From Candidatus Thiodiazotropha sp. (ex Myrtea sp. 'scaly one' KF741663) (GTDB lineage Bacteria; Pseudomonadota; Gammaproteobacteria; Chromatiales; Chromatiaceae), in assembly GCA_025655555.1 (NCBI GenBank), contig JAHXIQ010000005.1, positions 248,001-312,000 on the forward strand: a DNA stretch of 64,000 bases, read 5' to 3'. Shown piece by piece: positions 1 through 64,000 of this stretch. The notes beneath the pieces were generated by a model, which was not told where the DNA came from, ran no database searches, and was given only the letters and a program-made list of their open reading frames with translations. Both the position numbers and the translations under genes were made by a program. Numbering within the stretch: position 1 is the first letter of the stretch; each line of letters begins with the position of its first letter.

Positions 1-451
1 CAGTTGCTCAACTGGAGGAGTCCATATACGCCATACATTTTTTAACAAAACCTCTATATAACACTTTAAATGACTTATAATCAACAAGTTAGCTTCCTCC
101 TGCCTCGTTATGATTCACAGAAAGTCGTGACAGAGGCAAACTGTGCATTATTAGGGGTAACTAATGGGGTTATCCTAAGTAGTTGGTGGCGTTCAGTGAG
201 TATATCTGCTTTCAGGGTACGGCTCGTTTTCACCCAGATGACTCGTTCGGTCCGAGATTGTAGAACAACAGACACTGTATAGAGCTTGTACAGTTACCCG
301 CTATCGGTCTCAAAGCGGTCATAGGGTGTCAAATTGCAGAAATAAAATAGTAGACATATTTCCCAAAAAGCTATAAAAATCGCTGGCCAACGGCTAGATC
401 AAATATTGAGGCAACCGTCGGCTTCTGTGAGTTTAACTATTTCAGGAGTTT
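1..451. other. intergenic / unassigned left edge
   Basis: No gene is recognised. Short open frames here lack a ribosome site and resemble nothing known. The promoter of the downstream four-gene operon should lie in the last 150 bases, but no clear -35/-10 pair stands out. The stretch may hold the end of a gene lying left of the window. Confidence 0.4.
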
Positions 452-454
452 ATG

Positions 455-2599
455 ATGAAAGTTGCCGTCATTTACAACAGAGAATCTCAAAAAGTTATCA
501 ATCTTTTTGGCCAACCAAATCGCGAAAAATATGGATTGGCTGCCATCAGGCGTATTACAAATTCACTCAAGAAAGGTGGGCATCAAGTTCAGGCTTTTGA
601 AGGTGATAAAGACCTGATCGATAATTTAGAAGAATTCATGCCGCGAACACTAGTCGGTGAACGCCCTGGTATGGCCTTCAATTTGTCATACGGCATTCAA
701 GGACAGGCCCGTTACACCCATGTGCCCGGTATTCTTGAAATGGTTGGTGTGCCTTATGTGGGTTCAGGGCCATTAGCACACTCGCTTGCCCTGGATAAGG
801 TTGTGGCGAAAATGCTGTTCGTTCAAAACGGTGTACCTACGCCAGCCTTTGCGGTTCTTGATGCATCAGGCTTTGAAATGCCGAAACTGGATTTTCCACT
901 TATCGTGAAGCCAAAGAATGAGGCAGTTTCTTTTGGAATTCGTATAGTCAATAGCGAAGAAGAATTACGAGAGGCTTCAGATGTTATTTTCAAGGAATTT
1001 GAACAGCCGGTTTTGGTCGAGCAGTTTGTAGAAGGAAGGGAAATCAATATTGGTCTGCTGGGCAACGGTTCAACGCTCGAAACTTTCCAGCCCGCTGAAC
1101 TGACTTTTGGAGAATGCGGTCCACAAATATATACCGAAGAAGATAAACGCCGTACTTCAGGGCGTGAAGTTGGTGTGGTCTGTCCCGCAAATCTGGATGC
1201 TGAGATAGCCAGCAAAGCGCAAGAAATTGCCCGTAAGGCCTTTATTGTATTGGGGTGCTATGACTGTGCACGCGTTGATATCCGCATGGACAAAGATGGA
1301 AATCTGTATGTGCTTGAGGTGAATAGTCTTCCAAGCCTGGGTGAACATGGTTCATACGTAGCAGCCGCAGATGCAATGGGACTGAATTTTGCTGCATTGG
1401 TCAACCGTCTTGTTGAAGTTGCGTCTTCCCGTTACTTTGGTACGCCTAATCCACCGGAACTGGTTAAGGCGAGGAAAACTCCGGAAGAAAAGGTTTTCGC
1501 GTATTTAACTGAACGTCGTGATCAGTTGGAAAAACGTATTGAACAATGGGTTGGTATATCCAGTCATAGCAATGATGTAGTAGGGATTCGCCAAGCTGCC
1601 AGACAAGTCACGAATATGATGAAAGAGATGGGGCTGCAATTAAACGAACCCCTGACAGATTCGCCACATATTTGGACATGGGAAACCGATAAAGGGCTTA
1701 AAAACGGAACACTGATTATTTGCCATGTTGATGTGCCCTATAACTCTTCCATGGGTGGTGAGCATTTTCATCGTGACCCCGAGTGGCTGTATGGTGAAGG
1801 CATCGGAGCTTCCAGAGCGCCGCTGGTACAATTGGAGTTTGCTTTACGGGCATTGCAGCGTGCAAGAAAACTGAAAATGGTCCCTTTGGGGGTAATGGTT
1901 TATGCTGATGAAGGACGTGACTGTGATGAAAGTGCAGAATTTATTACCAAGGCCACTGCTGAAGCCAAGGAAGTGCTTGTATTAAGACCTGGGAATATTA
2001 ATGACACCGTTGTAACCGGACGCAGAGGACAGCGTCGATACAAAGCCTATTTCCAGGGAAAGCCAAGAAAATTGGGGCAAGCTGAAAAACAGCCTGAGGT
2101 TATGCTAAAAGCTGTAAGTGCGTTAGAAGATATTTCCCAACTATCAAACAGGAAGGAAAGACTGGCGGTCTCTGCAGTAGATATACAGGCAGAAGCATAC
2201 CCTCGATTGTTGCCGCATCGGGTTACCGCAACTATACAGGCGTCTTTCCCTAATGGCAGGGCGGCCGATCAGCTTGAACAAAAAATTACAGATCGGTTAA
2301 AGCAAACGAAAGCCGAGCTTGCTCTCCTTTCTGACAGGCGTTCGATGCCCACTCGAAAAATCAATAATACTTTGCTCAAAAGACTCAAAGAACAAGCTGA
2401 AAACTGGGATATACCGATTAATACAGATACCAGTCTGTGGCCATCAGTTGCTGGACTGGTACCTCCTCAAGTCCCCGTAGTCTGTGGTATGGGGCCTATG
2501 GCGCAAGGGCTTTATACGGGTCAGGAAGCTGTATCAAGGATTAGCCTGGTACAACGTACACTATTATTGGCTGAGTATTTGTTATCTCAATCAAACTAG
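455..2599 (+). CDS. D-Ala-D-Ala ligase-like ATP-grasp protein fused to degenerate M20 peptidase-like domain
   Basis: Two-domain protein of about 714 residues. Residues 1-330 are an ATP-grasp ligase of the D-Ala-D-Ala ligase type: PYVGSG near 101, the DK pair near 115, IVKPKNEAVSFG near 151, the acidic RVDIR near 275 and LEVNS near 288 (Mg/ATP ligands). Residues 345-714 look like an M20 metallopeptidase: HVD near 425 matches the HxD ligand motif. The bridging Asp (GEGIGASRAPL), the second Glu of the EE pair (ADEGRD) and the late His (GPMAQGLYTGQE) all appear replaced, so this half is probably catalytically dead or repurposed. ATG at 455 is preferred over 452 because AGGAG lies at 444-448. It is the first gene of a polyamine operon. 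A ligase joining an amino acid or peptide to agmatine, putrescine or arginine is inferred, not shown. The fold call is strong and the substrate is unknown. Confidence 0.8.
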   Translation: MKVAVIYNRESQKVINLFGQPNREKYGLAAIRRITNSLKKGGHQVQAFEGDKDLIDNLEEFMPRTLVGERPGMAFNLSYGIQGQARYTHVPGILEMVGVPYVGSGPLAHSLALDKVVAKMLFVQNGVPTPAFAVLDASGFEMPKLDFPLIVKPKNEAVSFGIRIVNSEEELREASDVIFKEFEQPVLVEQFVEGREINIGLLGNGSTLETFQPAELTFGECGPQIYTEEDKRRTSGREVGVVCPANLDAEIASKAQEIARKAFIVLGCYDCARVDIRMDKDGNLYVLEVNSLPSLGEHGSYVAAADAMGLNFAALVNRLVEVASSRYFGTPNPPELVKARKTPEEKVFAYLTERRDQLEKRIEQWVGISSHSNDVVGIRQAARQVTNMMKEMGLQLNEPLTDSPHIWTWETDKGLKNGTLIICHVDVPYNSSMGGEHFHRDPEWLYGEGIGASRAPLVQLEFALRALQRARKLKMVPLGVMVYADEGRDCDESAEFITKATAEAKEVLVLRPGNINDTVVTGRRGQRRYKAYFQGKPRKLGQAEKQPEVMLKAVSALEDISQLSNRKERLAVSAVDIQAEAYPRLLPHRVTATIQASFPNGRAADQLEQKITDRLKQTKAELALLSDRRSMPTRKINNTLLKRLKEQAENWDIPINTDTSLWPSVAGLVPPQVPVVCGMGPMAQGLYTGQEAVSRISLVQRTLLLAEYLLSQSN

Positions 2600-2608
2600 G
2601 AAATATTG

Positions 2609-3190
2609 ATGTTATTGATTATTGATAACCAGAGCCAATATCTGCGCCAGTTTAAACGGCACTATCTGGATGACCTGGATATACCCCATTTGATTGTTGA
2701 ACATAATGAGCATATCGATTTTTCAAGATTGCCCGAAATCAGTGGGCTTATTATTTCTGGAGGCAAGGGCAATCCATACGAACCGCTCAATCTCACTGCA
2801 AACTATGTCGCCTTGATGAATCTGAATGTTCCAACAATCGGCTTCTGCCTGGGGCATGAGATTATCGGCGTAGCCTGGCAGGCAAAAGTAAAACGGCTGG
2901 TTGACTATCAAAGCAAAAAAGAGCGGATCTTAATCGATGCTCCTGAAGATCCGATATTTGATGGATTGGGTAAACATGAATTCATGATTCAGAAAAAGCA
3001 TCGTTATCATTTGCCTTCATTACCAAAAGACTTTGTGAAGCTGGCACATTCAGCAGTTTGTAATGTTGAAATTATTCGCCACAAAGACAAGCCAATCTAC
3101 GGTTTTCAAGGGCATCCGGAAGTTTCTGGAATCGATGGCCTGAAAATCATGAGCAATTTTATCAGGCTGTGTGGTCTGGAAATAAAGTGA
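2609..3190 (+). CDS. class I glutamine amidotransferase-like protein (GATase1/C26)
   Basis: Protein of 193 residues with the class I GATase fold, closest in feel to the stand-alone GMP synthase glutaminase subunit. The SGGKGNPYEP oxyanion strand is near 50. The nucleophile elbow GFCLGHE has Cys near 80, with His in place of the usual Gln/Glu after the glycine. The triad ends with GHPEVSG (His about 169, Glu about 171). It could release ammonia from glutamine or hydrolyse a gamma-glutamyl conjugate, as PuuD does for gamma-glutamyl-GABA in the same superfamily. No synthetase partner of GuaA type is adjacent, so a GMP synthase role is unlikely. The ATG at 2609 follows AGGAAAT. It sits 9 bases after the ATP-grasp gene and overlaps the next gene by 4 bases, so all are probably co-translated. 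Confidence 0.75.
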   Translation: MLLIIDNQSQYLRQFKRHYLDDLDIPHLIVEHNEHIDFSRLPEISGLIISGGKGNPYEPLNLTANYVALMNLNVPTIGFCLGHEIIGVAWQAKVKRLVDYQSKKERILIDAPEDPIFDGLGKHEFMIQKKHRYHLPSLPKDFVKLAHSAVCNVEIIRHKDKPIYGFQGHPEVSGIDGLKIMSNFIRLCGLEIK

Positions 3191-4110
3191 ATAAGGTTCA
3201 GACTTTTTTATCATTGCCTAATGCAGATCCCGCAGAGGCAGATGTGTTGATTTTGCCGGTTCCACATGAAAAAACGGTGACCTATAACCAGGGTACGCGC
3301 AACGGACCTGATGCAATTCTGGCTGCTAGCGATCAGCTCGAATTTTACGAGGAAGATAAAAACTGGGCACCGACGCGTTTTATGAAACTGGCCGTTTTAG
3401 ACCCCGTTGAAACTGATGACAGGCAAACACCGGCAGGCTTTCATGAACAATTGCATGGTAGGGTAAAAGATTTAAACAATGACGCTCTGCTTATTGCGCT
3501 CGGAGGGGAACACTCAATTACACCTGACATGGTGTTTGCACACATGCCTGAAGGCGGCACGATCGTACAAATCGATGCGCACGCCGACTACCGCGAAAGC
3601 TATCACGGCTCAATCTATAATCATGCCTGCCCGATGTATCGCATTCGTAAGCAGGGGTATGCACTCATACAAATCGGCATTCGCTCTCTTAATAGCAATG
3701 AAGCGCAAGCTCTTGTCGAAGATGATGGCATCACGACTTATTTTGACAGGCAATTGCAACACCCTGAACAATGGCATGCACTGTTGTCACAACTGAATTC
3801 ACTACAAGGGAATGTCTGGCTGACTATTGATATGGACGGCTTTGATCCAGCTGCCATACCCGGGGTTGGTACGCCGCAACCCGGCGGCCTTAGCTGGCAC
3901 CAGGGCCTCGACATTCTTGAAACCCTCACAGATAACAATGCCATCAGGCTTCGTGGTGTCGATATTGTTGAACTTATCCCCGACCCAAGCAGTGTGTCGG
4001 ATATGATGGCAGCCAAACTGGTGCAAAAGTGTATTTCATACTGGGGTAAAGCACAGGGCTTCGATCAACGCGAAGCCATCGGGTCACAGGCGGGTGTTGA
4101 AGATGAGTGA
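3187..4110 (+). CDS. speB: agmatinase-family ureohydrolase
   Basis: Ureohydrolase of about 307 residues that hydrolyses a guanidino substrate, most likely agmatine, to putrescine and urea. The binuclear Mn site is visible: GGEHSIT, DAHADYR and the DMDGFDP block give the expected His and four Asp ligands, followed by GVGTPQPGGL. The substrate loop reads NHACPMYR instead of the common HGT-type loop, so specificity could differ (guanidinobutyrase or another guanidino compound). The start is taken as the GTG at 3187, overlapping the previous stop as GTGA. An upstream in-frame GTG at 3169 would cut deeper into that gene. It overlaps speA by 8 bases. Position directly before arginine decarboxylase strongly supports the agmatinase role. 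Confidence 0.82.
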   Translation: MNKVQTFLSLPNADPAEADVLILPVPHEKTVTYNQGTRNGPDAILAASDQLEFYEEDKNWAPTRFMKLAVLDPVETDDRQTPAGFHEQLHGRVKDLNNDALLIALGGEHSITPDMVFAHMPEGGTIVQIDAHADYRESYHGSIYNHACPMYRIRKQGYALIQIGIRSLNSNEAQALVEDDGITTYFDRQLQHPEQWHALLSQLNSLQGNVWLTIDMDGFDPAAIPGVGTPQPGGLSWHQGLDILETLTDNNAIRLRGVDIVELIPDPSSVSDMMAAKLVQKCISYWGKAQGFDQREAIGSQAGVEDE

Positions 4111-6022
4111 TAAAGTCTGGCAGCCCAAAGATGCAGAAGCACTCTACCAGACCGAGGGCTGGAGTAACGGCTATTTCAGCGTTAATGACCACGGTCATCT
4201 TGAAGCGATTGCTGATGGCTTCAATGGCATCGACCTGATGCAGCTTTGCAATGAACTGGCAGAAAAGAATATCCACCCACCCATGCTGCTGCGTTTTTCA
4301 GACATTCTTAAAAGTCGCATGGAGCAAATTTACCGACGCTTTGAAATTGCCCGTGAAGAGGCAGATTATGAAGGCGAATACTTCGGTGTCTATCCGGTCA
4401 AGGTCAATCAGCAATATCAGGTTGTTGAAGAAATCATTGAATTTGGTGCTTATTACAACTGGGGACTTGAAGCAGGCTCCAAACCTGAGTTGCACGCCAC
4501 GCTTGCCATGCTGGATGATACAAAACGTCTTATCATCTGCAACGGCTACAAAGACAGGGAATACATCGAACTTGCCATGATAGGCTGCAAGATGGGCAAA
4601 CGTGTGTTTGTCGTGATAGAGAAACCGCAGGAACTCGACCTGATTCTCGCCTCGGCGCAACGACTGGATGTAAAACCGCTGATCGGTTTACGCTGCAAAC
4701 TTGCCACCACAAGTAACGGCCGCTGGGATGACTCCGGTGGTGACATGTCCAAGTTCGGCCTGTCTGCGTCAGAATTGCTTGATGCGATAAATAAGCTGTC
4801 TAAATCGGGTTATCTCGATTCACTGCGGTTACTGCATTTTCATATTGGCAGCCAGGTGCCTGAAATCCGTACTATCAAGGAAGCCATGCAGGAAGTTGCC
4901 CGCTATTTTGTTGAAGCACTCCACCTTGGTGCTCCGATTGAATTTATCGATGTCGGCGGTGGGCTTGGCGTCAATTATGACGGTAGCATTTCCAATAGCA
5001 TTTCATCCGTTGATTACAGTCTGCAGGAATATGCCAACGATATCGTCTGGACCATGAAGCATGTTTGCGAACAGGAAGGCTTGCAGCATCCGCATATTAT
5101 CTCAGAATCAGGCCGCGCACTGGTCGCACACCACTCAGTACTGATCGTTGATGTGCTAGCCGTTACCTGTCCTACCGGGCAGGGCGATGAAGCTACCGAA
5201 ATTCTTAGCGGACTCAGCAGCGAACAACAGCAAGTGCGTCAAATGCAGGATACGCTGAATATGCTGGACGAAAACACGGCTCGTGAGGCTGTCCATGATG
5301 CCATGGCGGTTCGTGCCGACATCAACAAACTGTTCAGCTTGGGGCATGCCTCACTGACAGACCGTGCAGCAGCCGACCGCCTGTACTGGCAAATAGTTTC
5401 ACGACTGCTGCAAATGTTAAGCGAAGAAGAAATAGAACAGATAGCACCTGATCTGCCACTACAGGCAGCAGATCGCTATTTCTGTAATTTCTCTGTATTC
5501 CAGTCTTTACCCGACGCCTGGGCAATCAACCAGGTGTTTCCTGTGATGCCCATACATCGCTTGAATGAAAAGCCGGAACGTCAGGGCATTCTTGTAGACA
5601 TCACTTGTGACTCAGACGGAAAATTACAACAGTTTCCATTGCAGGAAGGTACGCGCCCGACACTGCCTTTGCATCAGCTCAATAATGGTGACAAATATCT
5701 CATTGGCATTTTCCTCACCGGCGCCTATCAAGAGATACTTGGTGATCTGCACAACCTGTTTGGTGATACGCACGCCATACATATCCGCATGGATGGTGAT
5801 AGCTATGAGCTAGAGCAGGTGCTGGAAGGTGAGTCTGTCGCCGATGTGCTCGACTACGTGCAATTTCATGAGACCGTGCTGATAGACCGCATGCGCCGAC
5901 AGATGCAGCAGGCTCGCAACAACCAGAAACTCAGCGCACGTGAAGCCAATGCATTTTTACGTTTTTATCAGCTGGGGCTTAAAGGTTATACCTATCTTGA
6001 AGAAGATATTCCATTGCCATAA
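4103..6022 (+). CDS. speA: biosynthetic arginine decarboxylase
   Basis: PLP-dependent, fold-III arginine decarboxylase of 639 residues, about the usual SpeA length. It converts arginine to agmatine, the substrate of the upstream ureohydrolase. The PLP lysine lies in GVYPVKVNQQ near the N-terminus. HFHIGSQVP, DVGGGLGVNYDG and ESGRALVAHHS follow in order, with the C-terminal barrel/sheet domain ending in a conserved QLGLKGYTYLEED-type tail. The ATG at 4103 overlaps the agmatinase stop; an in-frame GTG lies at 4094. It is last in the operon and ends only 6 bases from the convergent nspC stop, leaving no room for a separate terminator. Confidence 0.95.
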   Translation: MSDKVWQPKDAEALYQTEGWSNGYFSVNDHGHLEAIADGFNGIDLMQLCNELAEKNIHPPMLLRFSDILKSRMEQIYRRFEIAREEADYEGEYFGVYPVKVNQQYQVVEEIIEFGAYYNWGLEAGSKPELHATLAMLDDTKRLIICNGYKDREYIELAMIGCKMGKRVFVVIEKPQELDLILASAQRLDVKPLIGLRCKLATTSNGRWDDSGGDMSKFGLSASELLDAINKLSKSGYLDSLRLLHFHIGSQVPEIRTIKEAMQEVARYFVEALHLGAPIEFIDVGGGLGVNYDGSISNSISSVDYSLQEYANDIVWTMKHVCEQEGLQHPHIISESGRALVAHHSVLIVDVLAVTCPTGQGDEATEILSGLSSEQQQVRQMQDTLNMLDENTAREAVHDAMAVRADINKLFSLGHASLTDRAAADRLYWQIVSRLLQMLSEEEIEQIAPDLPLQAADRYFCNFSVFQSLPDAWAINQVFPVMPIHRLNEKPERQGILVDITCDSDGKLQQFPLQEGTRPTLPLHQLNNGDKYLIGIFLTGAYQEILGDLHNLFGDTHAIHIRMDGDSYELEQVLEGESVADVLDYVQFHETVLIDRMRRQMQQARNNQKLSAREANAFLRFYQLGLKGYTYLEEDIPLP

Positions 6023-6028
6023 GCAGCG

Positions 6029-7174
6029 CTAGCCCAGGCGGCTACGGTAATCCTCATAGCCAAACTGGCGTTTTACTTCAACGTGGCCATCAGCATATTG
6101 GACGGCAAGAGCAGGATGTTGCACACCATTGAACATGGTGGTCTTGACCATGGTGTAGTGAATCATGTCTTCAAAAATCAGCTGGTCGCCAACTTTCAGC
6201 GGCTTGTCAAAAGCATATTTACCAATTACATCACCGGCCAGACAGGTCAAGCCTCCAAGCATATAGGTGTGTGGCTTTGAGCCAGGCAAACCCGCGTTTC
6301 GCATATCAGGACGATAAGGCATTTCCAGGACATCCGGCATGTGCGCTGTTGCCGACGTATCCAATATGGCGATATCCATGCCACCACGTTTAACCAGATC
6401 CAGCACAGTGGAAACCAGTGCACCAGTCTGCCAGGCTACCGCTCCTCCCGGCTCCAGCACTACATCAAGATACGGATGACGCTGGTGAAATCCGCTTAGT
6501 GCATTCACAAGCAGATCTATGTCATAGCCTTTGCGTGTCATTAAATGACCGCCACCAAAGTTGACCCATTGGAGGCCGTCAAGCAAATGACCAAATTTAT
6601 CTTCAACAGCAGCAATTAATCTTTCTGATGACTCAGCATCATTTTCACACAATGCATGTACATGAAGTCCTTCGATACCTTCTGGCAAGGTATCCAGCTC
6701 TTCGCGCGGGATACCGAGACGGGATTGAGGAAATGCCGGGTTATACAACGCTGTTTCAACCTCGTTGACCCCGGGGTTAACACGCAGACCTGACGAGACA
6801 CCGGCCTTGGCCGATCTTGTCGAAAACTTCTGCCACTGGCTTAAAGAGTTAAATGAGATACGGTCAGACAATGTAAGCAGAGCACCAAACTCTGCGTCAG
6901 TATAAGCAGGTGCATAGGTATGCACATGGCCACCGAACTCTTCCTTGGCAAGCCGTGCTTCATTCAATGAACTGGCTGAACAGCCGGACAGGTATTCAGA
7001 CACAATAGGAAATACAGACCAGTTGGCAAAACCTTTAAGCGCGAGAATCACTGTAACTCCCGCACGCTGTTCCACCTGCTGTATCAGTTCAAGGTTTTTC
7101 CTGAGCAAATTCTCTTCAATCAAAAAGCACGGCGATGGCAGTTGTTTTGGCTTGGCTTTCATGTTGCCACTCAT
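6029..7174 (-). CDS. nspC: carboxynorspermidine/carboxyspermidine decarboxylase
   Basis: PLP-dependent decarboxylase of 381 residues, fold III, the last enzyme of the alternative spermidine route. It removes CO2 from carboxyspermidine or carboxynorspermidine. Family hallmarks are the LALKGFANWSVFP PLP-lysine strand, GLHVHALCEN, WVNFGGGHLMT and the C-terminal GGLTCLAGDVIGKYAFD block with the catalytic cysteine region. The ATG overlaps the upstream dehydrogenase stop as ATGA, so the two are translationally coupled. In organisms without speD/speE this pair makes spermidine from putrescine and aspartate semialdehyde. The upstream SpeA/agmatinase genes supply putrescine, which favours carboxyspermidine over the norspermidine version. 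Confidence 0.93.
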   Translation of the reverse strand: MSGNMKAKPKQLPSPCFLIEENLLRKNLELIQQVEQRAGVTVILALKGFANWSVFPIVSEYLSGCSASSLNEARLAKEEFGGHVHTYAPAYTDAEFGALLTLSDRISFNSLSQWQKFSTRSAKAGVSSGLRVNPGVNEVETALYNPAFPQSRLGIPREELDTLPEGIEGLHVHALCENDAESSERLIAAVEDKFGHLLDGLQWVNFGGGHLMTRKGYDIDLLVNALSGFHQRHPYLDVVLEPGGAVAWQTGALVSTVLDLVKRGGMDIAILDTSATAHMPDVLEMPYRPDMRNAGLPGSKPHTYMLGGLTCLAGDVIGKYAFDKPLKVGDQLIFEDMIHYTMVKTTMFNGVQHPALAVQYADGHVEVKRQFGYEDYRSRLG

Positions 7175-8379
7175 GCTTCTGGCAAGGTATCCACGTCAAT
7201 ATCACATTCAATATCGTGCCAGGGCAAACCATAGCGATTCAGATCACCCATAAACGGATCGGGATCAAATTGCTCCATGTTCCACACGCCCGACTGTTTC
7301 CATTTCCCTTCCAGCATCATCTTGGCACCGATCATAGCCGGTACGCCAGTGGTATAGGAAACACCCTGTGCCTGCGTTTCGCGGTAACAGGCTTCATGGT
7401 CACTGACATTATAGATGTAACGCGAAACCGGTTTGCCGCCTTTGCTGCCTTTTATGAGACAGCCGATATTGGTCTTGCCCTTGGTACGTGGTCCCAGTGA
7501 AGCCGGGTCAGGTAACAATGCCTTGAGGAATTGCAGCGGCACAATCTGCTGGCCGTTGAATTCAATCGGTTCGATTCCATCAAGACCGATATTCTGTATG
7601 ACTTCAAGATGCTTGAGATAACTCTCACCGAAGGTCATCCAGAAGCGCATACGCTGGATACCAGGAATATGCTTGGTGAGTGATTCCATTTCCTCGTGAT
7701 AGAGCAGGAACATCTTGCGTGGACCGATTTCCGGAAAGTTAAATACACGAGAGAGCTCCATTGGTTGGGTTTCCACCCAGTCACCGTTCTGCCAGTAACG
7801 ACCATTGGCAGTCACTTCACGGATATTGATTTCAGGATTGAAATTGGTCGCAAACGGATAGCCGTGATCACCCGCATTACAGTCCATAATGTCTACGGTA
7901 TCAATCTTGTCGAAATGATGCTTGAGCGCATAAGCGATATAGACATTAGTGACACCGGGATCAAAACCAGAACCCAGCAATGCCGTTAGACCGACATCTT
8001 TGAATTTATCATGATAAGCCCACTGCCACTTGTATTCAAACTTGGCTTCATCAAGCGGTTCGTAATTGGCGGTATCCAGATAATCAATACCTGTTTCAAG
8101 GCAGGCATCCATAATGGTCAGATCCTGGTACGGCAGTGCAACATTGATCACCATTTTGGGCTGAACCTTGTTAATCAGTTCAACCAGTTCAGGAACTGAA
8201 TCAGCATCAACTCGTGCCGTCTTCACCTTGTCTCCACCAATTTCTGCGGCTATCTGATCGCACTTTGATAATGTCCGGCTTGCCAGCCATATGTCAGAAA
8301 AAACTTCAGGAAGTTGAGCGCATTTGTGTGTAACAACACGCCCTACGCCACCGGCACCGATAATCAGTACTCTGCTCAT
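7171..8379 (-). CDS. carboxynorspermidine/carboxyspermidine dehydrogenase (saccharopine dehydrogenase family)
   Basis: NADPH-dependent reductive condensation enzyme of 402 residues that joins aspartate semialdehyde to putrescine (or diaminopropane) to give carboxyspermidine (or carboxynorspermidine). A Rossmann motif VLIIGAGGVGRVV begins the protein. TALLGSGFDPGVTNVYIAYALKHHF and DCNAGDHGYP are typical of this saccharopine-dehydrogenase-like branch. The start is set at the ATG at 8379 (MSRVLIIG), with a GAGATGA ribosome-site-like stretch just upstream; longer in-frame versions to 8445 add a non-conserved tail. It lies first in the two-gene operon with nspC, convergent with speA. No speE or speD is seen in the window, consistent with this being the organism's spermidine route. 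Confidence 0.9.
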   Translation of the reverse strand: MSRVLIIGAGGVGRVVTHKCAQLPEVFSDIWLASRTLSKCDQIAAEIGGDKVKTARVDADSVPELVELINKVQPKMVINVALPYQDLTIMDACLETGIDYLDTANYEPLDEAKFEYKWQWAYHDKFKDVGLTALLGSGFDPGVTNVYIAYALKHHFDKIDTVDIMDCNAGDHGYPFATNFNPEINIREVTANGRYWQNGDWVETQPMELSRVFNFPEIGPRKMFLLYHEEMESLTKHIPGIQRMRFWMTFGESYLKHLEVIQNIGLDGIEPIEFNGQQIVPLQFLKALLPDPASLGPRTKGKTNIGCLIKGSKGGKPVSRYIYNVSDHEACYRETQAQGVSYTTGVPAMIGAKMMLEGKWKQSGVWNMEQFDPDPFMGDLNRYGLPWHDIECDIDVDTLPEA

Positions 8380-8477
8380 TTTTGTCATCTCAATAAAGTG
8401 GAAAAACGGAGCATTTTTATCACCAGAATGGCCAAATGTCTCCAATTATTTTTTACCTGTGAAAAACCAAAAAACAT

Positions 8478-8648
8478 GAAGAAAAGTATGTATATCTGAC
8501 CGGAATAGATGTACAGCAGTCAGTCAAAGTCTTCCTTAGCGACTCTCTTGATGACGGCTACTGGCCGTTTCCTGCAGGCACAATGGGTCTTGTATTAGGC
8601 CTGCTTTATGGAAGTACCCTGGTAGTCTCTGTCTCCACTGCCAGATGA
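8478..8648 (+). other. intergenic, possible gene remnant
   Basis: A 56-codon stop-free stretch ending at TGA (8646-8648) encodes a hydrophobic tail (GTMGLVLGLLYGSTLVVSV) but has no start codon or ribosome site at its beginning. It may be the decayed end of a membrane protein gene. Just after it, TCTGACCC with a T-run resembles one arm of the perfect palindrome at 24218. Low confidence on both points. Confidence 0.2.
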
Positions 8649-8717
8649 AATCTGACCCTTTTTTAATAAATGTGAGATCAAGTCTATTTTTCTACACAGA
8701 GTGAAAAGGCAATCGAG

Positions 8718-9299
8718 TCAATCCAGCAGGATAAAGAGTTGATCTAGCACCGACTCTACTTTGTCCTGACCGGCGCCGGTGACGAGCAATACCCTAAGTC
8801 CCCAGATGGTCGTCATGATAAACGTCGCGAGGGTACGTGGGTTTTTATCTATTGCTAACTCTCCATTATTTTGCGCTGACGCCAAGGCATTGCGAAAAAC
8901 GCTTTCTATGAGATCGAAGTAGTGATTGACCCGCTCACGTACCATTGCATTGTGCCGAGAAGCGTCAAGAACCGTATTGACCAGAAAGCAACTCCGTTCC
9001 GATTTGGGTTTTTTTACGTTGGTTGCCAGCTGTCTGAATAACTCTCGAATGCCCTCCAGTGGGGTTTCCGCTGAATTAACTGTCTGGGTTATTTCCTCGA
9101 CACTTCGCTTCCCATAGTGATCGAGTGTGGCCAGGAACAGGCCCTGCTTGGACTCGAAAGCTGCATAAATACTGCCTGGGTTTAACTGAGTGGTTTGAGT
9201 CAGCGTGGCGACACTTGTCGAGCAATAACCCTGATCCCAGAATGCCTGCATGGCTCTTTCAAGCACCAGATCCCGATCAAACTTTGCTGGTCGTGACAT
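8718..9299 (-). CDS. TetR family transcriptional repressor
   Basis: Regulator of 193 residues. The N-terminal helix-turn-helix (FDRDLVLERAMQAFWDQGY, then TLTQTTQLNPGSIYAAFESK) is typical TetR, and the C-terminal part carries a TetR_C-like ligand domain with a conserved Cys (SERSCFLVNTVLDA). The ATG at 9299 is chosen because AGGAG lies 4-8 bases upstream; the longer frame to 9371 would run through the operators. It is divergent from a peroxiredoxin-like gene. Three near-identical 16-bp palindromes in the shared intergenic region should be its binding sites, giving autoregulation and control of the neighbour. The inducer is unknown; a thiol-reactive or oxidised compound is plausible given the neighbour. 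Confidence 0.9.
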   Translation of the reverse strand: MSRPAKFDRDLVLERAMQAFWDQGYCSTSVATLTQTTQLNPGSIYAAFESKQGLFLATLDHYGKRSVEEITQTVNSAETPLEGIRELFRQLATNVKKPKSERSCFLVNTVLDASRHNAMVRERVNHYFDLIESVFRNALASAQNNGELAIDKNPRTLATFIMTTIWGLRVLLVTGAGQDKVESVLDQLFILLD

Positions 9300-9336
9300 T
9301 GTCTCTCCTCTTTTACTATTCAACAGTTTAGCTTTA

Positions 9337-9352
9337 TTGAGTGATTGTTCAA
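9337..9352. promoter_or_regulatory. TetR operator box 1
   Basis: TTGAGTGATTGTTCAA is an imperfect 16-bp palindrome. Its right arm read on the minus strand (TTGAAC) followed 16 bases later by TAAACT could be the tetR promoter, so binding would block tetR. Confidence 0.65.
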
Positions 9353-9359
9353 ATAAAAC

Positions 9360-9375
9360 TTGAACGATCACTCAA
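9360..9375. promoter_or_regulatory. TetR operator box 2
   Basis: TTGAACGATCACTCAA is the same motif in the opposite sense. It starts 23 bases after box 1 and overlaps a possible -35 (TTGAAC) for the peroxiredoxin-like gene. Confidence 0.65.
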
Positions 9376-9390
9376 GATAAACTAGTGTTC

Positions 9391-9406
9391 TTGAGTAATC
9401 ATTCAA
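9391..9406. promoter_or_regulatory. TetR operator box 3
   Basis: TTGAGTAATCATTCAA is the third copy. It starts 31 bases after box 2 and 20 bases before the peroxiredoxin-like start codon, near where its transcription should begin. Confidence 0.6.
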
Positions 9407-9425
9407 TTAAGATGGGAGAGTAGAC

Positions 9426-10085
9426 ATGGGTGTACTTTCAGACGCTATCGATGCCTATAACAGCGAGAAGATCAAACAGATTCCCACCGAAACCCTTGAG
9501 ATCATGGCCCAGGCGACAAGCGACCTGAAAGCCAGTGGAATCGAAGACCGGGCGCTAAAAGCCGGCAGTCGGATGCCTGAGTTCGAATTGCCGAATCAGT
9601 ATGGAGAGCTGCGCAGGGTCTCCGAATATCTGAAGAACTCACCTGTTGTATTAAATATCTACCGTGGGGGTTGGTGTCCCTATTGCAATATGGAGATGAA
9701 GGCACTGCATGATGCCCTACCGATGATAGAAGCGGCCGGTGCGAGGTTGGTCGGTATGGCGCCGGAAACAGCTGACAAAGCGGAACTCACCTCACTTCAC
9801 CACGAATTGCAAATCGATATTCTCAGCGATAAAGGCAATCTGGTCGCAGACCGGCTCGGGTTGGTCTACGAACTGCCAGAGGTGTTGCGTCCTATTTATC
9901 AGGGGTTGGGTATCGATATCCCGGCATATAACGGTGATATCAGTTTTACATTGCCAGTGCCAGCAACCTATATCATTCGGCAGGATGGAATCATCGCTTA
10001 TGCTTTTATCAACGCGGACTATACCCAACGCATGGAGCCATCGGAGATCATCTCACAAGTTGGCTTACTCGAACATGCAGCTTGA
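9426..10085 (+). CDS. peroxiredoxin-like AhpC/TSA family protein
   Basis: Thioredoxin-fold protein of 219 residues. The core begins near residue 46 (AGSRMPEFELPNQYGE) after an N-terminal helical extension. The active site is RGGWCPYCNME, a CxxC in place of the single PxxxTxxC cysteine of standard peroxiredoxins, as in the AhpC/TSA peroxiredoxin-like group. It probably reduces peroxides or disulfides using low-molecular-weight thiols or thioredoxin. SD GGGAG precedes the ATG. It is divergent from the TetR repressor and most likely its main target. The pair resembles thiol- or electrophile-responsive modules, though the signal cannot be read from sequence. Confidence 0.85.
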   Translation: MGVLSDAIDAYNSEKIKQIPTETLEIMAQATSDLKASGIEDRALKAGSRMPEFELPNQYGELRRVSEYLKNSPVVLNIYRGGWCPYCNMEMKALHDALPMIEAAGARLVGMAPETADKAELTSLHHELQIDILSDKGNLVADRLGLVYELPEVLRPIYQGLGIDIPAYNGDISFTLPVPATYIIRQDGIIAYAFINADYTQRMEPSEIISQVGLLEHAA

Positions 10086-10273
10086 TTTATATTTTCTGCT
10101 GATCAAGTTTTCTGAAAATCAGAGAAAAATGATCTCTGATACGGGATTTTCTAGTTGGGTAATAAGCAAGTGAATTGTCGGCATAAGTCAGGGAGTTTCT
10201 GCCAGCTTCAGGGATACTGAAAAGCTGACCTTAGAAAAATAGGGCTATACTCTCGGCAAAGTTCCCAATATGT

Positions 10274-11245
10274 TTGGAGGCAATCCTGTTTAGTAAAGGC
10301 GTGTTTCTTGATGTGGCCTCAGTTGATCGTGGTGATATCACCTGGTCACCCCTTAAAGCTTTTTCCCATCAGTGGATGTGGCATGAGGTCACCACACCCC
10401 AACAGACATTGGAACGGGTCATCGATGCCGATCTGGTGATCAGTAACAAAGTGGTGCTGGATCGCCCCCTGTTGGAAGCCTGTAGAGATCTGAAACTTAT
10501 CTGTATCGCGGCAACAGGTACTAACAATGTGGACCTGGAAGCAGCTAATGAATTGGGTATAGCCGTAACGAACGTGACCGGCTATGCCACCGCCTCGGTG
10601 GTACAGCACGTATTCTCTTTAATCCTCTCACTGGTTACCCGACAGCTGCAATATCAGCAAGCAGTTGCCCGAGGTGACTGGCAGCACGCAACCCAATTTT
10701 GCCTCTTGAACTATCCCATCTGGGAACTATCGGGAAAGTGCCTGGGTATCGTGGGCTACGGCGAGCTGGGCAGGGCGGTTGCCCAGGTGGCTGAGGTCTT
10801 CGCCATGAAAGTCCTGGTGGCGCAACGTCCGGATGGTGTGCCGGAATCCGGTCGTGTAATGTTGGATGAACTGTTGCCGCAGGTGGATGTGCTCAGCCTG
10901 CATGTGCCACTGGCAAAAAATACCCACAACCTGATAGGCGCTCGTGAACTGGATTTGATGAAGTCCCACGCGCTACTGATCAATACGGCGCGCGGTGGTA
11001 TTGTGGATGAATCTGCCTTGGCAGATGCACTGGTCAAAGGTGACTTGGGAGGCGCAGGTGTGGACGTGCTTTCAACGGAGCCACCGACAGACGATAATCC
11101 GTTGCTGAATCCCAATGTACCGAACTTGATTGTAACGCCCCATATCGCCTGGGCCAGTCTGCAAGCAAGGCAGCGGTTGGTTGATAGTGTGGCAGCGAAT
11201 ATACAGGCCTTTCAGGCAGGGGAGTTTCGTAATCGCGTTACGTGA
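10274..11245 (+). CDS. D-2-hydroxyacid dehydrogenase (hydroxypyruvate/glycerate dehydrogenase-like)
   Basis: NAD(P)-dependent D-2-hydroxyacid dehydrogenase of about 320 residues. The Rossmann motif GIVGYGELGRAVAQ is preceded by VTGYATASVVQHVF and followed by LHVPLAKNTHNLIGARELDLMKSHALLINTARGGIVDE, with the catalytic HIAW near the end. Closest overall to HprA-type glycerate/hydroxypyruvate reductases. The start is uncertain. No ATG fits, GGAGG at 10276-10280 best serves a CTG at 10286, and the nearest ATG (10270) is out of frame. The TTG at 10274 is the conventional choice. It stands alone, separated by 188 bases from the peroxiredoxin-like gene, so no pathway partner is visible. Confidence 0.88.
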   Translation: MEAILFSKGVFLDVASVDRGDITWSPLKAFSHQWMWHEVTTPQQTLERVIDADLVISNKVVLDRPLLEACRDLKLICIAATGTNNVDLEAANELGIAVTNVTGYATASVVQHVFSLILSLVTRQLQYQQAVARGDWQHATQFCLLNYPIWELSGKCLGIVGYGELGRAVAQVAEVFAMKVLVAQRPDGVPESGRVMLDELLPQVDVLSLHVPLAKNTHNLIGARELDLMKSHALLINTARGGIVDESALADALVKGDLGGAGVDVLSTEPPTDDNPLLNPNVPNLIVTPHIAWASLQARQRLVDSVAANIQAFQAGEFRNRVT

Positions 11246-11270
11246 TTGTTAATAGATGCCGCAAGCGACG

Positions 11271-12629
11271 TTACTTAGGGACTTTTTTCTCTTTCTCAGG
11301 CTGAGCGGATTCCTTTTGGAGTCTTGTGTGTTCGGGGTAATAGCGTGACACCATGGCGAACAAGCCTGTCGTCACGATCATTAGGAGCGTGAAGAAGGCA
11401 TAGTAGTCCGCTCCCTGTAGCGTGCCGGTTCCCTCGATGGCGAAATTAACCGCACTTGTGAAGAGGTTGCCGAGTGCAATGGACATCATGAAAAAGGCCA
11501 TGACGAAGGACTTCATCCGATTTGGTGCTTGGGTGTATGAGAATTCCAAACAAGTAATAGAGACCATCACCTCGCCACTGGTCAATACCAGGTAGGCAAG
11601 CAGCTGCCAGACGATGGATGGTTGATGGCCGCTGTCGATCAGATGCTGTGCCCAGCCGGAGATGGCAAAGGCGAGGGCCGCCAGCAACATGCCATAACCG
11701 ATCTTACGCAGGGCGGTCAATCGCCATCTCCGCTGGATGGCAGGATAGACGAAATAGGAAAAGGTCGGCACAAGCAGCATCACCAGCAGGGGATTAGCCG
11801 CCTGGATCTGTGCCGGCAGGATCTCCACCCCAAACAATTGTCGATTCATGGATTGGGCCTGGAGTACCCAGGCGGAACCTGTCTGATCAAACAGAGACCA
11901 GAAGACGGCGACGAAGAGGTAGAGTCCGAGCAGCCGTGCCAGGGTCAGCAAACCGTCGCTGCTGAATGTCTCGCGAACGAATGACCACCCACCTGGCGGT
12001 ATGTGTACAAAGCGTCGTCGTCCGGTCCAGAAGACGAGTGTTGCTACCACCATCAGAACACCCGGAACACCGAAGGCCCAGGCGGGTCCGACCTGTTGCA
12101 ACAACCAGGGGGTGGCCAGGGTCGAGGCGAAAGCCCCAAAGTTGACTGCGAAGTAGAACCAGCCGAAGGCTCGTGGCAAGAGATGGGCGTTGCTGCGCCC
12201 GAACTGATCCCCCACATGGGCGGAGACGCAGGGCTTGATGCCGCCGGAGCCCATTGCTATAAGGCCGAGGCCGAGTAACAGGCCGAGGCGGGTATGGTCC
12301 AGGGCTAGGGCGAAATGGCCAAGGCAGTAGACGAGAGAGAGAAGGATGATTGTGCGGTACTTACCTAACAGACCGTCGGAGACCAGGGCGCCGAGTAACG
12401 GTGTGATGTAGACGGCTGAGACGAAGAGATGGAACCATCCCTTGGCCTCCTCCTCGCTCATTGGATTGGGGGCGCCGCTGTTGTCGAGTAGATACTGTGT
12501 CATGAAGACCACCAGTACTGCCCGCATGCCATAGAAGCTGAAGCGTTCGGCCGCTTCATTACCGATAATGTAGGGGATGCCCGCCGGTATTCGCCGTGAG
12601 GGTAAAGGTGCGTGTAAATAATCAGTCAT
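11271..12629 (-). CDS. POT/PTR2 family proton-dependent oligopeptide transporter
   Basis: Inner-membrane major facilitator of about 452 residues. The POT signature GNEAAERFSFYGMRAVLVVFM lies near the N-terminus, followed by the conserved ALVSDGLLGKYRTI loop and a GIKPCVSAHVGDQF segment. The C-terminal half retains SGEVMVSITCLEFSYTQAP, the second POT signature region. It imports di- and tripeptides with protons. The start MTDYLHAPLP at 12629 gives a normal family N-terminus; an in-frame GTG at 12701 would add 24 residues that look unrelated. It ends 25 bases from the convergent dehydrogenase gene and is divergent from srkA. Confidence 0.93.
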   Translation of the reverse strand: MTDYLHAPLPSRRIPAGIPYIIGNEAAERFSFYGMRAVLVVFMTQYLLDNSGAPNPMSEEEAKGWFHLFVSAVYITPLLGALVSDGLLGKYRTIILLSLVYCLGHFALALDHTRLGLLLGLGLIAMGSGGIKPCVSAHVGDQFGRSNAHLLPRAFGWFYFAVNFGAFASTLATPWLLQQVGPAWAFGVPGVLMVVATLVFWTGRRRFVHIPPGGWSFVRETFSSDGLLTLARLLGLYLFVAVFWSLFDQTGSAWVLQAQSMNRQLFGVEILPAQIQAANPLLVMLLVPTFSYFVYPAIQRRWRLTALRKIGYGMLLAALAFAISGWAQHLIDSGHQPSIVWQLLAYLVLTSGEVMVSITCLEFSYTQAPNRMKSFVMAFFMMSIALGNLFTSAVNFAIEGTGTLQGADYYAFFTLLMIVTTGLFAMVSRYYPEHTRLQKESAQPEKEKKVPK

Positions 12630-12817
12630 GTGAAAGACGTACTTTGAATCAGGTATTGTTGTTAACAACTGGGCCGATGATTCACAATCATCTCCCGCCA
12701 CAATATCATCCCAACTAAGGCTCGTGTAACATCGCCTCTCCTGGAGAGATGATTAAATATGATGCTGCCAATAATTTTATCCGCTGATTTCTTCCCGAAA
12801 GATTCTACAACCAGAGT

Positions 12818-13822
12818 ATGGAAATGACGGAAGAGACCTCTCCCAACCAGGCATTTGCCTCTCTCACGCCGGATACGATGCTGGACGCCATCGAATCGAC
12901 GGGAGTGGCGTGCAATGGTCAGTTTCTCGCGCTCAACAGCTACGAAAACCGCGTTTATCAGGTTGGTATCGAAGAGGAAGCCCCCCTGGTTGCCAAGTTT
13001 TATCGCCCCAACCGGTGGAGCGATGAGGCGATTATCGAAGAGCATCTATTTACACAGGCATTGGCGGAGGAAGAGATTCCCGTTATTGCTCCCTTGGCAG
13101 ATGACCATGGTCACACCCTGAGGTACTACGAATCAGTTCGCTTTGCGCTTTATCCCTGTCGGGGTGGACGAGCACCGGAGCTGGATAACCCTGACCAACT
13201 GGAGCAGTTGGGACGATTTATTGGACGCATTCATATGTTGGGAGCAGTTCGGCCTTTTAAGCATCGTCCACAAGTAGACATCGAAAGCTATCTGGTGCTG
13301 CCCAGCAATTTTCTGTTGGAGCATGGGTTTATTCCTGCTCATCTGATCGATGCATATGAGAGTCTGATTCGGGATCTCAAAGATAGGGTGGAGGCGTGTT
13401 ACGCCAGAGCAGGATCGATAACAAATCTGCGACTGCACGGTGATTTTCACCCGGGTAATATTCTCTGGCGTGATGACGGACCACAGATTGTCGATTTTGA
13501 TGATGCGCGTACAGGGCCGGCAATGCAGGATTTATGGATGTTCCTTTCCGGTGATCGGCCCTACATGACCGCGAGACTGGCCGACTTGCTCGATGGCTAT
13601 ACGCGCTTCTGCGATTTCAATCCATCAGAGCTGCATCTGCTGGAAGCCCTGCGCACCCTGCGTCTGGTTCACTATGCCGGGTGGCTGGCGAAACGCTGGG
13701 ATGACCCAGCCTTTCCCCAGGCATTTCCCTGGTTCGACTCCCTCAATTTTTGGGAAGAGCATATCCTAACCCTTCGGGAACAATTGGCAAAAATGGATGA
13801 GCCGCCACTGGTCTGGTCCTGA
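12818..13822 (+). CDS. srkA: stress response kinase A (Ser/Thr kinase, YihE/RdoA family)
   Basis: Kinase-fold protein of 334 residues in the APH/choline-kinase-like group. The glycine-poor N-lobe has the ATP-lysine in APLVAKFYRP, the catalytic loop LRLHGDFHPGNILW, and the metal-binding IVDFDDARTGPAMQDLWMF. In Escherichia coli SrkA phosphorylates proteins and counters MazEF-linked death and Cpx stress, in the cytoplasm. Length and motifs match. An ATG at 12824 is an alternative start. No dsbA follows, unlike in enterobacteria, where the two genes are linked. Confidence 0.92.
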   Translation: MEMTEETSPNQAFASLTPDTMLDAIESTGVACNGQFLALNSYENRVYQVGIEEEAPLVAKFYRPNRWSDEAIIEEHLFTQALAEEEIPVIAPLADDHGHTLRYYESVRFALYPCRGGRAPELDNPDQLEQLGRFIGRIHMLGAVRPFKHRPQVDIESYLVLPSNFLLEHGFIPAHLIDAYESLIRDLKDRVEACYARAGSITNLRLHGDFHPGNILWRDDGPQIVDFDDARTGPAMQDLWMFLSGDRPYMTARLADLLDGYTRFCDFNPSELHLLEALRTLRLVHYAGWLAKRWDDPAFPQAFPWFDSLNFWEEHILTLREQLAKMDEPPLVWS

Positions 13823-13880
13823 ACCGCTTATGATTCGCGATTCTGGATGACGCTATACTATTCCTAAACAAAGGATGCTT

Positions 13881-15719
13881 ATGATAGAAAGCGGACTGCC
13901 GAATCCCCATACTCTAGCCGTTCTGGCACTGACTGTTGTTGCGCTGATTCTGTTCAGCCGCGAAAAGATACCATTGGAGACCTCTTCTCTGCTGGTATTG
14001 GCGGTACTCGCCATTGGGTTTGAGATCTTTCCTTTTCAAGGTGAGCTCGGACAGGTCAGATCGATAGACTTTTTTCGGGGGTTTGGTCATGAGGCCTTGA
14101 TTGCTGTTTGTGCGCTTATGGTGGCAGGACATGGCCTGGTGCGCTCAGGCGCACTTGAGCCGGTCGGCCGGACATTAGCCAAACTATGGAGTATCAGTCC
14201 CAGTATCTCTTTCTTAATGACATTAGTGATAGCTGGCGTTCTCAGTGCCTTTATCAACAATACGCCCATTGTCATTCTACTGCTGCCGATTTTAGTCAGC
14301 GTCTCTCTGCAAACCCAATCCAACGCCTCCTCACTACTCATGCCAATGGGCTTTGCCACACTGATTGGCGGGATGAGTACAACCATCGGGACATCAACCA
14401 ATCTGCTGGTTATCGGTGTTGCGGCCGATATGGGATTGCGCAAGATGGAGATGTTCGACTTCATCGTTCCAGCCTTGATCGCCAATGGCATTGGATTAAT
14501 TTATCTTTGGCTGGTTGCGCCCCGAATACTGCCAAAAAGAGACTTGGTGATGGCAGATACATCTCCGAGAGTTTTTACTGCCCATCTGGTCATCCAAGAG
14601 GAGAGTCAGGCAGCCGGCATGAAATTGTCTGATGCGATTGCACTCACTCACAATCTAATGAATGTAGAAGGCATTCGTCGCAGTGAAACCACCTATATCA
14701 TGCCGTTGCCGGATGCAGTGATCAATCCGGGTGATAGATTGCTCGTGCATGATACACCGGCAAATCTCAAAACATTCGAGCAGCTGCTCGGCGCCACACT
14801 CTACTCTGCGGGCGATGAGGTCAGTGAGGATCACCCACTGCAGGCAGAGGATCAGCAACTGGCGGAAGCGATTGTCTTCCGGGGATCACCGCTGCAGAAC
14901 AGAACACTGAACGAGATCCGTTTTGCCGATAGCTATCAACTGGTTGTACTGGCGATTCACCGGGCAAACGAGCGCATCAAATCCATGCCGCAGGGATTAG
15001 GCAATCTGAATTTGAGAATCGGTGATGTGCTGTTGGTGCAGGGCAAACGTGACAACATCAATGAACTCAAGCAGCAGTCTATTGTTATGGTATTGGACTC
15101 TACCACCGATCTTCCGCATACCAAGAAGGCACCCTACTCACTGGCCATTATGTTCGGCATTATTCTAATGGCTGCCTTAGGTGTCTTGCCAATTGCTGTG
15201 AGTGCTACCGGTGGTGTGTTGTTAATGTTGTTTTGTGGCTGTCTTTCATGGCGTGATGTGAGTCGTGCATTGAACGCGCAGGTGATCTTGATTATCGTAG
15301 CAAGTCTGGCGTTGGGGAATGCCCTGCTTATGACGGGTGGCAGCGAATTTCTTGCGCATACTTTTGTCAATGTGACAGACGGCGCTTCACCATCAATCAT
15401 TATCAGCAGTTTGATTTTGTTGATGGCGATCCTGACGAATGTAGTCTCCAATAATGCGGCTGCTGTCATAGGCACGCCTGTCGCCATTGGTATTGCGAAT
15501 ACACTACAGCTTCCTGCTGAACCTTTTGTGCTTGCAGTTTTATTTGGTGCCAATATGAGCTATGCCACTCCCATGGCGTACCAAACCAACCTATTGGTTA
15601 TGAGCGCTGGTAACTATAAGTTTGCCGATTTTATGCGAGTTGGTTTGCCGCTTATTCTTATTATGTGGCTGGCCTATAGTTGGATATTGCCGGTTTTGTA
15701 TGCGACGCACCCTACCTGA
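13881..15719 (+). CDS. SLC13/DASS-type permease with two RCK_C (TrkA-C) domains
   Basis: Membrane protein of about 612 residues in the order membrane half, two cytoplasmic domains, membrane half. The first half contains the re-entrant signature FINNTPIVILLLPILV and GGMSTTIGTSTNLLVIG. Two TrkA-C/RCK_C domains follow, at roughly 230-305 (ending DRLLVHDT) and 330-405 (ending GDVLLVQGKR). The second half repeats the fold with ILTNVVSNNAAAVIGTPVAI. The family transports sulfate, dicarboxylates or related anions with sodium or protons, and the substrate cannot be called here. The ATG at 13881 has AAGG upstream; ATG 13875 is in the same frame. Confidence 0.92.
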   Translation: MIESGLPNPHTLAVLALTVVALILFSREKIPLETSSLLVLAVLAIGFEIFPFQGELGQVRSIDFFRGFGHEALIAVCALMVAGHGLVRSGALEPVGRTLAKLWSISPSISFLMTLVIAGVLSAFINNTPIVILLLPILVSVSLQTQSNASSLLMPMGFATLIGGMSTTIGTSTNLLVIGVAADMGLRKMEMFDFIVPALIANGIGLIYLWLVAPRILPKRDLVMADTSPRVFTAHLVIQEESQAAGMKLSDAIALTHNLMNVEGIRRSETTYIMPLPDAVINPGDRLLVHDTPANLKTFEQLLGATLYSAGDEVSEDHPLQAEDQQLAEAIVFRGSPLQNRTLNEIRFADSYQLVVLAIHRANERIKSMPQGLGNLNLRIGDVLLVQGKRDNINELKQQSIVMVLDSTTDLPHTKKAPYSLAIMFGIILMAALGVLPIAVSATGGVLLMLFCGCLSWRDVSRALNAQVILIIVASLALGNALLMTGGSEFLAHTFVNVTDGASPSIIISSLILLMAILTNVVSNNAAAVIGTPVAIGIANTLQLPAEPFVLAVLFGANMSYATPMAYQTNLLVMSAGNYKFADFMRVGLPLILIMWLAYSWILPVLYATHPT

Positions 15720-15779
15720 TCTACGTTTATGTAAGAAGATGATCATGTGAATCTGTTGCAGAGAGATTCACGACTCCAG

Positions 15780-16289
15780 CTAAGGAGACTCAACGGTCTC
15801 ATATCGGATCTCTATGATCCAGTAGGTGGTTTCCCCTCCCGGTGTCGCAACTTTTACTTCTTCGTCACAAGTCCGTTTAATGACGGCTCGTGCAAGGGGG
15901 GAGTCCATGCTGATGTAACCCGGCTGGTGGTCAATCTCATCAGGACCGACGATGCGATACTCAGAGACACTACCATCCTCCTGTTCCAGTTTGACCCAGG
16001 CGGCAAAGAATACCTGTTCCTGGTTTGTTGGAGGCTGACTGACCACAGTCAGAGCCGGTATGCGCTTTTGCAGATAACGGATTCTGGCATCGATCTCCCG
16101 TAACTCTTTTTTGCGATAGATATATTCTGCATTTTCTGATCTGTCTCCCTCGGCAGCAGCTGCAGAGAGGGCTATTGTGACATCCCTGCGGCGAATCCAG
16201 AGTGCCTTCTCCTCCTCCTTCAGTCGCTCATACCCATAGTCGGTTATGTAGGGTGATTTCGGAGGGGCTGGTGGGCGATAGCGTCCCAT
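15780..16289 (-). CDS. greB: transcription elongation factor GreB
   Basis: GreA/GreB family factor of 169 residues. The N-terminal coiled coil that enters the RNA polymerase secondary channel is seen at about 15-85 (YGYERLKEEEKALW ... DRSENAEYIYRKKELREIDARIRYL), with the acidic tip residues in EGDRSENAEY. The C-terminal FKBP-like domain includes RIVGPDEID and SPLARAVI. The length and the basic, proline-rich start (GRYRPPAPPKSPYIT) fit GreB rather than GreA. It rescues backtracked polymerase by stimulating transcript cleavage. It stands alone and runs convergent to the SLC13 gene. Confidence 0.95.
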   Translation of the reverse strand: MGRYRPPAPPKSPYITDYGYERLKEEEKALWIRRRDVTIALSAAAAEGDRSENAEYIYRKKELREIDARIRYLQKRIPALTVVSQPPTNQEQVFFAAWVKLEQEDGSVSEYRIVGPDEIDHQPGYISMDSPLARAVIKRTCDEEVKVATPGGETTYWIIEIRYETVESP

Positions 16290-16458
16290 GGTTTACTCTT
16301 CGATATAATGGCCAATGGCCGGAAAATGATGAGATGTGATTATCGACTTTACCGTACATGATATCCAGATAGAATGTTTGATAAGCGAATAGTTAACACT
16401 ATTTATCCCGCATTTGATTCATGGATTAAAGTAAATACAGCGATGCTATGTTGTTCAG

Positions 16459-17913
16459 ATGAAGTTCTCGAATAGCTATGCACGTTTAGGTGATATTTTC
16501 TATGAAGCCGTCCTGCCTGAGCCAGTAAAAGACCCGAACACATTTCTCTGGAACAGTAACCTGGCCAATGAGTTGTTGCTTTCGGATAACCTGACTTTAT
16601 CCACAGATGAGATGGCTCAAGCACTTTCCGGAAATACAATTCTGTCAGGTTCTGAACCCATCGCTTTAGCTTATGCCGGTCATCAATTTGGTAACTTTGT
16701 GCCACAACTTGGAGACGGCAGGGCGCATCTTTTGGGTGAGGTTATTGATCGTTCCGGTATCAGGAAAGACATCCAGCTCAAAGGCTCAGGTCAGACTGGA
16801 TTCTCCCGCAATGGAGATGGTCGATATGCCTTGGGACCTGCTATACGGGAATTTATCATGGGTGAGGCCATGCACGCCTTAAGTATTCCTACAACGCGCA
16901 GTCTGGCCGTTACTACCACGGGAGAAATGGTTTATCGTGAGACACCACAACCGGGTGCAGTACTGACACGCATTGCTGCCAGTCACTTGCGTGTAGGTAC
17001 CTTTGAGTATTTTGCTGCCAGACAAAATCACCAGGCTATTGAACAGCTTTGTGATTACGCCATCACCCGTCACTATCCTGCGCTTCAGGCATGTCATCAT
17101 GAACGATTTATTTTGTTTTTCGATGCCGTCATGGAGCGACAGATTGACTTAGTGATTGAGTGGATGCGTGTAGGGTTTATTCACGGCGTGATGAACACGG
17201 ATAACACAGCCATCTCGGGTGAGACCATCGATTATGGCCCTTGCGCCATGATGGGGGTCTACAACCCGAAAACTGTATTCAGTTCAATTGATCGACAGGG
17301 ACGATATGCTTTTGGCAACCAGCCAGCAATTGCACAGTGGAACATGGCGCGCTTTGTTGAAACCTTATTGCCGCTGATCGATAAAGATGAGGAAGCGGCC
17401 ATCGATATCGCCCGTTCACACCTCGACAACTTCAAAAGACTGTTCGAAGAGCGATATCTAAAAATGATGGGTAGAAAACTCGGAATCACCAAACTGCTCC
17501 CGTCAGATCATAAGCTGATATTCGGGTTGCTGGATCAACTGGAACAAAAGCAGCTCGATTATACAGACAGCTTTGATCGACTGACCCGGTCTCTCTCATC
17601 CCAATCGACGGAAGTCCAAGTCAGAGATGAGTTGGGCGACTGGTACACAGATTGGCGGCAGCGTATCGATGATCAACAGGTTATGGGTACCGATGGGCAG
17701 GCACTGATGAGAAATGCCAACCCAGTGGTTATTCCTCGGAATTACCATATGGAGAAGGTTATCCAGACTTGTCTGGAGAGTAGTGATGCCGCTGCCGCAG
17801 ATGCTTTTCTTGAAGTTTTGATATCGCCTTATGCTTCAACCAATAAAACGCTGCAATACCAGATTGTGCCTGATGACGCTGACGTGGGGTATCAGACATT
17901 TTGCGGTACCTGA
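16459..17913 (+). CDS. selO: protein adenylyltransferase SelO (YdiU family)
   Basis: Pseudokinase-fold AMP transferase of 484 residues, about the bacterial SelO length. Characteristic blocks are LGDGRAHLLGEV, DIQLKGSGQTGFSRNGDGRYALGPAIREFIMGEAMHAL, FIHGVMNTDNTAISGETIDYGPCAMM (catalytic and metal-binding) and the C-terminal YQTFCGT with the conserved cysteine that is selenocysteine in animals. SelO AMPylates proteins of redox metabolism. The start has no strong SD, but the N-terminus FSNSYARLGDIFYEAVLPEPV is canonical. It is a single-gene unit. Confidence 0.95.
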   Translation: MKFSNSYARLGDIFYEAVLPEPVKDPNTFLWNSNLANELLLSDNLTLSTDEMAQALSGNTILSGSEPIALAYAGHQFGNFVPQLGDGRAHLLGEVIDRSGIRKDIQLKGSGQTGFSRNGDGRYALGPAIREFIMGEAMHALSIPTTRSLAVTTTGEMVYRETPQPGAVLTRIAASHLRVGTFEYFAARQNHQAIEQLCDYAITRHYPALQACHHERFILFFDAVMERQIDLVIEWMRVGFIHGVMNTDNTAISGETIDYGPCAMMGVYNPKTVFSSIDRQGRYAFGNQPAIAQWNMARFVETLLPLIDKDEEAAIDIARSHLDNFKRLFEERYLKMMGRKLGITKLLPSDHKLIFGLLDQLEQKQLDYTDSFDRLTRSLSSQSTEVQVRDELGDWYTDWRQRIDDQQVMGTDGQALMRNANPVVIPRNYHMEKVIQTCLESSDAAAADAFLEVLISPYASTNKTLQYQIVPDDADVGYQTFCGT

Positions 17914-17960
17914 ATCAGACAGCGGCAACCAGGTTTATTTGGAGAATGGGTTTAGTGTTA

Positions 17961-18944
17961 TTAGGTTGACTGAGTACTAGCTGATTGGCTACGGATGCTG
18001 CCCGGTGATACGCCAAGTACTCGCTTGAATGCTCTGCAGAATGCCGCCTCGGATTGATAGCCCATGCGGTCAGCCAGCAGCGAAATCGGTTCTGCGTTTT
18101 CCAGAAGTTTTGCGCGGGCCAGCTGCATGCGCCACTGGGTGAGATAGCGCATCACCGAATCGCCTACCAGGTCGGTGAATCTTGCGGAAAACCCAGAACG
18201 TGACATGCCGACCTCTTTGGCTAATGAAGCGACAGACCAAGCCTTTTCAGGTTCGCGGTGGATTGCAGCGAGTGCCTTGCCCACGTGTCTGTCTCGCAAG
18301 GCCGCCAGCCAGCCCTGGTTGGCTTCGGGCGAAGCATCCAGCCAGGAGCGGATCGCCTGAATGATAAGAATATCGGCCAGATGGGTGATGACTGTCTCTC
18401 CCCCTGGCCGCAGCTCTTTGGCCTCCTGGGCGATAAAGCGTAAGGTACTGTGCAACCAGCTTCCCTCTTCATCGGCCCAGGTGTCGATCAGTAGGACTTT
18501 GGGGAGGTGTCCGATGAGTTGTTGACCAGCAACATGATCGAAGCGTACGACGCCACAAGTCAGGTGGGTCAGTTCGCCATCGCCCCCGTGACGCATGATC
18601 TCGTAGCGGTCGCTGACCCGTTCGACTGGTATGTCGAAGAGGGGCAGTGTCTTATCGGTGGGCTGACTGCGGATGATATGTCCATTGCCGTGTGGCACCA
18701 GAGCCAAGCTGCCTTGCCGGAGACAGTGAGGTGTTTCGCCTTCTACCTCCAACCAGCACTCTCCAGCTGTTACCACATGAAACATCATGCGCCCTTCGAA
18801 CGGTGGCAGCTCCACCCCCCAGGGAGCGGTCAATTCGGAACGACAGTAGAAGGTACCGTTAAGCCTTAGCAGATGCAGGGCTTCACCGAGGGGGTCGGTT
18901 AAATCTGGAATCGTTGTGTTGCTCCGCTGTTTCATGGGTGTCAC
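17961..18944 (-). CDS. AraC family transcriptional regulator with cupin sensor domain
   Basis: Regulator of 327 residues. The N-terminal AraC_binding/cupin-type domain (about 20-190) includes WGVELPPFEGRMMFHVV and LRQGSLALVPHGNGHII. The C-terminal double helix-turn-helix (about 225-320) has VASLAKEVGMSRSGFSARFTDLVG and GYQSEAAFCRAFKRVLGVSP. An in-frame ATG three codons in is an alternative start. Divergent from an NmrA-like reductase gene across 160 bases, a recurring pairing in proteobacteria in which the AraC protein controls the reductase. The ligand is unknown. Confidence 0.9.
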   Translation of the reverse strand: MTPMKQRSNTTIPDLTDPLGEALHLLRLNGTFYCRSELTAPWGVELPPFEGRMMFHVVTAGECWLEVEGETPHCLRQGSLALVPHGNGHIIRSQPTDKTLPLFDIPVERVSDRYEIMRHGGDGELTHLTCGVVRFDHVAGQQLIGHLPKVLLIDTWADEEGSWLHSTLRFIAQEAKELRPGGETVITHLADILIIQAIRSWLDASPEANQGWLAALRDRHVGKALAAIHREPEKAWSVASLAKEVGMSRSGFSARFTDLVGDSVMRYLTQWRMQLARAKLLENAEPISLLADRMGYQSEAAFCRAFKRVLGVSPGSIRSQSASTQST

Positions 18945-19104
18945 CTTGCCGCAGATTCTGATTGGTCATCCATCTTTATGGACGATCTGCAAATAAATAT
19001 AGACTAAGTGTGATTGTGAGTCTTCATTTTCTTGCCTAATCTAAATTTACGGAAGCCAGTTCGTATCCAATCTCAATCTTTAACCGGCAGAGGAAACTGA
19101 CATC

Positions 19105-19950
19105 ATGAACCCTTCACCTATTCTCATCATTAGTAAAAACGGTAAAGTCGGCCACCGGGTCGACGAACGACTGCAGGCTCTGGGACACGCCACCCGTGGT
19201 GTATCCAGATCCACAACCCCATCATTCGACTGGACGCGACCTGAGACATGGCGATCCGCTATGGAAGGTGCACGTAGCGCCTATGTCGCCTATCAACCCG
19301 ACCTGGCAGTTCCCCAGGCAGAATCTGATATCAGCGCCTTTGTGGAGATTGCACGCGAGGTTGGATTGGAGCATATAGTTTTGCTCTCGGGGCGAGGTGA
19401 GGCGGGTGCGAAACGGGCGGAAGATATCGTTAAGTCCAGCGGTCTCTCATGGAATATTGTCAGGGCCAGCTGGTTTTTCCAGAATTTCAGTGAAAGCTTC
19501 ATGCTGGATGGGATTCTGGCGGGTGAGCTGATTTTGCCTGCGGGAGACACCCTTGAGCCTTTCATCGATGTGGATGACATCGCAGACGTCGCAGTGGCCG
19601 CTTTAACCCAGCCCGGGTATCGCAACAGACTGTTTGAAGTTTCGGGGCCACGCGCCATGACTTTCGGTCAGTGCATGGCAGAGATCTCCGAAGCCCTGGG
19701 CCGCCCTGTGAAATATACCCAAGTACCCGTCGATGCTTACATTAACGCCTTGAACGAACAAGGCGTGCCGGATGAGATGCAGTGGTTATTGAGAGAGCTC
19801 TTTACCGTTGTTCTCGATGGCAGGAACAGTCAGGTGATGTCCGGCGTTGAGGAGGTGCTGGGAAGGCCGGCGACAGATTTCAAGACTTATATACAGAAGG
19901 TGATCGGGACAGGGGTCTGGACGGCTGAGTCGCTGCAGGAAACTGCGTAA
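19105..19950 (+). CDS. NmrA-like NAD(P)-binding protein
   Basis: Atypical short-chain dehydrogenase of 281 residues in the NmrA/quinone-oxidoreductase-like group. The N-terminal Rossmann motif is IISKNGKVGHRV, a variant of GxTGxxG in which the first Gly is replaced by Ser. The body carries HIVLLSGRGE, NIVRASWFFQNF, and FIDVDDIADVAVAAL, all typical. No catalytic YxxxK is obvious, so it may act as an NADP sensor or quinone/aldehyde reductase. SD AGAGGAA lies upstream of the ATG. It is divergent from the AraC regulator. Confidence 0.85.
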   Translation: MNPSPILIISKNGKVGHRVDERLQALGHATRGVSRSTTPSFDWTRPETWRSAMEGARSAYVAYQPDLAVPQAESDISAFVEIAREVGLEHIVLLSGRGEAGAKRAEDIVKSSGLSWNIVRASWFFQNFSESFMLDGILAGELILPAGDTLEPFIDVDDIADVAVAALTQPGYRNRLFEVSGPRAMTFGQCMAEISEALGRPVKYTQVPVDAYINALNEQGVPDEMQWLLRELFTVVLDGRNSQVMSGVEEVLGRPATDFKTYIQKVIGTGVWTAESLQETA

Positions 19951-19980
19951 CGTTCTCCCAGATCGTGGAGTGTTTGTATA

Positions 19981-20003
19981 GACCGCTGCTATCTGCAGCG
20001 GTC
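19981..20003. terminator. possible hairpin after NmrA-like gene
   Basis: GACCGCTGC and GCAGCGGTC pair as a 9-bp stem around a 5-base loop, 31 bases past the stop. There is no T-run, so it is not a classical intrinsic terminator. From 20004 to 20298 nothing else is recognised. Confidence 0.35.
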
Positions 20004-20298
20004 TGGTCTAGGATGCAACCTGAAGTATACATAGGCTCGTCTTGATCACTCGTTTATGTCAAGACTCTACAGGCAAACCCTCCAATATCCACTCCGGAAA
20101 CCCGCCTGACAGGTGTCGGGCGCTAATGCCTCGGTAATGATTGATATTTATGTCAATGTATAGTTGTTTAACAACTTCCCTGATGCTTGATGTTTCTCAC
20201 GGCTCAGCACGACTTGTAACGGGTATCACATAAGAAATTTCTGATAAAAAACTATCTATGAAATCAGTCCCAGATGAATATCCAGTAAAGGAGATCCA

Positions 20299-20637
20299 TC
20301 ACTGGTCAGCCTGTTTTTCGACGATCTGAATAATCTCTAAGGGACAGATTTTCTGGTTTCCACATACTCTGTGATCAGCAACAAAGTTGAGTGCGGAAGA
20401 TAATCGCTGGCGAACTGAATTGGGTGGGAGGACGGGGTGATGCTCATCATCTTCCCAATCCATTAGCTCAACTTGGTGGTGCTCTGGAGAGACAACACAA
20501 TGCAGTCGAGCAGTACCCGATATTCCATCTTTATCGGAGCAGATGGGTACTTTTACATCAAAACCGCCGCTGCCGTCATTCGAGACGCATTGACAATGCT
20601 CACACTTAACAATGCAGCCATCCTTTTTAAGGCTCAT
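20299..20637 (-). CDS. hypothetical protein with Cys-rich N-terminus
   Basis: Small soluble protein of 112 residues of unknown family. A CEHCQC cluster near the N-terminus plus later cysteines (PICSDKDG, RLHCVV, HRVCGNQKICP) could bind metal. A PilZ-like or zinc-ribbon relation cannot be shown by eye. AGGTG lies 8 bases before the ATG, supporting translation. It stands alone, divergent from the metallo-hydrolase-like gene. Confidence 0.55.
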   Translation of the reverse strand: MSLKKDGCIVKCEHCQCVSNDGSGGFDVKVPICSDKDGISGTARLHCVVSPEHHQVELMDWEDDEHHPVLPPNSVRQRLSSALNFVADHRVCGNQKICPLEIIQIVEKQADQ

Positions 20638-20804
20638 GTGGCACCTATATTCGTATTCTCAACAACCCACTGTCATACTATCAGATAGTTGAGCAGGCTG
20701 TATCTGTTTGTCTCTTTCCCTTCGAAAGCAAGAGATGAAATATTTTCTTGTCGTTTGCAATCTAAGAATACCACGATAGCTGTCCACTGTAAGAGGAGAT
20801 GTCG

Positions 20805-21737
20805 ATGTCCCGTATCACCATCAGCCTGATTCTATTGTTGATATCCGGCTTGTCCATAGCAGGCGAAATCCTGCCGTCTCCTAAAAAGATCTCAGATCAT
20901 ACATGGGCCTGGATCGGTCCGTATGGCCCCCCTACCAAGGAGAATAACGGCTTTCGCATGAATCTTGGATTTGTTGTCGGTGATGATGCCGTTGCGGTGA
21001 TCGATACGGGATATGGGGAAGCGATGGCAGAGAGTATGCTCGCCCATATTCGGGCGGTTACTGACCGCCCTGTTAAATATGCGATTAATACCAATTCCCA
21101 GGCACATCGGATTATGGGGAACCCAACGTTTCGGCGTAATGGCGCAGAGATCGTCACCGCAGCCGGTGCACTTCCACGCATCGCAGCCGAAGGTCAGTCA
21201 TTTGCCTCAACAGTCGAGAGTGTGCTTGGACTTGAATCGGGTAGTGTTGTGATCCCAGCTACTCCCGCCGTTGTCGTCAGTGAAGAGACTTCACTGGATT
21301 TAGGTAACATTATATTACGGGTCATCCCAGTTGGAGATGCTCATACCCCCGGCAGTCTTGTGGTTGTGGTGGACGCCAATGTCTTAGTCTTCGCCGGTGA
21401 TGTGCTCTACCGTGGCCGCATGCTTTCCATTCTCTCTAAAAGTCATGTCCAAGGTTGGATTGATGCATACGAAAAGCTGAGGCAATTCGGTGATGCCCAG
21501 TTTGTACCGGGACACGGTGAGCCTGGTCAGTTGTCAGCCTTCGATCACTCTACACACAACTACCTGACAGCACTTAAGGCGCATATGGATCTCGCTGTGG
21601 AAGAGGGCAGAGACTTGCAAGATGCCATTGGTTCCTTTGATCAAACGGCTTGGGAAACGCTTGCTGATTTCGCTATGCTGTCCGGTCGTAATGCCCATCA
21701 GGCCTATTTACAGAGCGAAGCAGCGGCCTTCGAGTAA
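20805..21737 (+). CDS. secreted SoxH-like metallo-beta-lactamase-fold protein lacking the zinc motif
   Basis: Protein of about 310 residues with an N-terminal signal peptide (ITISLILLLISGLSIAGEI) and a metallo-beta-lactamase fold like SoxH/quinoprotein-associated hydrolases. FVVGDDAVAVIDTGYGEAMAE and VKYAINTN...GNPTF frame the site where the family has HxHxDH, but here the segment reads TNSQAHR, so both His, the Asp and the last His are lost. Later ligand regions remain (GDAHTPGSLVV, FAGDVLYRGR, VPGHGEPG). It is probably inactive as a standard zinc hydrolase or repurposed. The ATG at 20805 fits the AGGAG spacing; the ATG at 20799 abuts it. It acts in the periplasm. Confidence 0.85.
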   Translation: MSRITISLILLLISGLSIAGEILPSPKKISDHTWAWIGPYGPPTKENNGFRMNLGFVVGDDAVAVIDTGYGEAMAESMLAHIRAVTDRPVKYAINTNSQAHRIMGNPTFRRNGAEIVTAAGALPRIAAEGQSFASTVESVLGLESGSVVIPATPAVVVSEETSLDLGNIILRVIPVGDAHTPGSLVVVVDANVLVFAGDVLYRGRMLSILSKSHVQGWIDAYEKLRQFGDAQFVPGHGEPGQLSAFDHSTHNYLTALKAHMDLAVEEGRDLQDAIGSFDQTAWETLADFAMLSGRNAHQAYLQSEAAAFE

Positions 21738-21983
21738 AGAACCGACTTCGGTACATAGGCTATGAGATTTTTTTGTAACCTATACTTTTTGTAACGTTTC
21801 ACCAAAAAGTAATAAATATAGCTGGTAAATACTGAATTCTTGTTCAGAGTGAGTCTGTGTGTGTTTAGTACCAAGATCACAATCATAAGGGTTGGTGCAA
21901 TGGTTAGTAGTTAATGGATTAAAGCGCCTTTCAGCGTCGGTCCACTGTTGATTTGATGCGTTGACAGATTGGGAGAGAAGACG

Positions 21984-22853
21984 ATGGATTACCTCGAAAT
22001 CGTATTTGATCACTACAACGAAAACCGCCAACAAGCACGCGATCAGTTTAATCTGCCGGCGTGGCTAACCCGTTTTTGGATTGATAGCAAATGGAAAAAT
22101 GCCGATGAGCACACAGAGATTGATCCCAATCTGAGTTCAGTTGTCATAGAAATGCGTTATGCGCATGAGGGCGGACGCTGTTATCAGATACGTGAGTATT
22201 GTGTATACGATCAAAAGATCACCATCCGTACAGGGACCCTTTGTCTGTTTCTTCGTGTCGATGTCAACGGGTTGCGCCAGGCTGAGCAGTTTGCCATCCG
22301 GTTTCTCTACGACGCAACACTGAACGCACTTGCCAATTACCATAATCCTACCTCAGGTGTCGTTGCGGGTTTGGTGGATATTGGTCTGATGGCTGCTGAG
22401 TCGGTTATACTACCTGTTCTTGGTGACATTTTCTCAGCTGCCGACATGGCTGAACTACTTGGCTCAATACAGGAAATCACCGATAAGGTTGAAGCGCGAC
22501 TGCGTGAGATTCGACGTCTCATCGGGCTAGATGGTAGCAAGCTTGCGGAATATCCTAATGTGAGGCATCCGTATCGCTGGGAGTCTGTCAAATCTTTCTC
22601 TTCTGTCGAGATCGTTGAGGTTGAATGTGCAGACTGGATTCTTGAAATCCCGGAAGGGGAGGTGATTCGTATTCCGGAGCATGATGAACGCCTCTACCCG
22701 ACAATACCGCTTAGTGATGATCTGGACCGTAGCTTTAGAAGTCTGCGAGAACGAGGTTTCCCGGCGGGAGCGGACGCTGTAGGATCGCTGCGCCAGGCCA
22801 AGCAGTTGGTTAACAGTTTACGTGCTGAGCAGGAACAGCAGCGAAAGCGTTAG
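21984..22853 (+). CDS. hypothetical protein, amphitropic central helix
   Basis: Protein of 289 residues of no family recognised here. It has a polar N-terminal half (DYLEIVFDHYNENRQQARDQF), a hydrophobic/small-residue segment at about 125-160 (GVVAGLVDIGLMAAESVILPVLGDIF), then a charged helix (ITDKVEARLREIRRLI) and a polar C-terminus ending in a coiled helix. The central segment resembles the glycine-rich stretch of proteins that insert in or touch membranes. GGGAGAG before the ATG at 21984 supports that start over the TTG at 21969. It stands alone between the metallo-hydrolase-like gene and rsgA. Confidence 0.6.
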   Translation: MDYLEIVFDHYNENRQQARDQFNLPAWLTRFWIDSKWKNADEHTEIDPNLSSVVIEMRYAHEGGRCYQIREYCVYDQKITIRTGTLCLFLRVDVNGLRQAEQFAIRFLYDATLNALANYHNPTSGVVAGLVDIGLMAAESVILPVLGDIFSAADMAELLGSIQEITDKVEARLREIRRLIGLDGSKLAEYPNVRHPYRWESVKSFSSVEIVEVECADWILEIPEGEVIRIPEHDERLYPTIPLSDDLDRSFRSLRERGFPAGADAVGSLRQAKQLVNSLRAEQEQQRKR

Positions 22854-23013
22854 CTGGGTGATTACTATCGGTCTGTATTATTAGCGCATTGGTTCAATTA
22901 TACTCAAATTCGGTAAGTCCTTAGTCAGACATATTCATATCAACAGTTGATATGCCGATAGTGTTCTGCTACTTTTTTCTACACATCGAACCAATTAAGA
23001 CTGGAGGGTAGAC

Positions 23014-23052
23014 ATGTTTGTAGTCAACACCTTCCGGGCAGTGAGCTGCTAA
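23014..23052 (+). CDS. candidate 12-residue leader peptide upstream of rsgA
   Basis: The frame encodes MFVVNTFRAVSC and stops. TGGAGGGT sits 6-11 bases before the ATG, the best ribosome site for hundreds of bases. Its last codons run into the 5' arm of the strong terminator-like hairpin at 23034-23084. That geometry, a translated short ORF overlapping a terminator ahead of a gene, is what an attenuation leader looks like. No run of a single amino acid codon is present, so a tRNA-charging signal is not indicated; ribosome stalling or ribosome-assembly state are possible inputs. Confidence 0.45.
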   Translation: MFVVNTFRAVSC

Positions 23053-23084
23053 TCAGCTCCGAATAACCCTTCTGCCCGGTTTTT
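23034..23084 (+). terminator. intrinsic terminator / attenuator ahead of rsgA
   Basis: Outer stem CCGGGCAG (23034-23041) pairs with CTGCCCGG (23072-23079), with an inner stem GAGCTG/CAGCTC (23043-23059), followed by TTTTT. A second small hairpin, GGGGC/GCCCC, follows at 23090-23103. rsgA starts 65 bases after the T-run, so the terminator lies inside its leader unless rsgA has its own promoter after it. Confidence 0.7.
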
Positions 23085-23148
23085 GAGCCGGGGCACATGC
23101 CCCAAGATATCGTTTTATTGAGACGCGTAATAGGCGTCAGGGGTTCTT

Positions 23149-24192
23149 ATGTCTACAACAAATTCACTCTCCCGATTGGGATGGTCACCCTTTTTTCAAC
23201 AGCAACTCTCCCTGGAAGCATGGGAGGCATTCACCATGGGCCGCGTCTTTGGACGGCATCGATCGATGATCGATGTTGCAACAGAGCAAGGCAACCAAAG
23301 CCTGCCGATCACTGCAGGTATGCCGGATCTGACCGTCGGTGATTGGGTCGTGCTCGACAGTGAAGGACGGTTTCACCAAGCGCTTGAGCGGTTATCCCTA
23401 TTCTCACGTAAAGCACCGGGCACCAAGGTGGTAGCGCAACTCATCGCCGCCAATGTGGATACATTGTTTGTGGTGAGTTCGCTTAATGAGGATTTTAATC
23501 TGAATCGCATCGAGCGCTACCTGGCCTTGTCTGCTGAAGCCGGTGTTGAATCTGTGGTGGTACTGACAAAGGCGGATCTCTGTGATGATCCCACTGTCTA
23601 TATCAGCCAGGTTCAGTCACTGGATCCGTTGCTGAGTGTCGAGGTGGTCAATGGACTCGATGCGGATAGTGTCAATTGTTTGGAGCCTTGGTGCCGCACC
23701 GGTAAAACCGTTGCGCTGCTCGGCTCTTCCGGCGTCGGCAAGTCGACCCTGGTGAATACGCTGTTGGGTAATTCGGTACAGGCCACAGCATCGATTCGGC
23801 AAGATGACGGCAAGGGTCGACACACAACTACAATGCGTTCGCTTCACTTCATGCCCGCCGGCGGCATATTGCTGGATACGCCGGGTATGCGGGAATTACA
23901 GCTGTTCGATTGCGAACAGGGTGTAAAGGAGACCTTTGCCGATATCAACAAGCTGGCCAAGAGCTGCCGGTTTTCGGATTGCCATCATGACAATGAGCCA
24001 GGCTGTGCAGTGCAGGCAGCTATCGAAGCGGGCAGCCTGGAGGCACGTCGCTTGGTGAGTTATCTCAAGTTGATGCGTGAGCAGGCGTTGAACAGTGCCA
24101 GCCTGGCGGAGAAACGCGCCAGGGATCGGGAGCTTGGCCGATTTTATCGTTCAACACAGAAAGCATCACGGAAGCTGAAAAAAGGTTGTTAA
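23149..24192 (+). CDS. rsgA: ribosome small subunit-dependent GTPase RsgA
   Basis: Circularly permuted GTPase of 347 residues that finishes 30S subunit maturation. An N-terminal OB-fold (about 1-100) precedes the permuted G motifs: TKAD (G4, about 143), LLGSSGVGKSTLVN (P-loop, about 192), TTTMRSLHF (G2/switch I) and DTPGMRE (G3). The C-terminal zinc knuckle reads CRFSDCHHDNEPGC. AGGGG lies 6 bases before the ATG. A leader peptide and terminator precede the gene, suggesting conditional expression. No orn or psd neighbour is present, unlike in enterobacteria. Confidence 0.95.
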   Translation: MSTTNSLSRLGWSPFFQQQLSLEAWEAFTMGRVFGRHRSMIDVATEQGNQSLPITAGMPDLTVGDWVVLDSEGRFHQALERLSLFSRKAPGTKVVAQLIAANVDTLFVVSSLNEDFNLNRIERYLALSAEAGVESVVVLTKADLCDDPTVYISQVQSLDPLLSVEVVNGLDADSVNCLEPWCRTGKTVALLGSSGVGKSTLVNTLLGNSVQATASIRQDDGKGRHTTTMRSLHFMPAGGILLDTPGMRELQLFDCEQGVKETFADINKLAKSCRFSDCHHDNEPGCAVQAAIEAGSLEARRLVSYLKLMREQALNSASLAEKRARDRELGRFYRSTQKASRKLKKGC

Positions 24193-24217
24193 CTCCGTCT
24201 GCCACTGTTTAGTGCAC

Positions 24218-24245
24218 GGGGTCAGAGTCAATTGACTCTGACCCC
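24218..24245. repeat. perfect 28-bp palindrome (GGGGTCAGAGTCAA arm), possible bidirectional terminator
   Basis: GGGGTCAGAGTCAA is followed directly by its exact reverse complement, then TTTAAG. It lies 26 bases past the rsgA stop. Palindromes of this kind are dispersed repeats in many proteobacteria. Here it may also end rsgA transcription. Confidence 0.7.
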
Positions 24246-24438
24246 TTTAAGTTAGGATGGTCGGTGGGGAAAGGGGTGCTGATATCCGATTGCCTTCACG
24301 ATACAGATCGTATTATTGGTATCCCGCTTCCTGACGTGAGTGCTTCAGCATGCCAAGCAGGGCAGTGGTCACTGGCATACCGGGTCAGAAATCACTAACC
24401 GTATCCAGCTACTCATTTATTATGTCACTATAGATCTC

Positions 24439-25374
24439 ATGAATCGTAAAGGTGCTTCCATTACCTCCCCATTGCTAGATGCCCGGGGATTGGTGAAGAG
24501 TTTTGCTTCAAGGCGTGTTGTGGATGGTGTGGATCTGCAGTGTCGCTCAGGTGAAATCCTGGGCATGCTGGGTGCAAACGGTGCAGGCAAAACCACCACA
24601 CTGCGCATGTGCTACGGTTTTCTGCAGCCTGAGGCAGGTGAGATTCATATCGATGGTATTGACCGTGTCAGCGATCCGGATCGTGCGAATCGCCTGATCG
24701 GAGTCTGCACCCAGGACGATACCTTCGACACCGACTTCACTGTTCGTGACAATCTCCTACGGTTTGCACACTATTTTCGTCCGCGCCCGACTGACATGGA
24801 GAACAGGGTGGGGCAGCTGTTGACTCGCTTTGATCTGGCCCGATACGCGGACGCAAAGCCCGACACCCTGTCCGGTGGCTATCGACGCCGGTTGATGATA
24901 GCCAGAGCCCTGGTGCACCAACCGAAGGTGCTGTTTCTCGACGAGCCGACCACGGGACTCGACCCCCAGGCTCGCATGTCGGTGTGGGAGTTGGTCGATG
25001 GCCTGCGTCAGGAAGGCCTGGCCATTGTCCTGACCACCCACTATATGGATGAAGCGGAGCGGTTGTCGGACAATCTGATGGTACTGAAGGACGGGCAGGT
25101 GGTCTCAGGCGGTGCACCGCGTACGGTGTTGGGTGATCTGGTGGGTGAGCATGTGATCGTGCTCGATGCCAACATCCCGCAAGCCGGGGCGGTACAGCAG
25201 TGGCTGCGAGAGGAAGGTATCGGTGAGCCGACCCGTATCCTTAACACTTGGCAGATCGCCCTCGATGGGCCGGGGTTGGCCCACTTCTCAGCCGTCTTCG
25301 GTGAGCTACGTTTTGAGGTGCGGCCGCCGAACCTGGACGACCTCTTTCTCCAACTGTCGGACAAGGACTCATGA
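24439..25374 (+). CDS. ABC transporter ATP-binding protein (NodI/DrrA type)
   Basis: ATPase of 311 residues for an ABC-2 type exporter. Walker A GANGAGKTT, the Q-loop region CTQDDTFDTDFTVRDNL, signature LSGGYRRRLMIARAL, Walker B VLFLDEPTTGLD and the switch His in TTHYMDEAE are all intact. The NodI/CcmA-like C-terminal extension (about 215-311) ends with PPNLDDLFLQLS. The start is set at MNRKGASITSP (24439); the frame stays open to an ATG at 24340, but that tail is not conserved in type. It overlaps the permease gene as ATGA. The pair exports an unknown, probably lipidic or oligosaccharide substrate. Confidence 0.9.
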   Translation: MNRKGASITSPLLDARGLVKSFASRRVVDGVDLQCRSGEILGMLGANGAGKTTTLRMCYGFLQPEAGEIHIDGIDRVSDPDRANRLIGVCTQDDTFDTDFTVRDNLLRFAHYFRPRPTDMENRVGQLLTRFDLARYADAKPDTLSGGYRRRLMIARALVHQPKVLFLDEPTTGLDPQARMSVWELVDGLRQEGLAIVLTTHYMDEAERLSDNLMVLKDGQVVSGGAPRTVLGDLVGEHVIVLDANIPQAGAVQQWLREEGIGEPTRILNTWQIALDGPGLAHFSAVFGELRFEVRPPNLDDLFLQLSDKDS

Positions 25375-26183
25375 GACACTACCGTGCCGTGGCCGCCTGG
25401 CAGAGCTGGGCCGTGTTGAATCGCCATATGACGGTCTATCTGCGCAACTGGCACACCGCAGCGCTGCCACCGATCTTTGAACCGGTCATCCTGCTGCTTG
25501 TATTCGGTGTCGGCCTGGGCAGTAACATCCCCGCCTTCGACTGGCAGTCGCAGAACGTCTCCTACCTGGCCTATCTTGCACCTGGCATCCTGGCCTATAC
25601 CGTGTTTATGACCGCGTTCTTTCAGGCACTCTTCGCCGCTTATATCCGGATGCACTATCAAAAGACCTGGGACGGTCAGTTGACCACACAGGTGAGACTG
25701 GAACATGTGGTCTGGGGTGAGGCGCTTTGGTCCGCAACGCTGGGACTGGCCTATGCCATCATCGTGATGTTCGTGCTTGTTGGTTTCTCAATTGCCGGCT
25801 GGCTGGATTTTCACTGGAGCGGTGTGATCGTGATGTTGCCATTACTCTTTCTTGCGGGTGTTGCCTTTGCCGCCTTGGGTCTGCTGTTTACAGCAATTGT
25901 CCCGACCATCGATCATATGAACATTCCGTTTTATCTTGTGATCATGCCCTTGGGTTTCGCCAGCAGTACCTATTTCCCCCTCGAAAGCGACGCCCTCCTG
26001 GCGCAAGCATGGCTCGTGATCAATCCTCTGCACCATTTGGCAGAGGGCATCCGCTTGTTGCTGTTGTCAGGTATCTGGAGTTTTCATTTGCTGGCGGCAT
26101 TGATGCTGTTCGGTTTGATGATCCTTATTCTTTTACCCGTCGATCTTCGGCTCCTGCGACGCCGGGTACTGGGAGAGCGATAG
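25371..26183 (+). CDS. ABC-2 type transporter permease (NodJ type)
   Basis: Inner-membrane permease of 270 residues with six hydrophobic segments in ABC-2 arrangement. It has the typical LYRNWHT-like amphipathic start (RNWHTAALPPIFEPVILLLVFGVGLG), the YLAYLAPGILAYTVFM segment and the C-terminal INPLHHLAEGIRLLL block of NodJ/DrrB-like exporters. It is translationally coupled to the ATPase by a 4-base overlap. No nod genes surround it, so the NodJ likeness is structural only. Confidence 0.9.
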   Translation: MRHYRAVAAWQSWAVLNRHMTVYLRNWHTAALPPIFEPVILLLVFGVGLGSNIPAFDWQSQNVSYLAYLAPGILAYTVFMTAFFQALFAAYIRMHYQKTWDGQLTTQVRLEHVVWGEALWSATLGLAYAIIVMFVLVGFSIAGWLDFHWSGVIVMLPLLFLAGVAFAALGLLFTAIVPTIDHMNIPFYLVIMPLGFASSTYFPLESDALLAQAWLVINPLHHLAEGIRLLLLSGIWSFHLLAALMLFGLMILILLPVDLRLLRRRVLGER

Positions 26184-26228
26184 AGATTGCTCGGATTGGC
26201 TGGCAAGCGCTCTGAACGAGGTGGGTAG

Positions 26229-26247
26229 GGTGCGGCATTGCCGCACC
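26229..26247. repeat. hairpin repeat GGTGCGGC/GCCGCACC
   Basis: Perfect 8-bp stem with a 3-base loop, 46 bases past the permease stop, with no T-run. This GC-rich motif looks like a dispersed extragenic repeat more than a terminator. Confidence 0.4.
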
Positions 26248-26341
26248 ATCACTAAATGAAACCATAGGCCGGTATGAAGCAGGATTTTGTCAGAAAGCGC
26301 ATCTTCAGACAAAAAAAAGAATATCTTGAACCTATGTGATT

Positions 26342-26743
26342 CTAGTCCTCTAAATGATACTTCCGTTTCTTATCATCTGCCTTGTGAATGACGGCCTGTG
26401 TCGCAACAAAATTATCATCATTCTCCAGCACCAGAAAATCGATGTCGAGTAGCTGGCCTTTTGAGTTCCTGAAATCGGCGCAGCTTACATAGTAATTACC
26501 CTTCTTTACAATACCGTCATGCAGTTCCACCAATTGCATATCGTGAAGGACGCCTTTGATGGGATCATAGTGACTGTACACATTATTGACGGTATTACGA
26601 TTTATCATCTCGCTCATAGCCGATTTGATTTTACTGCGGGTATTACCATTGATTGACGGATCATTGGCTGCGTAGAGCGTACCTGTACTATAAAGTGCCA
26701 GAATCATCATCATGGAGATAGTATTGATTACACGTAGCTTCAT
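26342..26743 (-). CDS. hypothetical secreted protein
   Basis: Protein of 133 residues with an N-terminal signal peptide (VINTISMMMILALYSTGTLYAAND, cut after YAA). The mature part of about 107 residues is polar, with KIKSAMSEMINRNTVNNVY, LVELHDGIVKKGNYYVSCADF and FVATQAVIHKADDKKRKY. A single Cys remains in the mature chain. GAGGA lies 7 bases before the ATG. No family is recognised. The fold could be a small alpha/beta periplasmic domain. Downstream lies a hairpin repeat; the gene stands alone. Confidence 0.6.
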   Translation of the reverse strand: MKLRVINTISMMMILALYSTGTLYAANDPSINGNTRSKIKSAMSEMINRNTVNNVYSHYDPIKGVLHDMQLVELHDGIVKKGNYYVSCADFRNSKGQLLDIDFLVLENDDNFVATQAVIHKADDKKRKYHLED

Positions 26744-27211
26744 TGTTTAATCCTCAGCGTAAAGTTGATATGTCTTCATTCCACGGACCTGATGATACGG
26801 ACGTATATATAGACCTCCTTCGCTAACCTGGTGGGGGCTGCAAATTCATGATGTGAATGCAGGGTATTGATAAGCCTGAATTAATGAGATTGATCTTTCA
26901 TGGTGCTATATCATTGATCGGTCCGGTGTACTTATTTACGTACTGGACTTGATCTTGGTTTCACAATTCATTGTGCATTTACTGCCTGATATCGCCTGCC
27001 CTATGCATCATCGTGAAGTTGGATGCGAAGACACAAGGCGGCAGCAATCTGAATAGGGGATAGACGTGAAAATTTGTCAGATTGGGCATACATAAACAGT
27101 AGCGTGGTATAATTAGCTCTTCTTTGAGCCAGGTTGTGTATTGGCGTACAAAGTGACAGCCATTGAGTACCGTTGTAATCGGTACGGAAGAAAGTTACTG
27201 GGTGTATATGT
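26744..27211. other. intergenic region without recognised gene
   Basis: About 470 bases between divergent small genes. It must hold both promoters, but no strong -35/-10 pair, operator or RNA structure was recognised before the hairpin at 27212. Confidence 0.4.
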
Positions 27212-27236
27212 GGTTTCCCGAGGAAGTCGGGAAACC
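27212..27236 (+). promoter_or_regulatory. 5' UTR hairpin with GGA-containing loop
   Basis: GGTTTCCCGA pairs perfectly with TCGGGAAACC around the loop GGAAG, 38 bases before the start codon at 27275. A GGA in the loop of a stem is the shape bound by CsrA/RsmA. Regulation is inferred only from that shape. Confidence 0.4.
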
Positions 27237-27274
27237 CGTCGTCTGTCCCTATCGATCAGACAAGGTTAAAGCAC

Positions 27275-27637
27275 ATGAACCTACAGACAGCCATCGAAGC
27301 CCCCCATCCGGCAGCCCTTTGGGCAGAAACGGCACCGCTCGATCCCCTTCAGGTGGATTGTGTCACCGCGGTGATGTTGAGAATTCTGGACAACAAATGT
27401 GAACTTGTACCAGAGGAGCAAATGGCGTTGATGGCTGTTTACAGCGTGGTTAGAGAAAAAAGGGGATTGCTGTTTGATGTGTCGATTCACAAGGATATCG
27501 ATGATGCACTGAAGATGCGTGGCAGTGACTCAAATGACCGGATACATGAGTTACGTCTATTTGCGGAAGAGACCATTCCCAAGCCGGTAATGAAGCATTT
27601 CAAAAGCTATCTGCGCGATTCGCTTTACGGGGTTTGA
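27275..27637 (+). CDS. hypothetical protein
   Basis: Soluble protein of 120 residues, no family recognised. Predicted mostly helical: PLQVDCVTAVMLRILDNK, EEQMALMAVYSVVREKRG, HKDIDDALKMRG and a C-terminal RIHELRLFAEETIPKPVMKHFKSYL. AAGG lies 9 bases before the ATG. A perfect 10-bp hairpin sits in its leader. An overlapping frame starting at 27163 has no ribosome site and is judged a shadow. Confidence 0.6.
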   Translation: MNLQTAIEAPHPAALWAETAPLDPLQVDCVTAVMLRILDNKCELVPEEQMALMAVYSVVREKRGLLFDVSIHKDIDDALKMRGSDSNDRIHELRLFAEETIPKPVMKHFKSYLRDSLYGV

Positions 27638-27884
27638 GTCAACATTGTCATGACCTGCTACTGGGTCAGTTGGGCTAGCCACAGCCAGTCATTTCTTTTA
27701 TTGGGGCAAGACAAGTAAAATCCTGTACCTATATGCATACTGGATTTTTACCTGATTGATGACGGAACCCTCTGAGCTCTGCATCTACAAGTTCATTCGT
27801 CACTGTGTCTGATGGCACCGGAGTGGATATTCACTCCAGTGCCAGCTTTGATAGCCTTCCTTAATGGGTTCTCAGATCGGTTAG

Positions 27885-29453
27885 TTAGGAACCATCAACA
27901 AGATATTGCTGGACAGTACCCATCTGATGAACCGACGGGCGTTGACGCTCTATATAGCGCGGCATACGAGACATGGCTGATGTGGCTTCTGCCTCAGTGT
28001 TGAACTGTCCGTAAAACAGAGCGAAGCGTTGGGAATCATTGATGCTAACCGGCAGGTAGGCCAGGTCGTCTTTCAAATAGTGGCTGTAGCGCTCAGCCAG
28101 TTTGTAGAGTTCCTGCTTTTCGCTGACTGTTGCCAGATGGACGACATATTGCCCGGCTGCCTGTGCTGCCAACCATTCCGAGCCATGAATGACGTTGCCA
28201 TTGCCGAAGGACTTGTGTGGGCGGATGTTGTTCATCCGACCATCCAGACTCTCCACTTGGTCGCCGATGGTAGCGAGTTTGTTATTGATATCGGAGATTT
28301 CTGTCTGCATGGTAGTGTCGGCTGCAACCATTTGATCGTGCATTTCAGCGACGCGGTTGTCCACACGTGCCACATCATTGTCTGTCACAGCAAGATCGTC
28401 ACTCACACTGTTCAACCCGGCTTGCAGGGAGGCGTTGTTGGCTATTTCGCTTTCCCAGTTAGCATTCTGATAAAACATAAAGCCAATGAATGCCAGTAGG
28501 AAGAGGGCCAGTGCACCGCCCAGCAGGCGGAAGTGGCGTTTCTCCTGCATGATCAGGGCATACAGTGCATTGGCAGTCCTTTCTGCACGATCCTGTAAAT
28601 TGACGATCAGACCCTTGTGTTCCTCTGTGGTGACTTGAAGTAATTCAATCGCCTCTGCCAGTTGGCTGGTTTTTTGATTGAGCGCAGTCGTGGACCTTGA
28701 GAGCTCCCGGCTCTTTTTGGTCAGCTCTGCAGCCGTGGTTTCCAATGCTTGAGAACGTTTTTCCAGGGCTTGATCGACTGCTTGCATTTTCAGCAGTTTT
28801 GCCTGACTGGTGCGGATTTCATCCTCTGCCTTGTTGAGATTGTCCTCAAGTACCTTGGTGGTTTCGTTGAGAGATTCATCCCGTGCCTGACTGCTTTTGT
28901 CCACGCCATCGATCTCTGCGAGCAGGCTCTGTTCAATCTCTTTCAAAGCTTTGGCATTGGCCTTGATGCTCTTGTTGAGATTCTGGGTGGTCAGTTTTGA
29001 TTTATGCGCCAGCTCTTCGGTTCTTACAATCAGTTGTTGATAACCATCGCTAAGCGTGTCGATGTCCGAATCGGTCTTCGTGCTGATCTCGTTAATTGTT
29101 TTCGAGATGGTTTTTATTTCACCACTGATGTTGGCTGATTTGTCCGTGAGCGATTGATAAGAAGCATCGAGGTCACCCAATTGCTGATAGGCTTCTGAAA
29201 CCCTGGTGGTGAGATCGGTGTCTTTATCGCTGAGGCTTGAGAGGCTGGATTTAAGTCCTTTGTTGGTACTCCTCAACTCACTTCTGAGTGTATCCAGGTC
29301 GGTATCGATCTGGTTGATTTTCTGATTCAGTTCATTCGGGTTAGTACGCTCAGAACCTTTCTCATCCAATTCAATCAGATTTTCTGCGACGGCTTTACGG
29401 ATTTTCTTAGCGCGTTGTGTGGCCTTTTTCGTGGCTTGCGTTGTGGTTGACAT
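27885..29453 (-). CDS. coiled-coil membrane protein with C-terminal SPOR-like domain
   Basis: Protein of 522 residues of unusual build. It has a basic, Lys/Arg-rich start (TTTQATKKATQRAKKIRKAV), about 250 residues of coiled coil rich in Ser/Thr/Lys/Asp, one membrane helix near 305-327 (LLGGALALFLLAFIGFMFY), a second short coiled coil (about 340-400), then a C-terminal domain at about 431-505 whose QYVVHLATVSEK and RFALFYGQFNTEAEATSAM pattern is that of SPOR domains binding denuded peptidoglycan. The coiled coil is thus cytoplasmic and SPOR periplasmic, fitting a division- or envelope-linked scaffold. The start at 29453 follows GAGAGGGGATC. The longer frame to 29537 adds a Cys-rich tail without a ribosome site. 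Confidence 0.75.
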   Translation of the reverse strand: MSTTTQATKKATQRAKKIRKAVAENLIELDEKGSERTNPNELNQKINQIDTDLDTLRSELRSTNKGLKSSLSSLSDKDTDLTTRVSEAYQQLGDLDASYQSLTDKSANISGEIKTISKTINEISTKTDSDIDTLSDGYQQLIVRTEELAHKSKLTTQNLNKSIKANAKALKEIEQSLLAEIDGVDKSSQARDESLNETTKVLEDNLNKAEDEIRTSQAKLLKMQAVDQALEKRSQALETTAAELTKKSRELSRSTTALNQKTSQLAEAIELLQVTTEEHKGLIVNLQDRAERTANALYALIMQEKRHFRLLGGALALFLLAFIGFMFYQNANWESEIANNASLQAGLNSVSDDLAVTDNDVARVDNRVAEMHDQMVAADTTMQTEISDINNKLATIGDQVESLDGRMNNIRPHKSFGNGNVIHGSEWLAAQAAGQYVVHLATVSEKQELYKLAERYSHYLKDDLAYLPVSINDSQRFALFYGQFNTEAEATSAMSRMPRYIERQRPSVHQMGTVQQYLVDGS

Positions 29454-30252
29454 AGTTCGATCCCCTCTCTTCCCGTGTGCGTCCCTGATCAGGGTGACGC
29501 CTATGAAATTAATTCCCCAACAACAAATAATAAGCAAATTCTAATATACAAATAAAATTAAATTTAATGGATGCTTGAGGGGTAGGTTATTTGAAACTTA
29601 ATAAGCCTTTGAAACTAATGATATTATTATTTGAGTTTTGGGCGGGATTAGATGGTGATTGGGGCTTTTTACCGATTCAGGAAATGGAGATCGACATGAG
29701 GAATCCACTGATTAGTGTGTAAATTGTTAGTGGAAAGTCCTGCTCTCAAAAATAGGTTGAGCAAGCAATGTGGTTCTACTTCTGCTGTAAACCCGGGTAT
29801 TCATCAACTCTCCAGCGTTGTGGTTCCTGTGCATTTTCGTCTACAAACCGAAGCTTTGACCAAGATGCAAATGCAACAATGAGTAGAAGGATCAAGAGTA
29901 CTCCTACCCGGGCTGGCGTTATCATCACTCTGTACCTCTTGGCATTAAGCAGTCCTGCTGGATACGACTATTAATAATTATCATGTTGTCGACACTAGCA
30001 CTAGTGATTTCCCTGGTGAAAATATAAACCATTAGAAATCCATGCGATTGGAAAAAGCCGTGTGCGGTTACGCTTGTGATAGGGCTGTGGCTGGTTGGCC
30101 ACAGAGATACTCAATCCTATGTAGCATTAGCTACATATCTCCTGTCTGCCTGTGATTAAGCTGTATTCGACACAAGCATCAATGCCGATTTTACTTTGTG
30201 GTATCAGTGCTCTGTGGCGTTGAATTTTTCAATCAATAACAGGTAACTGACT
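29454..30252. other. intergenic region with two adjacent hairpins
   Basis: No convincing gene. A 68-codon frame at 29768-29974 lacks a ribosome site. Two hairpins stand close together: CTGTGGC/GCCACAG (30085-30102) and TATGTAGC/GCTACATA (30119-30138). They lie 115-170 bases upstream of the isochorismatase-like gene and may be part of its leader or an operator. Confidence 0.4.
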
Positions 30253-30969
30253 ATGAAGTTTATATTACTTGCACTTGTATCGCTGCTTGCAGCAAATGTC
30301 TCAATGGCCTCAGAAAAAGAACAGATGCCGTTAAATTTCACCGATGGGCGTACTGCTTTGGTAGTGACTGACCCACAGAACGATTTTCTCGATGAAAAGG
30401 GTGTCGCTTACGGTTTGTTTGCAGACAACATCAAAGCGCTTGATACCATCGATAATATCGAGAGACTTTTTAAAATGGCTAAGGATCAATCCATACCGGT
30501 CTTTGTCAGCCCGCATGCCTATTTTACCCATGACCATAGCTGGGAAAGCCCGGGCGCACTACAAAAACAGCTGCTTGAACTGAAGGTCTTTGGACGTAAG
30601 GATGCTGTCTATGCTGCAGGCCTGAAGAATACAGGCGCCGATTTTCTCTCAAAGTACAAGCCCTACATTCTGGATGGAAAGACGGTTGTCACCAGTCCCC
30701 ATAAAGTCTATGGGCCGGATAGCAATGATCTGCTTCTACAACTCAGGAGTAACGGTATCGATACCGTGGTGTTGGCAGGTCTGGCCGCAAATCTCTGTAC
30801 GGATTCGCATCTTAGAGAGCTGGTCGAAAATGGCTTCAAGGTGGTTGTCATCAAGGATGCTGTGGCAGCACCGGGTGAAGACGCTTACCAGGCAGCCCTG
30901 GTCAATTATGGTCTCATTGCCAATGCGGTCATGACCACAGCAGATGCCGTTAAAGCGATGAAAAACTAA
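30253..30969 (+). CDS. periplasmic isochorismatase-family cysteine hydrolase
   Basis: Protein of 238 residues with a signal peptide (FILLALVSLLAANVSMAS) and an isochorismatase-like fold. The catalytic Asp lies in VVTDPQNDFLD (about 41), the Lys probably in TSPHKVYG, and the nucleophile Cys in VLAGLAANLCTDSHLREL (about 182). The family hydrolyses amides or enol ethers (nicotinamide, isochorismate, biuret), and the exact substrate is not deducible. Export to the periplasm is less usual. It is followed by a 26-bp palindrome and another small exported protein gene. Confidence 0.85.
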   Translation: MKFILLALVSLLAANVSMASEKEQMPLNFTDGRTALVVTDPQNDFLDEKGVAYGLFADNIKALDTIDNIERLFKMAKDQSIPVFVSPHAYFTHDHSWESPGALQKQLLELKVFGRKDAVYAAGLKNTGADFLSKYKPYILDGKTVVTSPHKVYGPDSNDLLLQLRSNGIDTVVLAGLAANLCTDSHLRELVENGFKVVVIKDAVAAPGEDAYQAALVNYGLIANAVMTTADAVKAMKN

Positions 30970-31010
30970 CTGAATAGTCGTAAAACTATCGTTAACCGCC
31001 TGAAAGAAAT

Positions 31011-31036
31011 ACTAGGGCCTGTTAACAGGCCCTAGT
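31011..31036. repeat. perfect 26-bp palindrome related to MITE ends
   Basis: ACTAGGGCCTGTT is followed by its exact reverse complement. The TAGGGCCTGTTAACA part equals the terminal sequence of the element at 44979-45249, as if two element ends were joined. It lies 42 bases after the isochorismatase-like stop and could also serve as a terminator, though it lacks a T-run. Confidence 0.65.
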
Positions 31037-31188
31037 AAGCAGGTCGACGGTTAACCAGTAAGGATCTATTAATATTAATTTCGTCATCTTATTGATAGGA
31101 AAAGTGTAACTTTTGTTACATTGAATAGGATCATGATATGAGAGTCTGGTACCAGCTTTAATCCGCTTAATGATAAAAGGTTTGTTAC

Positions 31189-31722
31189 ATGTTAAGCCAT
31201 AATCTCACACCGGCATCTATGTTTCTCATTATGTTAATTACTGTCAGTCAGGCCTGTTTTTCTGAGGATTCTGTATTGCAGAACTCTCGCAGTTTAAGCG
31301 TGAAGTATGCAGATAAGGCAGCATGGGCTGCGCTCATAGGATGTAGACAAAAAGGTTACTCGGTGGCTGTGGCTGTGGTTGATAGAGGTGGTAATCTACA
31401 AGCCTTTCTGCGGGATAAATTTGCGGGGCCGCATACGGTTGAGACGGCAATCAGCAAGGCCTGGACATCCAATAGCTTTCGACAGTCAACGGCTGATCTT
31501 GCTGCCATGCTTGAGGAGGGCCGAATACCCAATCAGGTCCAGAACAACCCGGGTGCCTTGCTCGTTGGTGGTGGACTGCAGATTGTGGCACAGGGAGAGA
31601 CGATCGGTGCCATAGGCGTTTCAGGTGCCCCACCAGGAAAGTCTGAAAGAGACAGTATTGATGGAGATTGTGCTCAAGCAGGGATTGACTCGATATGGGA
31701 AGCCATGGAGTTGTCTGAATGA
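31189..31722 (+). CDS. secreted GlcG/HbpS family heme-binding-like protein
   Basis: Protein of 177 residues with an N-terminal signal peptide (MFLIMLITVSQACFS) and the GlcG/HbpS (DUF336) domain: GYSVAVAVVDRGGNLQAFLRD, AGPHTVETAISKAWTSNSF, QNNPGALLVGGGLQIVAQGETIGAIGVSGAP. HbpS binds heme in streptomycetes, and other members have unknown roles. AAAGG precedes the ATG. It runs convergent with the sugar dehydrogenase gene. Confidence 0.88.
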   Translation: MLSHNLTPASMFLIMLITVSQACFSEDSVLQNSRSLSVKYADKAAWAALIGCRQKGYSVAVAVVDRGGNLQAFLRDKFAGPHTVETAISKAWTSNSFRQSTADLAAMLEEGRIPNQVQNNPGALLVGGGLQIVAQGETIGAIGVSGAPPGKSERDSIDGDCAQAGIDSIWEAMELSE

Positions 31723-31783
31723 AGCGTTAATTAAAGAACTTAAAGCGCATCATTGTATATGTCCATTTTATCTTTCCAATGAT

Positions 31784-32953
31784 TTAATCCTGAACTGGCA
31801 GCAGTCGCACAAGTTTTCCTTCATCATCATCCGTCAGTAAATAGATCAGGCCATCGGGACCCTGTCGAACATCACGGATTCTGCCAAACTCACCATTCAG
31901 TATGCGTTCCTCAGATACTACTCGTTCACCATCCAGTTCCAGTCTGGCCAATAGTTGGAACTTGAGAGAGCCTACGAACAGGTTACCTTTCCAGTTTTTG
32001 AATCGGTCAGCGTGATAAAAGGCCATGCCTGATGGTGCAATCGAGGGTGTCCAGAAATAGATAGGTTGTTCCATCTCTGCCTTGTGGGTGCCTTCACCGA
32101 TCTTTGTGCCGGTACCATAATTTACACCGTAGGTGATGACTGGCCAGCCATAGTTTTTGCCTGCTTGGGGGATATTGATCTCATCTCCCCCCTGGGGGCC
32201 ATGTTCATGAATCCACAAGCGACCCGTGTCGGGATGCAGAGCGGCCCCTTGCATATTGCGATGTCCGTAACTGTAGATCTCCTTCTTTGAAAACTGGTGG
32301 TCGTAAAAGGGATTGTCCTCAGGAATACTGCCATCATCGTGGAGACGGATAAGTGAGCCGGCATGATCGCCCAGATCCTGTGCCCGTGGGCGGTCTGCCC
32401 GGTCACCCAGCGTGATGAAGAGGTAGCCGTCATTGTCGAAAACAAGACGTGAGCCGAAGTGGCGCTTTGATCGTGTTTTCCATGACATGCGGAAGATGAT
32501 CTCGACTTCCTGAAGCTGATTTTGCTGTAGTCTACCGCGGGCTACAGCGGTGCCAAAACCTCCCTTACCCTTCTCCGCAAAAGAGAGATAGACCCATTGG
32601 TTCTTGTTGAAATCAGGGTGGAGCGCGACGTCAAGCAACCCACCCTGACCATGCTGCTTGATCGGTGGGATATTCTCAATTGCAATAGTTTCAAGCTTGC
32701 CACTGCTATCGAGCAGTATGAGTCGACCATCTCGTTCTGTGATGAGGAATCGTCCGTCGGGTAGAAATGCAAGTGACCATGGGTGCGACAATTCGCTGGT
32801 GACAATCTCATATGTGAGCACCTGCTTCTCTGTCCGGATGGTTGATCCAGCTTGAGCCGACTGAGTAGATAAAAATAGGATCACAGAGAATACAGTCACC
32901 ATAAAAACTGGCTGAAGTAGGGTTTGTGCTGACTGTTTTATAGAGAATCTCAT
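31784..32953 (-). CDS. PQQ-dependent aldose sugar dehydrogenase (YliI-like)
   Basis: Secreted beta-propeller dehydrogenase of 389 residues. The signal peptide reaches residue 36 (FLSTQSAQAGS). HPWSLAFLPDGRFLITERDGRL starts the propeller. GGLLDVALHPDF, GHRNMQGAALHPDTGRLWIHEHGPQGGDEIN (catalytic His region and Ca/PQQ contacts) and PSIAPSGMAFYHADRF follow in family order. It oxidises aldoses in the periplasm using PQQ. No pqq synthesis gene is in the window. TAGGA lies just upstream of the ATG. Confidence 0.92.
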   Translation of the reverse strand: MRFSIKQSAQTLLQPVFMVTVFSVILFLSTQSAQAGSTIRTEKQVLTYEIVTSELSHPWSLAFLPDGRFLITERDGRLILLDSSGKLETIAIENIPPIKQHGQGGLLDVALHPDFNKNQWVYLSFAEKGKGGFGTAVARGRLQQNQLQEVEIIFRMSWKTRSKRHFGSRLVFDNDGYLFITLGDRADRPRAQDLGDHAGSLIRLHDDGSIPEDNPFYDHQFSKKEIYSYGHRNMQGAALHPDTGRLWIHEHGPQGGDEINIPQAGKNYGWPVITYGVNYGTGTKIGEGTHKAEMEQPIYFWTPSIAPSGMAFYHADRFKNWKGNLFVGSLKFQLLARLELDGERVVSEERILNGEFGRIRDVRQGPDGLIYLLTDDDEGKLVRLLPVQD

Positions 32954-33408
32954 GGTCTTTCCTATGAAAATTGAGAGGAAGTATCTAGAAATATATTTTT
33001 CTTAGTATTGACGGGTTATCTGAAACAATCATACGTTAGAATGGTGATCGATTTACCCAAATGCTCCACTATATATTGTAGACGTATGAGATGCAGTGGA
33101 GTGGTTAATGCTTGTGGGTTCAGTATGGCAATAATGAATGCAGTGTGTTTTGAGTGACTTCCTTTGATTGCAACTACTCTTACTCGGACAAACCTATAAG
33201 CAGGGGAAGGTCTGTAGTACGAAAAATCAACCGTTTATACAATAAAAGTCTGTTGTATGGGGCTTTGTCTGTGGCACCCTCTATCGAAATGAGGCTATCC
33301 ACAACCTTCTCACTTCAGCGGCTTGTTCGATAAAATGTTCTAGGGTGAAGTGCATATATGGCCCGCATCGACTCGACGCTATATAGATTATAAATCGTGG
33401 CTGGTGCT
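32954..33408. other. intergenic region without recognised gene
   Basis: About 455 bases with no convincing gene, RNA or strong hairpin. It contains the promoter of the sugar dehydrogenase gene on the minus strand. Confidence 0.4.
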
Positions 33409-33690
33409 CTACACGACAGCCACTGGTTTTAAGAACCGTTGTCTGCGATTTTGCGCGATCAATTTCTGGTATATTTTTTTCTCAAGCATCGCCATGATTC
33501 TCGCATCAATCCGCTCGGCTGCATTATGTTTTCCGGTATGCCGCAGATGATTGGAAATGGATTCCAGTTCCCGTACGCTGCAGCGACCTACTGATGCGTA
33601 ATTGATTGTCTGTGTAAGATTGTCATGAGTATGATCCATTTCAGTCGGATCGGCGGATTCATAAGCAGCAGCATTTTGTTTTTTTGACAT
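33409..33690 (-). CDS. hypothetical protein
   Basis: Small protein of 93 residues, unrecognised. The C-terminal half is basic and helical (SVRELESISNHLRHTGKHNAAERIDARIMAMLEKKIYQKLIAQNRRQRF), the N-terminal half polar and acidic. GGAGAG lies 6 bases before the ATG at 33690, favouring that over an in-frame ATG at 33708. It may be a small nucleic-acid or membrane-surface binder; this is a guess from charge. Confidence 0.5.
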   Translation of the reverse strand: MSKKQNAAAYESADPTEMDHTHDNLTQTINYASVGRCSVRELESISNHLRHTGKHNAAERIDARIMAMLEKKIYQKLIAQNRRQRFLKPVAVV

Positions 33691-34004
33691 GTTCTCTCTC
33701 CGATTCAAGCCACTTGATCAAGTAATATAGATGATTTTCATGGCCAAGCTCAGTATCTTCTTGTTTTCTAAAAATATAGGCTGGTGTGACTGGGCTGGTA
33801 GCGAAAAATGCCTCATATGTTTTGTGGAATATTCACGTTTTGGTTTTGTGGAAAGTGGTGAAAAATGATGAGACAGCCATTTGCAATGGAAGTATACCCT
33901 CACATTTAATAGTTGATTTCGCACAGGCGGATAAATCTGCGCTATAGAATAATTATCGCTACACGATATGGTGCGATTATCGTCTACCCAATCGGAGGCA
34001 TGCC

Positions 34005-34475
34005 ATGGGTATTTCTTACACAGTTAAGAGCCGTCTTGAAGGGCAATCGATTAGCTATGAGTTGATACCTCATGCACATACCCGGACAAGTAAGGAGAGT
34101 GCGGGTGCTGCTCATGTGCCTACTGACCACCTGGCCAAAGCGGTCATTGTGAAGGAGGATGAAAATTACTTAATGGTAGTCGTACCATCGGACTACCATG
34201 TGCATTTGGGTAAGCTGCACCATCTACTGGGGCGGAATGTGGGCTTGGCTACCGAGCAGGAGCTGGTCTCACTCTTTCCTGATTGTGAGGGTGGGGCAAT
34301 TCCACCCCTGGGGGCTGCTTTTCAACTGAATACCCTGGTGGACTCAAGCCTGTTTTATCAACCGGTTATTTACTTTGAGTCTGGTGATCATGAGCATCTT
34401 GTTAAAGTGACTGGAGAACAGTTCTCCATGTTGTTGGGAGATGCAGAGCGTGTGAACGTGGCGACTCACCACTGA
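34005..34475 (+). CDS. YbaK/EbsC family (aminoacyl-tRNA deacylase-like) protein
   Basis: Protein of 156 residues with the YbaK/ProX editing-domain fold: HTRTSKESAGAAHVPTDHLAKAVIVKEDENYLMVVVPSDYHVHLGKL, with the family lysine in LAKAVI, and GAIPPLGAAF near residue 100. Family members hydrolyse mischarged aminoacyl-tRNAs (Cys-tRNAPro, Ala-tRNAPro). The specificity here is unknown. CGGAGG precedes the ATG. It is a single gene. Confidence 0.85.
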   Translation: MGISYTVKSRLEGQSISYELIPHAHTRTSKESAGAAHVPTDHLAKAVIVKEDENYLMVVVPSDYHVHLGKLHHLLGRNVGLATEQELVSLFPDCEGGAIPPLGAAFQLNTLVDSSLFYQPVIYFESGDHEHLVKVTGEQFSMLLGDAERVNVATHH

Positions 34476-34625
34476 TTGCGTGGGATGAAATCCCTATACT
34501 CCATAGGGTAGATGCTATAGGATCTGGTGGAGTAATCATTCCGCTGGTATGTGAATCCATGCTGGCGTGATGATTTCTTAAATAATAGAGAAAAAATACC
34601 ACTCTGACTTTAAGCAGTCACCCTT

Positions 34626-35915
34626 ATGGAGACATACAGAGCCTATCTCCAGTCGATTAAGGATCGGCATCATAGCCTGGAAGAACGTATTCAGGGCACG
34701 GTTAGTTCGCGCGTGATTGCGGAGTTCGTCGGTACCAGCGCGCTGTTCCCTGTTCTTGACGCTATTCGTTCGATCACCATTGATGGCGTGTATGTCTACC
34801 TCAGTGAACCCGCTCACTACATACTGTTTTTTGCGGCATTTATACAGGCATGGTATCTCGGTACTGCAAAATCATCCTCATGGAAGACTGTCTTTACAGG
34901 CAGTTTGTTGGGCTTCGGGCTCTATGCGCCGATGGATATGTTGCGCGAAGGTGTAGAGTTTTTCTACCAGCCATACCATATGTTGTTCGGTGCCTACAGC
35001 CTCATGATTGCTGGACTACGAGCACTGCAAGTATTAACCCGTGGTGTGGAATTCTTGCAGACAGCAACTACCTTATTGCTGAATATCGGTAAATTATTGT
35101 TGTTTCCAGCCATGTATATCATCATCGATCAGAATCTTGAAAGTCTGCATCAGTTGGATAGCCAAGTCTGGCCAAGTTTTATGGATACCAATACACATAT
35201 CTACATTATCTATGGTGCATTATTTGTCGGTATTCTGCTTGGCTTTGCAGAATCCCAACGTATTCACTATGCCCATTACCTGCGATATCTGGCGGGACGA
35301 CTAAAGCAGTATTCCGAGTGGAGTCTTGGAAAGGAGTTGATCAATAACGCCATCGATGATCCCAATTCATTGGAGTTGCATCGAGTGGAGCGAACCATTC
35401 TTTTCCTGGATATCAGGGAGTTTACCGCCTGGGCAGAGCAAGCAGATCCGCAGCAAGTAGTGGATATGCTCAACAGATACTACAGTGTCGCTGAGTCCAT
35501 CATCAACGATTACCATGGACATAAGCCTAATTTCACTGCCGATGAGGTGATGACACACTTTGTGTCCGCCGACGTTGCCGTTCAAACTGCCTTTGAACTG
35601 CAGATCAAACTACATGAAATATTGAACTTGCATACACTCTCTGTAGGTATTGGCCTGCATACCGGAGAAGTCATTGAAGGCATGGTGGGTTCAGACAATA
35701 CACGTAAATATGACATTATCGGAGATGCAGTCAACACGGCGAAAAGACTAGAGTCATCTGCTGGCAAAGGCGAGATTGTTTTGTCGGATGCTACCTATAA
35801 GGTGCTGTCTATCCCCCCTGACATCGCTACACAAAAAACCCTTCGGGCTAGAGGAAAGGCTGAGACAATCCAGGTCTATGTATTGAGCCGACAGATTAAG
35901 GTGAACCATGCTTAG
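34626..35915 (+). CDS. membrane-bound class III adenylate/guanylate cyclase
   Basis: Protein of 429 residues. The N-terminal half holds several membrane helices (ILFFAAFIQAWYL, LLGFGLYAPMDML, ALFVGILLGFAES). The catalytic domain spans about 257-420. ILFLDIREFTAWAEQ supplies the first metal Asp, the second Asp is in FTADEVMTHF (the usual Gly before it is Ala), GIGLHTGEVIEGMVG is conserved, and YDIIGDAVNTAKRLES holds the transition-state Asn region. It should make cAMP or cGMP in response to an unknown membrane or ligand signal. It is a single gene without a visible effector. Confidence 0.88.
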   Translation: METYRAYLQSIKDRHHSLEERIQGTVSSRVIAEFVGTSALFPVLDAIRSITIDGVYVYLSEPAHYILFFAAFIQAWYLGTAKSSSWKTVFTGSLLGFGLYAPMDMLREGVEFFYQPYHMLFGAYSLMIAGLRALQVLTRGVEFLQTATTLLLNIGKLLLFPAMYIIIDQNLESLHQLDSQVWPSFMDTNTHIYIIYGALFVGILLGFAESQRIHYAHYLRYLAGRLKQYSEWSLGKELINNAIDDPNSLELHRVERTILFLDIREFTAWAEQADPQQVVDMLNRYYSVAESIINDYHGHKPNFTADEVMTHFVSADVAVQTAFELQIKLHEILNLHTLSVGIGLHTGEVIEGMVGSDNTRKYDIIGDAVNTAKRLESSAGKGEIVLSDATYKVLSIPPDIATQKTLRARGKAETIQVYVLSRQIKVNHA

Positions 35916-35969
35916 TTCTATGTATGTAGGATCTTGATTGATTCATACATCTGACTCGGTAATGGAAAA

Positions 35970-36210
35970 ATGAGCCAAATAGGAAAAGGTCCTGCCGAAA
36001 ATAGAGTGCTGGATAACGAAATCAATAGCGAACACAATTATAGATATCGGCTTTACAATAATCACGGCAATCTCCATGATTGCTCAACCAGCAATGGGAA
36101 TAGCAGTATACCAAGCTACTGCTTTGTCTTATGGAAGAGCCAGTTTTTATTCTTCAGTCAATCAACTGATAAGGGTGGTATTTCCACTACTTAACAGAGA
36201 GGGCTTCTGA
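35970..36210 (+). pseudogene. RebB-like (R-body family) small protein, frameshifted
   Basis: The frame ending at TGA 36208-36210 encodes IIAxxxMIAQPAMGIAVYQATALSYGRASFYSSVNQ in outline: the PAM...YQATA...A...VNQ spacing resembles RebB-family R-body structural proteins. That frame has stops at 35971 and 35980 and no start codon, whereas an ATG in another frame at 35970 encodes a plausible N-terminus (MSQIGKGPAENRVLDNEI). A one-base shift near 36015-36025 would join them. Either the gene is broken or the N-terminus is wrongly read. The family call is by pattern only. Confidence 0.4.
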
Positions 36211-36246
36211 TTTTATCCCTTAACTATATTCATAGATGCCAGGCAG

Positions 36247-36762
36247 CTAACTTATCTCAGCAATAGGTTCTGCAGGGGTTGTTCCATCGACTTTTTTGTC
36301 GAGTTGTTCATTGATCTTGTACTGCAGGTAGATCGACTGGAAAAAGAAAGTCATGACGGGTCCGAGGGAGAATTCAGGATAATCATTCTCCTTCGCCATC
36401 TCTTGTAGGCGGTTTCTGATACCGAATAACCACCACAGAAAGAAGATTAGATAGGCGATGGTAGAGAAGAGCAATGTGATGCCAATCAGGCGGGTAATCA
36501 TCTCATCGGGTATAAAGGATAATGCTGTGTTGACGGTGTAGGAGATGATCGTTCCCCAGATCAAGAACTCAGGGATTATTCGATGATGTACTTCGTTGAT
36601 AATCCGGCTACGCGTGTAGAGCCAATAGACAGAATAGATACCGAATGTCACAACAGTGAGTAGAAATACCCACCAAGCAGAAAAACGTGGGAAGTTATCT
36701 AAATAGTTCGAATCACCAATCGTATCGACATTCGATTTTGGTGGGCTATAGGGGTTGTCCAT
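36247..36762 (-). CDS. DUF4234-like small membrane protein
   Basis: Protein of 171 residues with a polar start (DNPYSPPKSNVDTI) and three to four membrane segments: FSAWWVFLLTVVTFGIYSVYWLYTRS, IWGTIISYTVNTALSF, LIGITLLFSTIAYLIFFLWWLF. The TFGIYxxYW-type first helix and the following RxxxN are typical of the DUF4234 group. The function is unknown. AAGGAG lies 7 bases before the ATG. Confidence 0.7.
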   Translation of the reverse strand: MDNPYSPPKSNVDTIGDSNYLDNFPRFSAWWVFLLTVVTFGIYSVYWLYTRSRIINEVHHRIIPEFLIWGTIISYTVNTALSFIPDEMITRLIGITLLFSTIAYLIFFLWWLFGIRNRLQEMAKENDYPEFSLGPVMTFFFQSIYLQYKINEQLDKKVDGTTPAEPIAEIS

Positions 36763-36843
36763 TGTTTATCTCCTTTCGTCGTTCTACATATGTATCCAGT
36801 ATCAAGGGTTAATAGTATTGATTACACAGTCCATATCATTGGT

Positions 36844-37749
36844 TTACTCTGAATTTTCTGATTTGCGCTTGAAGAGCTTTCCAAATACTGCACCTAAGCC
36901 GATGAGTATAAAGACACCGAATTTTTTCAAAAAAATCAGTGCTGCCGCCAGTAATCCGGTCTTTGCCACAACCTTACCCGCGACCAGTGCGCCAATGCCG
37001 TAGGCAGCGACCTTGTCGAGCTCAGGATTGAAATCCTCATAACGTGAACCCTGGTTGAACTCAGCCAGGGCGAGCACTGTACCAATCTCTGCGTCAATCT
37101 TCTCCTTCTGATCCATACCGGCAATGAAGTTCAGCAGTAACACACCCTGCCTGCCGAGTACACGGATGTTGTAGTTGAGTGTATGTACGGGATCGTCGCC
37201 AAAACGTATCTCTTTTGCCCAATGGAGTTTGTGGGATGACTTGTCATAGAAGGGTGTGGATGCCCAACCGACCAGTTCGATGGGTTCATAGCCCTGGGCA
37301 ACTCGCTGCTTGCTGGCCTCCTGGGTTCCTTCCTGCATATCAGCAAGCAAATCAGCATAGTCGATGGCATCAGCGTCTTCATCGGAGACATATCCTTCAT
37401 CTTCGTACTCGATAGTTACGCCCCAGGAACCATCATCAAATGGTGTCGATTCGGCAGGCATCAGCATGCCTAGTGTTTCCATACCAGCATCGGGTGGGTT
37501 GCCCCAGATTTCCACTAGCACTGTCTCTGTATCTTGTGGCTTTAGGTAGTAGAAGGAGTCAGGTACCTGCAGGGTTGCAACGCCATTGGGCAGCTTTATT
37601 TCACCTTTTTTGCGATCCAGTGAGTTCCAGATCTTCTCTGCGGCGATCAGGTATTCAACCTCCTCTGGTGTCATTTGTTGATCATTACAGAGAGCTGGCT
37701 GGCTGAAACCGATAATTGTGAATAGCAGCAGAGTGAGTGGGTTTCTCAT
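36844..37749 (-). CDS. DUF2167 family membrane protein
   Basis: Protein of 301 residues: signal peptide (NPLTLLLFTIIGFSQPALC), then the DUF2167 domain with ATLQVPDSFYYLKPQDTETVLVEIWGNPP, WGVTIEYEDEGYVSDEDADAIDYADLLADM, WASTPFYDKSSHKLHWAKEI and LNYNIRVLGRQGVLLLNFIAGM. Two C-terminal membrane segments follow, ending in FGKLFKRKSENSE. This is a conserved envelope protein without assigned function. AAGGA before the ATG at 37749 supports that start. It lies 82 bases downstream of the DUF4234-like gene on the same strand. Confidence 0.85.
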   Translation of the reverse strand: MRNPLTLLLFTIIGFSQPALCNDQQMTPEEVEYLIAAEKIWNSLDRKKGEIKLPNGVATLQVPDSFYYLKPQDTETVLVEIWGNPPDAGMETLGMLMPAESTPFDDGSWGVTIEYEDEGYVSDEDADAIDYADLLADMQEGTQEASKQRVAQGYEPIELVGWASTPFYDKSSHKLHWAKEIRFGDDPVHTLNYNIRVLGRQGVLLLNFIAGMDQKEKIDAEIGTVLALAEFNQGSRYEDFNPELDKVAAYGIGALVAGKVVAKTGLLAAALIFLKKFGVFILIGLGAVFGKLFKRKSENSE

Positions 37750-38024
37750 TGAGTGTTTCCTTAGAGTGTACGGATGATGCCTAGGTGTCTCAGTATGGTC
37801 TGGTATACCAGGCAAGGCCCTGTCAGTGTGTAAGCACCACGCCTGCGTGTCATGCGGGTTCGACTGGTGTTGTGGCTCGGGAGGGAGAATATATCGGGCA
37901 CCAGGGAGGCCTGATGGAGGTATATTTCAGCAATAGGTGTGGGATGGTGCAGCGGTCAATTCCTTCGACTGAATGAGATGACGTTCCATTGATAATTAAT
38001 TCTACTGCTAGATGTAGGGTAATT

Positions 38025-38059
38025 GCCACTTTGGCACAAGTCCAAAAGTGGCATTTTTT
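38025..38059 (+). terminator. terminator-like hairpin in intergenic region
   Basis: GCCACTTTGG pairs with CCAAAAGTGGC (one bulge), followed by ATTTTTTAT on the + strand. No + strand gene ends nearby, so it may end an unannotated + strand transcript between 37850 and 38025, or be a repeat. On the minus strand the T-run is weak. Apart from this, 37750-38167 shows no gene. Confidence 0.4.
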
Positions 38060-38167
38060 ATACACCCTATACGCCTTTAAGTCGTTTCGTTCCCTACGGC
38101 CTTCCTCATAAAAGCAGAACCCGCTGAGTACTGATTGATCAACATAAAGGTCTATATAATGTCCCGG

Positions 38168-38908
38168 TTATGGCTGAAAGGGGAGTGTTCCCTTGAGGGA
38201 AGACATCAAGCCAACGCTTTGCCGGGTAGCGCCAATGGTTTGATTCAGTGTTGCTCGACCCATGTCCATCTGCATGTCAATGGACTGAATCGTCAATGCC
38301 TGTATCAGGGTATAGAGATTGAAGAGTGCTTCCGGAGCGTGTTGAGGGGGATCGGCCTCAGTGTTCGGCAGATCCGTTTCCACAATCCTCACTTCACCAT
38401 CGAAGTGCGTATCCACTATCCGGCAGACCTTACTGATCAATCCCTGGATCTCCAGATTGTGTGCCAGACACTCAAAGCGGAAGCGGGCGATGCCTCGCTC
38501 TCGGGCTGCATCCACCAGGCGTTCCAGCAGTATGCGACCAATGCCATGTCCCTGCATCCGGTCGATCACGGTGATAGCAACCTCCGCACATTCGATATCG
38601 TCTACCAGCCGTATACAGCGAGTGACACCTAAACCTCTGCCCTCGTTGCCATTTTTATCGATTTCGACCGCAGCCAAGGCAAAGTGATCATAGCCGTCCA
38701 TCTCGGTAAAATATCGCAACTCATCATGAGAGAGGGAGTCCTTCGCGGAAAAAAATCGCTTGTGACGCGACTGTGCGGAGAGCTCTGCAAAAGCGCTTAT
38801 CATGCACGCCTTGTCAGATGGGCATAATAGACGCAGCCTGATCAGCTGACCGTCAGCCAGTGTCAAGTCTTCACGATAGGTTTCTATGAATCTAAGTCTC
38901 TCTCTCAT
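38168..38908 (-). CDS. GNAT family N-acetyltransferase
   Basis: Acetyltransferase of 246 residues. A polar N-terminal part (LADGQLIRLRLLCPSDKACM) leads into the GNAT fold: LGVTRCIRL, AEVAITVIDRMQGHGIGRILLERLVDAAR (acetyl-CoA motif A, QGHGIG) and FRFECLAHNLEIQGLI. The C-terminal tail of about 60 residues after the domain is unassigned. The length and the SRHKRFFSAKDSLSHDEL segment resemble the protein-acetylating GNAT group linked to Pat-like proteins without the CoA-ligase half. The ATG at 38908 follows GGAGG. Confidence 0.85.
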   Translation of the reverse strand: MRERLRFIETYREDLTLADGQLIRLRLLCPSDKACMISAFAELSAQSRHKRFFSAKDSLSHDELRYFTEMDGYDHFALAAVEIDKNGNEGRGLGVTRCIRLVDDIECAEVAITVIDRMQGHGIGRILLERLVDAARERGIARFRFECLAHNLEIQGLISKVCRIVDTHFDGEVRIVETDLPNTEADPPQHAPEALFNLYTLIQALTIQSIDMQMDMGRATLNQTIGATRQSVGLMSSLKGTLPFQP

Positions 38909-39167
38909 GTGGGATAGCCTCCGGGCCGCATCAGAATACAACAGTCGGCCTGACGGATATTGTGCGCCGCAACATAATAATATGCAATTGATTATAGGAA
39001 CTTAGTGAATGTAATTGGCATTGCATCACGAAATAGAGGCGCCAAAAGGCACGATAAAAAAACATCGGGAACTATTCTGAAACCACCAGCAGCGTAGTTA
39101 TCAGACTGTGGGGTCTGGTAGGTCGGGTAAGCCTGAAGCACGACAAGACTGTCATACGAGGTCTTGG

Positions 39168-39371
39168 CTATTTACCTTTTCGTCTGCGTTCGGTGATCTG
39201 CTCGCCGGCAAAGCCCCAGTTGTCCGTATCGACCTCATCGATGACCACGACGGTCGTTGACGGATCTTTGCCGAGTACATCGACCAACAGCTGTGTCGCG
39301 CCGGCAATTAGTGCTTGCTTTTGTTTTTTACTGACACCTTCGCGGGTTACTTTGATATTGATATAGGGCAT
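39168..39371 (-). CDS. 4-oxalocrotonate tautomerase family protein
   Basis: Tautomerase of 67 residues. The catalytic Pro follows the initiator Met (MPYINIKVTREGVSKKQKQAL). The conserved TTVVVIDEVDTDNWGFAG segment and the basic tail complete the fold. It isomerises 2-hydroxymuconate-like dienols; orphan copies often have unknown substrates. AGAGGAAGA lies just before the ATG. No catabolic genes are near. Confidence 0.9.
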   Translation of the reverse strand: MPYINIKVTREGVSKKQKQALIAGATQLLVDVLGKDPSTTVVVIDEVDTDNWGFAGEQITERRRKGK

Positions 39372-39722
39372 CTATTCTTCCTCTTGAAAATGTTTGTGGG
39401 ATCTTTATTTACGCTGCATTTAGGAGAAAACGCATATTGATTCAACATCCAGAATACAGGAATCAATAACTCGATAATCTCTAAATATTCCTTGATGATA
39501 TGGATTCAAATTGACCTGATGCAGCGTAAGGATAACGAAACTTCACCTGCCATTTACATGGTTTTCATCTATAGACATTCATCTTCGTTACAGTAGGCTT
39601 CAGTTCGGTGAAAAATATCTGCTTCTATTGTAAATGATGACATTGAGCACCTCTTTAGAAAACTGTCCATTGACTCGGGTAGTCATTAAGGCTGCGCCGA
39701 AAGGCGAAATGATGAGATAAGC
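39372..39722. other. intergenic region without recognised gene
   Basis: About 350 bases between divergent genes. Nothing beyond presumed promoters was recognised. Confidence 0.4.
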
Positions 39723-40406
39723 GTGAAAACAGGTCCAATGCATTGGCGGTTGAGTGGCGTTGCCTTAGTGATGGGCATTTTTGCCTTTTTGGGTGTTGGT
39801 GGTGTGATGTTTGTACACCAACTGACCTATGATCGTATTCAGATGAATCTACGGCAGGATACACTCAGTGCTATGCATCGGTTGCTGCCGGCGAACGAGT
39901 ACGACAATGACCTGTTGGCAAATCCTGTTAAGTTCGATACAGCCGGAATGAGTATCGACAATCAATCGATTGTCGCTCATCGAGCCACGATGCAACATAG
40001 ACCTGTCGCGACATTGTTTAGCCTTACGGCGCCTGACGGATACAATGGGGATATCAACCTATTGGTTGTTGTACGCGAAAATGGCATGCTGGCAGGGGTC
40101 GAAGTGATTGGACATCGTGAGACCCCCGGGCTGGGTGATAAGATTGAATCAAGCCGATCTGACTGGTTACAGCAGTTCGTTGGGGCCTCTTTGGTAAATC
40201 CGCCACAGACAGCTTGGCGTGTGAAGCGGGATGGTGGGCATTTTGACCAGCTGACCGGAGCCACAGTTACGCCTCGTGCCATCGTAAAGGCGGTCCAACA
40301 AGTACTGGCTTATCTACGTGATCATGGCAACGATCATTTTAAAATTGAAACCGACCCAATAACATCCACTGAAAGAATTAAATTGGAAGACGATAGGGCA
40401 TCATAG
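39723..40406 (+). CDS. RnfG/RsxG-like FMN-binding electron transfer protein
   Basis: Protein of 227 residues with one N-terminal membrane helix (LSGVALVMGIFAFLGVGGVMFV) and a periplasmic FMN-binding domain. GVEVIGHRETPGLGDKIE is the Rnf/NqrC signature, and FDQLTGATVTPRAIV holds the Thr that carries covalent FMN. The rest of the rnf operon (A, B, C, D, E) is not adjacent, so this is a separate copy. It starts with GTG at 39723. It sits upstream of nhaA, 201 bases away. It may feed electrons to another membrane acceptor. Confidence 0.88.
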   Translation: MKTGPMHWRLSGVALVMGIFAFLGVGGVMFVHQLTYDRIQMNLRQDTLSAMHRLLPANEYDNDLLANPVKFDTAGMSIDNQSIVAHRATMQHRPVATLFSLTAPDGYNGDINLLVVVRENGMLAGVEVIGHRETPGLGDKIESSRSDWLQQFVGASLVNPPQTAWRVKRDGGHFDQLTGATVTPRAIVKAVQQVLAYLRDHGNDHFKIETDPITSTERIKLEDDRAS

Positions 40407-40607
40407 CTGGGTTGGTTGCGCAGCTGTCCTACATTGTGGACACATGTGATTTCCCTTTCGAGATTTGCGGCTAAGAGTAGACCCATATGAAATCGATAGT
40501 TTCACTGGTCTAAGGCATGCAATTTTTGGCACTATAGAGCAATTCGATGATTGCTCTCAGAGATGAGAACATCATGTCTTCCAAGCATATCTAACTATGA
40601 GCAGATC

Positions 40608-41834
40608 ATGAATCAAGTCAGTCGAGCGAGCGAAGGTGTTTCTGAGTGGTTGCAGGCGTTCATCAAGCAGGACTCTTCCAGTGGCATCCTGCTGATCATT
40701 GCCGCCGTATTAGCCTTGTTGATGGAGAATTCACCCCTGAGTTGGCTCTACGATGCGCTTCTCAATACGCCAGTGGAGATCCGTATTGGTGCTTTGCATT
40801 TGGACAAGGTACTGCTGCTCTGGATCAACGATGGACTGATGGCAGTTTTTTTCCTGCTCATCGGTCTCGAAGTTAAGCGTGAGTTTCTTGAAGGGGAGCT
40901 GTCGAGACTGGATCAGATCATCTTGCCTGGCCTTGGCGCTATCGGCGGTATGCTGATTCCCGCAGGCATCTACTATTGGCTGAATCAGGGAGATCCTCTG
41001 GCAATGAACGGCTGGGCGATCCCAGCTGCAACCGACATCGCTTTTGCCCTGGGTATCCTGGCGCTGCTCGGGGATCGGGTACCAGTTTCCCTCAGGGTCT
41101 TTCTCATGGCATTGGCCATCTTCGATGACCTGGGTGCTGTCGTGATTATTGCACTTTTCTATACCGCCGATCTCTCACTCACCAGCCTGTTGCTGGCAAT
41201 GTTGGCAGTGATGATCATGCTGGGGATGAATATCATGAATGTCACCCGAGTCTCTGCATATATGTTGGTCGGGGTCATTCTCTGGTTGGCTGTGCTCAAA
41301 TCAGGTGTGCACGCGACGCTTGCGGGTGTGATTGTCGGGATGATGATTCCACTCAGGGACCCGAAGGATGTGAATCACTCCCCACTGAAGACGGTGGAGC
41401 ATGGTCTACATCAGTGGGTCGCTTTCTTTATTGTGCCAGTATTTGCCTTCGCTAATGCAGGCGTTTCGCTCTCTGGGGTTAACCTGGATACTCTGCTAGA
41501 GCCGATTCCTCTCGGAATTGCGGCGGGCCTGTTTTTAGGTAAGCAGGTCGGTATCCTGCTGTTCTGTGGTGTTGCCATCTGGCTCGGATTCGCCAAGCTG
41601 CCCAATGGTGCAAGCTGGTGGGGCTTCTACGGGACCAGTATTCTTTGTGGTGTCGGCTTTACCATGAGTCTGTTCATTGCATCACTGGCATTCGAGCAGG
41701 GAGGGTCCGACGCAATCATTTTGGGGGATCGTATCGGTATTCTGATAGGTTCGGGTATCTCTGCCGTGGTGGGATATCTGCTGCTGAGGATATTTAATCC
41801 CGCAGCCAAAAAAGCATCTGCAGCACCACGCTAG
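40608..41834 (+). CDS. nhaA: Na+/H+ antiporter NhaA
   Basis: Inner-membrane antiporter of 408 residues that exports Na+ against H+ uptake. The twin catalytic Asp are in ALAIFDDLGAVVIIALFY. WINDGLMAVFFLLIGLEVKREFLEGELS, ATDIAFALGILALLGDRVPVSLRVFLMAL and ILCGVGFTMSLFIASLAF are family blocks. The start MNQVSRASEG (40608) gives a normal N-terminus; the frame is open 19 codons further upstream. The stop codon TAG forms part of a MITE-end-like sequence, TAGGGCCTGTT. Confidence 0.95.
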   Translation: MNQVSRASEGVSEWLQAFIKQDSSSGILLIIAAVLALLMENSPLSWLYDALLNTPVEIRIGALHLDKVLLLWINDGLMAVFFLLIGLEVKREFLEGELSRLDQIILPGLGAIGGMLIPAGIYYWLNQGDPLAMNGWAIPAATDIAFALGILALLGDRVPVSLRVFLMALAIFDDLGAVVIIALFYTADLSLTSLLLAMLAVMIMLGMNIMNVTRVSAYMLVGVILWLAVLKSGVHATLAGVIVGMMIPLRDPKDVNHSPLKTVEHGLHQWVAFFIVPVFAFANAGVSLSGVNLDTLLEPIPLGIAAGLFLGKQVGILLFCGVAIWLGFAKLPNGASWWGFYGTSILCGVGFTMSLFIASLAFEQGGSDAIILGDRIGILIGSGISAVVGYLLLRIFNPAAKKASAAPR

Positions 41835-41842
41835 GGCCTGTT
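41832..41842. repeat. partial MITE-end-like sequence
   Basis: TAGGGCCTGTT matches the first 11 bases of the element ends at 44980 and 31012 and includes the nhaA stop codon. A weak counterpart, AACAGGC, occurs near 41895. It may be a decayed short copy or chance. Confidence 0.3.
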
Positions 41843-41936
41843 CGGGAAGGTATTTTCCATACAAAAGAAAACTTAGACTCGAGTTACGGGTCAAACAGGC
41901 AGTGTTTTATTGAAGCGGCTCCAGAGGAGACCATAA

Positions 41937-42467
41937 ATGTTGAGCAATTCCGCGCCCTTGATGATTGTCCTGGGTCTGTTTTCCTTCGGCCAGGCTATGG
42001 CTGAAGTGCGGATTGGGGAGATGGCGCCCGACTTTCAACTGATGGATCAAAATGGCAAGGTTCATAGCTTATCCAGCTATCAGGGTCGTTGGTTATTACT
42101 CTACTTCTATCCCAAGGACGATACGCCGGGATGTACCAAAGAAGCCTGTGAGTTACGGGATGATCAGGTGCAACTGGAAAAGATGAGTATCTCGGTGCTG
42201 GGAGTGAGTACGGACGATATTGAGAGTCATCAGGCCTTTGCAGAGAAGTATCAGCTGCCTTTTCCGTTACTCTCTGATGCGAGTGGAGAGGTTGCCAAGC
42301 GTTTCGGATCATTATTCCAGATAGGACCGATTAAGTTCGCCAAACGACACAGTTTTATTATTGACCCCCAGGGGCGTATCGCGCATATCTATCGGGATGT
42401 GGACCCGAAAACCCATAGCGATGAAGTGATTGCACAGATTGAGGCTTTTCAGCTCAAGGCGCCTTAG
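41937..42467 (+). CDS. periplasmic peroxiredoxin (Bcp/PrxQ type)
   Basis: Thiol peroxidase of 176 residues with a signal-like start (LMIVLGLFSFGQAMAEV). The peroxidatic and resolving cysteines are in YPKDDTPGCTKEACELRDD, five residues apart as in Bcp/PrxQ. VLGVSTDDIESHQAFAEKYQLPFPLLSDASGEVAKRFG is typical. Export would place it in the periplasm, unlike cytoplasmic Bcp. AGAGGAGA precedes the ATG. Its last 14 bases overlap the convergent CinA-like gene. Confidence 0.9.
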   Translation: MLSNSAPLMIVLGLFSFGQAMAEVRIGEMAPDFQLMDQNGKVHSLSSYQGRWLLLYFYPKDDTPGCTKEACELRDDQVQLEKMSISVLGVSTDDIESHQAFAEKYQLPFPLLSDASGEVAKRFGSLFQIGPIKFAKRHSFIIDPQGRIAHIYRDVDPKTHSDEVIAQIEAFQLKAP

Positions 42468-43212
42468 TCGAAAGAAAGGGGATACCGGCTTCATGAAGCG
42501 ATGCGGCCAAGGCATCCATGGCCGGTTTTATCTCACCACTGCCTCTCAAACCCAGTTCGATGGAAGGTGTCTCGCCCAGTCTTGGCAGGCTGTAGAGCTT
42601 GAATCCGGGAAAGCGCCCCGCAAAGGCCTCCATGATAGGTACCAGTGAGCTCTCCGGGGTGTGTATCACCTGCAATGAGGCTTCCTCAAAAATTTCACCT
42701 CGCTTCTCTGCATAGTATTGATCGAGCACCCACTCGGCCATTGGCCAGGCCATTTCCGGGAAACCGGGGAGGAAGTGGTGTTGATCGATGCTGAACCCCG
42801 GGATCTGATTGTAAGGGTTAGGGATCAGGCTGCACTTCTCCGGCAAATCGGCCATGCGAATACGGGTAGGGTGAGCCTTGTCACCGAACCGGCCTTTGAT
42901 GAGCGCCGCAGCTTCGGGGTGGCGTACCAGTGAACATTCTGCCGCCTCGGCAGCGCAGGCGCGTGTCAGGTCGTCCGGTGTGGCGCCAATACCTCCACAG
43001 ATGAAAACCGGCAACTCGCTCTTAAGAGAGAAACGCAGATGCTCAGTGAGTATCGGGGCGTCATCCGGCAATAACCAGCATCGGGTGAGTTTCAGGCCTC
43101 GGCTGCCAAGGCGCTCACGAAAGTGAGTCAGATGGCTGTCCTGCCTTTGTCCAAAGAGTATTTCATCGCCTATTACAATAAGACCGAAAAGGTTGCTCAT
43201 CTGTCTGTTCAT
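42454..43212 (-). CDS. CinA-like molybdopterin-binding domain protein
   Basis: Protein of 252 residues. The N-terminal MoaB/Mog-type domain carries FGLIVIGDEILFGQRQDSH and VFICGGIGATPDDLTRACAAE, the diagnostic blocks of the CinA N-terminal (COG1058) domain. The C-terminal part resembles the KOW-like linker of the family. The CinA C-terminal NMN deamidase domain is missing. COG1058 proteins hydrolyse ADP-ribose in some species. An ATG at 43200 is an alternative start. It overlaps the bcp-like gene tail to tail by 14 bases. Confidence 0.85.
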   Translation of the reverse strand: MNRQMSNLFGLIVIGDEILFGQRQDSHLTHFRERLGSRGLKLTRCWLLPDDAPILTEHLRFSLKSELPVFICGGIGATPDDLTRACAAEAAECSLVRHPEAAALIKGRFGDKAHPTRIRMADLPEKCSLIPNPYNQIPGFSIDQHHFLPGFPEMAWPMAEWVLDQYYAEKRGEIFEEASLQVIHTPESSLVPIMEAFAGRFPGFKLYSLPRLGETPSIELGLRGSGEIKPAMDALAASLHEAGIPFLSTKAP

Positions 43213-43380
43213 CTGGTTTGATGCATCTCCGAATAATTTGCTACAGCGCTGTATTTACCCCTGCGCAAGTGTAGTTGATATCGACTAAAATTCGGCACTA
43301 AACTGATCGATGAATTGTAGACGGCGATACGATATTGTCGCTGGTATCATCTTGCGAAAATTGTAAAAAGGATCAGACAT

Positions 43381-44673
43381 ATGGATGAAGGCATGTTTGT
43401 CCCAGCATCAGAAGTTATCGGGGAATCGTCCCGTGATACTGATCCAGTTGAACTGGAGCGCACCAGTCGACACGCAATCTGTGCCATGAGATTCGATCTG
43501 CGCTGGCAGTCTGAAAATGCCCGGCATACAGACTCGCAGGTCTCGCAAAAGCTCAATCTCTGGCGGGATATCTTTCCGCCGGAGCTGGAGTCCGGCGTTT
43601 TGGATCAACCGGTTGGTCACATGGCTGCGCATCACTATCCTGCAGGTGGGCTGATCGAAAGCTATCGGCAGCGCGACAGTCTGACAATCAAGTCCAATCA
43701 TTTTAATCACACCTTTCGCAAAGGGAGCTTCATCGAGCCCCGAATAGGCCGTTTCTATCCCAAGGGGGTTATCGCTACGGTTGGGGGTATCTTCCCCGAG
43801 GACGCCACACCGTTTCGTGTGACACAAAGCGGTGAGGGCATCGGAGTGGATTTGAATCACCCTCTGGCCGCGCGGGAGATGAATCTATCTGCGGCTATCC
43901 TCAACATTCGGCAGGCAGGTGAGGAGCACGGAGGCGTCTGCCACGATATCGCGGAGATGGCGACCATCGGCGGCCCCGGCATGCAGGCACGCTGGGATGA
44001 TCAGCCAACTGACTTTTGGTCTGACGATCCCTTTGTCCGTCTGTCGAATGAAGCCGATGCCTTCTTCTATCAGATGCCTAGAATGGTTGATCACATCGAT
44101 CGTGCGGCCAGTAGTCAGATTGAACGACTCTATGGTCGTTTGATACCTCAGGGGGGAGAGGTGCTGGATCTGATGTCGAGCTGGAATTCACATCTACCGG
44201 AGGATCTGAAGCTATCCCATCTGTCAGGTCTGGGTTTGAATCGGGAAGAACTCGATGCCAATCCCCGGTTACAGGAGAGATTGGTTCATGACCTTAATCT
44301 CAAACCGGTGCTGCCCTATGAAGACAACCGTTTTGATGCGATCGTCTGTAGCCTATCCGTGGAGTATCTTGTCAAACCCATAGAGATCTTTACCGAGGCA
44401 CTGCGGGTGCTGAAGCCTGGGGGGCGCTTGATTCTGACCTTCTCTAATCGGTGGTTCCAACCTAAAGTTGTCAAGATCTGGCAGGATTTGCACGAGTTTG
44501 AAAGGATGGGGCTGGTGCTGGAGTACTTCCTCCTGGCTGGCGGCTTTACAAACCTGGAAACCTGGTCGATGCGGGGTTTGTTACGCCCCTTGGATGATAA
44601 ATACGCAAAGCAGATGCCATTCGCTGATCCACTCTACGCGGTTTGGGGGGAGAAGGCGCAGCAGGCAGAATAA
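43381..44673 (+). CDS. FKBP-like domain fused to methyltransferase
   Basis: Protein of 430 residues of two parts. Residues about 60-185 resemble an FKBP/SlyD-like domain without clear catalytic residues: FRVTQSGEGIGVDLNHPLAAREMNLSAAILNI mirrors the SlyD block VDGNHPLAGxxLxFxVxVxxVR. Residues about 235-430 are a class I methyltransferase. RLIPQGGEVLDLMSSWNSHLP replaces the usual DxGxGxG, FDAIVCSLSVEYLVKPIEIFTEALRVLKPGGRLILTFSNRW is typical of family 11, and GLVLEYFLLAGGF follows. AAGGA precedes the ATG. The substrate is unknown; the FKBP part may present a protein to the methyltransferase. Confidence 0.8.
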   Translation: MDEGMFVPASEVIGESSRDTDPVELERTSRHAICAMRFDLRWQSENARHTDSQVSQKLNLWRDIFPPELESGVLDQPVGHMAAHHYPAGGLIESYRQRDSLTIKSNHFNHTFRKGSFIEPRIGRFYPKGVIATVGGIFPEDATPFRVTQSGEGIGVDLNHPLAAREMNLSAAILNIRQAGEEHGGVCHDIAEMATIGGPGMQARWDDQPTDFWSDDPFVRLSNEADAFFYQMPRMVDHIDRAASSQIERLYGRLIPQGGEVLDLMSSWNSHLPEDLKLSHLSGLGLNREELDANPRLQERLVHDLNLKPVLPYEDNRFDAIVCSLSVEYLVKPIEIFTEALRVLKPGGRLILTFSNRWFQPKVVKIWQDLHEFERMGLVLEYFLLAGGFTNLETWSMRGLLRPLDDKYAKQMPFADPLYAVWGEKAQQAE

Positions 44674-44978
44674 TGTCCTGCGGTTTCCTGGATGTCTCAA
44701 TAGCCCGGCATCATGGCGTGATACGCTTCACACTTTTCGGTTGAGGGTTCATTGTCTTGGAAGTGGTAGTCCGAGTGGCTTAAAAATAAATAACAACAAT
44801 AAGTTGCATTGGTAACTTAAGGCAGCTATCTGTTTATTTATCAAGATAAGCCTGTCATGGGTTATGGATAACCACAATACAAATTCTCCATCGCTTTTCT
44901 ATGATCACCCTGACACTCAAAATTCGCCAGGATAAGCGAAGCCATACTGTCGGCTGAATCGAGACACACTATGGAAGG
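44674..44978. other. intergenic region left of the MITE
   Basis: About 300 bases between the methyltransferase stop and the inverted-repeat element. No gene or clear site was recognised. Confidence 0.4.
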
Positions 44979-45249
44979 TTAGGGCCTGTTAACACTAATT
45001 TGATCGCCACTGCCAAGACCATTTTTTTGTCCAGCAAGGCAGAAGAAGCGTAGTGTAGCCGGCCTACATAAGCGACTGATAACGCCGCTGGGCGAAAAAA
45101 TGGCCTTGGCCCTGCGGGTTACGCCTGAAAAAGTGCCACTCAGCGTTACTCGTCACTTATTTGGAGTGACCAAACTTCGCTCCTCGCGCCTTGATTGGCG
45201 CTTTTTCAGGTGCAACAGTGGCAATCAAATTAGTGTTAACAGGCCCTAA
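44979..45249. mobile_element. 271-bp MITE-like element with 34-bp terminal inverted repeats
   Basis: Left end TTAGGGCCTGTTAACACTAA... (44979-45012) matches the reverse complement of the right end (45216-45249) with one mismatch in 34. Inside, further arms pair (CCATTTTTTYG near 45020 with CGAAAAAATGG near 45095; CGCCTGAAAAAG with CTTTTTCAGGTG). There is no coding frame. TA dinucleotides flank the GGGCC core at both ends, suggesting a TA target as in IS630/Tc1-type elements; the family is inferred. It ends 27 bases before the PstS-like start codon. Confidence 0.75.
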
Positions 45250-45275
45250 TAAAAAACACTCCGTGAGGTGATCCG

Positions 45276-46154
45276 ATGACCAGAAAAATCTCTGGCGCAA
45301 TACTACTGACTGTACTCTGCACTTTTTCACTCTCCAGCTTCGGAATGACACTCTCCTGGGCGGGATGCGGTATCACTAAGAAGGCCTTCATGGCAGAGTT
45401 GGCAACAGCCTATGAGAAAAAAAGCGGGACTAAGATCGAGTTGGAAGGCGGTGGTGCAACCAAAGGGATTCGTAAGATATCCGAGCGCCAGGTCGATTTT
45501 TCCGGCTCCTGTCGTTTCCGGGTCGAGAAAGACGGTATCTCCACTTCGCTGGTCCAGTTTAATCCAGTGGCATGGGATGCCTTGGCAGTTGTGGTTCACA
45601 AGTCCAACCCGGTTGAGAGTCTCTCACTTGAGCAGTTGAGAGATGTTTTTATGGGTAAAGTGACCAACTGGTCAGCACTTGGCGGACCTGATCAGCCGCT
45701 GGAACTGCTGATCAGGAATGGCAAGATCTCTGGTGTCGGCCATACTGTCCGTAAGCTTTTATTCGGTGATGAGACGATCGATTTTCAGGCGAGCGAGAGC
45801 TTCAAGTCTTCGGGGCCATTGGAAAAGGCCATTGAGCAGAATCCCAACGCCATCGCCGTGACGGGTATCAGTAGTGCCCGTAAACGGGATTTCAAAGTCA
45901 TCAATCTGGATGGCCGGGAACCCAGCATCGAGAACATCAAGCAGGGCGATTATCTGCTATATCGACCACTCTACATTGTCACCAACAGAGAGAGTGAGAA
46001 TCTTAGGGTGGTCAAATCATTTATCAATTTCGCTCACAGTCGAGAAGGTCGGGAAATCATTCGTAAAAATGGTGCCGTACCCTATTTGGAAGCTGTATGG
46101 TTGAACAACAATCTGCAGCGGCAGTGGAAAGAGGCGAGGCGTACCGACGAATGA
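45276..46154 (+). CDS. PstS-like phosphate/anion substrate-binding protein
   Basis: Periplasmic binding protein of 292 residues. A signal peptide (ISGAILLTVLCTFSLSSFGMTLSWA) is followed by the PBP-like_2 fold: YEKKSGTKIELEGGGATKGIRKISERQVDFSGSCR, FNPVAWDALAVVVHKSNPVESLSLEQLRDVFMGKVTNWSALGG and AIAVTGISSARKR. The T/S-rich anion-binding loop of PstS is present in altered form (GGGATKG, SGSCR). No pstCAB follows, so it may bind phosphate alone or serve sensing. GAGGTG lies 7 bases before the ATG. The MITE occupies the promoter region. Confidence 0.88.
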   Translation: MTRKISGAILLTVLCTFSLSSFGMTLSWAGCGITKKAFMAELATAYEKKSGTKIELEGGGATKGIRKISERQVDFSGSCRFRVEKDGISTSLVQFNPVAWDALAVVVHKSNPVESLSLEQLRDVFMGKVTNWSALGGPDQPLELLIRNGKISGVGHTVRKLLFGDETIDFQASESFKSSGPLEKAIEQNPNAIAVTGISSARKRDFKVINLDGREPSIENIKQGDYLLYRPLYIVTNRESENLRVVKSFINFAHSREGREIIRKNGAVPYLEAVWLNNNLQRQWKEARRTDE

Positions 46155-46208
46155 ACCAAATGTCGTAATATGGTGTCGGTCGATAACCGGTTTTGCTTTT
46201 GTTTGGTG

Positions 46209-47129
46209 TTATCCCAGTAATAGGTAGGCGATAGTAGGCATAACCAGAAATGCCAGTAATGTCTGCAAGGTAATGATCGAGGCCATGGTCTCTGCATCAC
46301 CACCAAGCTGTCTGGCCAGAATATAGGCGGATGGTGCGGTGGGTGTCATGAAGGCGATGATAAGCACGCCAGCTGCAATACCACTGAGGCCGGTCAGTGA
46401 TATCAAAATGGCAGTGGCCAGCGGTTTAAAAGCGAACTGTACCAACGAAGCGATCAGTGCTGGGTTCAGATGTCCTTTTATGGACCTTGGTTTCAGTGCT
46501 GCACCAACTGCCAATAAGCCAAAGGGCAGGGCAGCTCTTCCGATGATCTCCAATGTCTCCTCAGCAGGCCCGGGCAGACCGATGCCGGTCAGACTTAAGG
46601 TCCAGCCTATCAGGCAGGCAATGATCAGGGGGTTAGCTAAAATCTCTTTGATAAAACCAACTGTGTCTCCCTGCTTGGGCTTGCCCCATTTCGATAATAC
46701 GGAGATACAGAGAAGATTGATCAATACAATCATAAACCCGGCAGCCACTGCCCCCATTGCCAACCCCTGATCGCCATAGAACGCTTGGGCGAGGGCCAGT
46801 GCGATATAGGTATTGAAGCGCACACCGCCCTGGAATATGGATGTGAAGGTGGTCCCTGCAATAGATGAAAAAAAACCATACCAAACGATGAGTAGCAGAC
46901 TCGAGAGTAGTAGAACAATAACGACGACACTCAGAATCTCGAGCCAGGGAATGCCCGCCAGATTCTGTTGGCTCAGTGTATGGATCAAGAGTGCAGGGAA
47001 TAGCAGGTAGTAGGTCAGACGCTCCATGCCGGACCAGCTCATCTCCGGGATGAATTGAGTATATTTCAATATCAGCCCTAACAGAATCAAGGCCAAAATC
47101 GGTAGTAATGCGGCTGCGATTGAGGACAT
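46209..47129 (-). CDS. AEC family transporter (auxin efflux carrier-like)
   Basis: Membrane protein of 306 residues with about ten hydrophobic segments in the BASS/AEC inverted-repeat fold. The N-terminal AALLPILALILLGLILKYTQFI, the central NPLIIACLIGWTLSLTGIGLPG (repeat boundary) and the C-terminal IAFMTPTAPSAYILARQLGGDAETMASIITLQTLLAF with the conserved PTAPSA are family blocks. It exports or imports carboxylates in some bacteria (malonate, malate); the substrate here is unknown. Confidence 0.9.
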   Translation of the reverse strand: MSSIAAALLPILALILLGLILKYTQFIPEMSWSGMERLTYYLLFPALLIHTLSQQNLAGIPWLEILSVVVIVLLLSSLLLIVWYGFFSSIAGTTFTSIFQGGVRFNTYIALALAQAFYGDQGLAMGAVAAGFMIVLINLLCISVLSKWGKPKQGDTVGFIKEILANPLIIACLIGWTLSLTGIGLPGPAEETLEIIGRAALPFGLLAVGAALKPRSIKGHLNPALIASLVQFAFKPLATAILISLTGLSGIAAGVLIIAFMTPTAPSAYILARQLGGDAETMASIITLQTLLAFLVMPTIAYLLLG

Positions 47130-47157
47130 ATAGCTGTAGAGTCTATCTCATTTCTTA

Positions 47158-48111
47158 TTAGATGGAATTCCTGAGTCCCAGCTTATCCGGATGTGGCCAT
47201 AAATAGATCTGTCTCTCCATGTAAGCGTCGTGATGCCTTCTGAAATAGTGCCTGAGGAGTGTGATTGGTACGATCAGGGGCGTTTCACCACGGCGATAGG
47301 ACGCTATGGCGCCACTGAGCTCTGCTTTGTCATCACTGTCGATCCTTTTTTTCAGATATCCCATGATATGTTGAAGAACGTTGACGTGCCGCTGTCGGGT
47401 AACGCGTCGCTTGAGTGTGTGCATGAGTTCAGCGATATAGTTTTGTGAGAGCAACTCAAGATCACTATGAGATAGGTCAGAAAGCAGTCTGCCCAGTCGC
47501 TGATAGGATGCTTGTGAATGAGCCATGACCAGGTATTTGTGTGCAGTATGAAATTTGATCAGACTGGCAGCATTTATGCCATTCCAAAGCAGTCTGTGCC
47601 AGCGTTGCAGTACATAGATACGATTGATGAAGTTCTCTCGTAATACTGCATCGTTCAGACGTCCTTCTTCTTCCACAGGTAGTAACGGATTGTTTTGCAT
47701 CAGTATGCGGGCAAAAATACCACTGCCTTTACGTACCGCATTTTTACCGGAAGCATTGAAGACTTTGACCCGCTCCATGCCGCAACTGGGTGAATCTTTT
47801 TTTAGAATATAGCCACAAAGATTGTTGAGTTGTCTGGACTGTTGTTCTGCATACGCTTCCATCTTATCAGTCACATCCATCGATGTGTCCGCTGTCCCCA
47901 CCAATCTTGGACGCTCTATATTGCCCATCAGGCGAATTGTTGGACGTGGCACACCCAAGCCAATCCCTGTCTCCGGGCAGATAGAGATCAATTCCAGATG
48001 CTCACTCAATGGGCCCATAATGAAAGTGTCCCGCTTGTGTCCACCATCGTAACGCACTGGTTGTCCCAAGAGGCATGCACTGACACCGACTTTGGGTAGC
48101 GGGTTATCCAT
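47158..48111 (-). CDS. DUF523-DUF1722 protein (YbgA-like C-terminus)
   Basis: Protein of 317 residues. The N-terminal DUF523 domain has three conserved cysteine sites: VSACLLGQPVRYDG, LISICPETGIGLG and DSPSCGMERV. The DUF523 family includes TudS, a [4Fe-4S] thiouracil desulfidase, so an iron-sulfur cluster is likely. The C-terminal DUF1722 (from about 180) has HRLLW, FHTAHKYLVMAHSQ, LMHTLKRRVTRQRHVNVLQHIMGYLKKRID, and TLLRHYFRRH. This fusion often sits near photolyase or stress genes; none is seen here. ATG 48111 and ATG 48114 are adjacent starts after GAGAGC. Confidence 0.88.
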   Translation of the reverse strand: MDNPLPKVGVSACLLGQPVRYDGGHKRDTFIMGPLSEHLELISICPETGIGLGVPRPTIRLMGNIERPRLVGTADTSMDVTDKMEAYAEQQSRQLNNLCGYILKKDSPSCGMERVKVFNASGKNAVRKGSGIFARILMQNNPLLPVEEEGRLNDAVLRENFINRIYVLQRWHRLLWNGINAASLIKFHTAHKYLVMAHSQASYQRLGRLLSDLSHSDLELLSQNYIAELMHTLKRRVTRQRHVNVLQHIMGYLKKRIDSDDKAELSGAIASYRRGETPLIVPITLLRHYFRRHHDAYMERQIYLWPHPDKLGLRNSI

Positions 48112-48717
48112 CATGTGAAGCTCTCTCCAAATTATTGCAGGGCGCACTCTGTTTGGTCATGCTGCGGTTGTACACGCAAGCGAAGTGAATGACCACTGGG
48201 AAACCCCTTGTAGGTCTATTTTTACATTGTTCTATCGATACTGCATCGGCTTATGTACTGGTTTTAAATTAGGTTCCACGTATCTGTTTATAAGGTGGAG
48301 AGTCTGCGTCGCATGCATAGGACCCCAGAAAATTAGTAATAATAGACCTTTCTTCCATGTTGGTCAGGAGGGGCGGATCATTATCTCCAGTTAGAGGATC
48401 ATTTTACGCTTAAGGGATAGGCATTCAGGAAAACAACGGATTTCATGTGAAATACATTGGAAAATGAATCGGTGGATGATGCCCCTATTCAAAACCAATA
48501 ACTATCCGCTTCACGAGACATTGTGACAGATAGAATACATATCAATATTTTACTGCAGTCACGTAAAAACTACTCGGCATGGCCGCCATCAATTGTTATA
48601 GATGGATTTTTACATTGATGGGAGTTATTTCAGACATGAAAGCTGTAGCTAAGCGGTTCTTCTCCGCCGGGGAGAAGGATAGGATAAGGGGGACGAAATA
48701 ATCAAAATGTTAGCTTT
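48112..48717. other. intergenic region without recognised gene
   Basis: About 600 bases. No gene is seen. A GC-rich inverted motif, TTCTCCGCCGGGGAGAA, lies near 48660, next to the larger repeat at 48718. Confidence 0.4.
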
Positions 48718-48762
48718 CTAATTCCCTCGCCCCTACGCTTTCCTTAGGGGAGAGGGAGTTAG
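48718..48762. repeat. imperfect inverted repeat, 45 bases
   Basis: CTAATTCCCTC pairs with GAGGGAGTTAG (one G-T pair) and inner CCCCTA pairs with TAGGGG. It looks like a common extragenic repeat of the CCCTCTCCCC kind. It lies 28 bases past the stop of the downstream minus-strand gene. Confidence 0.6.
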
Positions 48763-48789
48763 TGTAACTGCTGTGTCAATATTTAGTCG

Positions 48790-49119
48790 TTAACAGACTC
48801 GATTTAAATAGGGAAGTTGTGACATCTTTTTTATCAGCATTTGCGTCTTGAATTCCAGTTCTTCAGTGCTCTCTTTTCTGCGCTTGCGTATTTTTAAAGC
48901 ACTTGTGATCCTTAATATGCCGCTTGGCTCAAGGATGCCGATGGTTCCCTCTTGTTTGTTCCTGAGTACTGTTGTGCTGTATGCATCAGTGGATCGTCTG
49001 ATGCAGACGAGCTTCCATCCAAATTTTTTAAGGATCACTAGCCCATGAACTTGCTGCTCGGTGACATGGTTCTCAGGATCGCAGGGTATTGGCCCCATCT
49101 GATTACGCTTCTCTGCCAT
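48790..49119 (-). CDS. hypothetical protein
   Basis: Basic protein of 109 residues. VHGLVILKKFGWKLVCIRRSTDAYSTTVLRN looks like two beta strands, GTIGILEPSGILRITSALKIRKRRKESTEELEFKTQMLIKKM continues as strand plus charged helix. No family is recognised. A PilZ/Tudor-like small beta domain is possible. GAGAGG lies 9 bases before the ATG. Confidence 0.5.
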   Translation of the reverse strand: MAEKRNQMGPIPCDPENHVTEQQVHGLVILKKFGWKLVCIRRSTDAYSTTVLRNKQEGTIGILEPSGILRITSALKIRKRRKESTEELEFKTQMLIKKMSQLPYLNRVC

Positions 49120-50040
49120 GCTGAATCGCCTCTCATGTTGAGTGCTAATTCTAATTTTTATATTCCACGATAAGAATTTGAATCCTAGGCTATCTTACAA
49201 AATTATTACACACACGAAACTTAGGAAAATTACTATGGCAGTTAAGAGAAATGCTTAGTCGATTTTATGAAATGCTATTCAAAACAAAAAATCTCTATTC
49301 CAGAGATACAGAGCTACGTGTTTAGTCTATTGATCTATATTAGTGATCTGATGCCAGGAGGCGTAGGTTTTCCTATGCAGGTGAGTCAGAGAGTGATCAG
49401 TTGTCTCAACTATATTTGATAGTCTGCTTGAAGTTGGAAACCGAGATTGTTTGATATTCTCGAGTAACTCGACCATCTCCATCTTTGGGTGTTGTGATGG
49501 ATATCTTGTACTTGTCATTCCCTAGTCTTTTGCTTTGTGCAGCCCACCTCCTTGAAACGAGTGTTTTGTCAAAACACCCTCCCTAATGATTCTCGTTATT
49601 GGCTTTAGATGTCAATAGTGTGAGTCCACTGAGGAGCCCGGCCTTTGCTCAAATAAGAAACAAGACTTTTATCTCCGAAGAATTGAATTCGTCACCCAGA
49701 CTGAAATACTAAATTAATTGGGCAACATGCAATCCGTTTGCACGGGTTGCCACAGTCAACTGACGCAGAAGATTCGCATTGTTGCCAGATGTTGATTTAG
49801 TATCGAATATGGCGAGACTGATACATCAACCAGTCGTTGAGCGCTCCCTGAGATTTGCCATGTTGAGTATCATTCAGAACTCCCATTTTTATATGCAGGA
49901 TGCTGCAGGCAGGATCATATGATTGGTTGGTGCTACTGCGTGAGTAGAGTGTCGCTGAATAGTATAAGCGGGGTAGAGGCTCATAGGATGAGGCTGTAGT
50001 AGGATGAATGGGCTAAGAAAGCGATGCCCAAAAGACAAAA
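49120..50040. other. 920-base intergenic region
   Basis: No convincing gene. A 63-codon minus-strand frame at 49327-49518 begins with ATG but has no clear ribosome site and no known relative. No tRNA or strong structure was recognised before the terminator at 50041. Confidence 0.4.
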
Positions 50041-50065
50041 GGCTTACACTGTTACAGTGTAAGCC
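50041..50065. terminator. bidirectional terminator after tRNA-Asn
   Basis: GGCTTACACTG and CAGTGTAAGCC form a perfect 11-bp stem with a 3-base loop. T-rich tracts follow on both strands (TTTGTTTTT on +, TTTTGTCTTTT on minus). It ends the minus-strand tRNA transcript. Confidence 0.85.
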
Positions 50066-50076
50066 TTTGTTTTTAC

Positions 50077-50152
50077 TGGCTCCCCGGGACAGGCTCGAAC
50101 TGCCGACCTAGTGATTAACAGTCACCCGCTCTACCGACTGAGCTACCGGGGA
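50077..50152 (-). tRNA. tRNA-Asn(GTT)
   Basis: On the minus strand the acceptor TCCCCGG pairs with CCGGGGA, then G and encoded CCA. The D arm is GTAGCTCAGTCGGTAGAGC, the anticodon loop CTGTTAA gives GTT, and the T arm is GGCAGTTCGAGCCTGTC. All stems close. No insertion is seen next to it. Confidence 0.95.
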
Positions 50153-50216
50153 ATTGTACAAGAGGGGCGCATAATAATGAGACTGGCAGCTTGCGTCAAT
50201 AGTTTCTCTGCCTGAA

Positions 50217-50786
50217 TCAGCCGCTGCAGCGCAATGCTGAACCATCCCAGCGGGTCCTGGAAATTCTTGCCCGGCCGGTGTTTGAGAGGATCACTGCTTT
50301 TGGTGTGACATCACCCTCGGGATCGCAGAATGTCAATGTGAGATTGCTGCCAGCAGATCGACCATCGGCACGATAGATGATCTTTTTGCGGCCCCTGGTC
50401 GACTGCATGTCGATGCCGAATTTACCAGAGGGCCGGCTCGTGTAGACCAGGGTTTCATCCGCCTCCCTCACGCCGTTCTCGTTGCTGTCTTCGAACAGAA
50501 TAAAGCCCTGGTCCCAGCGAGTGGCATCATGACAGCTGAGCAGATCCGTACTGGGGCAGAGGACGTGGTCACGCCCGGTTTTTACGGCATAGCTGCGGGC
50601 CAGGTTGAGGTGCCGGACAAAGGTATTGATCTCACCGCTTTGGTGGTTGCTGGCGACCAGTGACAGTAATGAGGGGACACCGATCCCCATGACGATGGTC
50701 CCGACAGCGAGGGTGATCAGAAGCTCAATAAGCGTGAAACCGTTTGCCAATGAGGCAAACTTGTTGCGGTATGCAATCCGTTGCAT
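50217..50786 (-). CDS. type IV pilus/type II secretion minor pseudopilin (FimT/GspH)
   Basis: Pseudopilin of 189 residues. The class III leader peptide ends in NG before FTLIELLITLAVGTIVMGIGVPSL, with Glu at +5 as required for methylation and assembly. The GspH/FimT domain follows with NTFVRHLNLARSYAVKTGRDHVLCPS, RWDQGFILFEDSNENGVREADE and a C-terminal SNTGRARISR. GGAGGA lies 7 bases before the ATG at 50786. It stands apart from other pilus genes, as fimT often does, and helps initiate pilus assembly and DNA uptake in some species. Confidence 0.92.
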   Translation of the reverse strand: MQRIAYRNKFASLANGFTLIELLITLAVGTIVMGIGVPSLLSLVASNHQSGEINTFVRHLNLARSYAVKTGRDHVLCPSTDLLSCHDATRWDQGFILFEDSNENGVREADETLVYTSRPSGKFGIDMQSTRGRKKIIYRADGRSAGSNLTLTFCDPEGDVTPKAVILSNTGRARISRTRWDGSALRCSG

Positions 50787-50864
50787 GTGCTGTTCCTCCC
50801 TGGAACATATGGGTTGATTGGGCACATCCTGTGCCCGTTCTGTTAATTGTGAGGTTTCAGACTA

Positions 50865-52052
50865 TCAGGCCTTTAGCACCTGCTCAATGCGGTCCAGGGC
50901 CTTTTGCAGGTTCTCCATGCTGGTGGCGATGGAGATGCGAACGTGGCCTGAGAGTCCAAACGCTGTTCCAGGTACCAGCGCCACGCCCGCTTCGCTGATC
51001 AGGTATTCGGAGAGCTCCAGATCATTTTTTACCCCGGATAGCTTCTGCAGTGCCCCCTCAACATTGGGAAAGCAGTAAAAGGTACCGTCACTGGGCAGGC
51101 AGTCGATACCGTCCATGCTATTGAGGCGATCGACCACGTAGTCGTGGCGCTCCTTGAATGCAACCAGCATCTCAGCGATGCATTCTTGGGATCCCTCAAG
51201 CGCAGCCTGGGCAGCCACCTGGGAGATTGAGGTGGGGTTGGACGTGCTTTGGGACTGGATCTTCTTCATCGCCTTGATGATCTCTGCAGGACCGCCGGCA
51301 TAGCCGATACGCCAGCCAGTCATGGAGTAGGCTTTGGAGACGCCATTCAGCACCAGGGTACGATCTTTCAGTTCCGGGCAGGCATTGAGGATGTTGACGA
51401 AGCTATTGCCGGGCCAGAGGATATGTTCATACATGTCATCCGTGGCGATCAGCACCCGTGGATGCTCTTTCAATACCTCGCCCAAAGCCGCCAGCTCCTC
51501 ACGGGAGTAAGCCATGCCAGTGGGGTTGGAAGGGCTGTTGATGACGAACAGCTTGGTCTTGTCGGTGATTGCCGCCGCCAGTTGCTGGGCGGTAATCTTG
51601 AAATTCTGGGAAGCACCGGCAGAGACCAGTACCGGCACGCCACCGGCCAGGATCGACATATCGGGGTAGGAGACCCAATAGGGAGCGGGGATAATCACCT
51701 CGTCACCTGGATCAAGCACCGCCTGGGCCAGATTATAGAAACTCTGCTTGCCGCCGCAGGAGACCAGGATCTGGTCCATTGCGTAGTCGAAACCGTTGTC
51801 ACGCTTAAATTTTTCGATGATGGCCTTTTTCAGGCTGGGTGTGCCATCAACAGCCGTGTACTTGGTAAAGCCGTCATTGATGGCCTGGATTGCGGCTGAC
51901 TTGATATGTTCCGGCGTGTCGAAATCGGGTTCACCGGCACCGAGTCCGATGACATCCTTGCCTGCGGCGCGCATTTCGGCTGCGCGGGCGGTAACGGCCA
52001 GGGTAGGGGAAGGTTTGACGGCTTGTACGCGACTGGAGAGTTGTGAATTCAT
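50865..52052 (-). CDS. aspC: aspartate aminotransferase, class I fold
   Basis: PLP enzyme of 395 residues of the thermophilic/prephenate-type aspartate aminotransferase branch (Ib). GAGEPDFDTPEHIKSAA binds the substrate carboxylate, ISPSNPTGMAYSREE-type NSPSNPTG follows, the PLP lysine is in VLNGVSKAYSMTGWRIGYAGG, and the final Arg is in GHVRISIATS. It interconverts aspartate and oxaloacetate and in some bacteria also serves prephenate. The start MNSQLSSRVQ at 52052 is preferred over the open frame to 52139. It is divergent from uvrB. Confidence 0.94.
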   Translation of the reverse strand: MNSQLSSRVQAVKPSPTLAVTARAAEMRAAGKDVIGLGAGEPDFDTPEHIKSAAIQAINDGFTKYTAVDGTPSLKKAIIEKFKRDNGFDYAMDQILVSCGGKQSFYNLAQAVLDPGDEVIIPAPYWVSYPDMSILAGGVPVLVSAGASQNFKITAQQLAAAITDKTKLFVINSPSNPTGMAYSREELAALGEVLKEHPRVLIATDDMYEHILWPGNSFVNILNACPELKDRTLVLNGVSKAYSMTGWRIGYAGGPAEIIKAMKKIQSQSTSNPTSISQVAAQAALEGSQECIAEMLVAFKERHDYVVDRLNSMDGIDCLPSDGTFYCFPNVEGALQKLSGVKNDLELSEYLISEAGVALVPGTAFGLSGHVRISIATSMENLQKALDRIEQVLKA

Positions 52053-52164
52053 TGTTGTATGGTCCGTGGTGCTCAGGGCTGTTCGACATATGACACATTG
52101 CCATTCGATGATGGCAGGGTCGGATGTCATAATAGCCAATTAATGTACGCGACAGAAACCCCTG

Positions 52165-54171
52165 ATGAGCAAATCCTTTCAATTAGTTGCTAAATTCGAA
52201 CCGGCAGGCGATCAGCCAGCGGCCATTCGTGGCCTGATGGAGGGCCTCAATGATGGAGAGGCCGGTATGACCCTGCTGGGCGTGACCGGTTCCGGCAAGA
52301 CCTTCAGTATCGCCAATGTGATTGAGCAACTGCAGCGTCCGACGTTGATATTGGCGCCCAACAAGACCCTCGCTGCCCAGCTCTATGGAGAGTTCAAAGA
52401 CTTCTTCCCGGAAAACTCGGTGGAGTATTTCGTCTCCTACTACGACTACTATCAGCCTGAGGCCTATGTGCCGGCCTCGGATACCTTCATCGAGAAGGAC
52501 GCTTCGATCAATGACCACATCGAACAGATGCGCCTGTCGGCGACCAAGGCATTGCTGGAGCGCCAGGACACCATCATTGTGGCGACGGTCTCCTCGATCT
52601 ACGGTCTGGGTGATCCACGCTCCTATCTGGGCATGATGCTGCATCTCTCACGCGGTGACATTATCGATCAGCGGGCAATCCTGCGCCGTCTGGCCGAACT
52701 GCAGTACAAGCGCAACGATGTGGAACTGCATCGCGCCACCTTCCGCGTACGCGGCGAGGTGATCGATATCTACCCGGCAGAGTCGGATGCCGAGGCCCTG
52801 CGGGTTGAATTGTTTGACGATGAGGTGGAGCAGCTGTCCGTTTTCGATCCCCTCACCGGTGAGATATTGCGCCGGGTGCCTCGCTACTCCATCTATCCCA
52901 AGAGTCATTACGTTACCCCGAGGGAGACCCTGCTCAATGCGGTGGACCAGATCAAGGTTGAACTGCAGGAGCGGCTCACTCAGCTCGAATCGGCCCATAA
53001 GCTGGTGGAGGCACAAAGACTTGGACAGCGTACGAGGTTCGATATCGAGATGATCAATGAGTTGGGCTATTGCTCCGGTATCGAGAACTACTCTCGCTAT
53101 CTCTCCGGCAGGTCGGCAGGAGAGCCGCCGCCCACACTGTTCGACTACCTACCTGACAATGCACTGCTGGTGGTGGACGAGAGTCATGTCACGGTTCCCC
53201 AGCTAGGTGGCATGTACCGGGGTGACCGTTCGCGCAAGGAGACGCTGGTGGAGTATGGATTTCGGCTCCCCTCGGCGCTGGATAACCGGCCACTCAAATT
53301 CGAGGAGTTCGAGCACCGCTCACCCCAGACTATCTACGTCAGTGCCACACCCAGGGATTATGAGATCGAACACGCTGGATCTATCGTAGAGCAGGTGGTG
53401 CGACCTACCGGCCTGGTAGACCCGGCAGTTGAGGTGCGGCCAGCCACCAGTCAGGTGGACGATCTGCTGTCTGAAATCCGTCTGCGGGTGGCCCAGAGCG
53501 AGCGGGTGCTGGTCACGACATTGACCAAACGAATGGCGGAAGACCTCACCGACTATCTTCGGGATCATGATGTGCGTGTGCGCTATCTTCATTCGGATAT
53601 CGATACCGTGGAACGGGTGGAGATCATACGGGACCTGCGTCTGGGCGAGTTCGATGTGCTGGTGGGTATCAATCTGCTACGGGAGGGATTGGATATGCCA
53701 GAGGTCTCCCTGGTGGCGATCCTGGATGCCGACAAGGAGGGTTTCCTGCGTTCGGAGGGATCGCTGATCCAGACCATCGGCCGGGCGGCGCGCAACGTCA
53801 ACGGCAAGGCAATTCTTTATGCGGATCAGATCACCGGCTCCATGCGACGGGCGATCGATGAGACTGACCGCCGGCGGGAGAAACAGATTGAACACAATCG
53901 GGAGCATGGTATTACGCCCAAGACCATCCTAAAGTCGATCGCCGACATCATGGAGGGCGCTTATCCGGGTGCTCAGGTGAATGCGCGCACCTATGCCAAG
54001 GTGGCAGATGAGCAGGCGGAGTATGCGAATCTGAGCCCCAAACAGATGGCTAAGCGCCTTCGTCAACTGGAAGATCAGATGTATCAACACGCCCAGGATC
54101 TGGAGTTTGAAGAGGCGGCCCGAATCAGGGATCTCATCAAATCACTGCAGGACAAGGGGCTGGTTGCCTGA
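52165..54171 (+). CDS. uvrB: UvrABC excinuclease subunit B
   Basis: Nucleotide excision repair helicase-like subunit of 668 residues. Walker [10 protein letters not shown], the beta-hairpin region [25 protein letters not shown], the DEAD-like motif VVDESH, helicase motif [30 protein letters not shown] and QTIGRAARN are intact. The C-terminal UVR motif ([24 protein letters not shown]) contacts UvrC. Full length. Divergent from aspC. Confidence 0.97.
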
Positions 54172-54303
54172 TCTGCCATAAAAAAACTTGATCAAAATCC
54201 TTGGAGAACAAAGTTTATTTTGTAAAAAATTAATATAAACTATTTAAAGATATAGGGTTTATACTGGATATTAAGTAGTTTACGTTTGCTTCCGTCTCTC
54301 TAG

Positions 54304-54984
54304 GTGGGTTACAAACAATGGCTAGAAATCATGGTTGACCTTGACGGCATGTTGCAGGATATCCGTGCAGAGGCGAACTATGTCTGCCGCATGACCGGCA
54401 GGGATAAACTGAACGATCTTATCCTCGAGGCTATGAGCCGGGTGCCCAGGCAGCATTATGTCGGCAAGCAGTTTCGCTCTCATGCTTATGAAAACAGCCC
54501 CTTGCCCATTGGTAGCGGTCAGACCATCTCCCAACCCTTCATCGTCGCGCTGATGACTGACTTGGTAGCGCCGAAACGTACTGATAAGGTACTGGAAGTC
54601 GGTACCGGCTCGGGCTACCAGACCGCCATTCTGGCGCAACTGGTGGAGCGGCTGTTTACCATCGAGATTATCCCCGAACTGGCTCAGGCATCGCGGCAGC
54701 GACTCGAAGATGAGGGCTATGACAATATCAACCATCGTATAGGGGACGGTTACTACGGCTGGGCCGAAAAAGCGCCCTTCGACGTGATTATGCTAACGGC
54801 CGCAGTTGAGGATATTCCCCTGTCCCTGATCGAGCAGCTCTCACCCGGTGGCCGTATGATTGCGCCTGTAGGTAAGCGCTCATTTTCACAGGATTTGATT
54901 CTGCTCCAGAAAGACCCCTCTGGAGAGGTCCGTTTCACCAGCCTTCTGCCTGTCACATTCGTTCCGCTGACGGGGGAACACTAA
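54304..54984 (+). CDS. pcm: protein-L-isoaspartate O-methyltransferase
   Basis: Repair methyltransferase of about 220 residues that methylates L-isoaspartyl sites in damaged proteins. The PIMT block YENSPLPIGSGQTISQPFIVALMTDL and SAM motif I VLEVGTGSGYQTAILAQL are present, then IEIIPELAQASRQRLE and a closing PGGRMIAPVG. GTG at 54304 and ATG at 54331 are both possible starts. It is followed by the EF-hand-like protein gene. Confidence 0.94.
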   Translation: MGYKQWLEIMVDLDGMLQDIRAEANYVCRMTGRDKLNDLILEAMSRVPRQHYVGKQFRSHAYENSPLPIGSGQTISQPFIVALMTDLVAPKRTDKVLEVGTGSGYQTAILAQLVERLFTIEIIPELAQASRQRLEDEGYDNINHRIGDGYYGWAEKAPFDVIMLTAAVEDIPLSLIEQLSPGGRMIAPVGKRSFSQDLILLQKDPSGEVRFTSLLPVTFVPLTGEH

Positions 54985-55108
54985 TCCCGCTCTATCCAAT
55001 GCCTTCTGGTTGGCGGTAGACCTTTCAGGTATTAAACGACTCAGTCAGTCAAGTCATACCCGATTCAGCCGATAGTTTTCATACCGGCAATGCCTCTTGA
55101 GGCGCACG

Positions 55109-56197
55109 ATGAAAATCACAGACAGCACGTTGGTACTCCAGTCCAGCCACCACGCAGAGGTGAAAGATGTGGCTCGCGAATCCCTGCGTATCTGGCAGAA
55201 TGGATCTGAGACCACTGAGAGTGAAGTGCTGGGAGCGGGGACTGGACGCCTGCGCCAACGAGCCAGTGCTTTGCTGCAAAATCCACCGGTTCGTCCCGCT
55301 GAATCCCCTGCGAACTCCATTGAGTTGACCCCTGTACAGGCTGTTGCTGATGGTGAGGCGTCACTTGATCCTCTACACGACCTTGAGATGTCTCTACTCA
55401 AGCTCCTGGTCGAGCGATTCATTGGACATGAGGTCCGGGTGACAACGCCTGCCGATCTGAGATCCGAGACCGCCGAGTCTGTAGATACGGAAACACCACA
55501 GGTTGTTCAAAATGAGGAGAGTAGAGGAGCAGGGTGGGGTATGGTCTATAACAATTACCAGTCCCACTATGAGTCGGAACAGACGGAATTTCAGGCGCAG
55601 GGCGTTGTGAAGACAGCTGACGGGCGTGAGATCGCCATTGATATTCAACTCAATATGAGCCGGGAATTCTTCTCCGAGTCCTCAATGACCTTGAGGGCGG
55701 GTGATGCCTTGAAGGACCCGTTAGTCGTGAATTTCTCCGGTAGTGCGGCCGAACTGACCCGAGAACGTTTTGATTTCGATATCGATGCCGACGGTGTCAG
55801 CGATCAGATCCACTTCCTTACCCCAGACAGCGGCTTTCTCGCGCTGGACAGGAATCAGGATGGGATCATCAACAACGGTTCCGAGCTCTTTGGGACACGG
55901 AGCGGAAACGGCTTTGCCGATCTGGCCAGATTCGATAGTGATGAGAACGGTTGGATTGATGAGAATGACGCCGTTTTTGACCACCTGCGTATCTGGTCCA
56001 AGGATGCCGAGGGTAGGGATCAGCTGGTTGCATTGGGGGCAAAAGGCGTAGGTGCTGTCTATCTGGGGCATATTACCACGCCGTTTGAGATGAAAGATGA
56101 TGATAATCAACTGCTTGGTGTAGTGAGAGAGAGTGGACTCTATCTGGACGAAGGTGGCGTCGCCGGTACCATGCAACAGATAGATCTGGTTGTTTAA
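55109..56197 (+). CDS. EF-hand-like calcium-binding repeat protein
   Basis: Protein of 362 residues without a signal peptide. The N-terminal 150 residues are variable and include a helical PLHDLEMSLLKLLVERFIG segment. The C-terminal part (about 215-330) holds calcium-loop-like repeats: DFDIDADGVSDQIHFL, ALDRNQDGIINNGSELFGTRSGNGFADLARFDSDENGWIDENDAVF, followed by LRIWSKDAEG. This DxDxDG-rich arrangement recurs in secreted VCBS/RTX-associated proteins of marine gammaproteobacteria. The function is unknown. It starts at MKITDSTLV after GAGG. Confidence 0.8.
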   Translation: MKITDSTLVLQSSHHAEVKDVARESLRIWQNGSETTESEVLGAGTGRLRQRASALLQNPPVRPAESPANSIELTPVQAVADGEASLDPLHDLEMSLLKLLVERFIGHEVRVTTPADLRSETAESVDTETPQVVQNEESRGAGWGMVYNNYQSHYESEQTEFQAQGVVKTADGREIAIDIQLNMSREFFSESSMTLRAGDALKDPLVVNFSGSAAELTRERFDFDIDADGVSDQIHFLTPDSGFLALDRNQDGIINNGSELFGTRSGNGFADLARFDSDENGWIDENDAVFDHLRIWSKDAEGRDQLVALGAKGVGAVYLGHITTPFEMKDDDNQLLGVVRESGLYLDEGGVAGTMQQIDLVV

Positions 56198-56326
56198 ATC
56201 GACTGTGGCATCTTGTGTAGGGGGCTTCGGTGCTCTGTTTACCGTCTATTGGTCAAGACGCCCCAAAAGGAATCGACGAAGGGTTGCAATCGGCAGGGAC
56301 CAGCCTGTATGATTCGCCGTCTTAAA

Positions 56327-56402
<76 letters not shown>

Positions 56403-56419
56403 AATAAACCACAATAATC

Positions 56420-56453
56420 AGCGGCTTAGAGTTAATTCTCTGGCCGCTTTTTT
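56420..56453 (+). terminator. intrinsic terminator after tRNA-Val
   Basis: AGCGGC pairs with GCCGCT, with inner AGAG/CTCT, followed by TTTTTT, 18 bases past the tRNA CCA. Confidence 0.8.
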
Positions 56454-56556
56454 CGTTCTGGTGGTCGTGAATTATCTGTGTGACCATTGTGTGACCGTGA
56501 AGGCTGCACAACGATCACACAGGTATATAAGACCGTTCGCCGGGAAGGAAATAGGG

Positions 56557-57087
56557 ATGGGAAGGATCGAATCACTTGCTCTGGACTTCTGCAATGGGGT
56601 GTATGACCACACGGTAAAGGACGAGGTGTGGCCTAAGGTATTCAGGTATCTCCTGGAGAACTCAAGTGCCTTGTCATTCAGCAGAGACCGCATCCATACG
56701 CTTTGGACTGTGAACGGTGGTCACCTGCGAAGAAAGGTCTCGGATGATGATCTGACCGTATCTGTTCTAACAACCTTTCTCCCGAAATACGAAGGAGAAG
56801 GGCTAACTTTATACCGGGGGGAATGCAAATTCCTTTTTGATGACAACAAGATAGGGTTTTGTTGGACGCCTGTGGAAGAGGTGGCAAGGATGTTTGCCAG
56901 TGGGCTAAACTCTAATGAGTCAGGCGGGGTATTGCTGAAAGCCTATGCACCAAGTCGGGCAATAATTTCATCCCCAAATGATCACAGCGTCAATCAGATG
57001 GAAGAGCATGAATATACGTGCAATCCGAATCTTCTAGAAGACCTCGAAGTTATTAAAGTTTTTGATAAATATCCAAATCGCGGATGA
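56557..57087 (+). CDS. ADP-ribosyltransferase-like cargo protein
   Basis: Soluble protein of 176 residues. LTLYRGECKFLFDDNKIGFCWTPVEEVARMFASGLN followed by GGVLLKAYAPSRAIIS and MEEHEYTCNP has the layout of ART-fold (R-S/T-E type) proteins: the YRG Arg, the WTP strand and the final ExE-like EEHE. Catalysis and target are unproven. AAGGAAAT lies before the ATG at 56557; the frame is open further up to 56461. It is the only + strand gene of the element and sits beside the attachment site, where satellites carry defence or toxin cargo. Confidence 0.5.
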   Translation: MGRIESLALDFCNGVYDHTVKDEVWPKVFRYLLENSSALSFSRDRIHTLWTVNGGHLRRKVSDDDLTVSVLTTFLPKYEGEGLTLYRGECKFLFDDNKIGFCWTPVEEVARMFASGLNSNESGGVLLKAYAPSRAIISSPNDHSVNQMEEHEYTCNPNLLEDLEVIKVFDKYPNRG

Positions 57088-57249
57088 AAAGAAACCCCGC
57101 CAGGCGTATTACCGGCAGGGCTTCAGTCCGACACTTCAGCGATGACCCGAGAGAGAGGAAATCATACATCGCCCAGGCGCGTCGGCTACCTGCTCTGCTA
57201 GTGCGTGACCGAAGGGCAAACCAACCCAACACACCAGCCAAATCGTAAA

Positions 57250-57456
57250 TTACAGTTCTATTTGTCCAATCCTCCCAAGGAGCCCTTTCGGCAGTGGCTT
57301 GCGACTGGGAGTTACCTGTCCCACCTCAACGTCAGATAGACCGGACAGGCCAGCAGATTCACGACCTAGTCCAAGGCGTCGGTTTGCGTATTCCGCAACA
57401 CTGGCACCAGACCGGACCACAGCGGCAACCTCTTCATCGGTCAAGGGGTTAGTCAT
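57250..57456 (-). CDS. small hypothetical protein of the mobile element
   Basis: Protein of 68 residues, unrecognised. A DEEVAAVVRSGASVAEYANRRLGLG helix is followed by a Gly/Ser/Pro-rich tail ending GLLGRIGQIEL. Its ATG overlaps the upstream gene's stop as ATGA. It is the last gene of the minus-strand packaging operon. Confidence 0.6.
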   Translation of the reverse strand: MTNPLTDEEVAAVVRSGASVAEYANRRLGLGRESAGLSGLSDVEVGQVTPSRKPLPKGLLGRIGQIEL

Positions 57457-58208
57457 GCTAATACTTCCAGGCTGTGGGTCTTCAGTCCCGCCTTGAACAG
57501 ATCGCTCCCCTGGATTTCATCGTACTGTTCGGCTGAAATCTCGGTTACTTTTCCGTATCCCGGGAGCTTTATCGATCCGATTTGTAAAGGAGTACCTTCA
57601 CCCACATTCAGGATCTTCACAGGGGCGGGTTCCGGCTCTGACGGTTTGGCCGGGGCAAACTGTTCAACGTAACGATTGACCTCTTTCAAGTCGTTGGCTT
57701 TCTTGAGGTGGGTAGAACAGATCCTCTCAAACGCCTTGGGGTCCAGAATTGACGCAAAGACTCTCAATGTGGCCAGTTTACATCTGGCCAGCGGATCAGC
57801 CGGGAAGCGGTAGAGACCACCCAGCGTCTTACCTGTGGCGATAAGCAGTAGCGACGTTAGGGCTTGCTGTCGGGTTTCGTCGGGTAGCCCTTTGGCAGCG
57901 TCGGCGAAAACATCCAATAGGGTCATCCCGTTACCCGCCCTTACGTCGGGATGTTGGACGTTGAGGCTGACGAATTGCGCGACAACCAAGGCTGCAGACC
58001 CGGCCGTGTTTTCATCGACCTCATTTAATGCCTTTTCAATCAGACCGAGGAGTTCAGACTGTTTAGTATCATCTGAAAGCTGTTCAGTTAGTGAAGCCTG
58101 TTCTTCCAGGGTTGCAAGGTATGCAGCATCGCGATGCCCCTTCACTAACTCTTCGGCCTGACGCTCGGCCTCTTCGAGATCGTTGATCAGTTGGTTCAAG
58201 GTGTTCAT
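57453..58208 (-). CDS. hypothetical phage-type protein of the mobile element
   Basis: Protein of 251 residues following the large terminase gene. The N-terminal third is a charged coiled coil (LINDLEEAERQAEELVKGH). The middle is helical (LPDETRQQALTSLLLIATGKTLGGLYRFPADPLARCK), and a Pro/Glu linker (PAKPSEPEPAPVK) leads to a small C-terminal domain ending GLKTHSLEVLA. No family is recognised. Its place after terL is where portals or scaffold proteins usually lie, but the size and sequence do not fit a portal. Confidence 0.65.
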   Translation of the reverse strand: MNTLNQLINDLEEAERQAEELVKGHRDAAYLATLEEQASLTEQLSDDTKQSELLGLIEKALNEVDENTAGSAALVVAQFVSLNVQHPDVRAGNGMTLLDVFADAAKGLPDETRQQALTSLLLIATGKTLGGLYRFPADPLARCKLATLRVFASILDPKAFERICSTHLKKANDLKEVNRYVEQFAPAKPSEPEPAPVKILNVGEGTPLQIGSIKLPGYGKVTEISAEQYDEIQGSDLFKAGLKTHSLEVLA

Positions 58209-58220
58209 GTGATTTCCTCT

Positions 58221-59636
58221 TTAGAGTAGTTCGCCATAGTCGATATAGTTGCCACGCCTGCCGCTTACAGCGACGCCAGCAACAGCGTTCGCCACATCGT
58301 CGTGAGATCCGGGGGCATGGTCGATGGAGTCTTTGCCGCTGCGTGCAGTCCGTCGTTCAAGGCCGCATATCTGCGTGATGAGTTTCTGATGATCGAGTAG
58401 TTCGATCTGCCGGGAGTTGATCAGCGGCAACGTGTCGCGGTAGAGATCAGACCGCGGTCTATCGGCAAGGTCATATTTGATGGACCGCTTTCGGAACTGT
58501 TCGCGTGGCCATTCGCCGGCATATCTATCCCCGGTAACGCGGTTGATGCGGTAACTTTTTAGGAGATCACAAAAATCCTCCACAGCAGCTTCAGGGCTGA
58601 ATGGCGGTTTCACTTCGCGGACCGCATCGATGATGGTGATCGTCTGGCCGTCTCGCCGTTCATCGTGCCCGATTGCTAAGGTCATAGAGTCAGCCGATCC
58701 ACCTGACGGGTCCACGAATCCACGGTAGTTATTTGTTGAGATGTAGCCCAACTCATAGCGGCCAGGTTCCACACAGGCTTCGACTGCTTCACGGCTGACG
58801 AATGCTTCGAGATCAGAACGGAAATGAGCAAAATACTCCGCCTGCGTATTGGCTATGTCCCTCTCCATAGCCTGCGCCACGACACGGGGTGGTAATGTTG
58901 GATTCATGATCATTGACCCGGCCTGCGCCACGAGAATAGACGGGTCATCCTTACCGTAGTAATTGCGGTAGTGATTGTAGAGTTCGCCACGTTTAGCGTA
59001 GGGACTGGATAGTGCTATCAGCTTACCGTTGAGGGTTGCGAGGGCGGGACGCAGGGCATTAATGATCTCATAGTCGGGGTTGGCTGAATCGTCAGACCTC
59101 CAGAAAGCAATTTCGTCTGCGATGACAGCAGCCAATGTGTAGCCTCTCACACTGCGGAAGGAGGCCGTTGAAATCTCTATGGCCGTTCTGTTATTCAGCT
59201 CGATGGTCTCTTTGTCTTCACGAACGACCATTGATGAGAGCATGGGGTTACTTTGAATCAATCCGCTGACGTACCGGAACACTGAGCGGGCCGCCTTCCT
59301 ATCGGTACATAACACCATCACCGTTGCGATCTCACCCGGGGATAGCTTATCGCTGTAGTCATGGAGCGCGGCGAGATACAGGGCCAGCAGTGCGGCGTTC
59401 TGTGATTTGCCACCTCTGCGCCCTATCACTAACCACAATTCATCATGGGGGTCGGCAGGCAGCGTTTCACGGTTGGTTAACTTCTTGAACGTGGCCGCCT
59501 CATCATTGGTCAACTCCAGGCCGTAGAAACCACAGAGTAGTGAGCGCCAGGCCGCGAATGAAACATTGTTAAACATATCACCGAACAGGTGATTGTCTGT
59601 CATCACATCCCTGATGCTGATAGGGCTGGCGCTCAT
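58221..59636 (-). CDS. phage terminase large subunit-like protein
   Basis: Packaging motor of 471 residues. The ATPase Walker A is VIGRRGGKSQNA (about 70-80) and Walker B is VIADEIAFWR (DE about 174-175). The RNase H-like nuclease half starts with RGFVDPSGGSADSMTLAIG and ends with DHAPGSHDDVANAVA, supplying the acidic metal ligands. It cuts and drives phage or satellite DNA into capsids. It begins with TGATG overlap with the small-subunit-like gene. Unusually for a small satellite, it is complete. Confidence 0.88.
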   Translation of the reverse strand: MSASPISIRDVMTDNHLFGDMFNNVSFAAWRSLLCGFYGLELTNDEAATFKKLTNRETLPADPHDELWLVIGRRGGKSQNAALLALYLAALHDYSDKLSPGEIATVMVLCTDRKAARSVFRYVSGLIQSNPMLSSMVVREDKETIELNNRTAIEISTASFRSVRGYTLAAVIADEIAFWRSDDSANPDYEIINALRPALATLNGKLIALSSPYAKRGELYNHYRNYYGKDDPSILVAQAGSMIMNPTLPPRVVAQAMERDIANTQAEYFAHFRSDLEAFVSREAVEACVEPGRYELGYISTNNYRGFVDPSGGSADSMTLAIGHDERRDGQTITIIDAVREVKPPFSPEAAVEDFCDLLKSYRINRVTGDRYAGEWPREQFRKRSIKYDLADRPRSDLYRDTLPLINSRQIELLDHQKLITQICGLERRTARSGKDSIDHAPGSHDDVANAVAGVAVSGRRGNYIDYGELL

Positions 59637-59662
59637 CAGACTGAACCCTCATGCTTCTGTTT
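59631..59662. repeat. direct repeat copy 1 at TerS/TerL junction
   Basis: About 31 bases beginning GCTCATCAGACTGAACCC recur at 60002-60033 with one mismatch. Each copy spans the end of one gene (coding QKHxGSV) and the start of the next (TGATGAGC). Confidence 0.8.
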
Positions 59663-60007
59663 CAGATAATCGTTCAGTGATGGAACGTCACGTTCAACGC
59701 GATGGAGACCCAGCGTCTTTAGTAGACCGATCAGCGAGTTGACGGCCTGGGTTAGTGCGCCTTGGTTGACCTCCTCACCGCGTGCCAACTTGGCTTCACT
59801 CTGCTCGATGATCGCCTCCATCCAGATAGCCCTCTTGCAGAGGGAGCGCTGTTGATAGGACAGGGCAGCTCGGCCACCGAGATCCGACTCCAGGGCCTGA
59901 AGACGATCATTGACCACCTTCGCGATGGCATAACGGCCATCAATCTTCTCGATCCAATCGTTGGAGTAGGTCTCGGGAACTGTCTGAGTCTTGCCACGCC
60001 TGCTCAT
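59636..60007 (-). CDS. putative small terminase subunit
   Basis: Protein of 123 residues. A basic N-terminus (SRRGKTQTVPETYSNDWIEKIDG) is followed by helices YAIAKVVNDRLQALESDLGG and QQRSLCKRAIWMEAIIEQSEAKLARGEEVN, the arrangement of small terminase-like DNA-recognition proteins. The assignment rests mainly on position before terL and helix pattern. Start and stop junctions are both TGATG. The C-terminus KQKHEGSV nearly repeats that of the upstream gene (QQKHGGSV), see the 31-base direct repeat. Confidence 0.6.
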   Translation of the reverse strand: MSRRGKTQTVPETYSNDWIEKIDGRYAIAKVVNDRLQALESDLGGRAALSYQQRSLCKRAIWMEAIIEQSEAKLARGEEVNQGALTQAVNSLIGLLKTLGLHRVERDVPSLNDYLKQKHEGSV

Positions 60008-60033
60008 CAGACTGAACCCCCATGCTTCTGTTG
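60002..60033. repeat. direct repeat copy 2 at cysteine-cluster/TerS junction
   Basis: Second copy of the repeat at 59631-59662. The two flank the small terminase-like gene exactly, so that gene could be lost or gained by recombination. Confidence 0.8.
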
Positions 60034-60378
60034 TCTCAGCAGTTCTTTGCCCTTTTGCCAGACAGCCAATAACCCAGGTGATGAACTAGCACGGCTGAAG
60101 CTGACGCCACGGGCCAGCAACCGACAATCAAAAGCAGCGCAGGCAGCCGGTTTATCGTGGTGTACAGAACAACCTTCATCGGTGAGATATACGCACGACC
60201 CGTCATCTTCCTTGTGAGCCACCATAAGTTCATTCGACTGGAAGTAGTGCTGCTCACTTTTGAATTTGTTCACCTCATGAGGCTGCAAGGTGATGCAATC
60301 ATTTCGACAGCACAGGGATGGGCAGCCATCACAGGGAACTTCTTTGAGGTCTTCTTTTTTCATTGGTTGGCTATTCAC
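60007..60378 (-). CDS. YkgJ-like Cys-cluster protein
   Basis: Protein of 123 residues. The N-terminal cluster VPCDGCPSLCCRNDCITLQPHE has CxxCxxxCC, and later DDGSCVYLTDEGCSVHHDKPAACAAFDC matches the YkgJ family, which binds zinc or iron by such cysteines. The final QQKHGGSV is shared with the small terminase-like gene. It sits at the head of the packaging genes, an unusual place for a YkgJ-like protein. It may be a metal-dependent regulator or enzyme of unknown target. Confidence 0.75.
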   Translation of the reverse strand: MNSQPMKKEDLKEVPCDGCPSLCCRNDCITLQPHEVNKFKSEQHYFQSNELMVAHKEDDGSCVYLTDEGCSVHHDKPAACAAFDCRLLARGVSFSRASSSPGLLAVWQKGKELLRQQKHGGSV

Positions 60379-60856
60379 GGTCTATCTGTGTACTGGTTGC
60401 CGGGTAGTTGGTCACATAATGGTTACAGGTTAGAGATAAAGGAGAATAAAAACAACGATAAACAGATACATAGGTGCACAAACAGACACCTAAACAGGGT
60501 GGAGGACAAAAGTTCTGAGGGAATTTAGGCCGAAAAATGCAGGTAGAGCGGTCTGAAGGGTCGGCGTTTCGGCCTGCCTTTTCAGTCGGTCAGTCGGTCA
60601 GTCACACCGCCACAGCTACTGAACAACCAACCATTGATCAGTCATAGGGCATTAGCTGATTGTCGGTCAGCCTACCGGTCACAACAACGATCCATCTAAC
60701 TGATCAACTCAACGGATAATCACAAGGGGTGGTCCAGGTGACCAGAGGGTCCAGGGTTTTGTGCATTGCGCTCTAACTATTCCTGTTATTAGTATTATTT
60801 TATGTTTTAGAACTATATGTAACTTACCCTGGACTACCTGGACCAACCCTTACAAT
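60379..60856. other. candidate replication origin of the element
   Basis: Noncoding gap just past the primase stop. Octamer GGTCCAGG occurs at 60731 and 60748, and its complement CCTGGACC at 60837 and, inside the primase tail, at 60882, 60894 and 60906. Between the two sets lies an AT-rich stretch (about 60780-60826). CAGTCGGT is tandemly repeated at 60583-60598. Iterons flanking an AT-rich core beside a primase/helicase gene is the P4-type ori layout. Function is inferred. Confidence 0.5.
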
Positions 60857-63262
60857 TCAATGAGTTATGGTTGGACCGTTACCTGGACCGTTACCTGGAC
60901 CGTTACCTGGACCGAACACGGATGCGGCGAGTTGTCTTCTGTTATCGGCGTTCACGCCCATCGCTACCCCGGACCAATACCGTGGACGTGGTCCGCCATC
61001 TGTAGACCGTGGACGGTAATCTTTAAGCTGCCCAGGGAAAGCCGTTTTCAGATTGCGTCCAAAAATTTCCTTCGATGGCACGTGCCCGTTGATCCCGTTG
61101 TCTTTATGCCATTGGCAGTATGCGGTCCATAGGTTGTGTTTCGATGCCTCTAAGCCCGGGCCAATGGTGCAGCACTCCCTAACGAATGCCTTAACCGGCG
61201 ATCCGAGTGAATCGATCTCTTCAACCAATTCAGCAGCAGATGCAGGGGTTACAATCACACCATCGTTTCGGAGGTGTTGCAGCCCATCGAGTGCCCAGTT
61301 CAGAATACCGGGTAGTTCTCTCATCAGTTTTTCAGTCAGGTGTCGATCTTCACGACCATAGAAACTATTGGGAGTGTGGAAAACCACATAACGAGAGGCC
61401 AGTGCCCCGGAAGCGTCCCCCAACACTGGAATCTCATTGGAAAGGATCAGAAGACGTGTGTGTAACTTTCCGTGCCAGTCTTCACGATGTTTTCGACTTA
61501 CGTCTAAAGCATCCTCACCGGAGATACTGAGTAATCGTTCAGATACCACGGCTTTGTCTGTGCGCTTACCGATCCTTGCATCGGGAATGAGTGCAAGTTG
61601 TTTCCCGATAAATGCCGCAAGACCGAAATCACCACCCAATGAATTGAATGATGGACTGCAGACATTATCCGCACCGATCAGTGCACAAATTACACGGGCG
61701 ATTGTCCCTTTACCGGATCTCTTTGGACCAACGAATGCAAATATTTTTTGCAGACTGGTGTCGAGGGTTAGCAGGTAACCCGCGAGTTTTTTTAATTCTT
61801 GTATCGATTCAGGATCATCTCCGAAAACTTCATTTAGAAAACGAATCCAACGATCTGGGGTCGGTGCTTTCGGTGAGTAGTCGAAAGGCAGTGCATTGAA
61901 GGTCAACAGTGAATCACTGTGTGGATACAGTCGATGTTTGAACGGATCGAGGATGCCGTTTTGACATACGATTAGATCAGAAGCTTTTTTGGGCATCCCC
62001 TCAACCTCTTCCATCCAGTGCGGCAGTTCCACCGCATGTGCATCCACAATGACCGCCGACTTCAGCTCGTCCACAGTTTGATTCACCTTCGTCTGCGACA
62101 GTTGCCCCGGGAAAGATGTGCGGATCTCAGAGCGGATAAGCTCTTCCTCAATGTTGCGGTAATAGCCGCCCGGCTCACGGGTGAACCATGAACCATTGAA
62201 TCGAATCAGCTTAGCGTTACGTCCACCCAGCAATGCAAGCGTTTCAGTACTCGCCTGGAAGGGCAGCGTAACCCCTTGACCGCGTGAAATCTCATTCGCA
62301 GCCTGACTACCCGCCGAATAAACTTCTGTGCAACGGCTGACGGCACTTGTAATGGTACGGGTGAGGTAGCTATCGTGCTCTGTCCATTTAGCGCGAACAA
62401 GGCCACATCTCCACATTAACGCTAACGATCGTTCGCAGTTGCCACCCGTCCAAAAGGCTAAATGACTGGCCATCGCACCGTCGGCACTACTGTAGTCATA
62501 GGGACGGTTACCGTAATGATCAGGGTAAGCCCGGCTGAGTGCGTCAACTTTACATTCCCACAAGTCCCTGAACGACGCCTTACCGCCGAACACCTGCCCG
62601 GCTGTTGCTCGCTGGTTGAGCATAGTCTTGATTAACTCATCGTCATCAAGCGGCCCGGTGTATTCCGGCCTGGGTGCTGTCGTCCATTCAGCCGGGCGCA
62701 ACTCACCGGCTCCATCCTTCGGCGGGAAGTAGTCCGCCACCAGCCCGGGTAGATGGGCTGTCAGATCACATGCAGCATCACCCATGGCCCGGTCACCTGT
62801 CAGTGCAACGAACCGTCCAGTGTGATACATCTCTAAGCCGAGAGCGGCATTCTTGCAACCATGGTTCGGTATGCTCGATGCACTACCGATGATGTGGAGA
62901 CCCTTGCCCGACTGACTAATTTCAATCGCAGCGTTGGGCAGACGACCACATATCTCAGTTGAGGTTAGAGACCATTGACCATCGGGCTGTAAGCAAGCAT
63001 CCAGATCGGTGAAAAAGAATGGGTCGTTATCAGTAAAGACGAATCCCACACCGTAACCTGCACCGGCTTTCTCGGCAATCTGCTGGGCTTCATCGAATGA
63101 CAGCCAGATAGCGGGATCATGCGCGTTATGGGGTTTCAACGTTTGAGGATGGACCGGCAATTTTTCCATCTTCCCCGTTCCATCAGATTTTGATCGTAGC
63201 GTGTAGACAATGAACTGACGATAAGCTGCCAGGGCAGCGAGGGCTGGCGGTAGAGACTTCAT
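60857..63262 (-). CDS. satellite/phage primase-polymerase fused to D5-like helicase
   Basis: Replication protein of 801 residues. The N-terminal prim-pol-like domain (about 1-190) has FFFTDLDACL, AAIEISQSGKGLHIIG and LEMYHTGRFVALTGDR, the acidic and SGxGxH motifs of that fold. A middle linker leads to a D5/SF3-type helicase with Walker A FVGPKRSGKGT (about 508) and a sensor segment LLILSNEIPVLGDASGALASRYVVFHTP. The C-terminal tail ends in GPGNGP repeats encoded by a 12-base tandem repeat that also forms CCTGGACC iterons. The ATG at 63262 overlaps the upstream stop as TGATG. Confidence 0.85.
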   Translation of the reverse strand: MKSLPPALAALAAYRQFIVYTLRSKSDGTGKMEKLPVHPQTLKPHNAHDPAIWLSFDEAQQIAEKAGAGYGVGFVFTDNDPFFFTDLDACLQPDGQWSLTSTEICGRLPNAAIEISQSGKGLHIIGSASSIPNHGCKNAALGLEMYHTGRFVALTGDRAMGDAACDLTAHLPGLVADYFPPKDGAGELRPAEWTTAPRPEYTGPLDDDELIKTMLNQRATAGQVFGGKASFRDLWECKVDALSRAYPDHYGNRPYDYSSADGAMASHLAFWTGGNCERSLALMWRCGLVRAKWTEHDSYLTRTITSAVSRCTEVYSAGSQAANEISRGQGVTLPFQASTETLALLGGRNAKLIRFNGSWFTREPGGYYRNIEEELIRSEIRTSFPGQLSQTKVNQTVDELKSAVIVDAHAVELPHWMEEVEGMPKKASDLIVCQNGILDPFKHRLYPHSDSLLTFNALPFDYSPKAPTPDRWIRFLNEVFGDDPESIQELKKLAGYLLTLDTSLQKIFAFVGPKRSGKGTIARVICALIGADNVCSPSFNSLGGDFGLAAFIGKQLALIPDARIGKRTDKAVVSERLLSISGEDALDVSRKHREDWHGKLHTRLLILSNEIPVLGDASGALASRYVVFHTPNSFYGREDRHLTEKLMRELPGILNWALDGLQHLRNDGVIVTPASAAELVEEIDSLGSPVKAFVRECCTIGPGLEASKHNLWTAYCQWHKDNGINGHVPSKEIFGRNLKTAFPGQLKDYRPRSTDGGPRPRYWSGVAMGVNADNRRQLAASVFGPGNGPGNGPGNGPTITH
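60873..60914. repeat. 12-base tandem repeat at the primase C-terminus
   Basis: GGACCGTTACCT is repeated three and a half times. It encodes GPGN repeats on the minus strand and creates three CCTGGACC octamers shared with the adjacent noncoding region. Confidence 0.85.
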
Positions 63263-63702
63263 CACGCATTACCCCCATCCATCATATAGGATGCAATGGG
63301 TACAATCTTTTCGTTGACCAGCGCAATAGACTGTTGATTCACGACAGCGTTATAGAGCTTCTCCAGCTCCTGATCAGATGAAGGGGGAGTCCACCCATCG
63401 CCGCCAATCTTTACTGCAGCGCGGACCCTGTACCCGGGATAGACTTGATAGACGATAATAAAATTATCACCTCTATCAGCCGGGAGTTCCCCCCGGTGTA
63501 CCGGTCTCAGCCGATAGGATTTCCCGGGCCGACGAGCAAACCAGGCGGAATCCTTTTTGGCGATTTTGCGAGTGGTTTGACGATCAAGGCCAGTGAGACT
63601 ATCCTCAGCGTGATTACAAAAAGTAGCGCCCTTACCTTTGCCTCCGTCGCCCATCGCCGCCAAGCTCCAGGGCGCGGAGGTTTTCGTTTTTTCTGCCTTC
63701 AT
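63262..63702 (-). CDS. hypothetical protein of the mobile element
   Basis: Protein of 146 residues between alpA and primase. The N-terminus is basic (KAEKTKTSAPW). KIAKKDSAWFARRPGKSYRLRPVHRGELPADRGDNFIIVYQVYPGYRVRAAVKI resembles a small beta-rich domain. Its stop overlaps the primase start and its own start overlaps the AlpA stop by 4 bases, so all three are one operon. No family is recognised. Confidence 0.6.
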   Translation of the reverse strand: MKAEKTKTSAPWSLAAMGDGGKGKGATFCNHAEDSLTGLDRQTTRKIAKKDSAWFARRPGKSYRLRPVHRGELPADRGDNFIIVYQVYPGYRVRAAVKIGGDGWTPPSSDQELEKLYNAVVNQQSIALVNEKIVPIASYMMDGGNA

Positions 63703-63902
63703 TCTTCGCCACCCGCCTGTTGTTCCTTTTCCAGAAGCCAGCTATCCAACGATTCACGACGGTAGCCAACGCAACGGGATGAAAATACGATCTTGCGAGG
63801 GAAAGTGGGATCGATTTCTGCCAGGTCGTAAAGCTTGCGGCGAGAGAAGCCTAGATAGGCTGCGGCCTTGGCCGGTCTCAATACTTCAGGTTGTGCGCTC
63901 AT
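63699..63902 (-). CDS. AlpA-family regulator / excisionase-like protein
   Basis: Winged-helix MerR-like protein of 67 residues: EVLRPAKAAAYLGFSRRKLYDLAEIDPTFPRKIVFSSRCVGYRRESLDSWL is the AlpA (phage satellite activator) pattern. Such proteins activate integrase or act as excisionase. The ATG at 63902 is preferred; the upstream GTG at 63914 lies inside an inverted repeat. It is first in the replication operon. Its GGAG ribosome site lies in the arm of a perfect 11-bp hairpin. Confidence 0.88.
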   Translation of the reverse strand: MSAQPEVLRPAKAAAYLGFSRRKLYDLAEIDPTFPRKIVFSSRCVGYRRESLDSWLLEKEQQAGGEE

Positions 63903-63913
63903 GGTTTCCAGCA

Positions 63914-63955
63914 CTCCGTAGTGTATGTGGTTGTGGTGTTGGCCACACTACGGAG
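63914..63955 (-). promoter_or_regulatory. 11-bp inverted repeat over the alpA ribosome site
   Basis: CTCCGTAGTGT (63914-63924) and ACACTACGGAG (63945-63955) are perfect complements 20 bases apart. On the minus strand the GGAG before alpA is in one arm. It could be an operator or an RNA fold that hides the ribosome site. Confidence 0.5.
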
Positions 63956-63959
63956 CGGG

Positions 63960-63992
63960 AAAGGAAACTAAGGGGGGTTACTTTCCTTTTTT
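63960..63992 (+). terminator. terminator-like hairpin at window edge
   Basis: AAAGGAAA pairs with TTTCCTTT (TAA/TTA inner pairs, one mismatch), followed by more T. It would end a + strand transcript entering this region; none is visible. Confidence 0.4.
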
Positions 63993-64000
63993 CAGGTAAT

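Follow-up and report, generated by a model that had tools for sequence, protein, structure and literature searches.

The window analysed here, a 64,000-nucleotide stretch of DNA from Candidatus Thiodiazotropha sp., contains a gene that joins an ATP-grasp ligase to a domain resembling M20 zinc peptidases. The question raised by this locus is whether the second domain has lost its metal site and, if so, what it might do for the ligase. The reading frame (452-2599, + strand) is uninterrupted over 715 aa, and residue numbers are counted from 452. ATG codons are present at both 452 and 455; the AGGAG at 444-448 leaves spacers of 3 or 6 bases, and this spacing makes 455 the likelier start. Pfam, hhalign, the predicted fold and the mapping of ligand positions agree on an ATP-grasp ligase fused to an M20-type domain without a zinc site, as a sequence-only reading of the window had proposed. 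The features are as follows.

444..448, + strand: AGGAG, likely ribosome-binding site of the fusion gene (sequence, motif by eye)
455..2599, + strand: ATP-grasp ligase / pseudo-M20 fusion protein, 714 aa from ATG 455 (ORF, Pfam, hhalign)
455..1447, + strand: ATP-grasp ligase half, residues 2-332, D-Ala-D-Ala-ligase fold; K153, R274, D276, E289 and N291 kept
1484..2596, + strand: M20A (carboxypeptidase-G2-like) pseudo-peptidase half, residues 345-715 (profile, hhalign, AlphaFold, Foldseek)
1724..1732, + strand: H425-x-D427, HxD kept (H112 and D114 of carboxypeptidase G2)
1808..1810, + strand: A453, replacing the metal-bridging Asp (D141)
1910..1915, + strand: E487-G488, replacing Glu-Glu (E175 kept, ligand E176 lost)
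1985..1987, + strand: R512, replacing the fourth ligand (E200)
2069..2071, + strand: K540, replacing the lid His (H229)
2336..2338, + strand: R629, counterpart of R324
2513..2515, + strand: Y688, replacing the late ligand His (H385)
2609..3190, + strand: class-I glutamine amidotransferase, the next gene (PF00117; GFCLGHE and GHPE motifs by eye)

The M20 half of the window protein has a sub-threshold Pfam match only (M20_dimer, 14.9 bits, cut-off 21), and a PDB search with this half alone as a single sequence returned nothing credible (best E 0.64). Among three other fusions scanned, Peptidase_M20 (PF01546) exceeds its cut-off of 24.6 in two (L114, 36.7; L055, 44.9); the Pfam matches listed for L116 include no M20 match. 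A profile built from four orthologues retrieved carboxypeptidase G2 from the PDB at E 7.8e-08, and hhalign against canonical M20A proteins gave a probability of 99.7 (E 2.7e-26, 370 columns) for the window's clade and of 99.9 for a second clade. AlphaFold modelling of the M20 half gave five models, the best with pLDDT 74.1 and pTM 0.70 and the other four with pLDDT 52-65. Foldseek placed carboxypeptidase G2 at the top for this model (E 3.5e-19), with TM-scores of ~0.6 and rmsd of 7-8 Å to its matches, so that the model is approximate; a model of the entire fusion (pLDDT 48.5) was too poor to position the two halves relative to each other. The profile, hhalign, the AlphaFold model searched by Foldseek and the Pfam matches of other fusions all assign this half to the M20 fold, and carboxypeptidase G2 is its best solved match by both sequence profile and fold. 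The two proteins are alike in fold, motif order, the Asp of HxD and the counterpart of R324. The fusions differ from M20A enzymes in that the bridging Asp, the second Glu, the fourth ligand and the late His are mostly or wholly lost, and in that the domain stands behind a ligase.

Mapped on carboxypeptidase G2, at its known site positions (the letters found there match), H112 corresponds to H425, D114 to D427, D141 to A453, E175 to E487, E176 to G488, E200 to R512, H229 to K540, R324 to R629 and H385 to Y688. The earlier reading had HxD kept and Ala, Gly and Tyr in place of the bridging Asp, the second Glu and the late His; all three substitutions are correct, and the change of E200 to R512 adds a fourth lost ligand to those three, leaving the window protein with four of five metal ligands gone. 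Orthologues at 85, 79 and 63% identity carry the same residues at the ligand positions, and dN/dS for the pair L044/L045 comes to 0.171 for the M20 half against 0.155 for the ligase half (one of four pairs, synonymous sites being saturated in the other three). The shared residues and the low dN/dS in both halves argue that the gene is not damaged. Judged by its residues, the M20 half of the window protein should be a pseudo-peptidase without the two-metal site, predicted not to hydrolyse.

We then compared 21 fusions, comprising the window's, those of loci L042-L049, the partial L050, L058, six from one further genus of the window's class, and four from the phylum of L050, whose genome is titled Planctomycetota. 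Loci L042-L049 come from Thiodiazotropha RUGA, the Stewartia floridana symbiont, five Thiohalocapsa and one gammaproteobacterial bin. The fusions form a few clades, and the counts that follow do not represent independent events. The counterparts of D141, E176 and E200 are kept in none of the 21, and the late His H385 is kept in one of 20 (L114) and lost in 19. H112 is kept in 15 of 21, the other six having Asn-x-Asp, and D114 in all 21; the E175 position has Glu in 15 fusions and Asp in the other six. Arg, Asn or Ser occupies the fourth-ligand position throughout (21/21), and the lid His H229 is changed in every fusion, to Lys or Arg in 20 of 21. Every fusion has lost three or more of the five ligands, and a search for a complete M20 site among the 21 collected fusions found none, the nearest being L114 with two of five. 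The substitutions therefore persist across the homologues, a full M20 active site occurring in 0 of 21. Read from its site letters (Asn-x-Asp; Arg, or His in one; Ser; Asn or Ser; Gly), the second clade has lost the metal site with residues different from those of the window's clade.

Nor was a replacement metal site found, since no His or Cys of the M20 half is invariant over 20 fusions, in which the invariant acidic residues are E360, D427 and D486 only. The partial L050 ends inside the gene and was omitted from this count, as it was from the ligase tree. When the comparison is restricted to the 14 clade-1 and L114-L117 fusions, H425, D427, E487, H589 and C678 are among the residues of the M20 half that do not vary. 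The counterpart of R324 is Arg in 20/20 fusions covering the position, and the counterparts of N275 and R288, further glutamate-binding residues of carboxypeptidase G2, are kept in 1/20 and 2/20. Nine canonical M20A proteins served for comparison; all keep the five ligands, and R324 is Arg in seven. Because R324 is this common in ordinary M20A proteins, its retention is maintained inheritance rather than a new gain. The nine were drawn from 15 loci (L027-L041), of which 10 passed a filter for an HxD-type motif and DE[E/D], with L041 (DapE type) then removed; their complete HxD and Glu-Glu counts (9/9) are partly by construction, the other columns lying outside the filter. Among the other five loci, L039 lies inside the G356 fusion; L027, L032 and L033 have M20-type HxD and DEE motifs that escaped the filter; and L035, where the gene caller took other frames, was excluded.

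The ligase half of the window protein matches the Pfam D-ala D-ala ligase C-terminus (PF07478) at 134.3 bits (cut-off 24) and PDB entries from 1.2e-34. The ATP/Mg residues K153, R274, D276, E289 and N291 are kept and are invariant in the 11 fusions aligned, a set from which L046 was omitted; fold and residues together point to an ATP-grasp carboxylate-amine ligase. The earlier assignment to a D-Ala-D-Ala-ligase type holds for the fold and fails for the enzyme. The best NCBIfam score is 174.2 bits against a cut-off of 243, and all 25 families listed of the 58 matched fall below cut-off. Like Ddl (NF002378, TIGR01205), the half has the ATP-grasp fold and the ATP/Mg residues, and its sequence has Glu at the counterpart of E15 in E. 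coli DdlB and Lys at that of K215; unlike Ddl, it scores below the NCBIfam cut-offs, has Val at the Ser150 counterpart in the fusions shown and varied residues at that of Tyr216, and has its HGxxGED loop replaced. In DdlB the Glu, Ser and Tyr form the pocket of the first amino acid. In the ligase tree, from which L046 was omitted for an altered stretch in its ligase half, 25 family rows separate from seven Ddl rows with support 100/99. The sub-cut-off scores, the pocket changes and the separate tree group led us to reject a D-Ala-D-Ala ligase identity; these residues suggest that the half is probably active on a substrate pair other than that of Ddl. Because the ATP/Mg residues are kept, it would form an acyl phosphate and join an amine to it. 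RimK and the L-amino-acid ligases, for which the same general ATP-grasp chemistry is expected, belong to another ATP-grasp subfamily and have no pseudo-M20 domain. The window's genome has another Ddl-like match at C1:488937-489689.

The fusion occurs in Pseudomonadota and in the phylum of L050. Ligase-half searches (E 1e-42) found the family in 4/398 genomes of the window's phylum, fused in the window's genome and G356 and unfused in G507 and G656, and in 7/119 genomes of the phylum of G860. Those seven hold four full fusions, the truncated L050, a form with a 7TM domain fused to the ligase (L118), and, in G940, two ligase matches at 37-39% with no M20 domain. A whole-fusion search of the family of G356 was positive in 6/81 genomes, and among 56 relatives full fusions occur in the window's genome, G010, G007 and G023. 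The M20-half profile matched 17 of 369 class genomes; three of these are the fusions (G000, G138 and G356), and the other 14 have ordinary M20 motifs in 13 cases, L035 being the remainder. Viral contigs yielded 27 pattern matches for the canonical M20 rows and no relatives. Phage records with a match numbered 23, all below 60% identity and none covering 80% of the query; for the eight listed of these 23, the similarity is confined to the ligase half.

In the window, the amidotransferase gene overlaps an agmatinase frame and SpeA follows, an arrangement that had been read as a polyamine operon. SpeA is present in 7/9 genomes searched, the window's included. We compared the SpeA loci of five congeners (G001, G002, G003, G007 and G010), leaving out that of G023. 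Agmatinase lies beside SpeA in all five; no fusion, amidotransferase, NspC or carboxynorspermidine synthase was found there, and tblastn for the fusion and the amidotransferase was negative at the same loci. In the fusion-bearing congeners G007 and G010, the fusion lies on a different contig from the agmatinase-SpeA pair. An IS110-family transposase stands ~690 bases upstream of the window's fusion, before the window start, and fits an insertion beside an older agmatinase-SpeA pair. A conserved polyamine neighbourhood was thus rejected, as the fusion was seen beside agmatinase and SpeA in the window and at none of the five congener loci, and the operon reading gives way to recurrent partners that are glutamyl-handling enzymes.

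These partners were identified as families by Pfam on samples. A cytosol-type gamma-glutamyltransferase (GGT) is directly downstream of the fusion in near-complete form in 17/21 cases, or 18/21 with the fragments detected by tblastn at L058. An N-formylglutamate-amidohydrolase-like (FGase-like) gene comes next in 16/21, or 17/21 with a further tblastn fragment at L058. L072 has the GGT without an adjacent FGase-like gene, its genome G842 having one elsewhere, and the neighbourhood of L050 is cut off by the sequence end. FGase-like genes occur in the fusion-plus-GGT genomes G007, G023, G356 and G842, as a fragment in G138, and in five copies in the rhizobium-type G507, unlinked to its ligase contig; they were not found in G000, G010 or the fusion-less G001, G003, G009 and G027. 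L043 and L116 also have genes for Zn_protease, RimK and AstE close to the module.

The Thr-(Thr/Ser)-His nucleophile motif is kept in all nine fusion-linked GGTs of the GGT tree, a set chosen without requiring the motif (a separate earlier filter had required it). An N-terminal hydrophobic segment is absent by Kyte-Doolittle from 11 fusion-linked GGTs and a rhizobial one, whose best 15-residue means are at most 0.61, against at least 1.65 in nine others; the 11 come from the 17 near-complete linked GGTs, with L116 left out. The linked GGTs do not form a clade of their own, as the unlinked L102 (G464) and L103 (from G356, which also carries a linked copy) fall inside their 12-row group, where the rhizobial row joins L102 by a long branch; no ligase was found within the 14-kb stretches read around L102 and L103. 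Relatives of the linked GGTs are present in 2/378 genomes of the phylum (E 1e-95), namely G356, with both linked and unlinked copies, and G464, with an unlinked one.

The window and L042 depart from this arrangement in having a class-I glutamine amidotransferase after the fusion, and neither GGT nor FGase stands beside the window's fusion. The window's amidotransferase (2609-3190) scores 82.7 bits for PF00117 (cut-off 22.8), with Cys and His-Glu motifs identified by eye; its homologue beside the L042 fusion is 77% identical. The solved proteins closest to the window's amidotransferase are GMP synthase subunit A and further amidotransferases bound to synthases. Relatives were found in 1/274 genomes of the window's class, the window's own (E 1e-30), and the plasmid matches (12 listed of 260 records) are at 28-32% and mostly named as parts of aminodeoxychorismate or anthranilate synthase. 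The ligase tree pairs the window with L042 as sisters (96/86) and places L043 as the next branch, and the amidotransferase arrangement for this reason looks derived.

A close likeness outside the fusions is found on rhizobial plasmids, where ATP-grasp proteins of the same ligase family (13 rhizobial among the matches listed, 40-46% over the ligase half) lack the M20 domain and have a 7TM protein instead. In Bradyrhizobium barranii, the unfused ligase follows lysine 2,3-aminomutase, a GGT and a 7TM_transglut protein, and this GGT is 39-44% identical to fusion-linked GGTs versus 33-36% to signal-bearing ones; three other rhizobial plasmids do not have the full B. barranii gene set. Since these unfused ligases manage without it, the M20 domain is not required for the ligation step itself.

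The substrates of GGT and FGase are glutamyl or N-acylglutamyl groups, class-I amidotransferases use glutamine, and carboxypeptidase G2 removes C-terminal glutamate; since enzymes related to the neighbours and to the M20 half handle glutamate or glutamine, a glutamyl group is the probable ligand. The reading we prefer, which we give about an even chance, is that the ligase makes a peptide or amide containing a glutamyl group and that its pseudo-peptidase half holds the substrate or product. The protein would be a cytosolic non-ribosomal ligase, its ATP-grasp half activating a carboxylate as an acyl phosphate and joining it to an amine. The M20A half would bind, and not hydrolyse, a carboxylate-bearing partner, probably a glutamyl group on the substrate or product, and would hold this group through R629 and perhaps K540. 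A neighbouring partner acting on gamma-glutamyl groups would finish the compound, usually GGT and then the FGase-like enzyme; in the window's lineage, to go by the tree, the class-I glutamine amidotransferase may have taken the place of both. That the domain binds what the ligase uses or makes had been proposed from the window alone; the R324 counterpart, kept in every fusion covering the position, speaks for the proposal, and the binding itself is something we infer. The loss of most N275 and R288 counterparts weakens the case for a glutamate-specific or unchanged pocket.

Part of the evidence could be read in other ways. The pairing of the fusion with a class-I amidotransferase in the window and L042, the Cys and His-Glu motifs of that protein and its kinship to synthase-bound amidotransferases would suit an ammonia-using amide synthase resembling carbamoyl-phosphate synthetase, in which the amidotransferase, or GGT acting as a glutaminase, frees ammonia and the ligase makes a terminal amide. 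We regard this as unlikely, since a near-complete GGT stands there instead in 17/21 fusions, GGT is not known to us to channel ammonia, and the FGase-like partner is left unexplained. A ligase conjugating polyamines, with agmatine, putrescine or arginine as acceptor, would be the natural guess from the overlap with the agmatinase frame and the SpeA that follows; the agmatinase-SpeA pairs without fusion or amidotransferase in 5/5 other congeners, the separate contigs in G007 and G010 and the upstream IS110-type transposase leave it very improbable.

The M20 half might also be purely structural, serving dimerisation or stability. Loss of zinc ligands in every collected fusion would be expected in that case; the zinc-peptidase clan includes non-catalytic homologues with roles in protein-protein contacts (PMC4000134), and M20 enzymes possess a dimerisation domain (PMC4012986). 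Pocket residues are, however, selectively kept (the Asp of HxD in 21/21, the R324 counterpart in 20/20) and the lid His has become Lys or Arg in 20/21, which makes a purely structural role rather doubtful. Metal-free chemistry, for instance acyl transfer through the kept His, Asp and Glu, draws on the invariance of H425, D427 and E487 in the 14 clade-1 and L114-L117 fusions; it sits poorly with the second clade, where His has become Asn and Glu has become Asp in 6/6, and with the lack of any invariant His or Cys and the short list of acidic invariants (E360, D427 and D486) over 20 fusions, and we hold it to be quite improbable.

Returning to the ligase with a substrate-holding domain, the presence of the same broken domain in distant bacteria, in most cases near glutamate-handling enzymes, suggests an uncharacterised pathway in which the domain holds and does not cut. 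More tentatively, we envisage as a possibility an undescribed pathway that would assemble a peptide or amide behind a glutamyl handle, in which the ligase's dead carboxypeptidase would hold the handle that GGT and the FGase-like enzyme, or the amidotransferase, would then remove or transfer. Among the matches listed, such a fusion or module is absent from the titles and abstract openings of open-licence PMC papers, and earlier notice is possible. Carriers of the proposed pathway are sulfur-oxidising symbionts, purple sulfur bacteria (Thiohalocapsa), another gammaproteobacterial genus and the phylum of L050.

In the fusion a hydrolase fold is reused as a permanent, non-cleaving component of a synthetic enzyme, probably for holding, and the absence of the metal site in two divergent clades makes it a clean case of domain reuse. 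With the swap to a glutamine amidotransferase in a single lineage, sister species can be compared to test the chemistry of the missing step, and the recurrent row of ligase, GGT and FGase-like genes points to a metabolite of marine symbionts and purple sulfur bacteria.

Among the collected fusions of the ATP-grasp ligase with the pseudo-M20 domain, the late ligand His is retained solely in the copy at locus L114 (8919-11060). In one Thiohalocapsa MAG (L046:376-1380), part of the ligase half differs from its relatives, and this odd stretch is probably a sequence error.

The ligase family also occurs in another architecture:

L118:7521-9965, 7TM_transglut-ligase fusion protein of 815 residues

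This protein joins in a single chain what Bradyrhizobium barranii has as separate genes, 7TM_transglut and a ligase of the same family. A remote family member at L119:6392-9958 has a lysine-2,3-aminomutase-like match (36%) ~2 kb away on the same strand.

Zn_protease, RimK and AstE genes lie close to the module of fusion, gamma-glutamyltransferase (GGT) and N-formylglutamate-amidohydrolase-like gene (FGase) in two distant genomes, those of L043 (13512-15934) and L116 (19-2142). Behind the fusion of L058, a short stretch (204-569) carries overlapping fragments of FGase and GGT, with deletion or assembly error as the alternatives.

Family scores and an Rfam scan identified further genes in the window:

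6029-8445, - strand, carboxynorspermidine decarboxylase and carboxynorspermidine-synthase-like saccharopine dehydrogenase
50080-50152, - strand, tRNA gene
56326-56399, + strand, tRNA gene

The decarboxylase scores above its cut-off, and the dehydrogenase, at 424 bits against an NCBIfam cut-off of 800, falls far below; neither gene stands next to SpeA in the SpeA loci read from five congeners. The two tRNA genes are the window's only Rfam matches above gathering score.

Upstream of the window, the fusion start is preceded at ~690 bases by a mobile-element gene:

G000 C5:246743-247765 (L095:10244-11266), IS110/IS116-type transposase gene

This transposase may be a trace of how the fusion arrived beside the agmatinase-SpeA pair.
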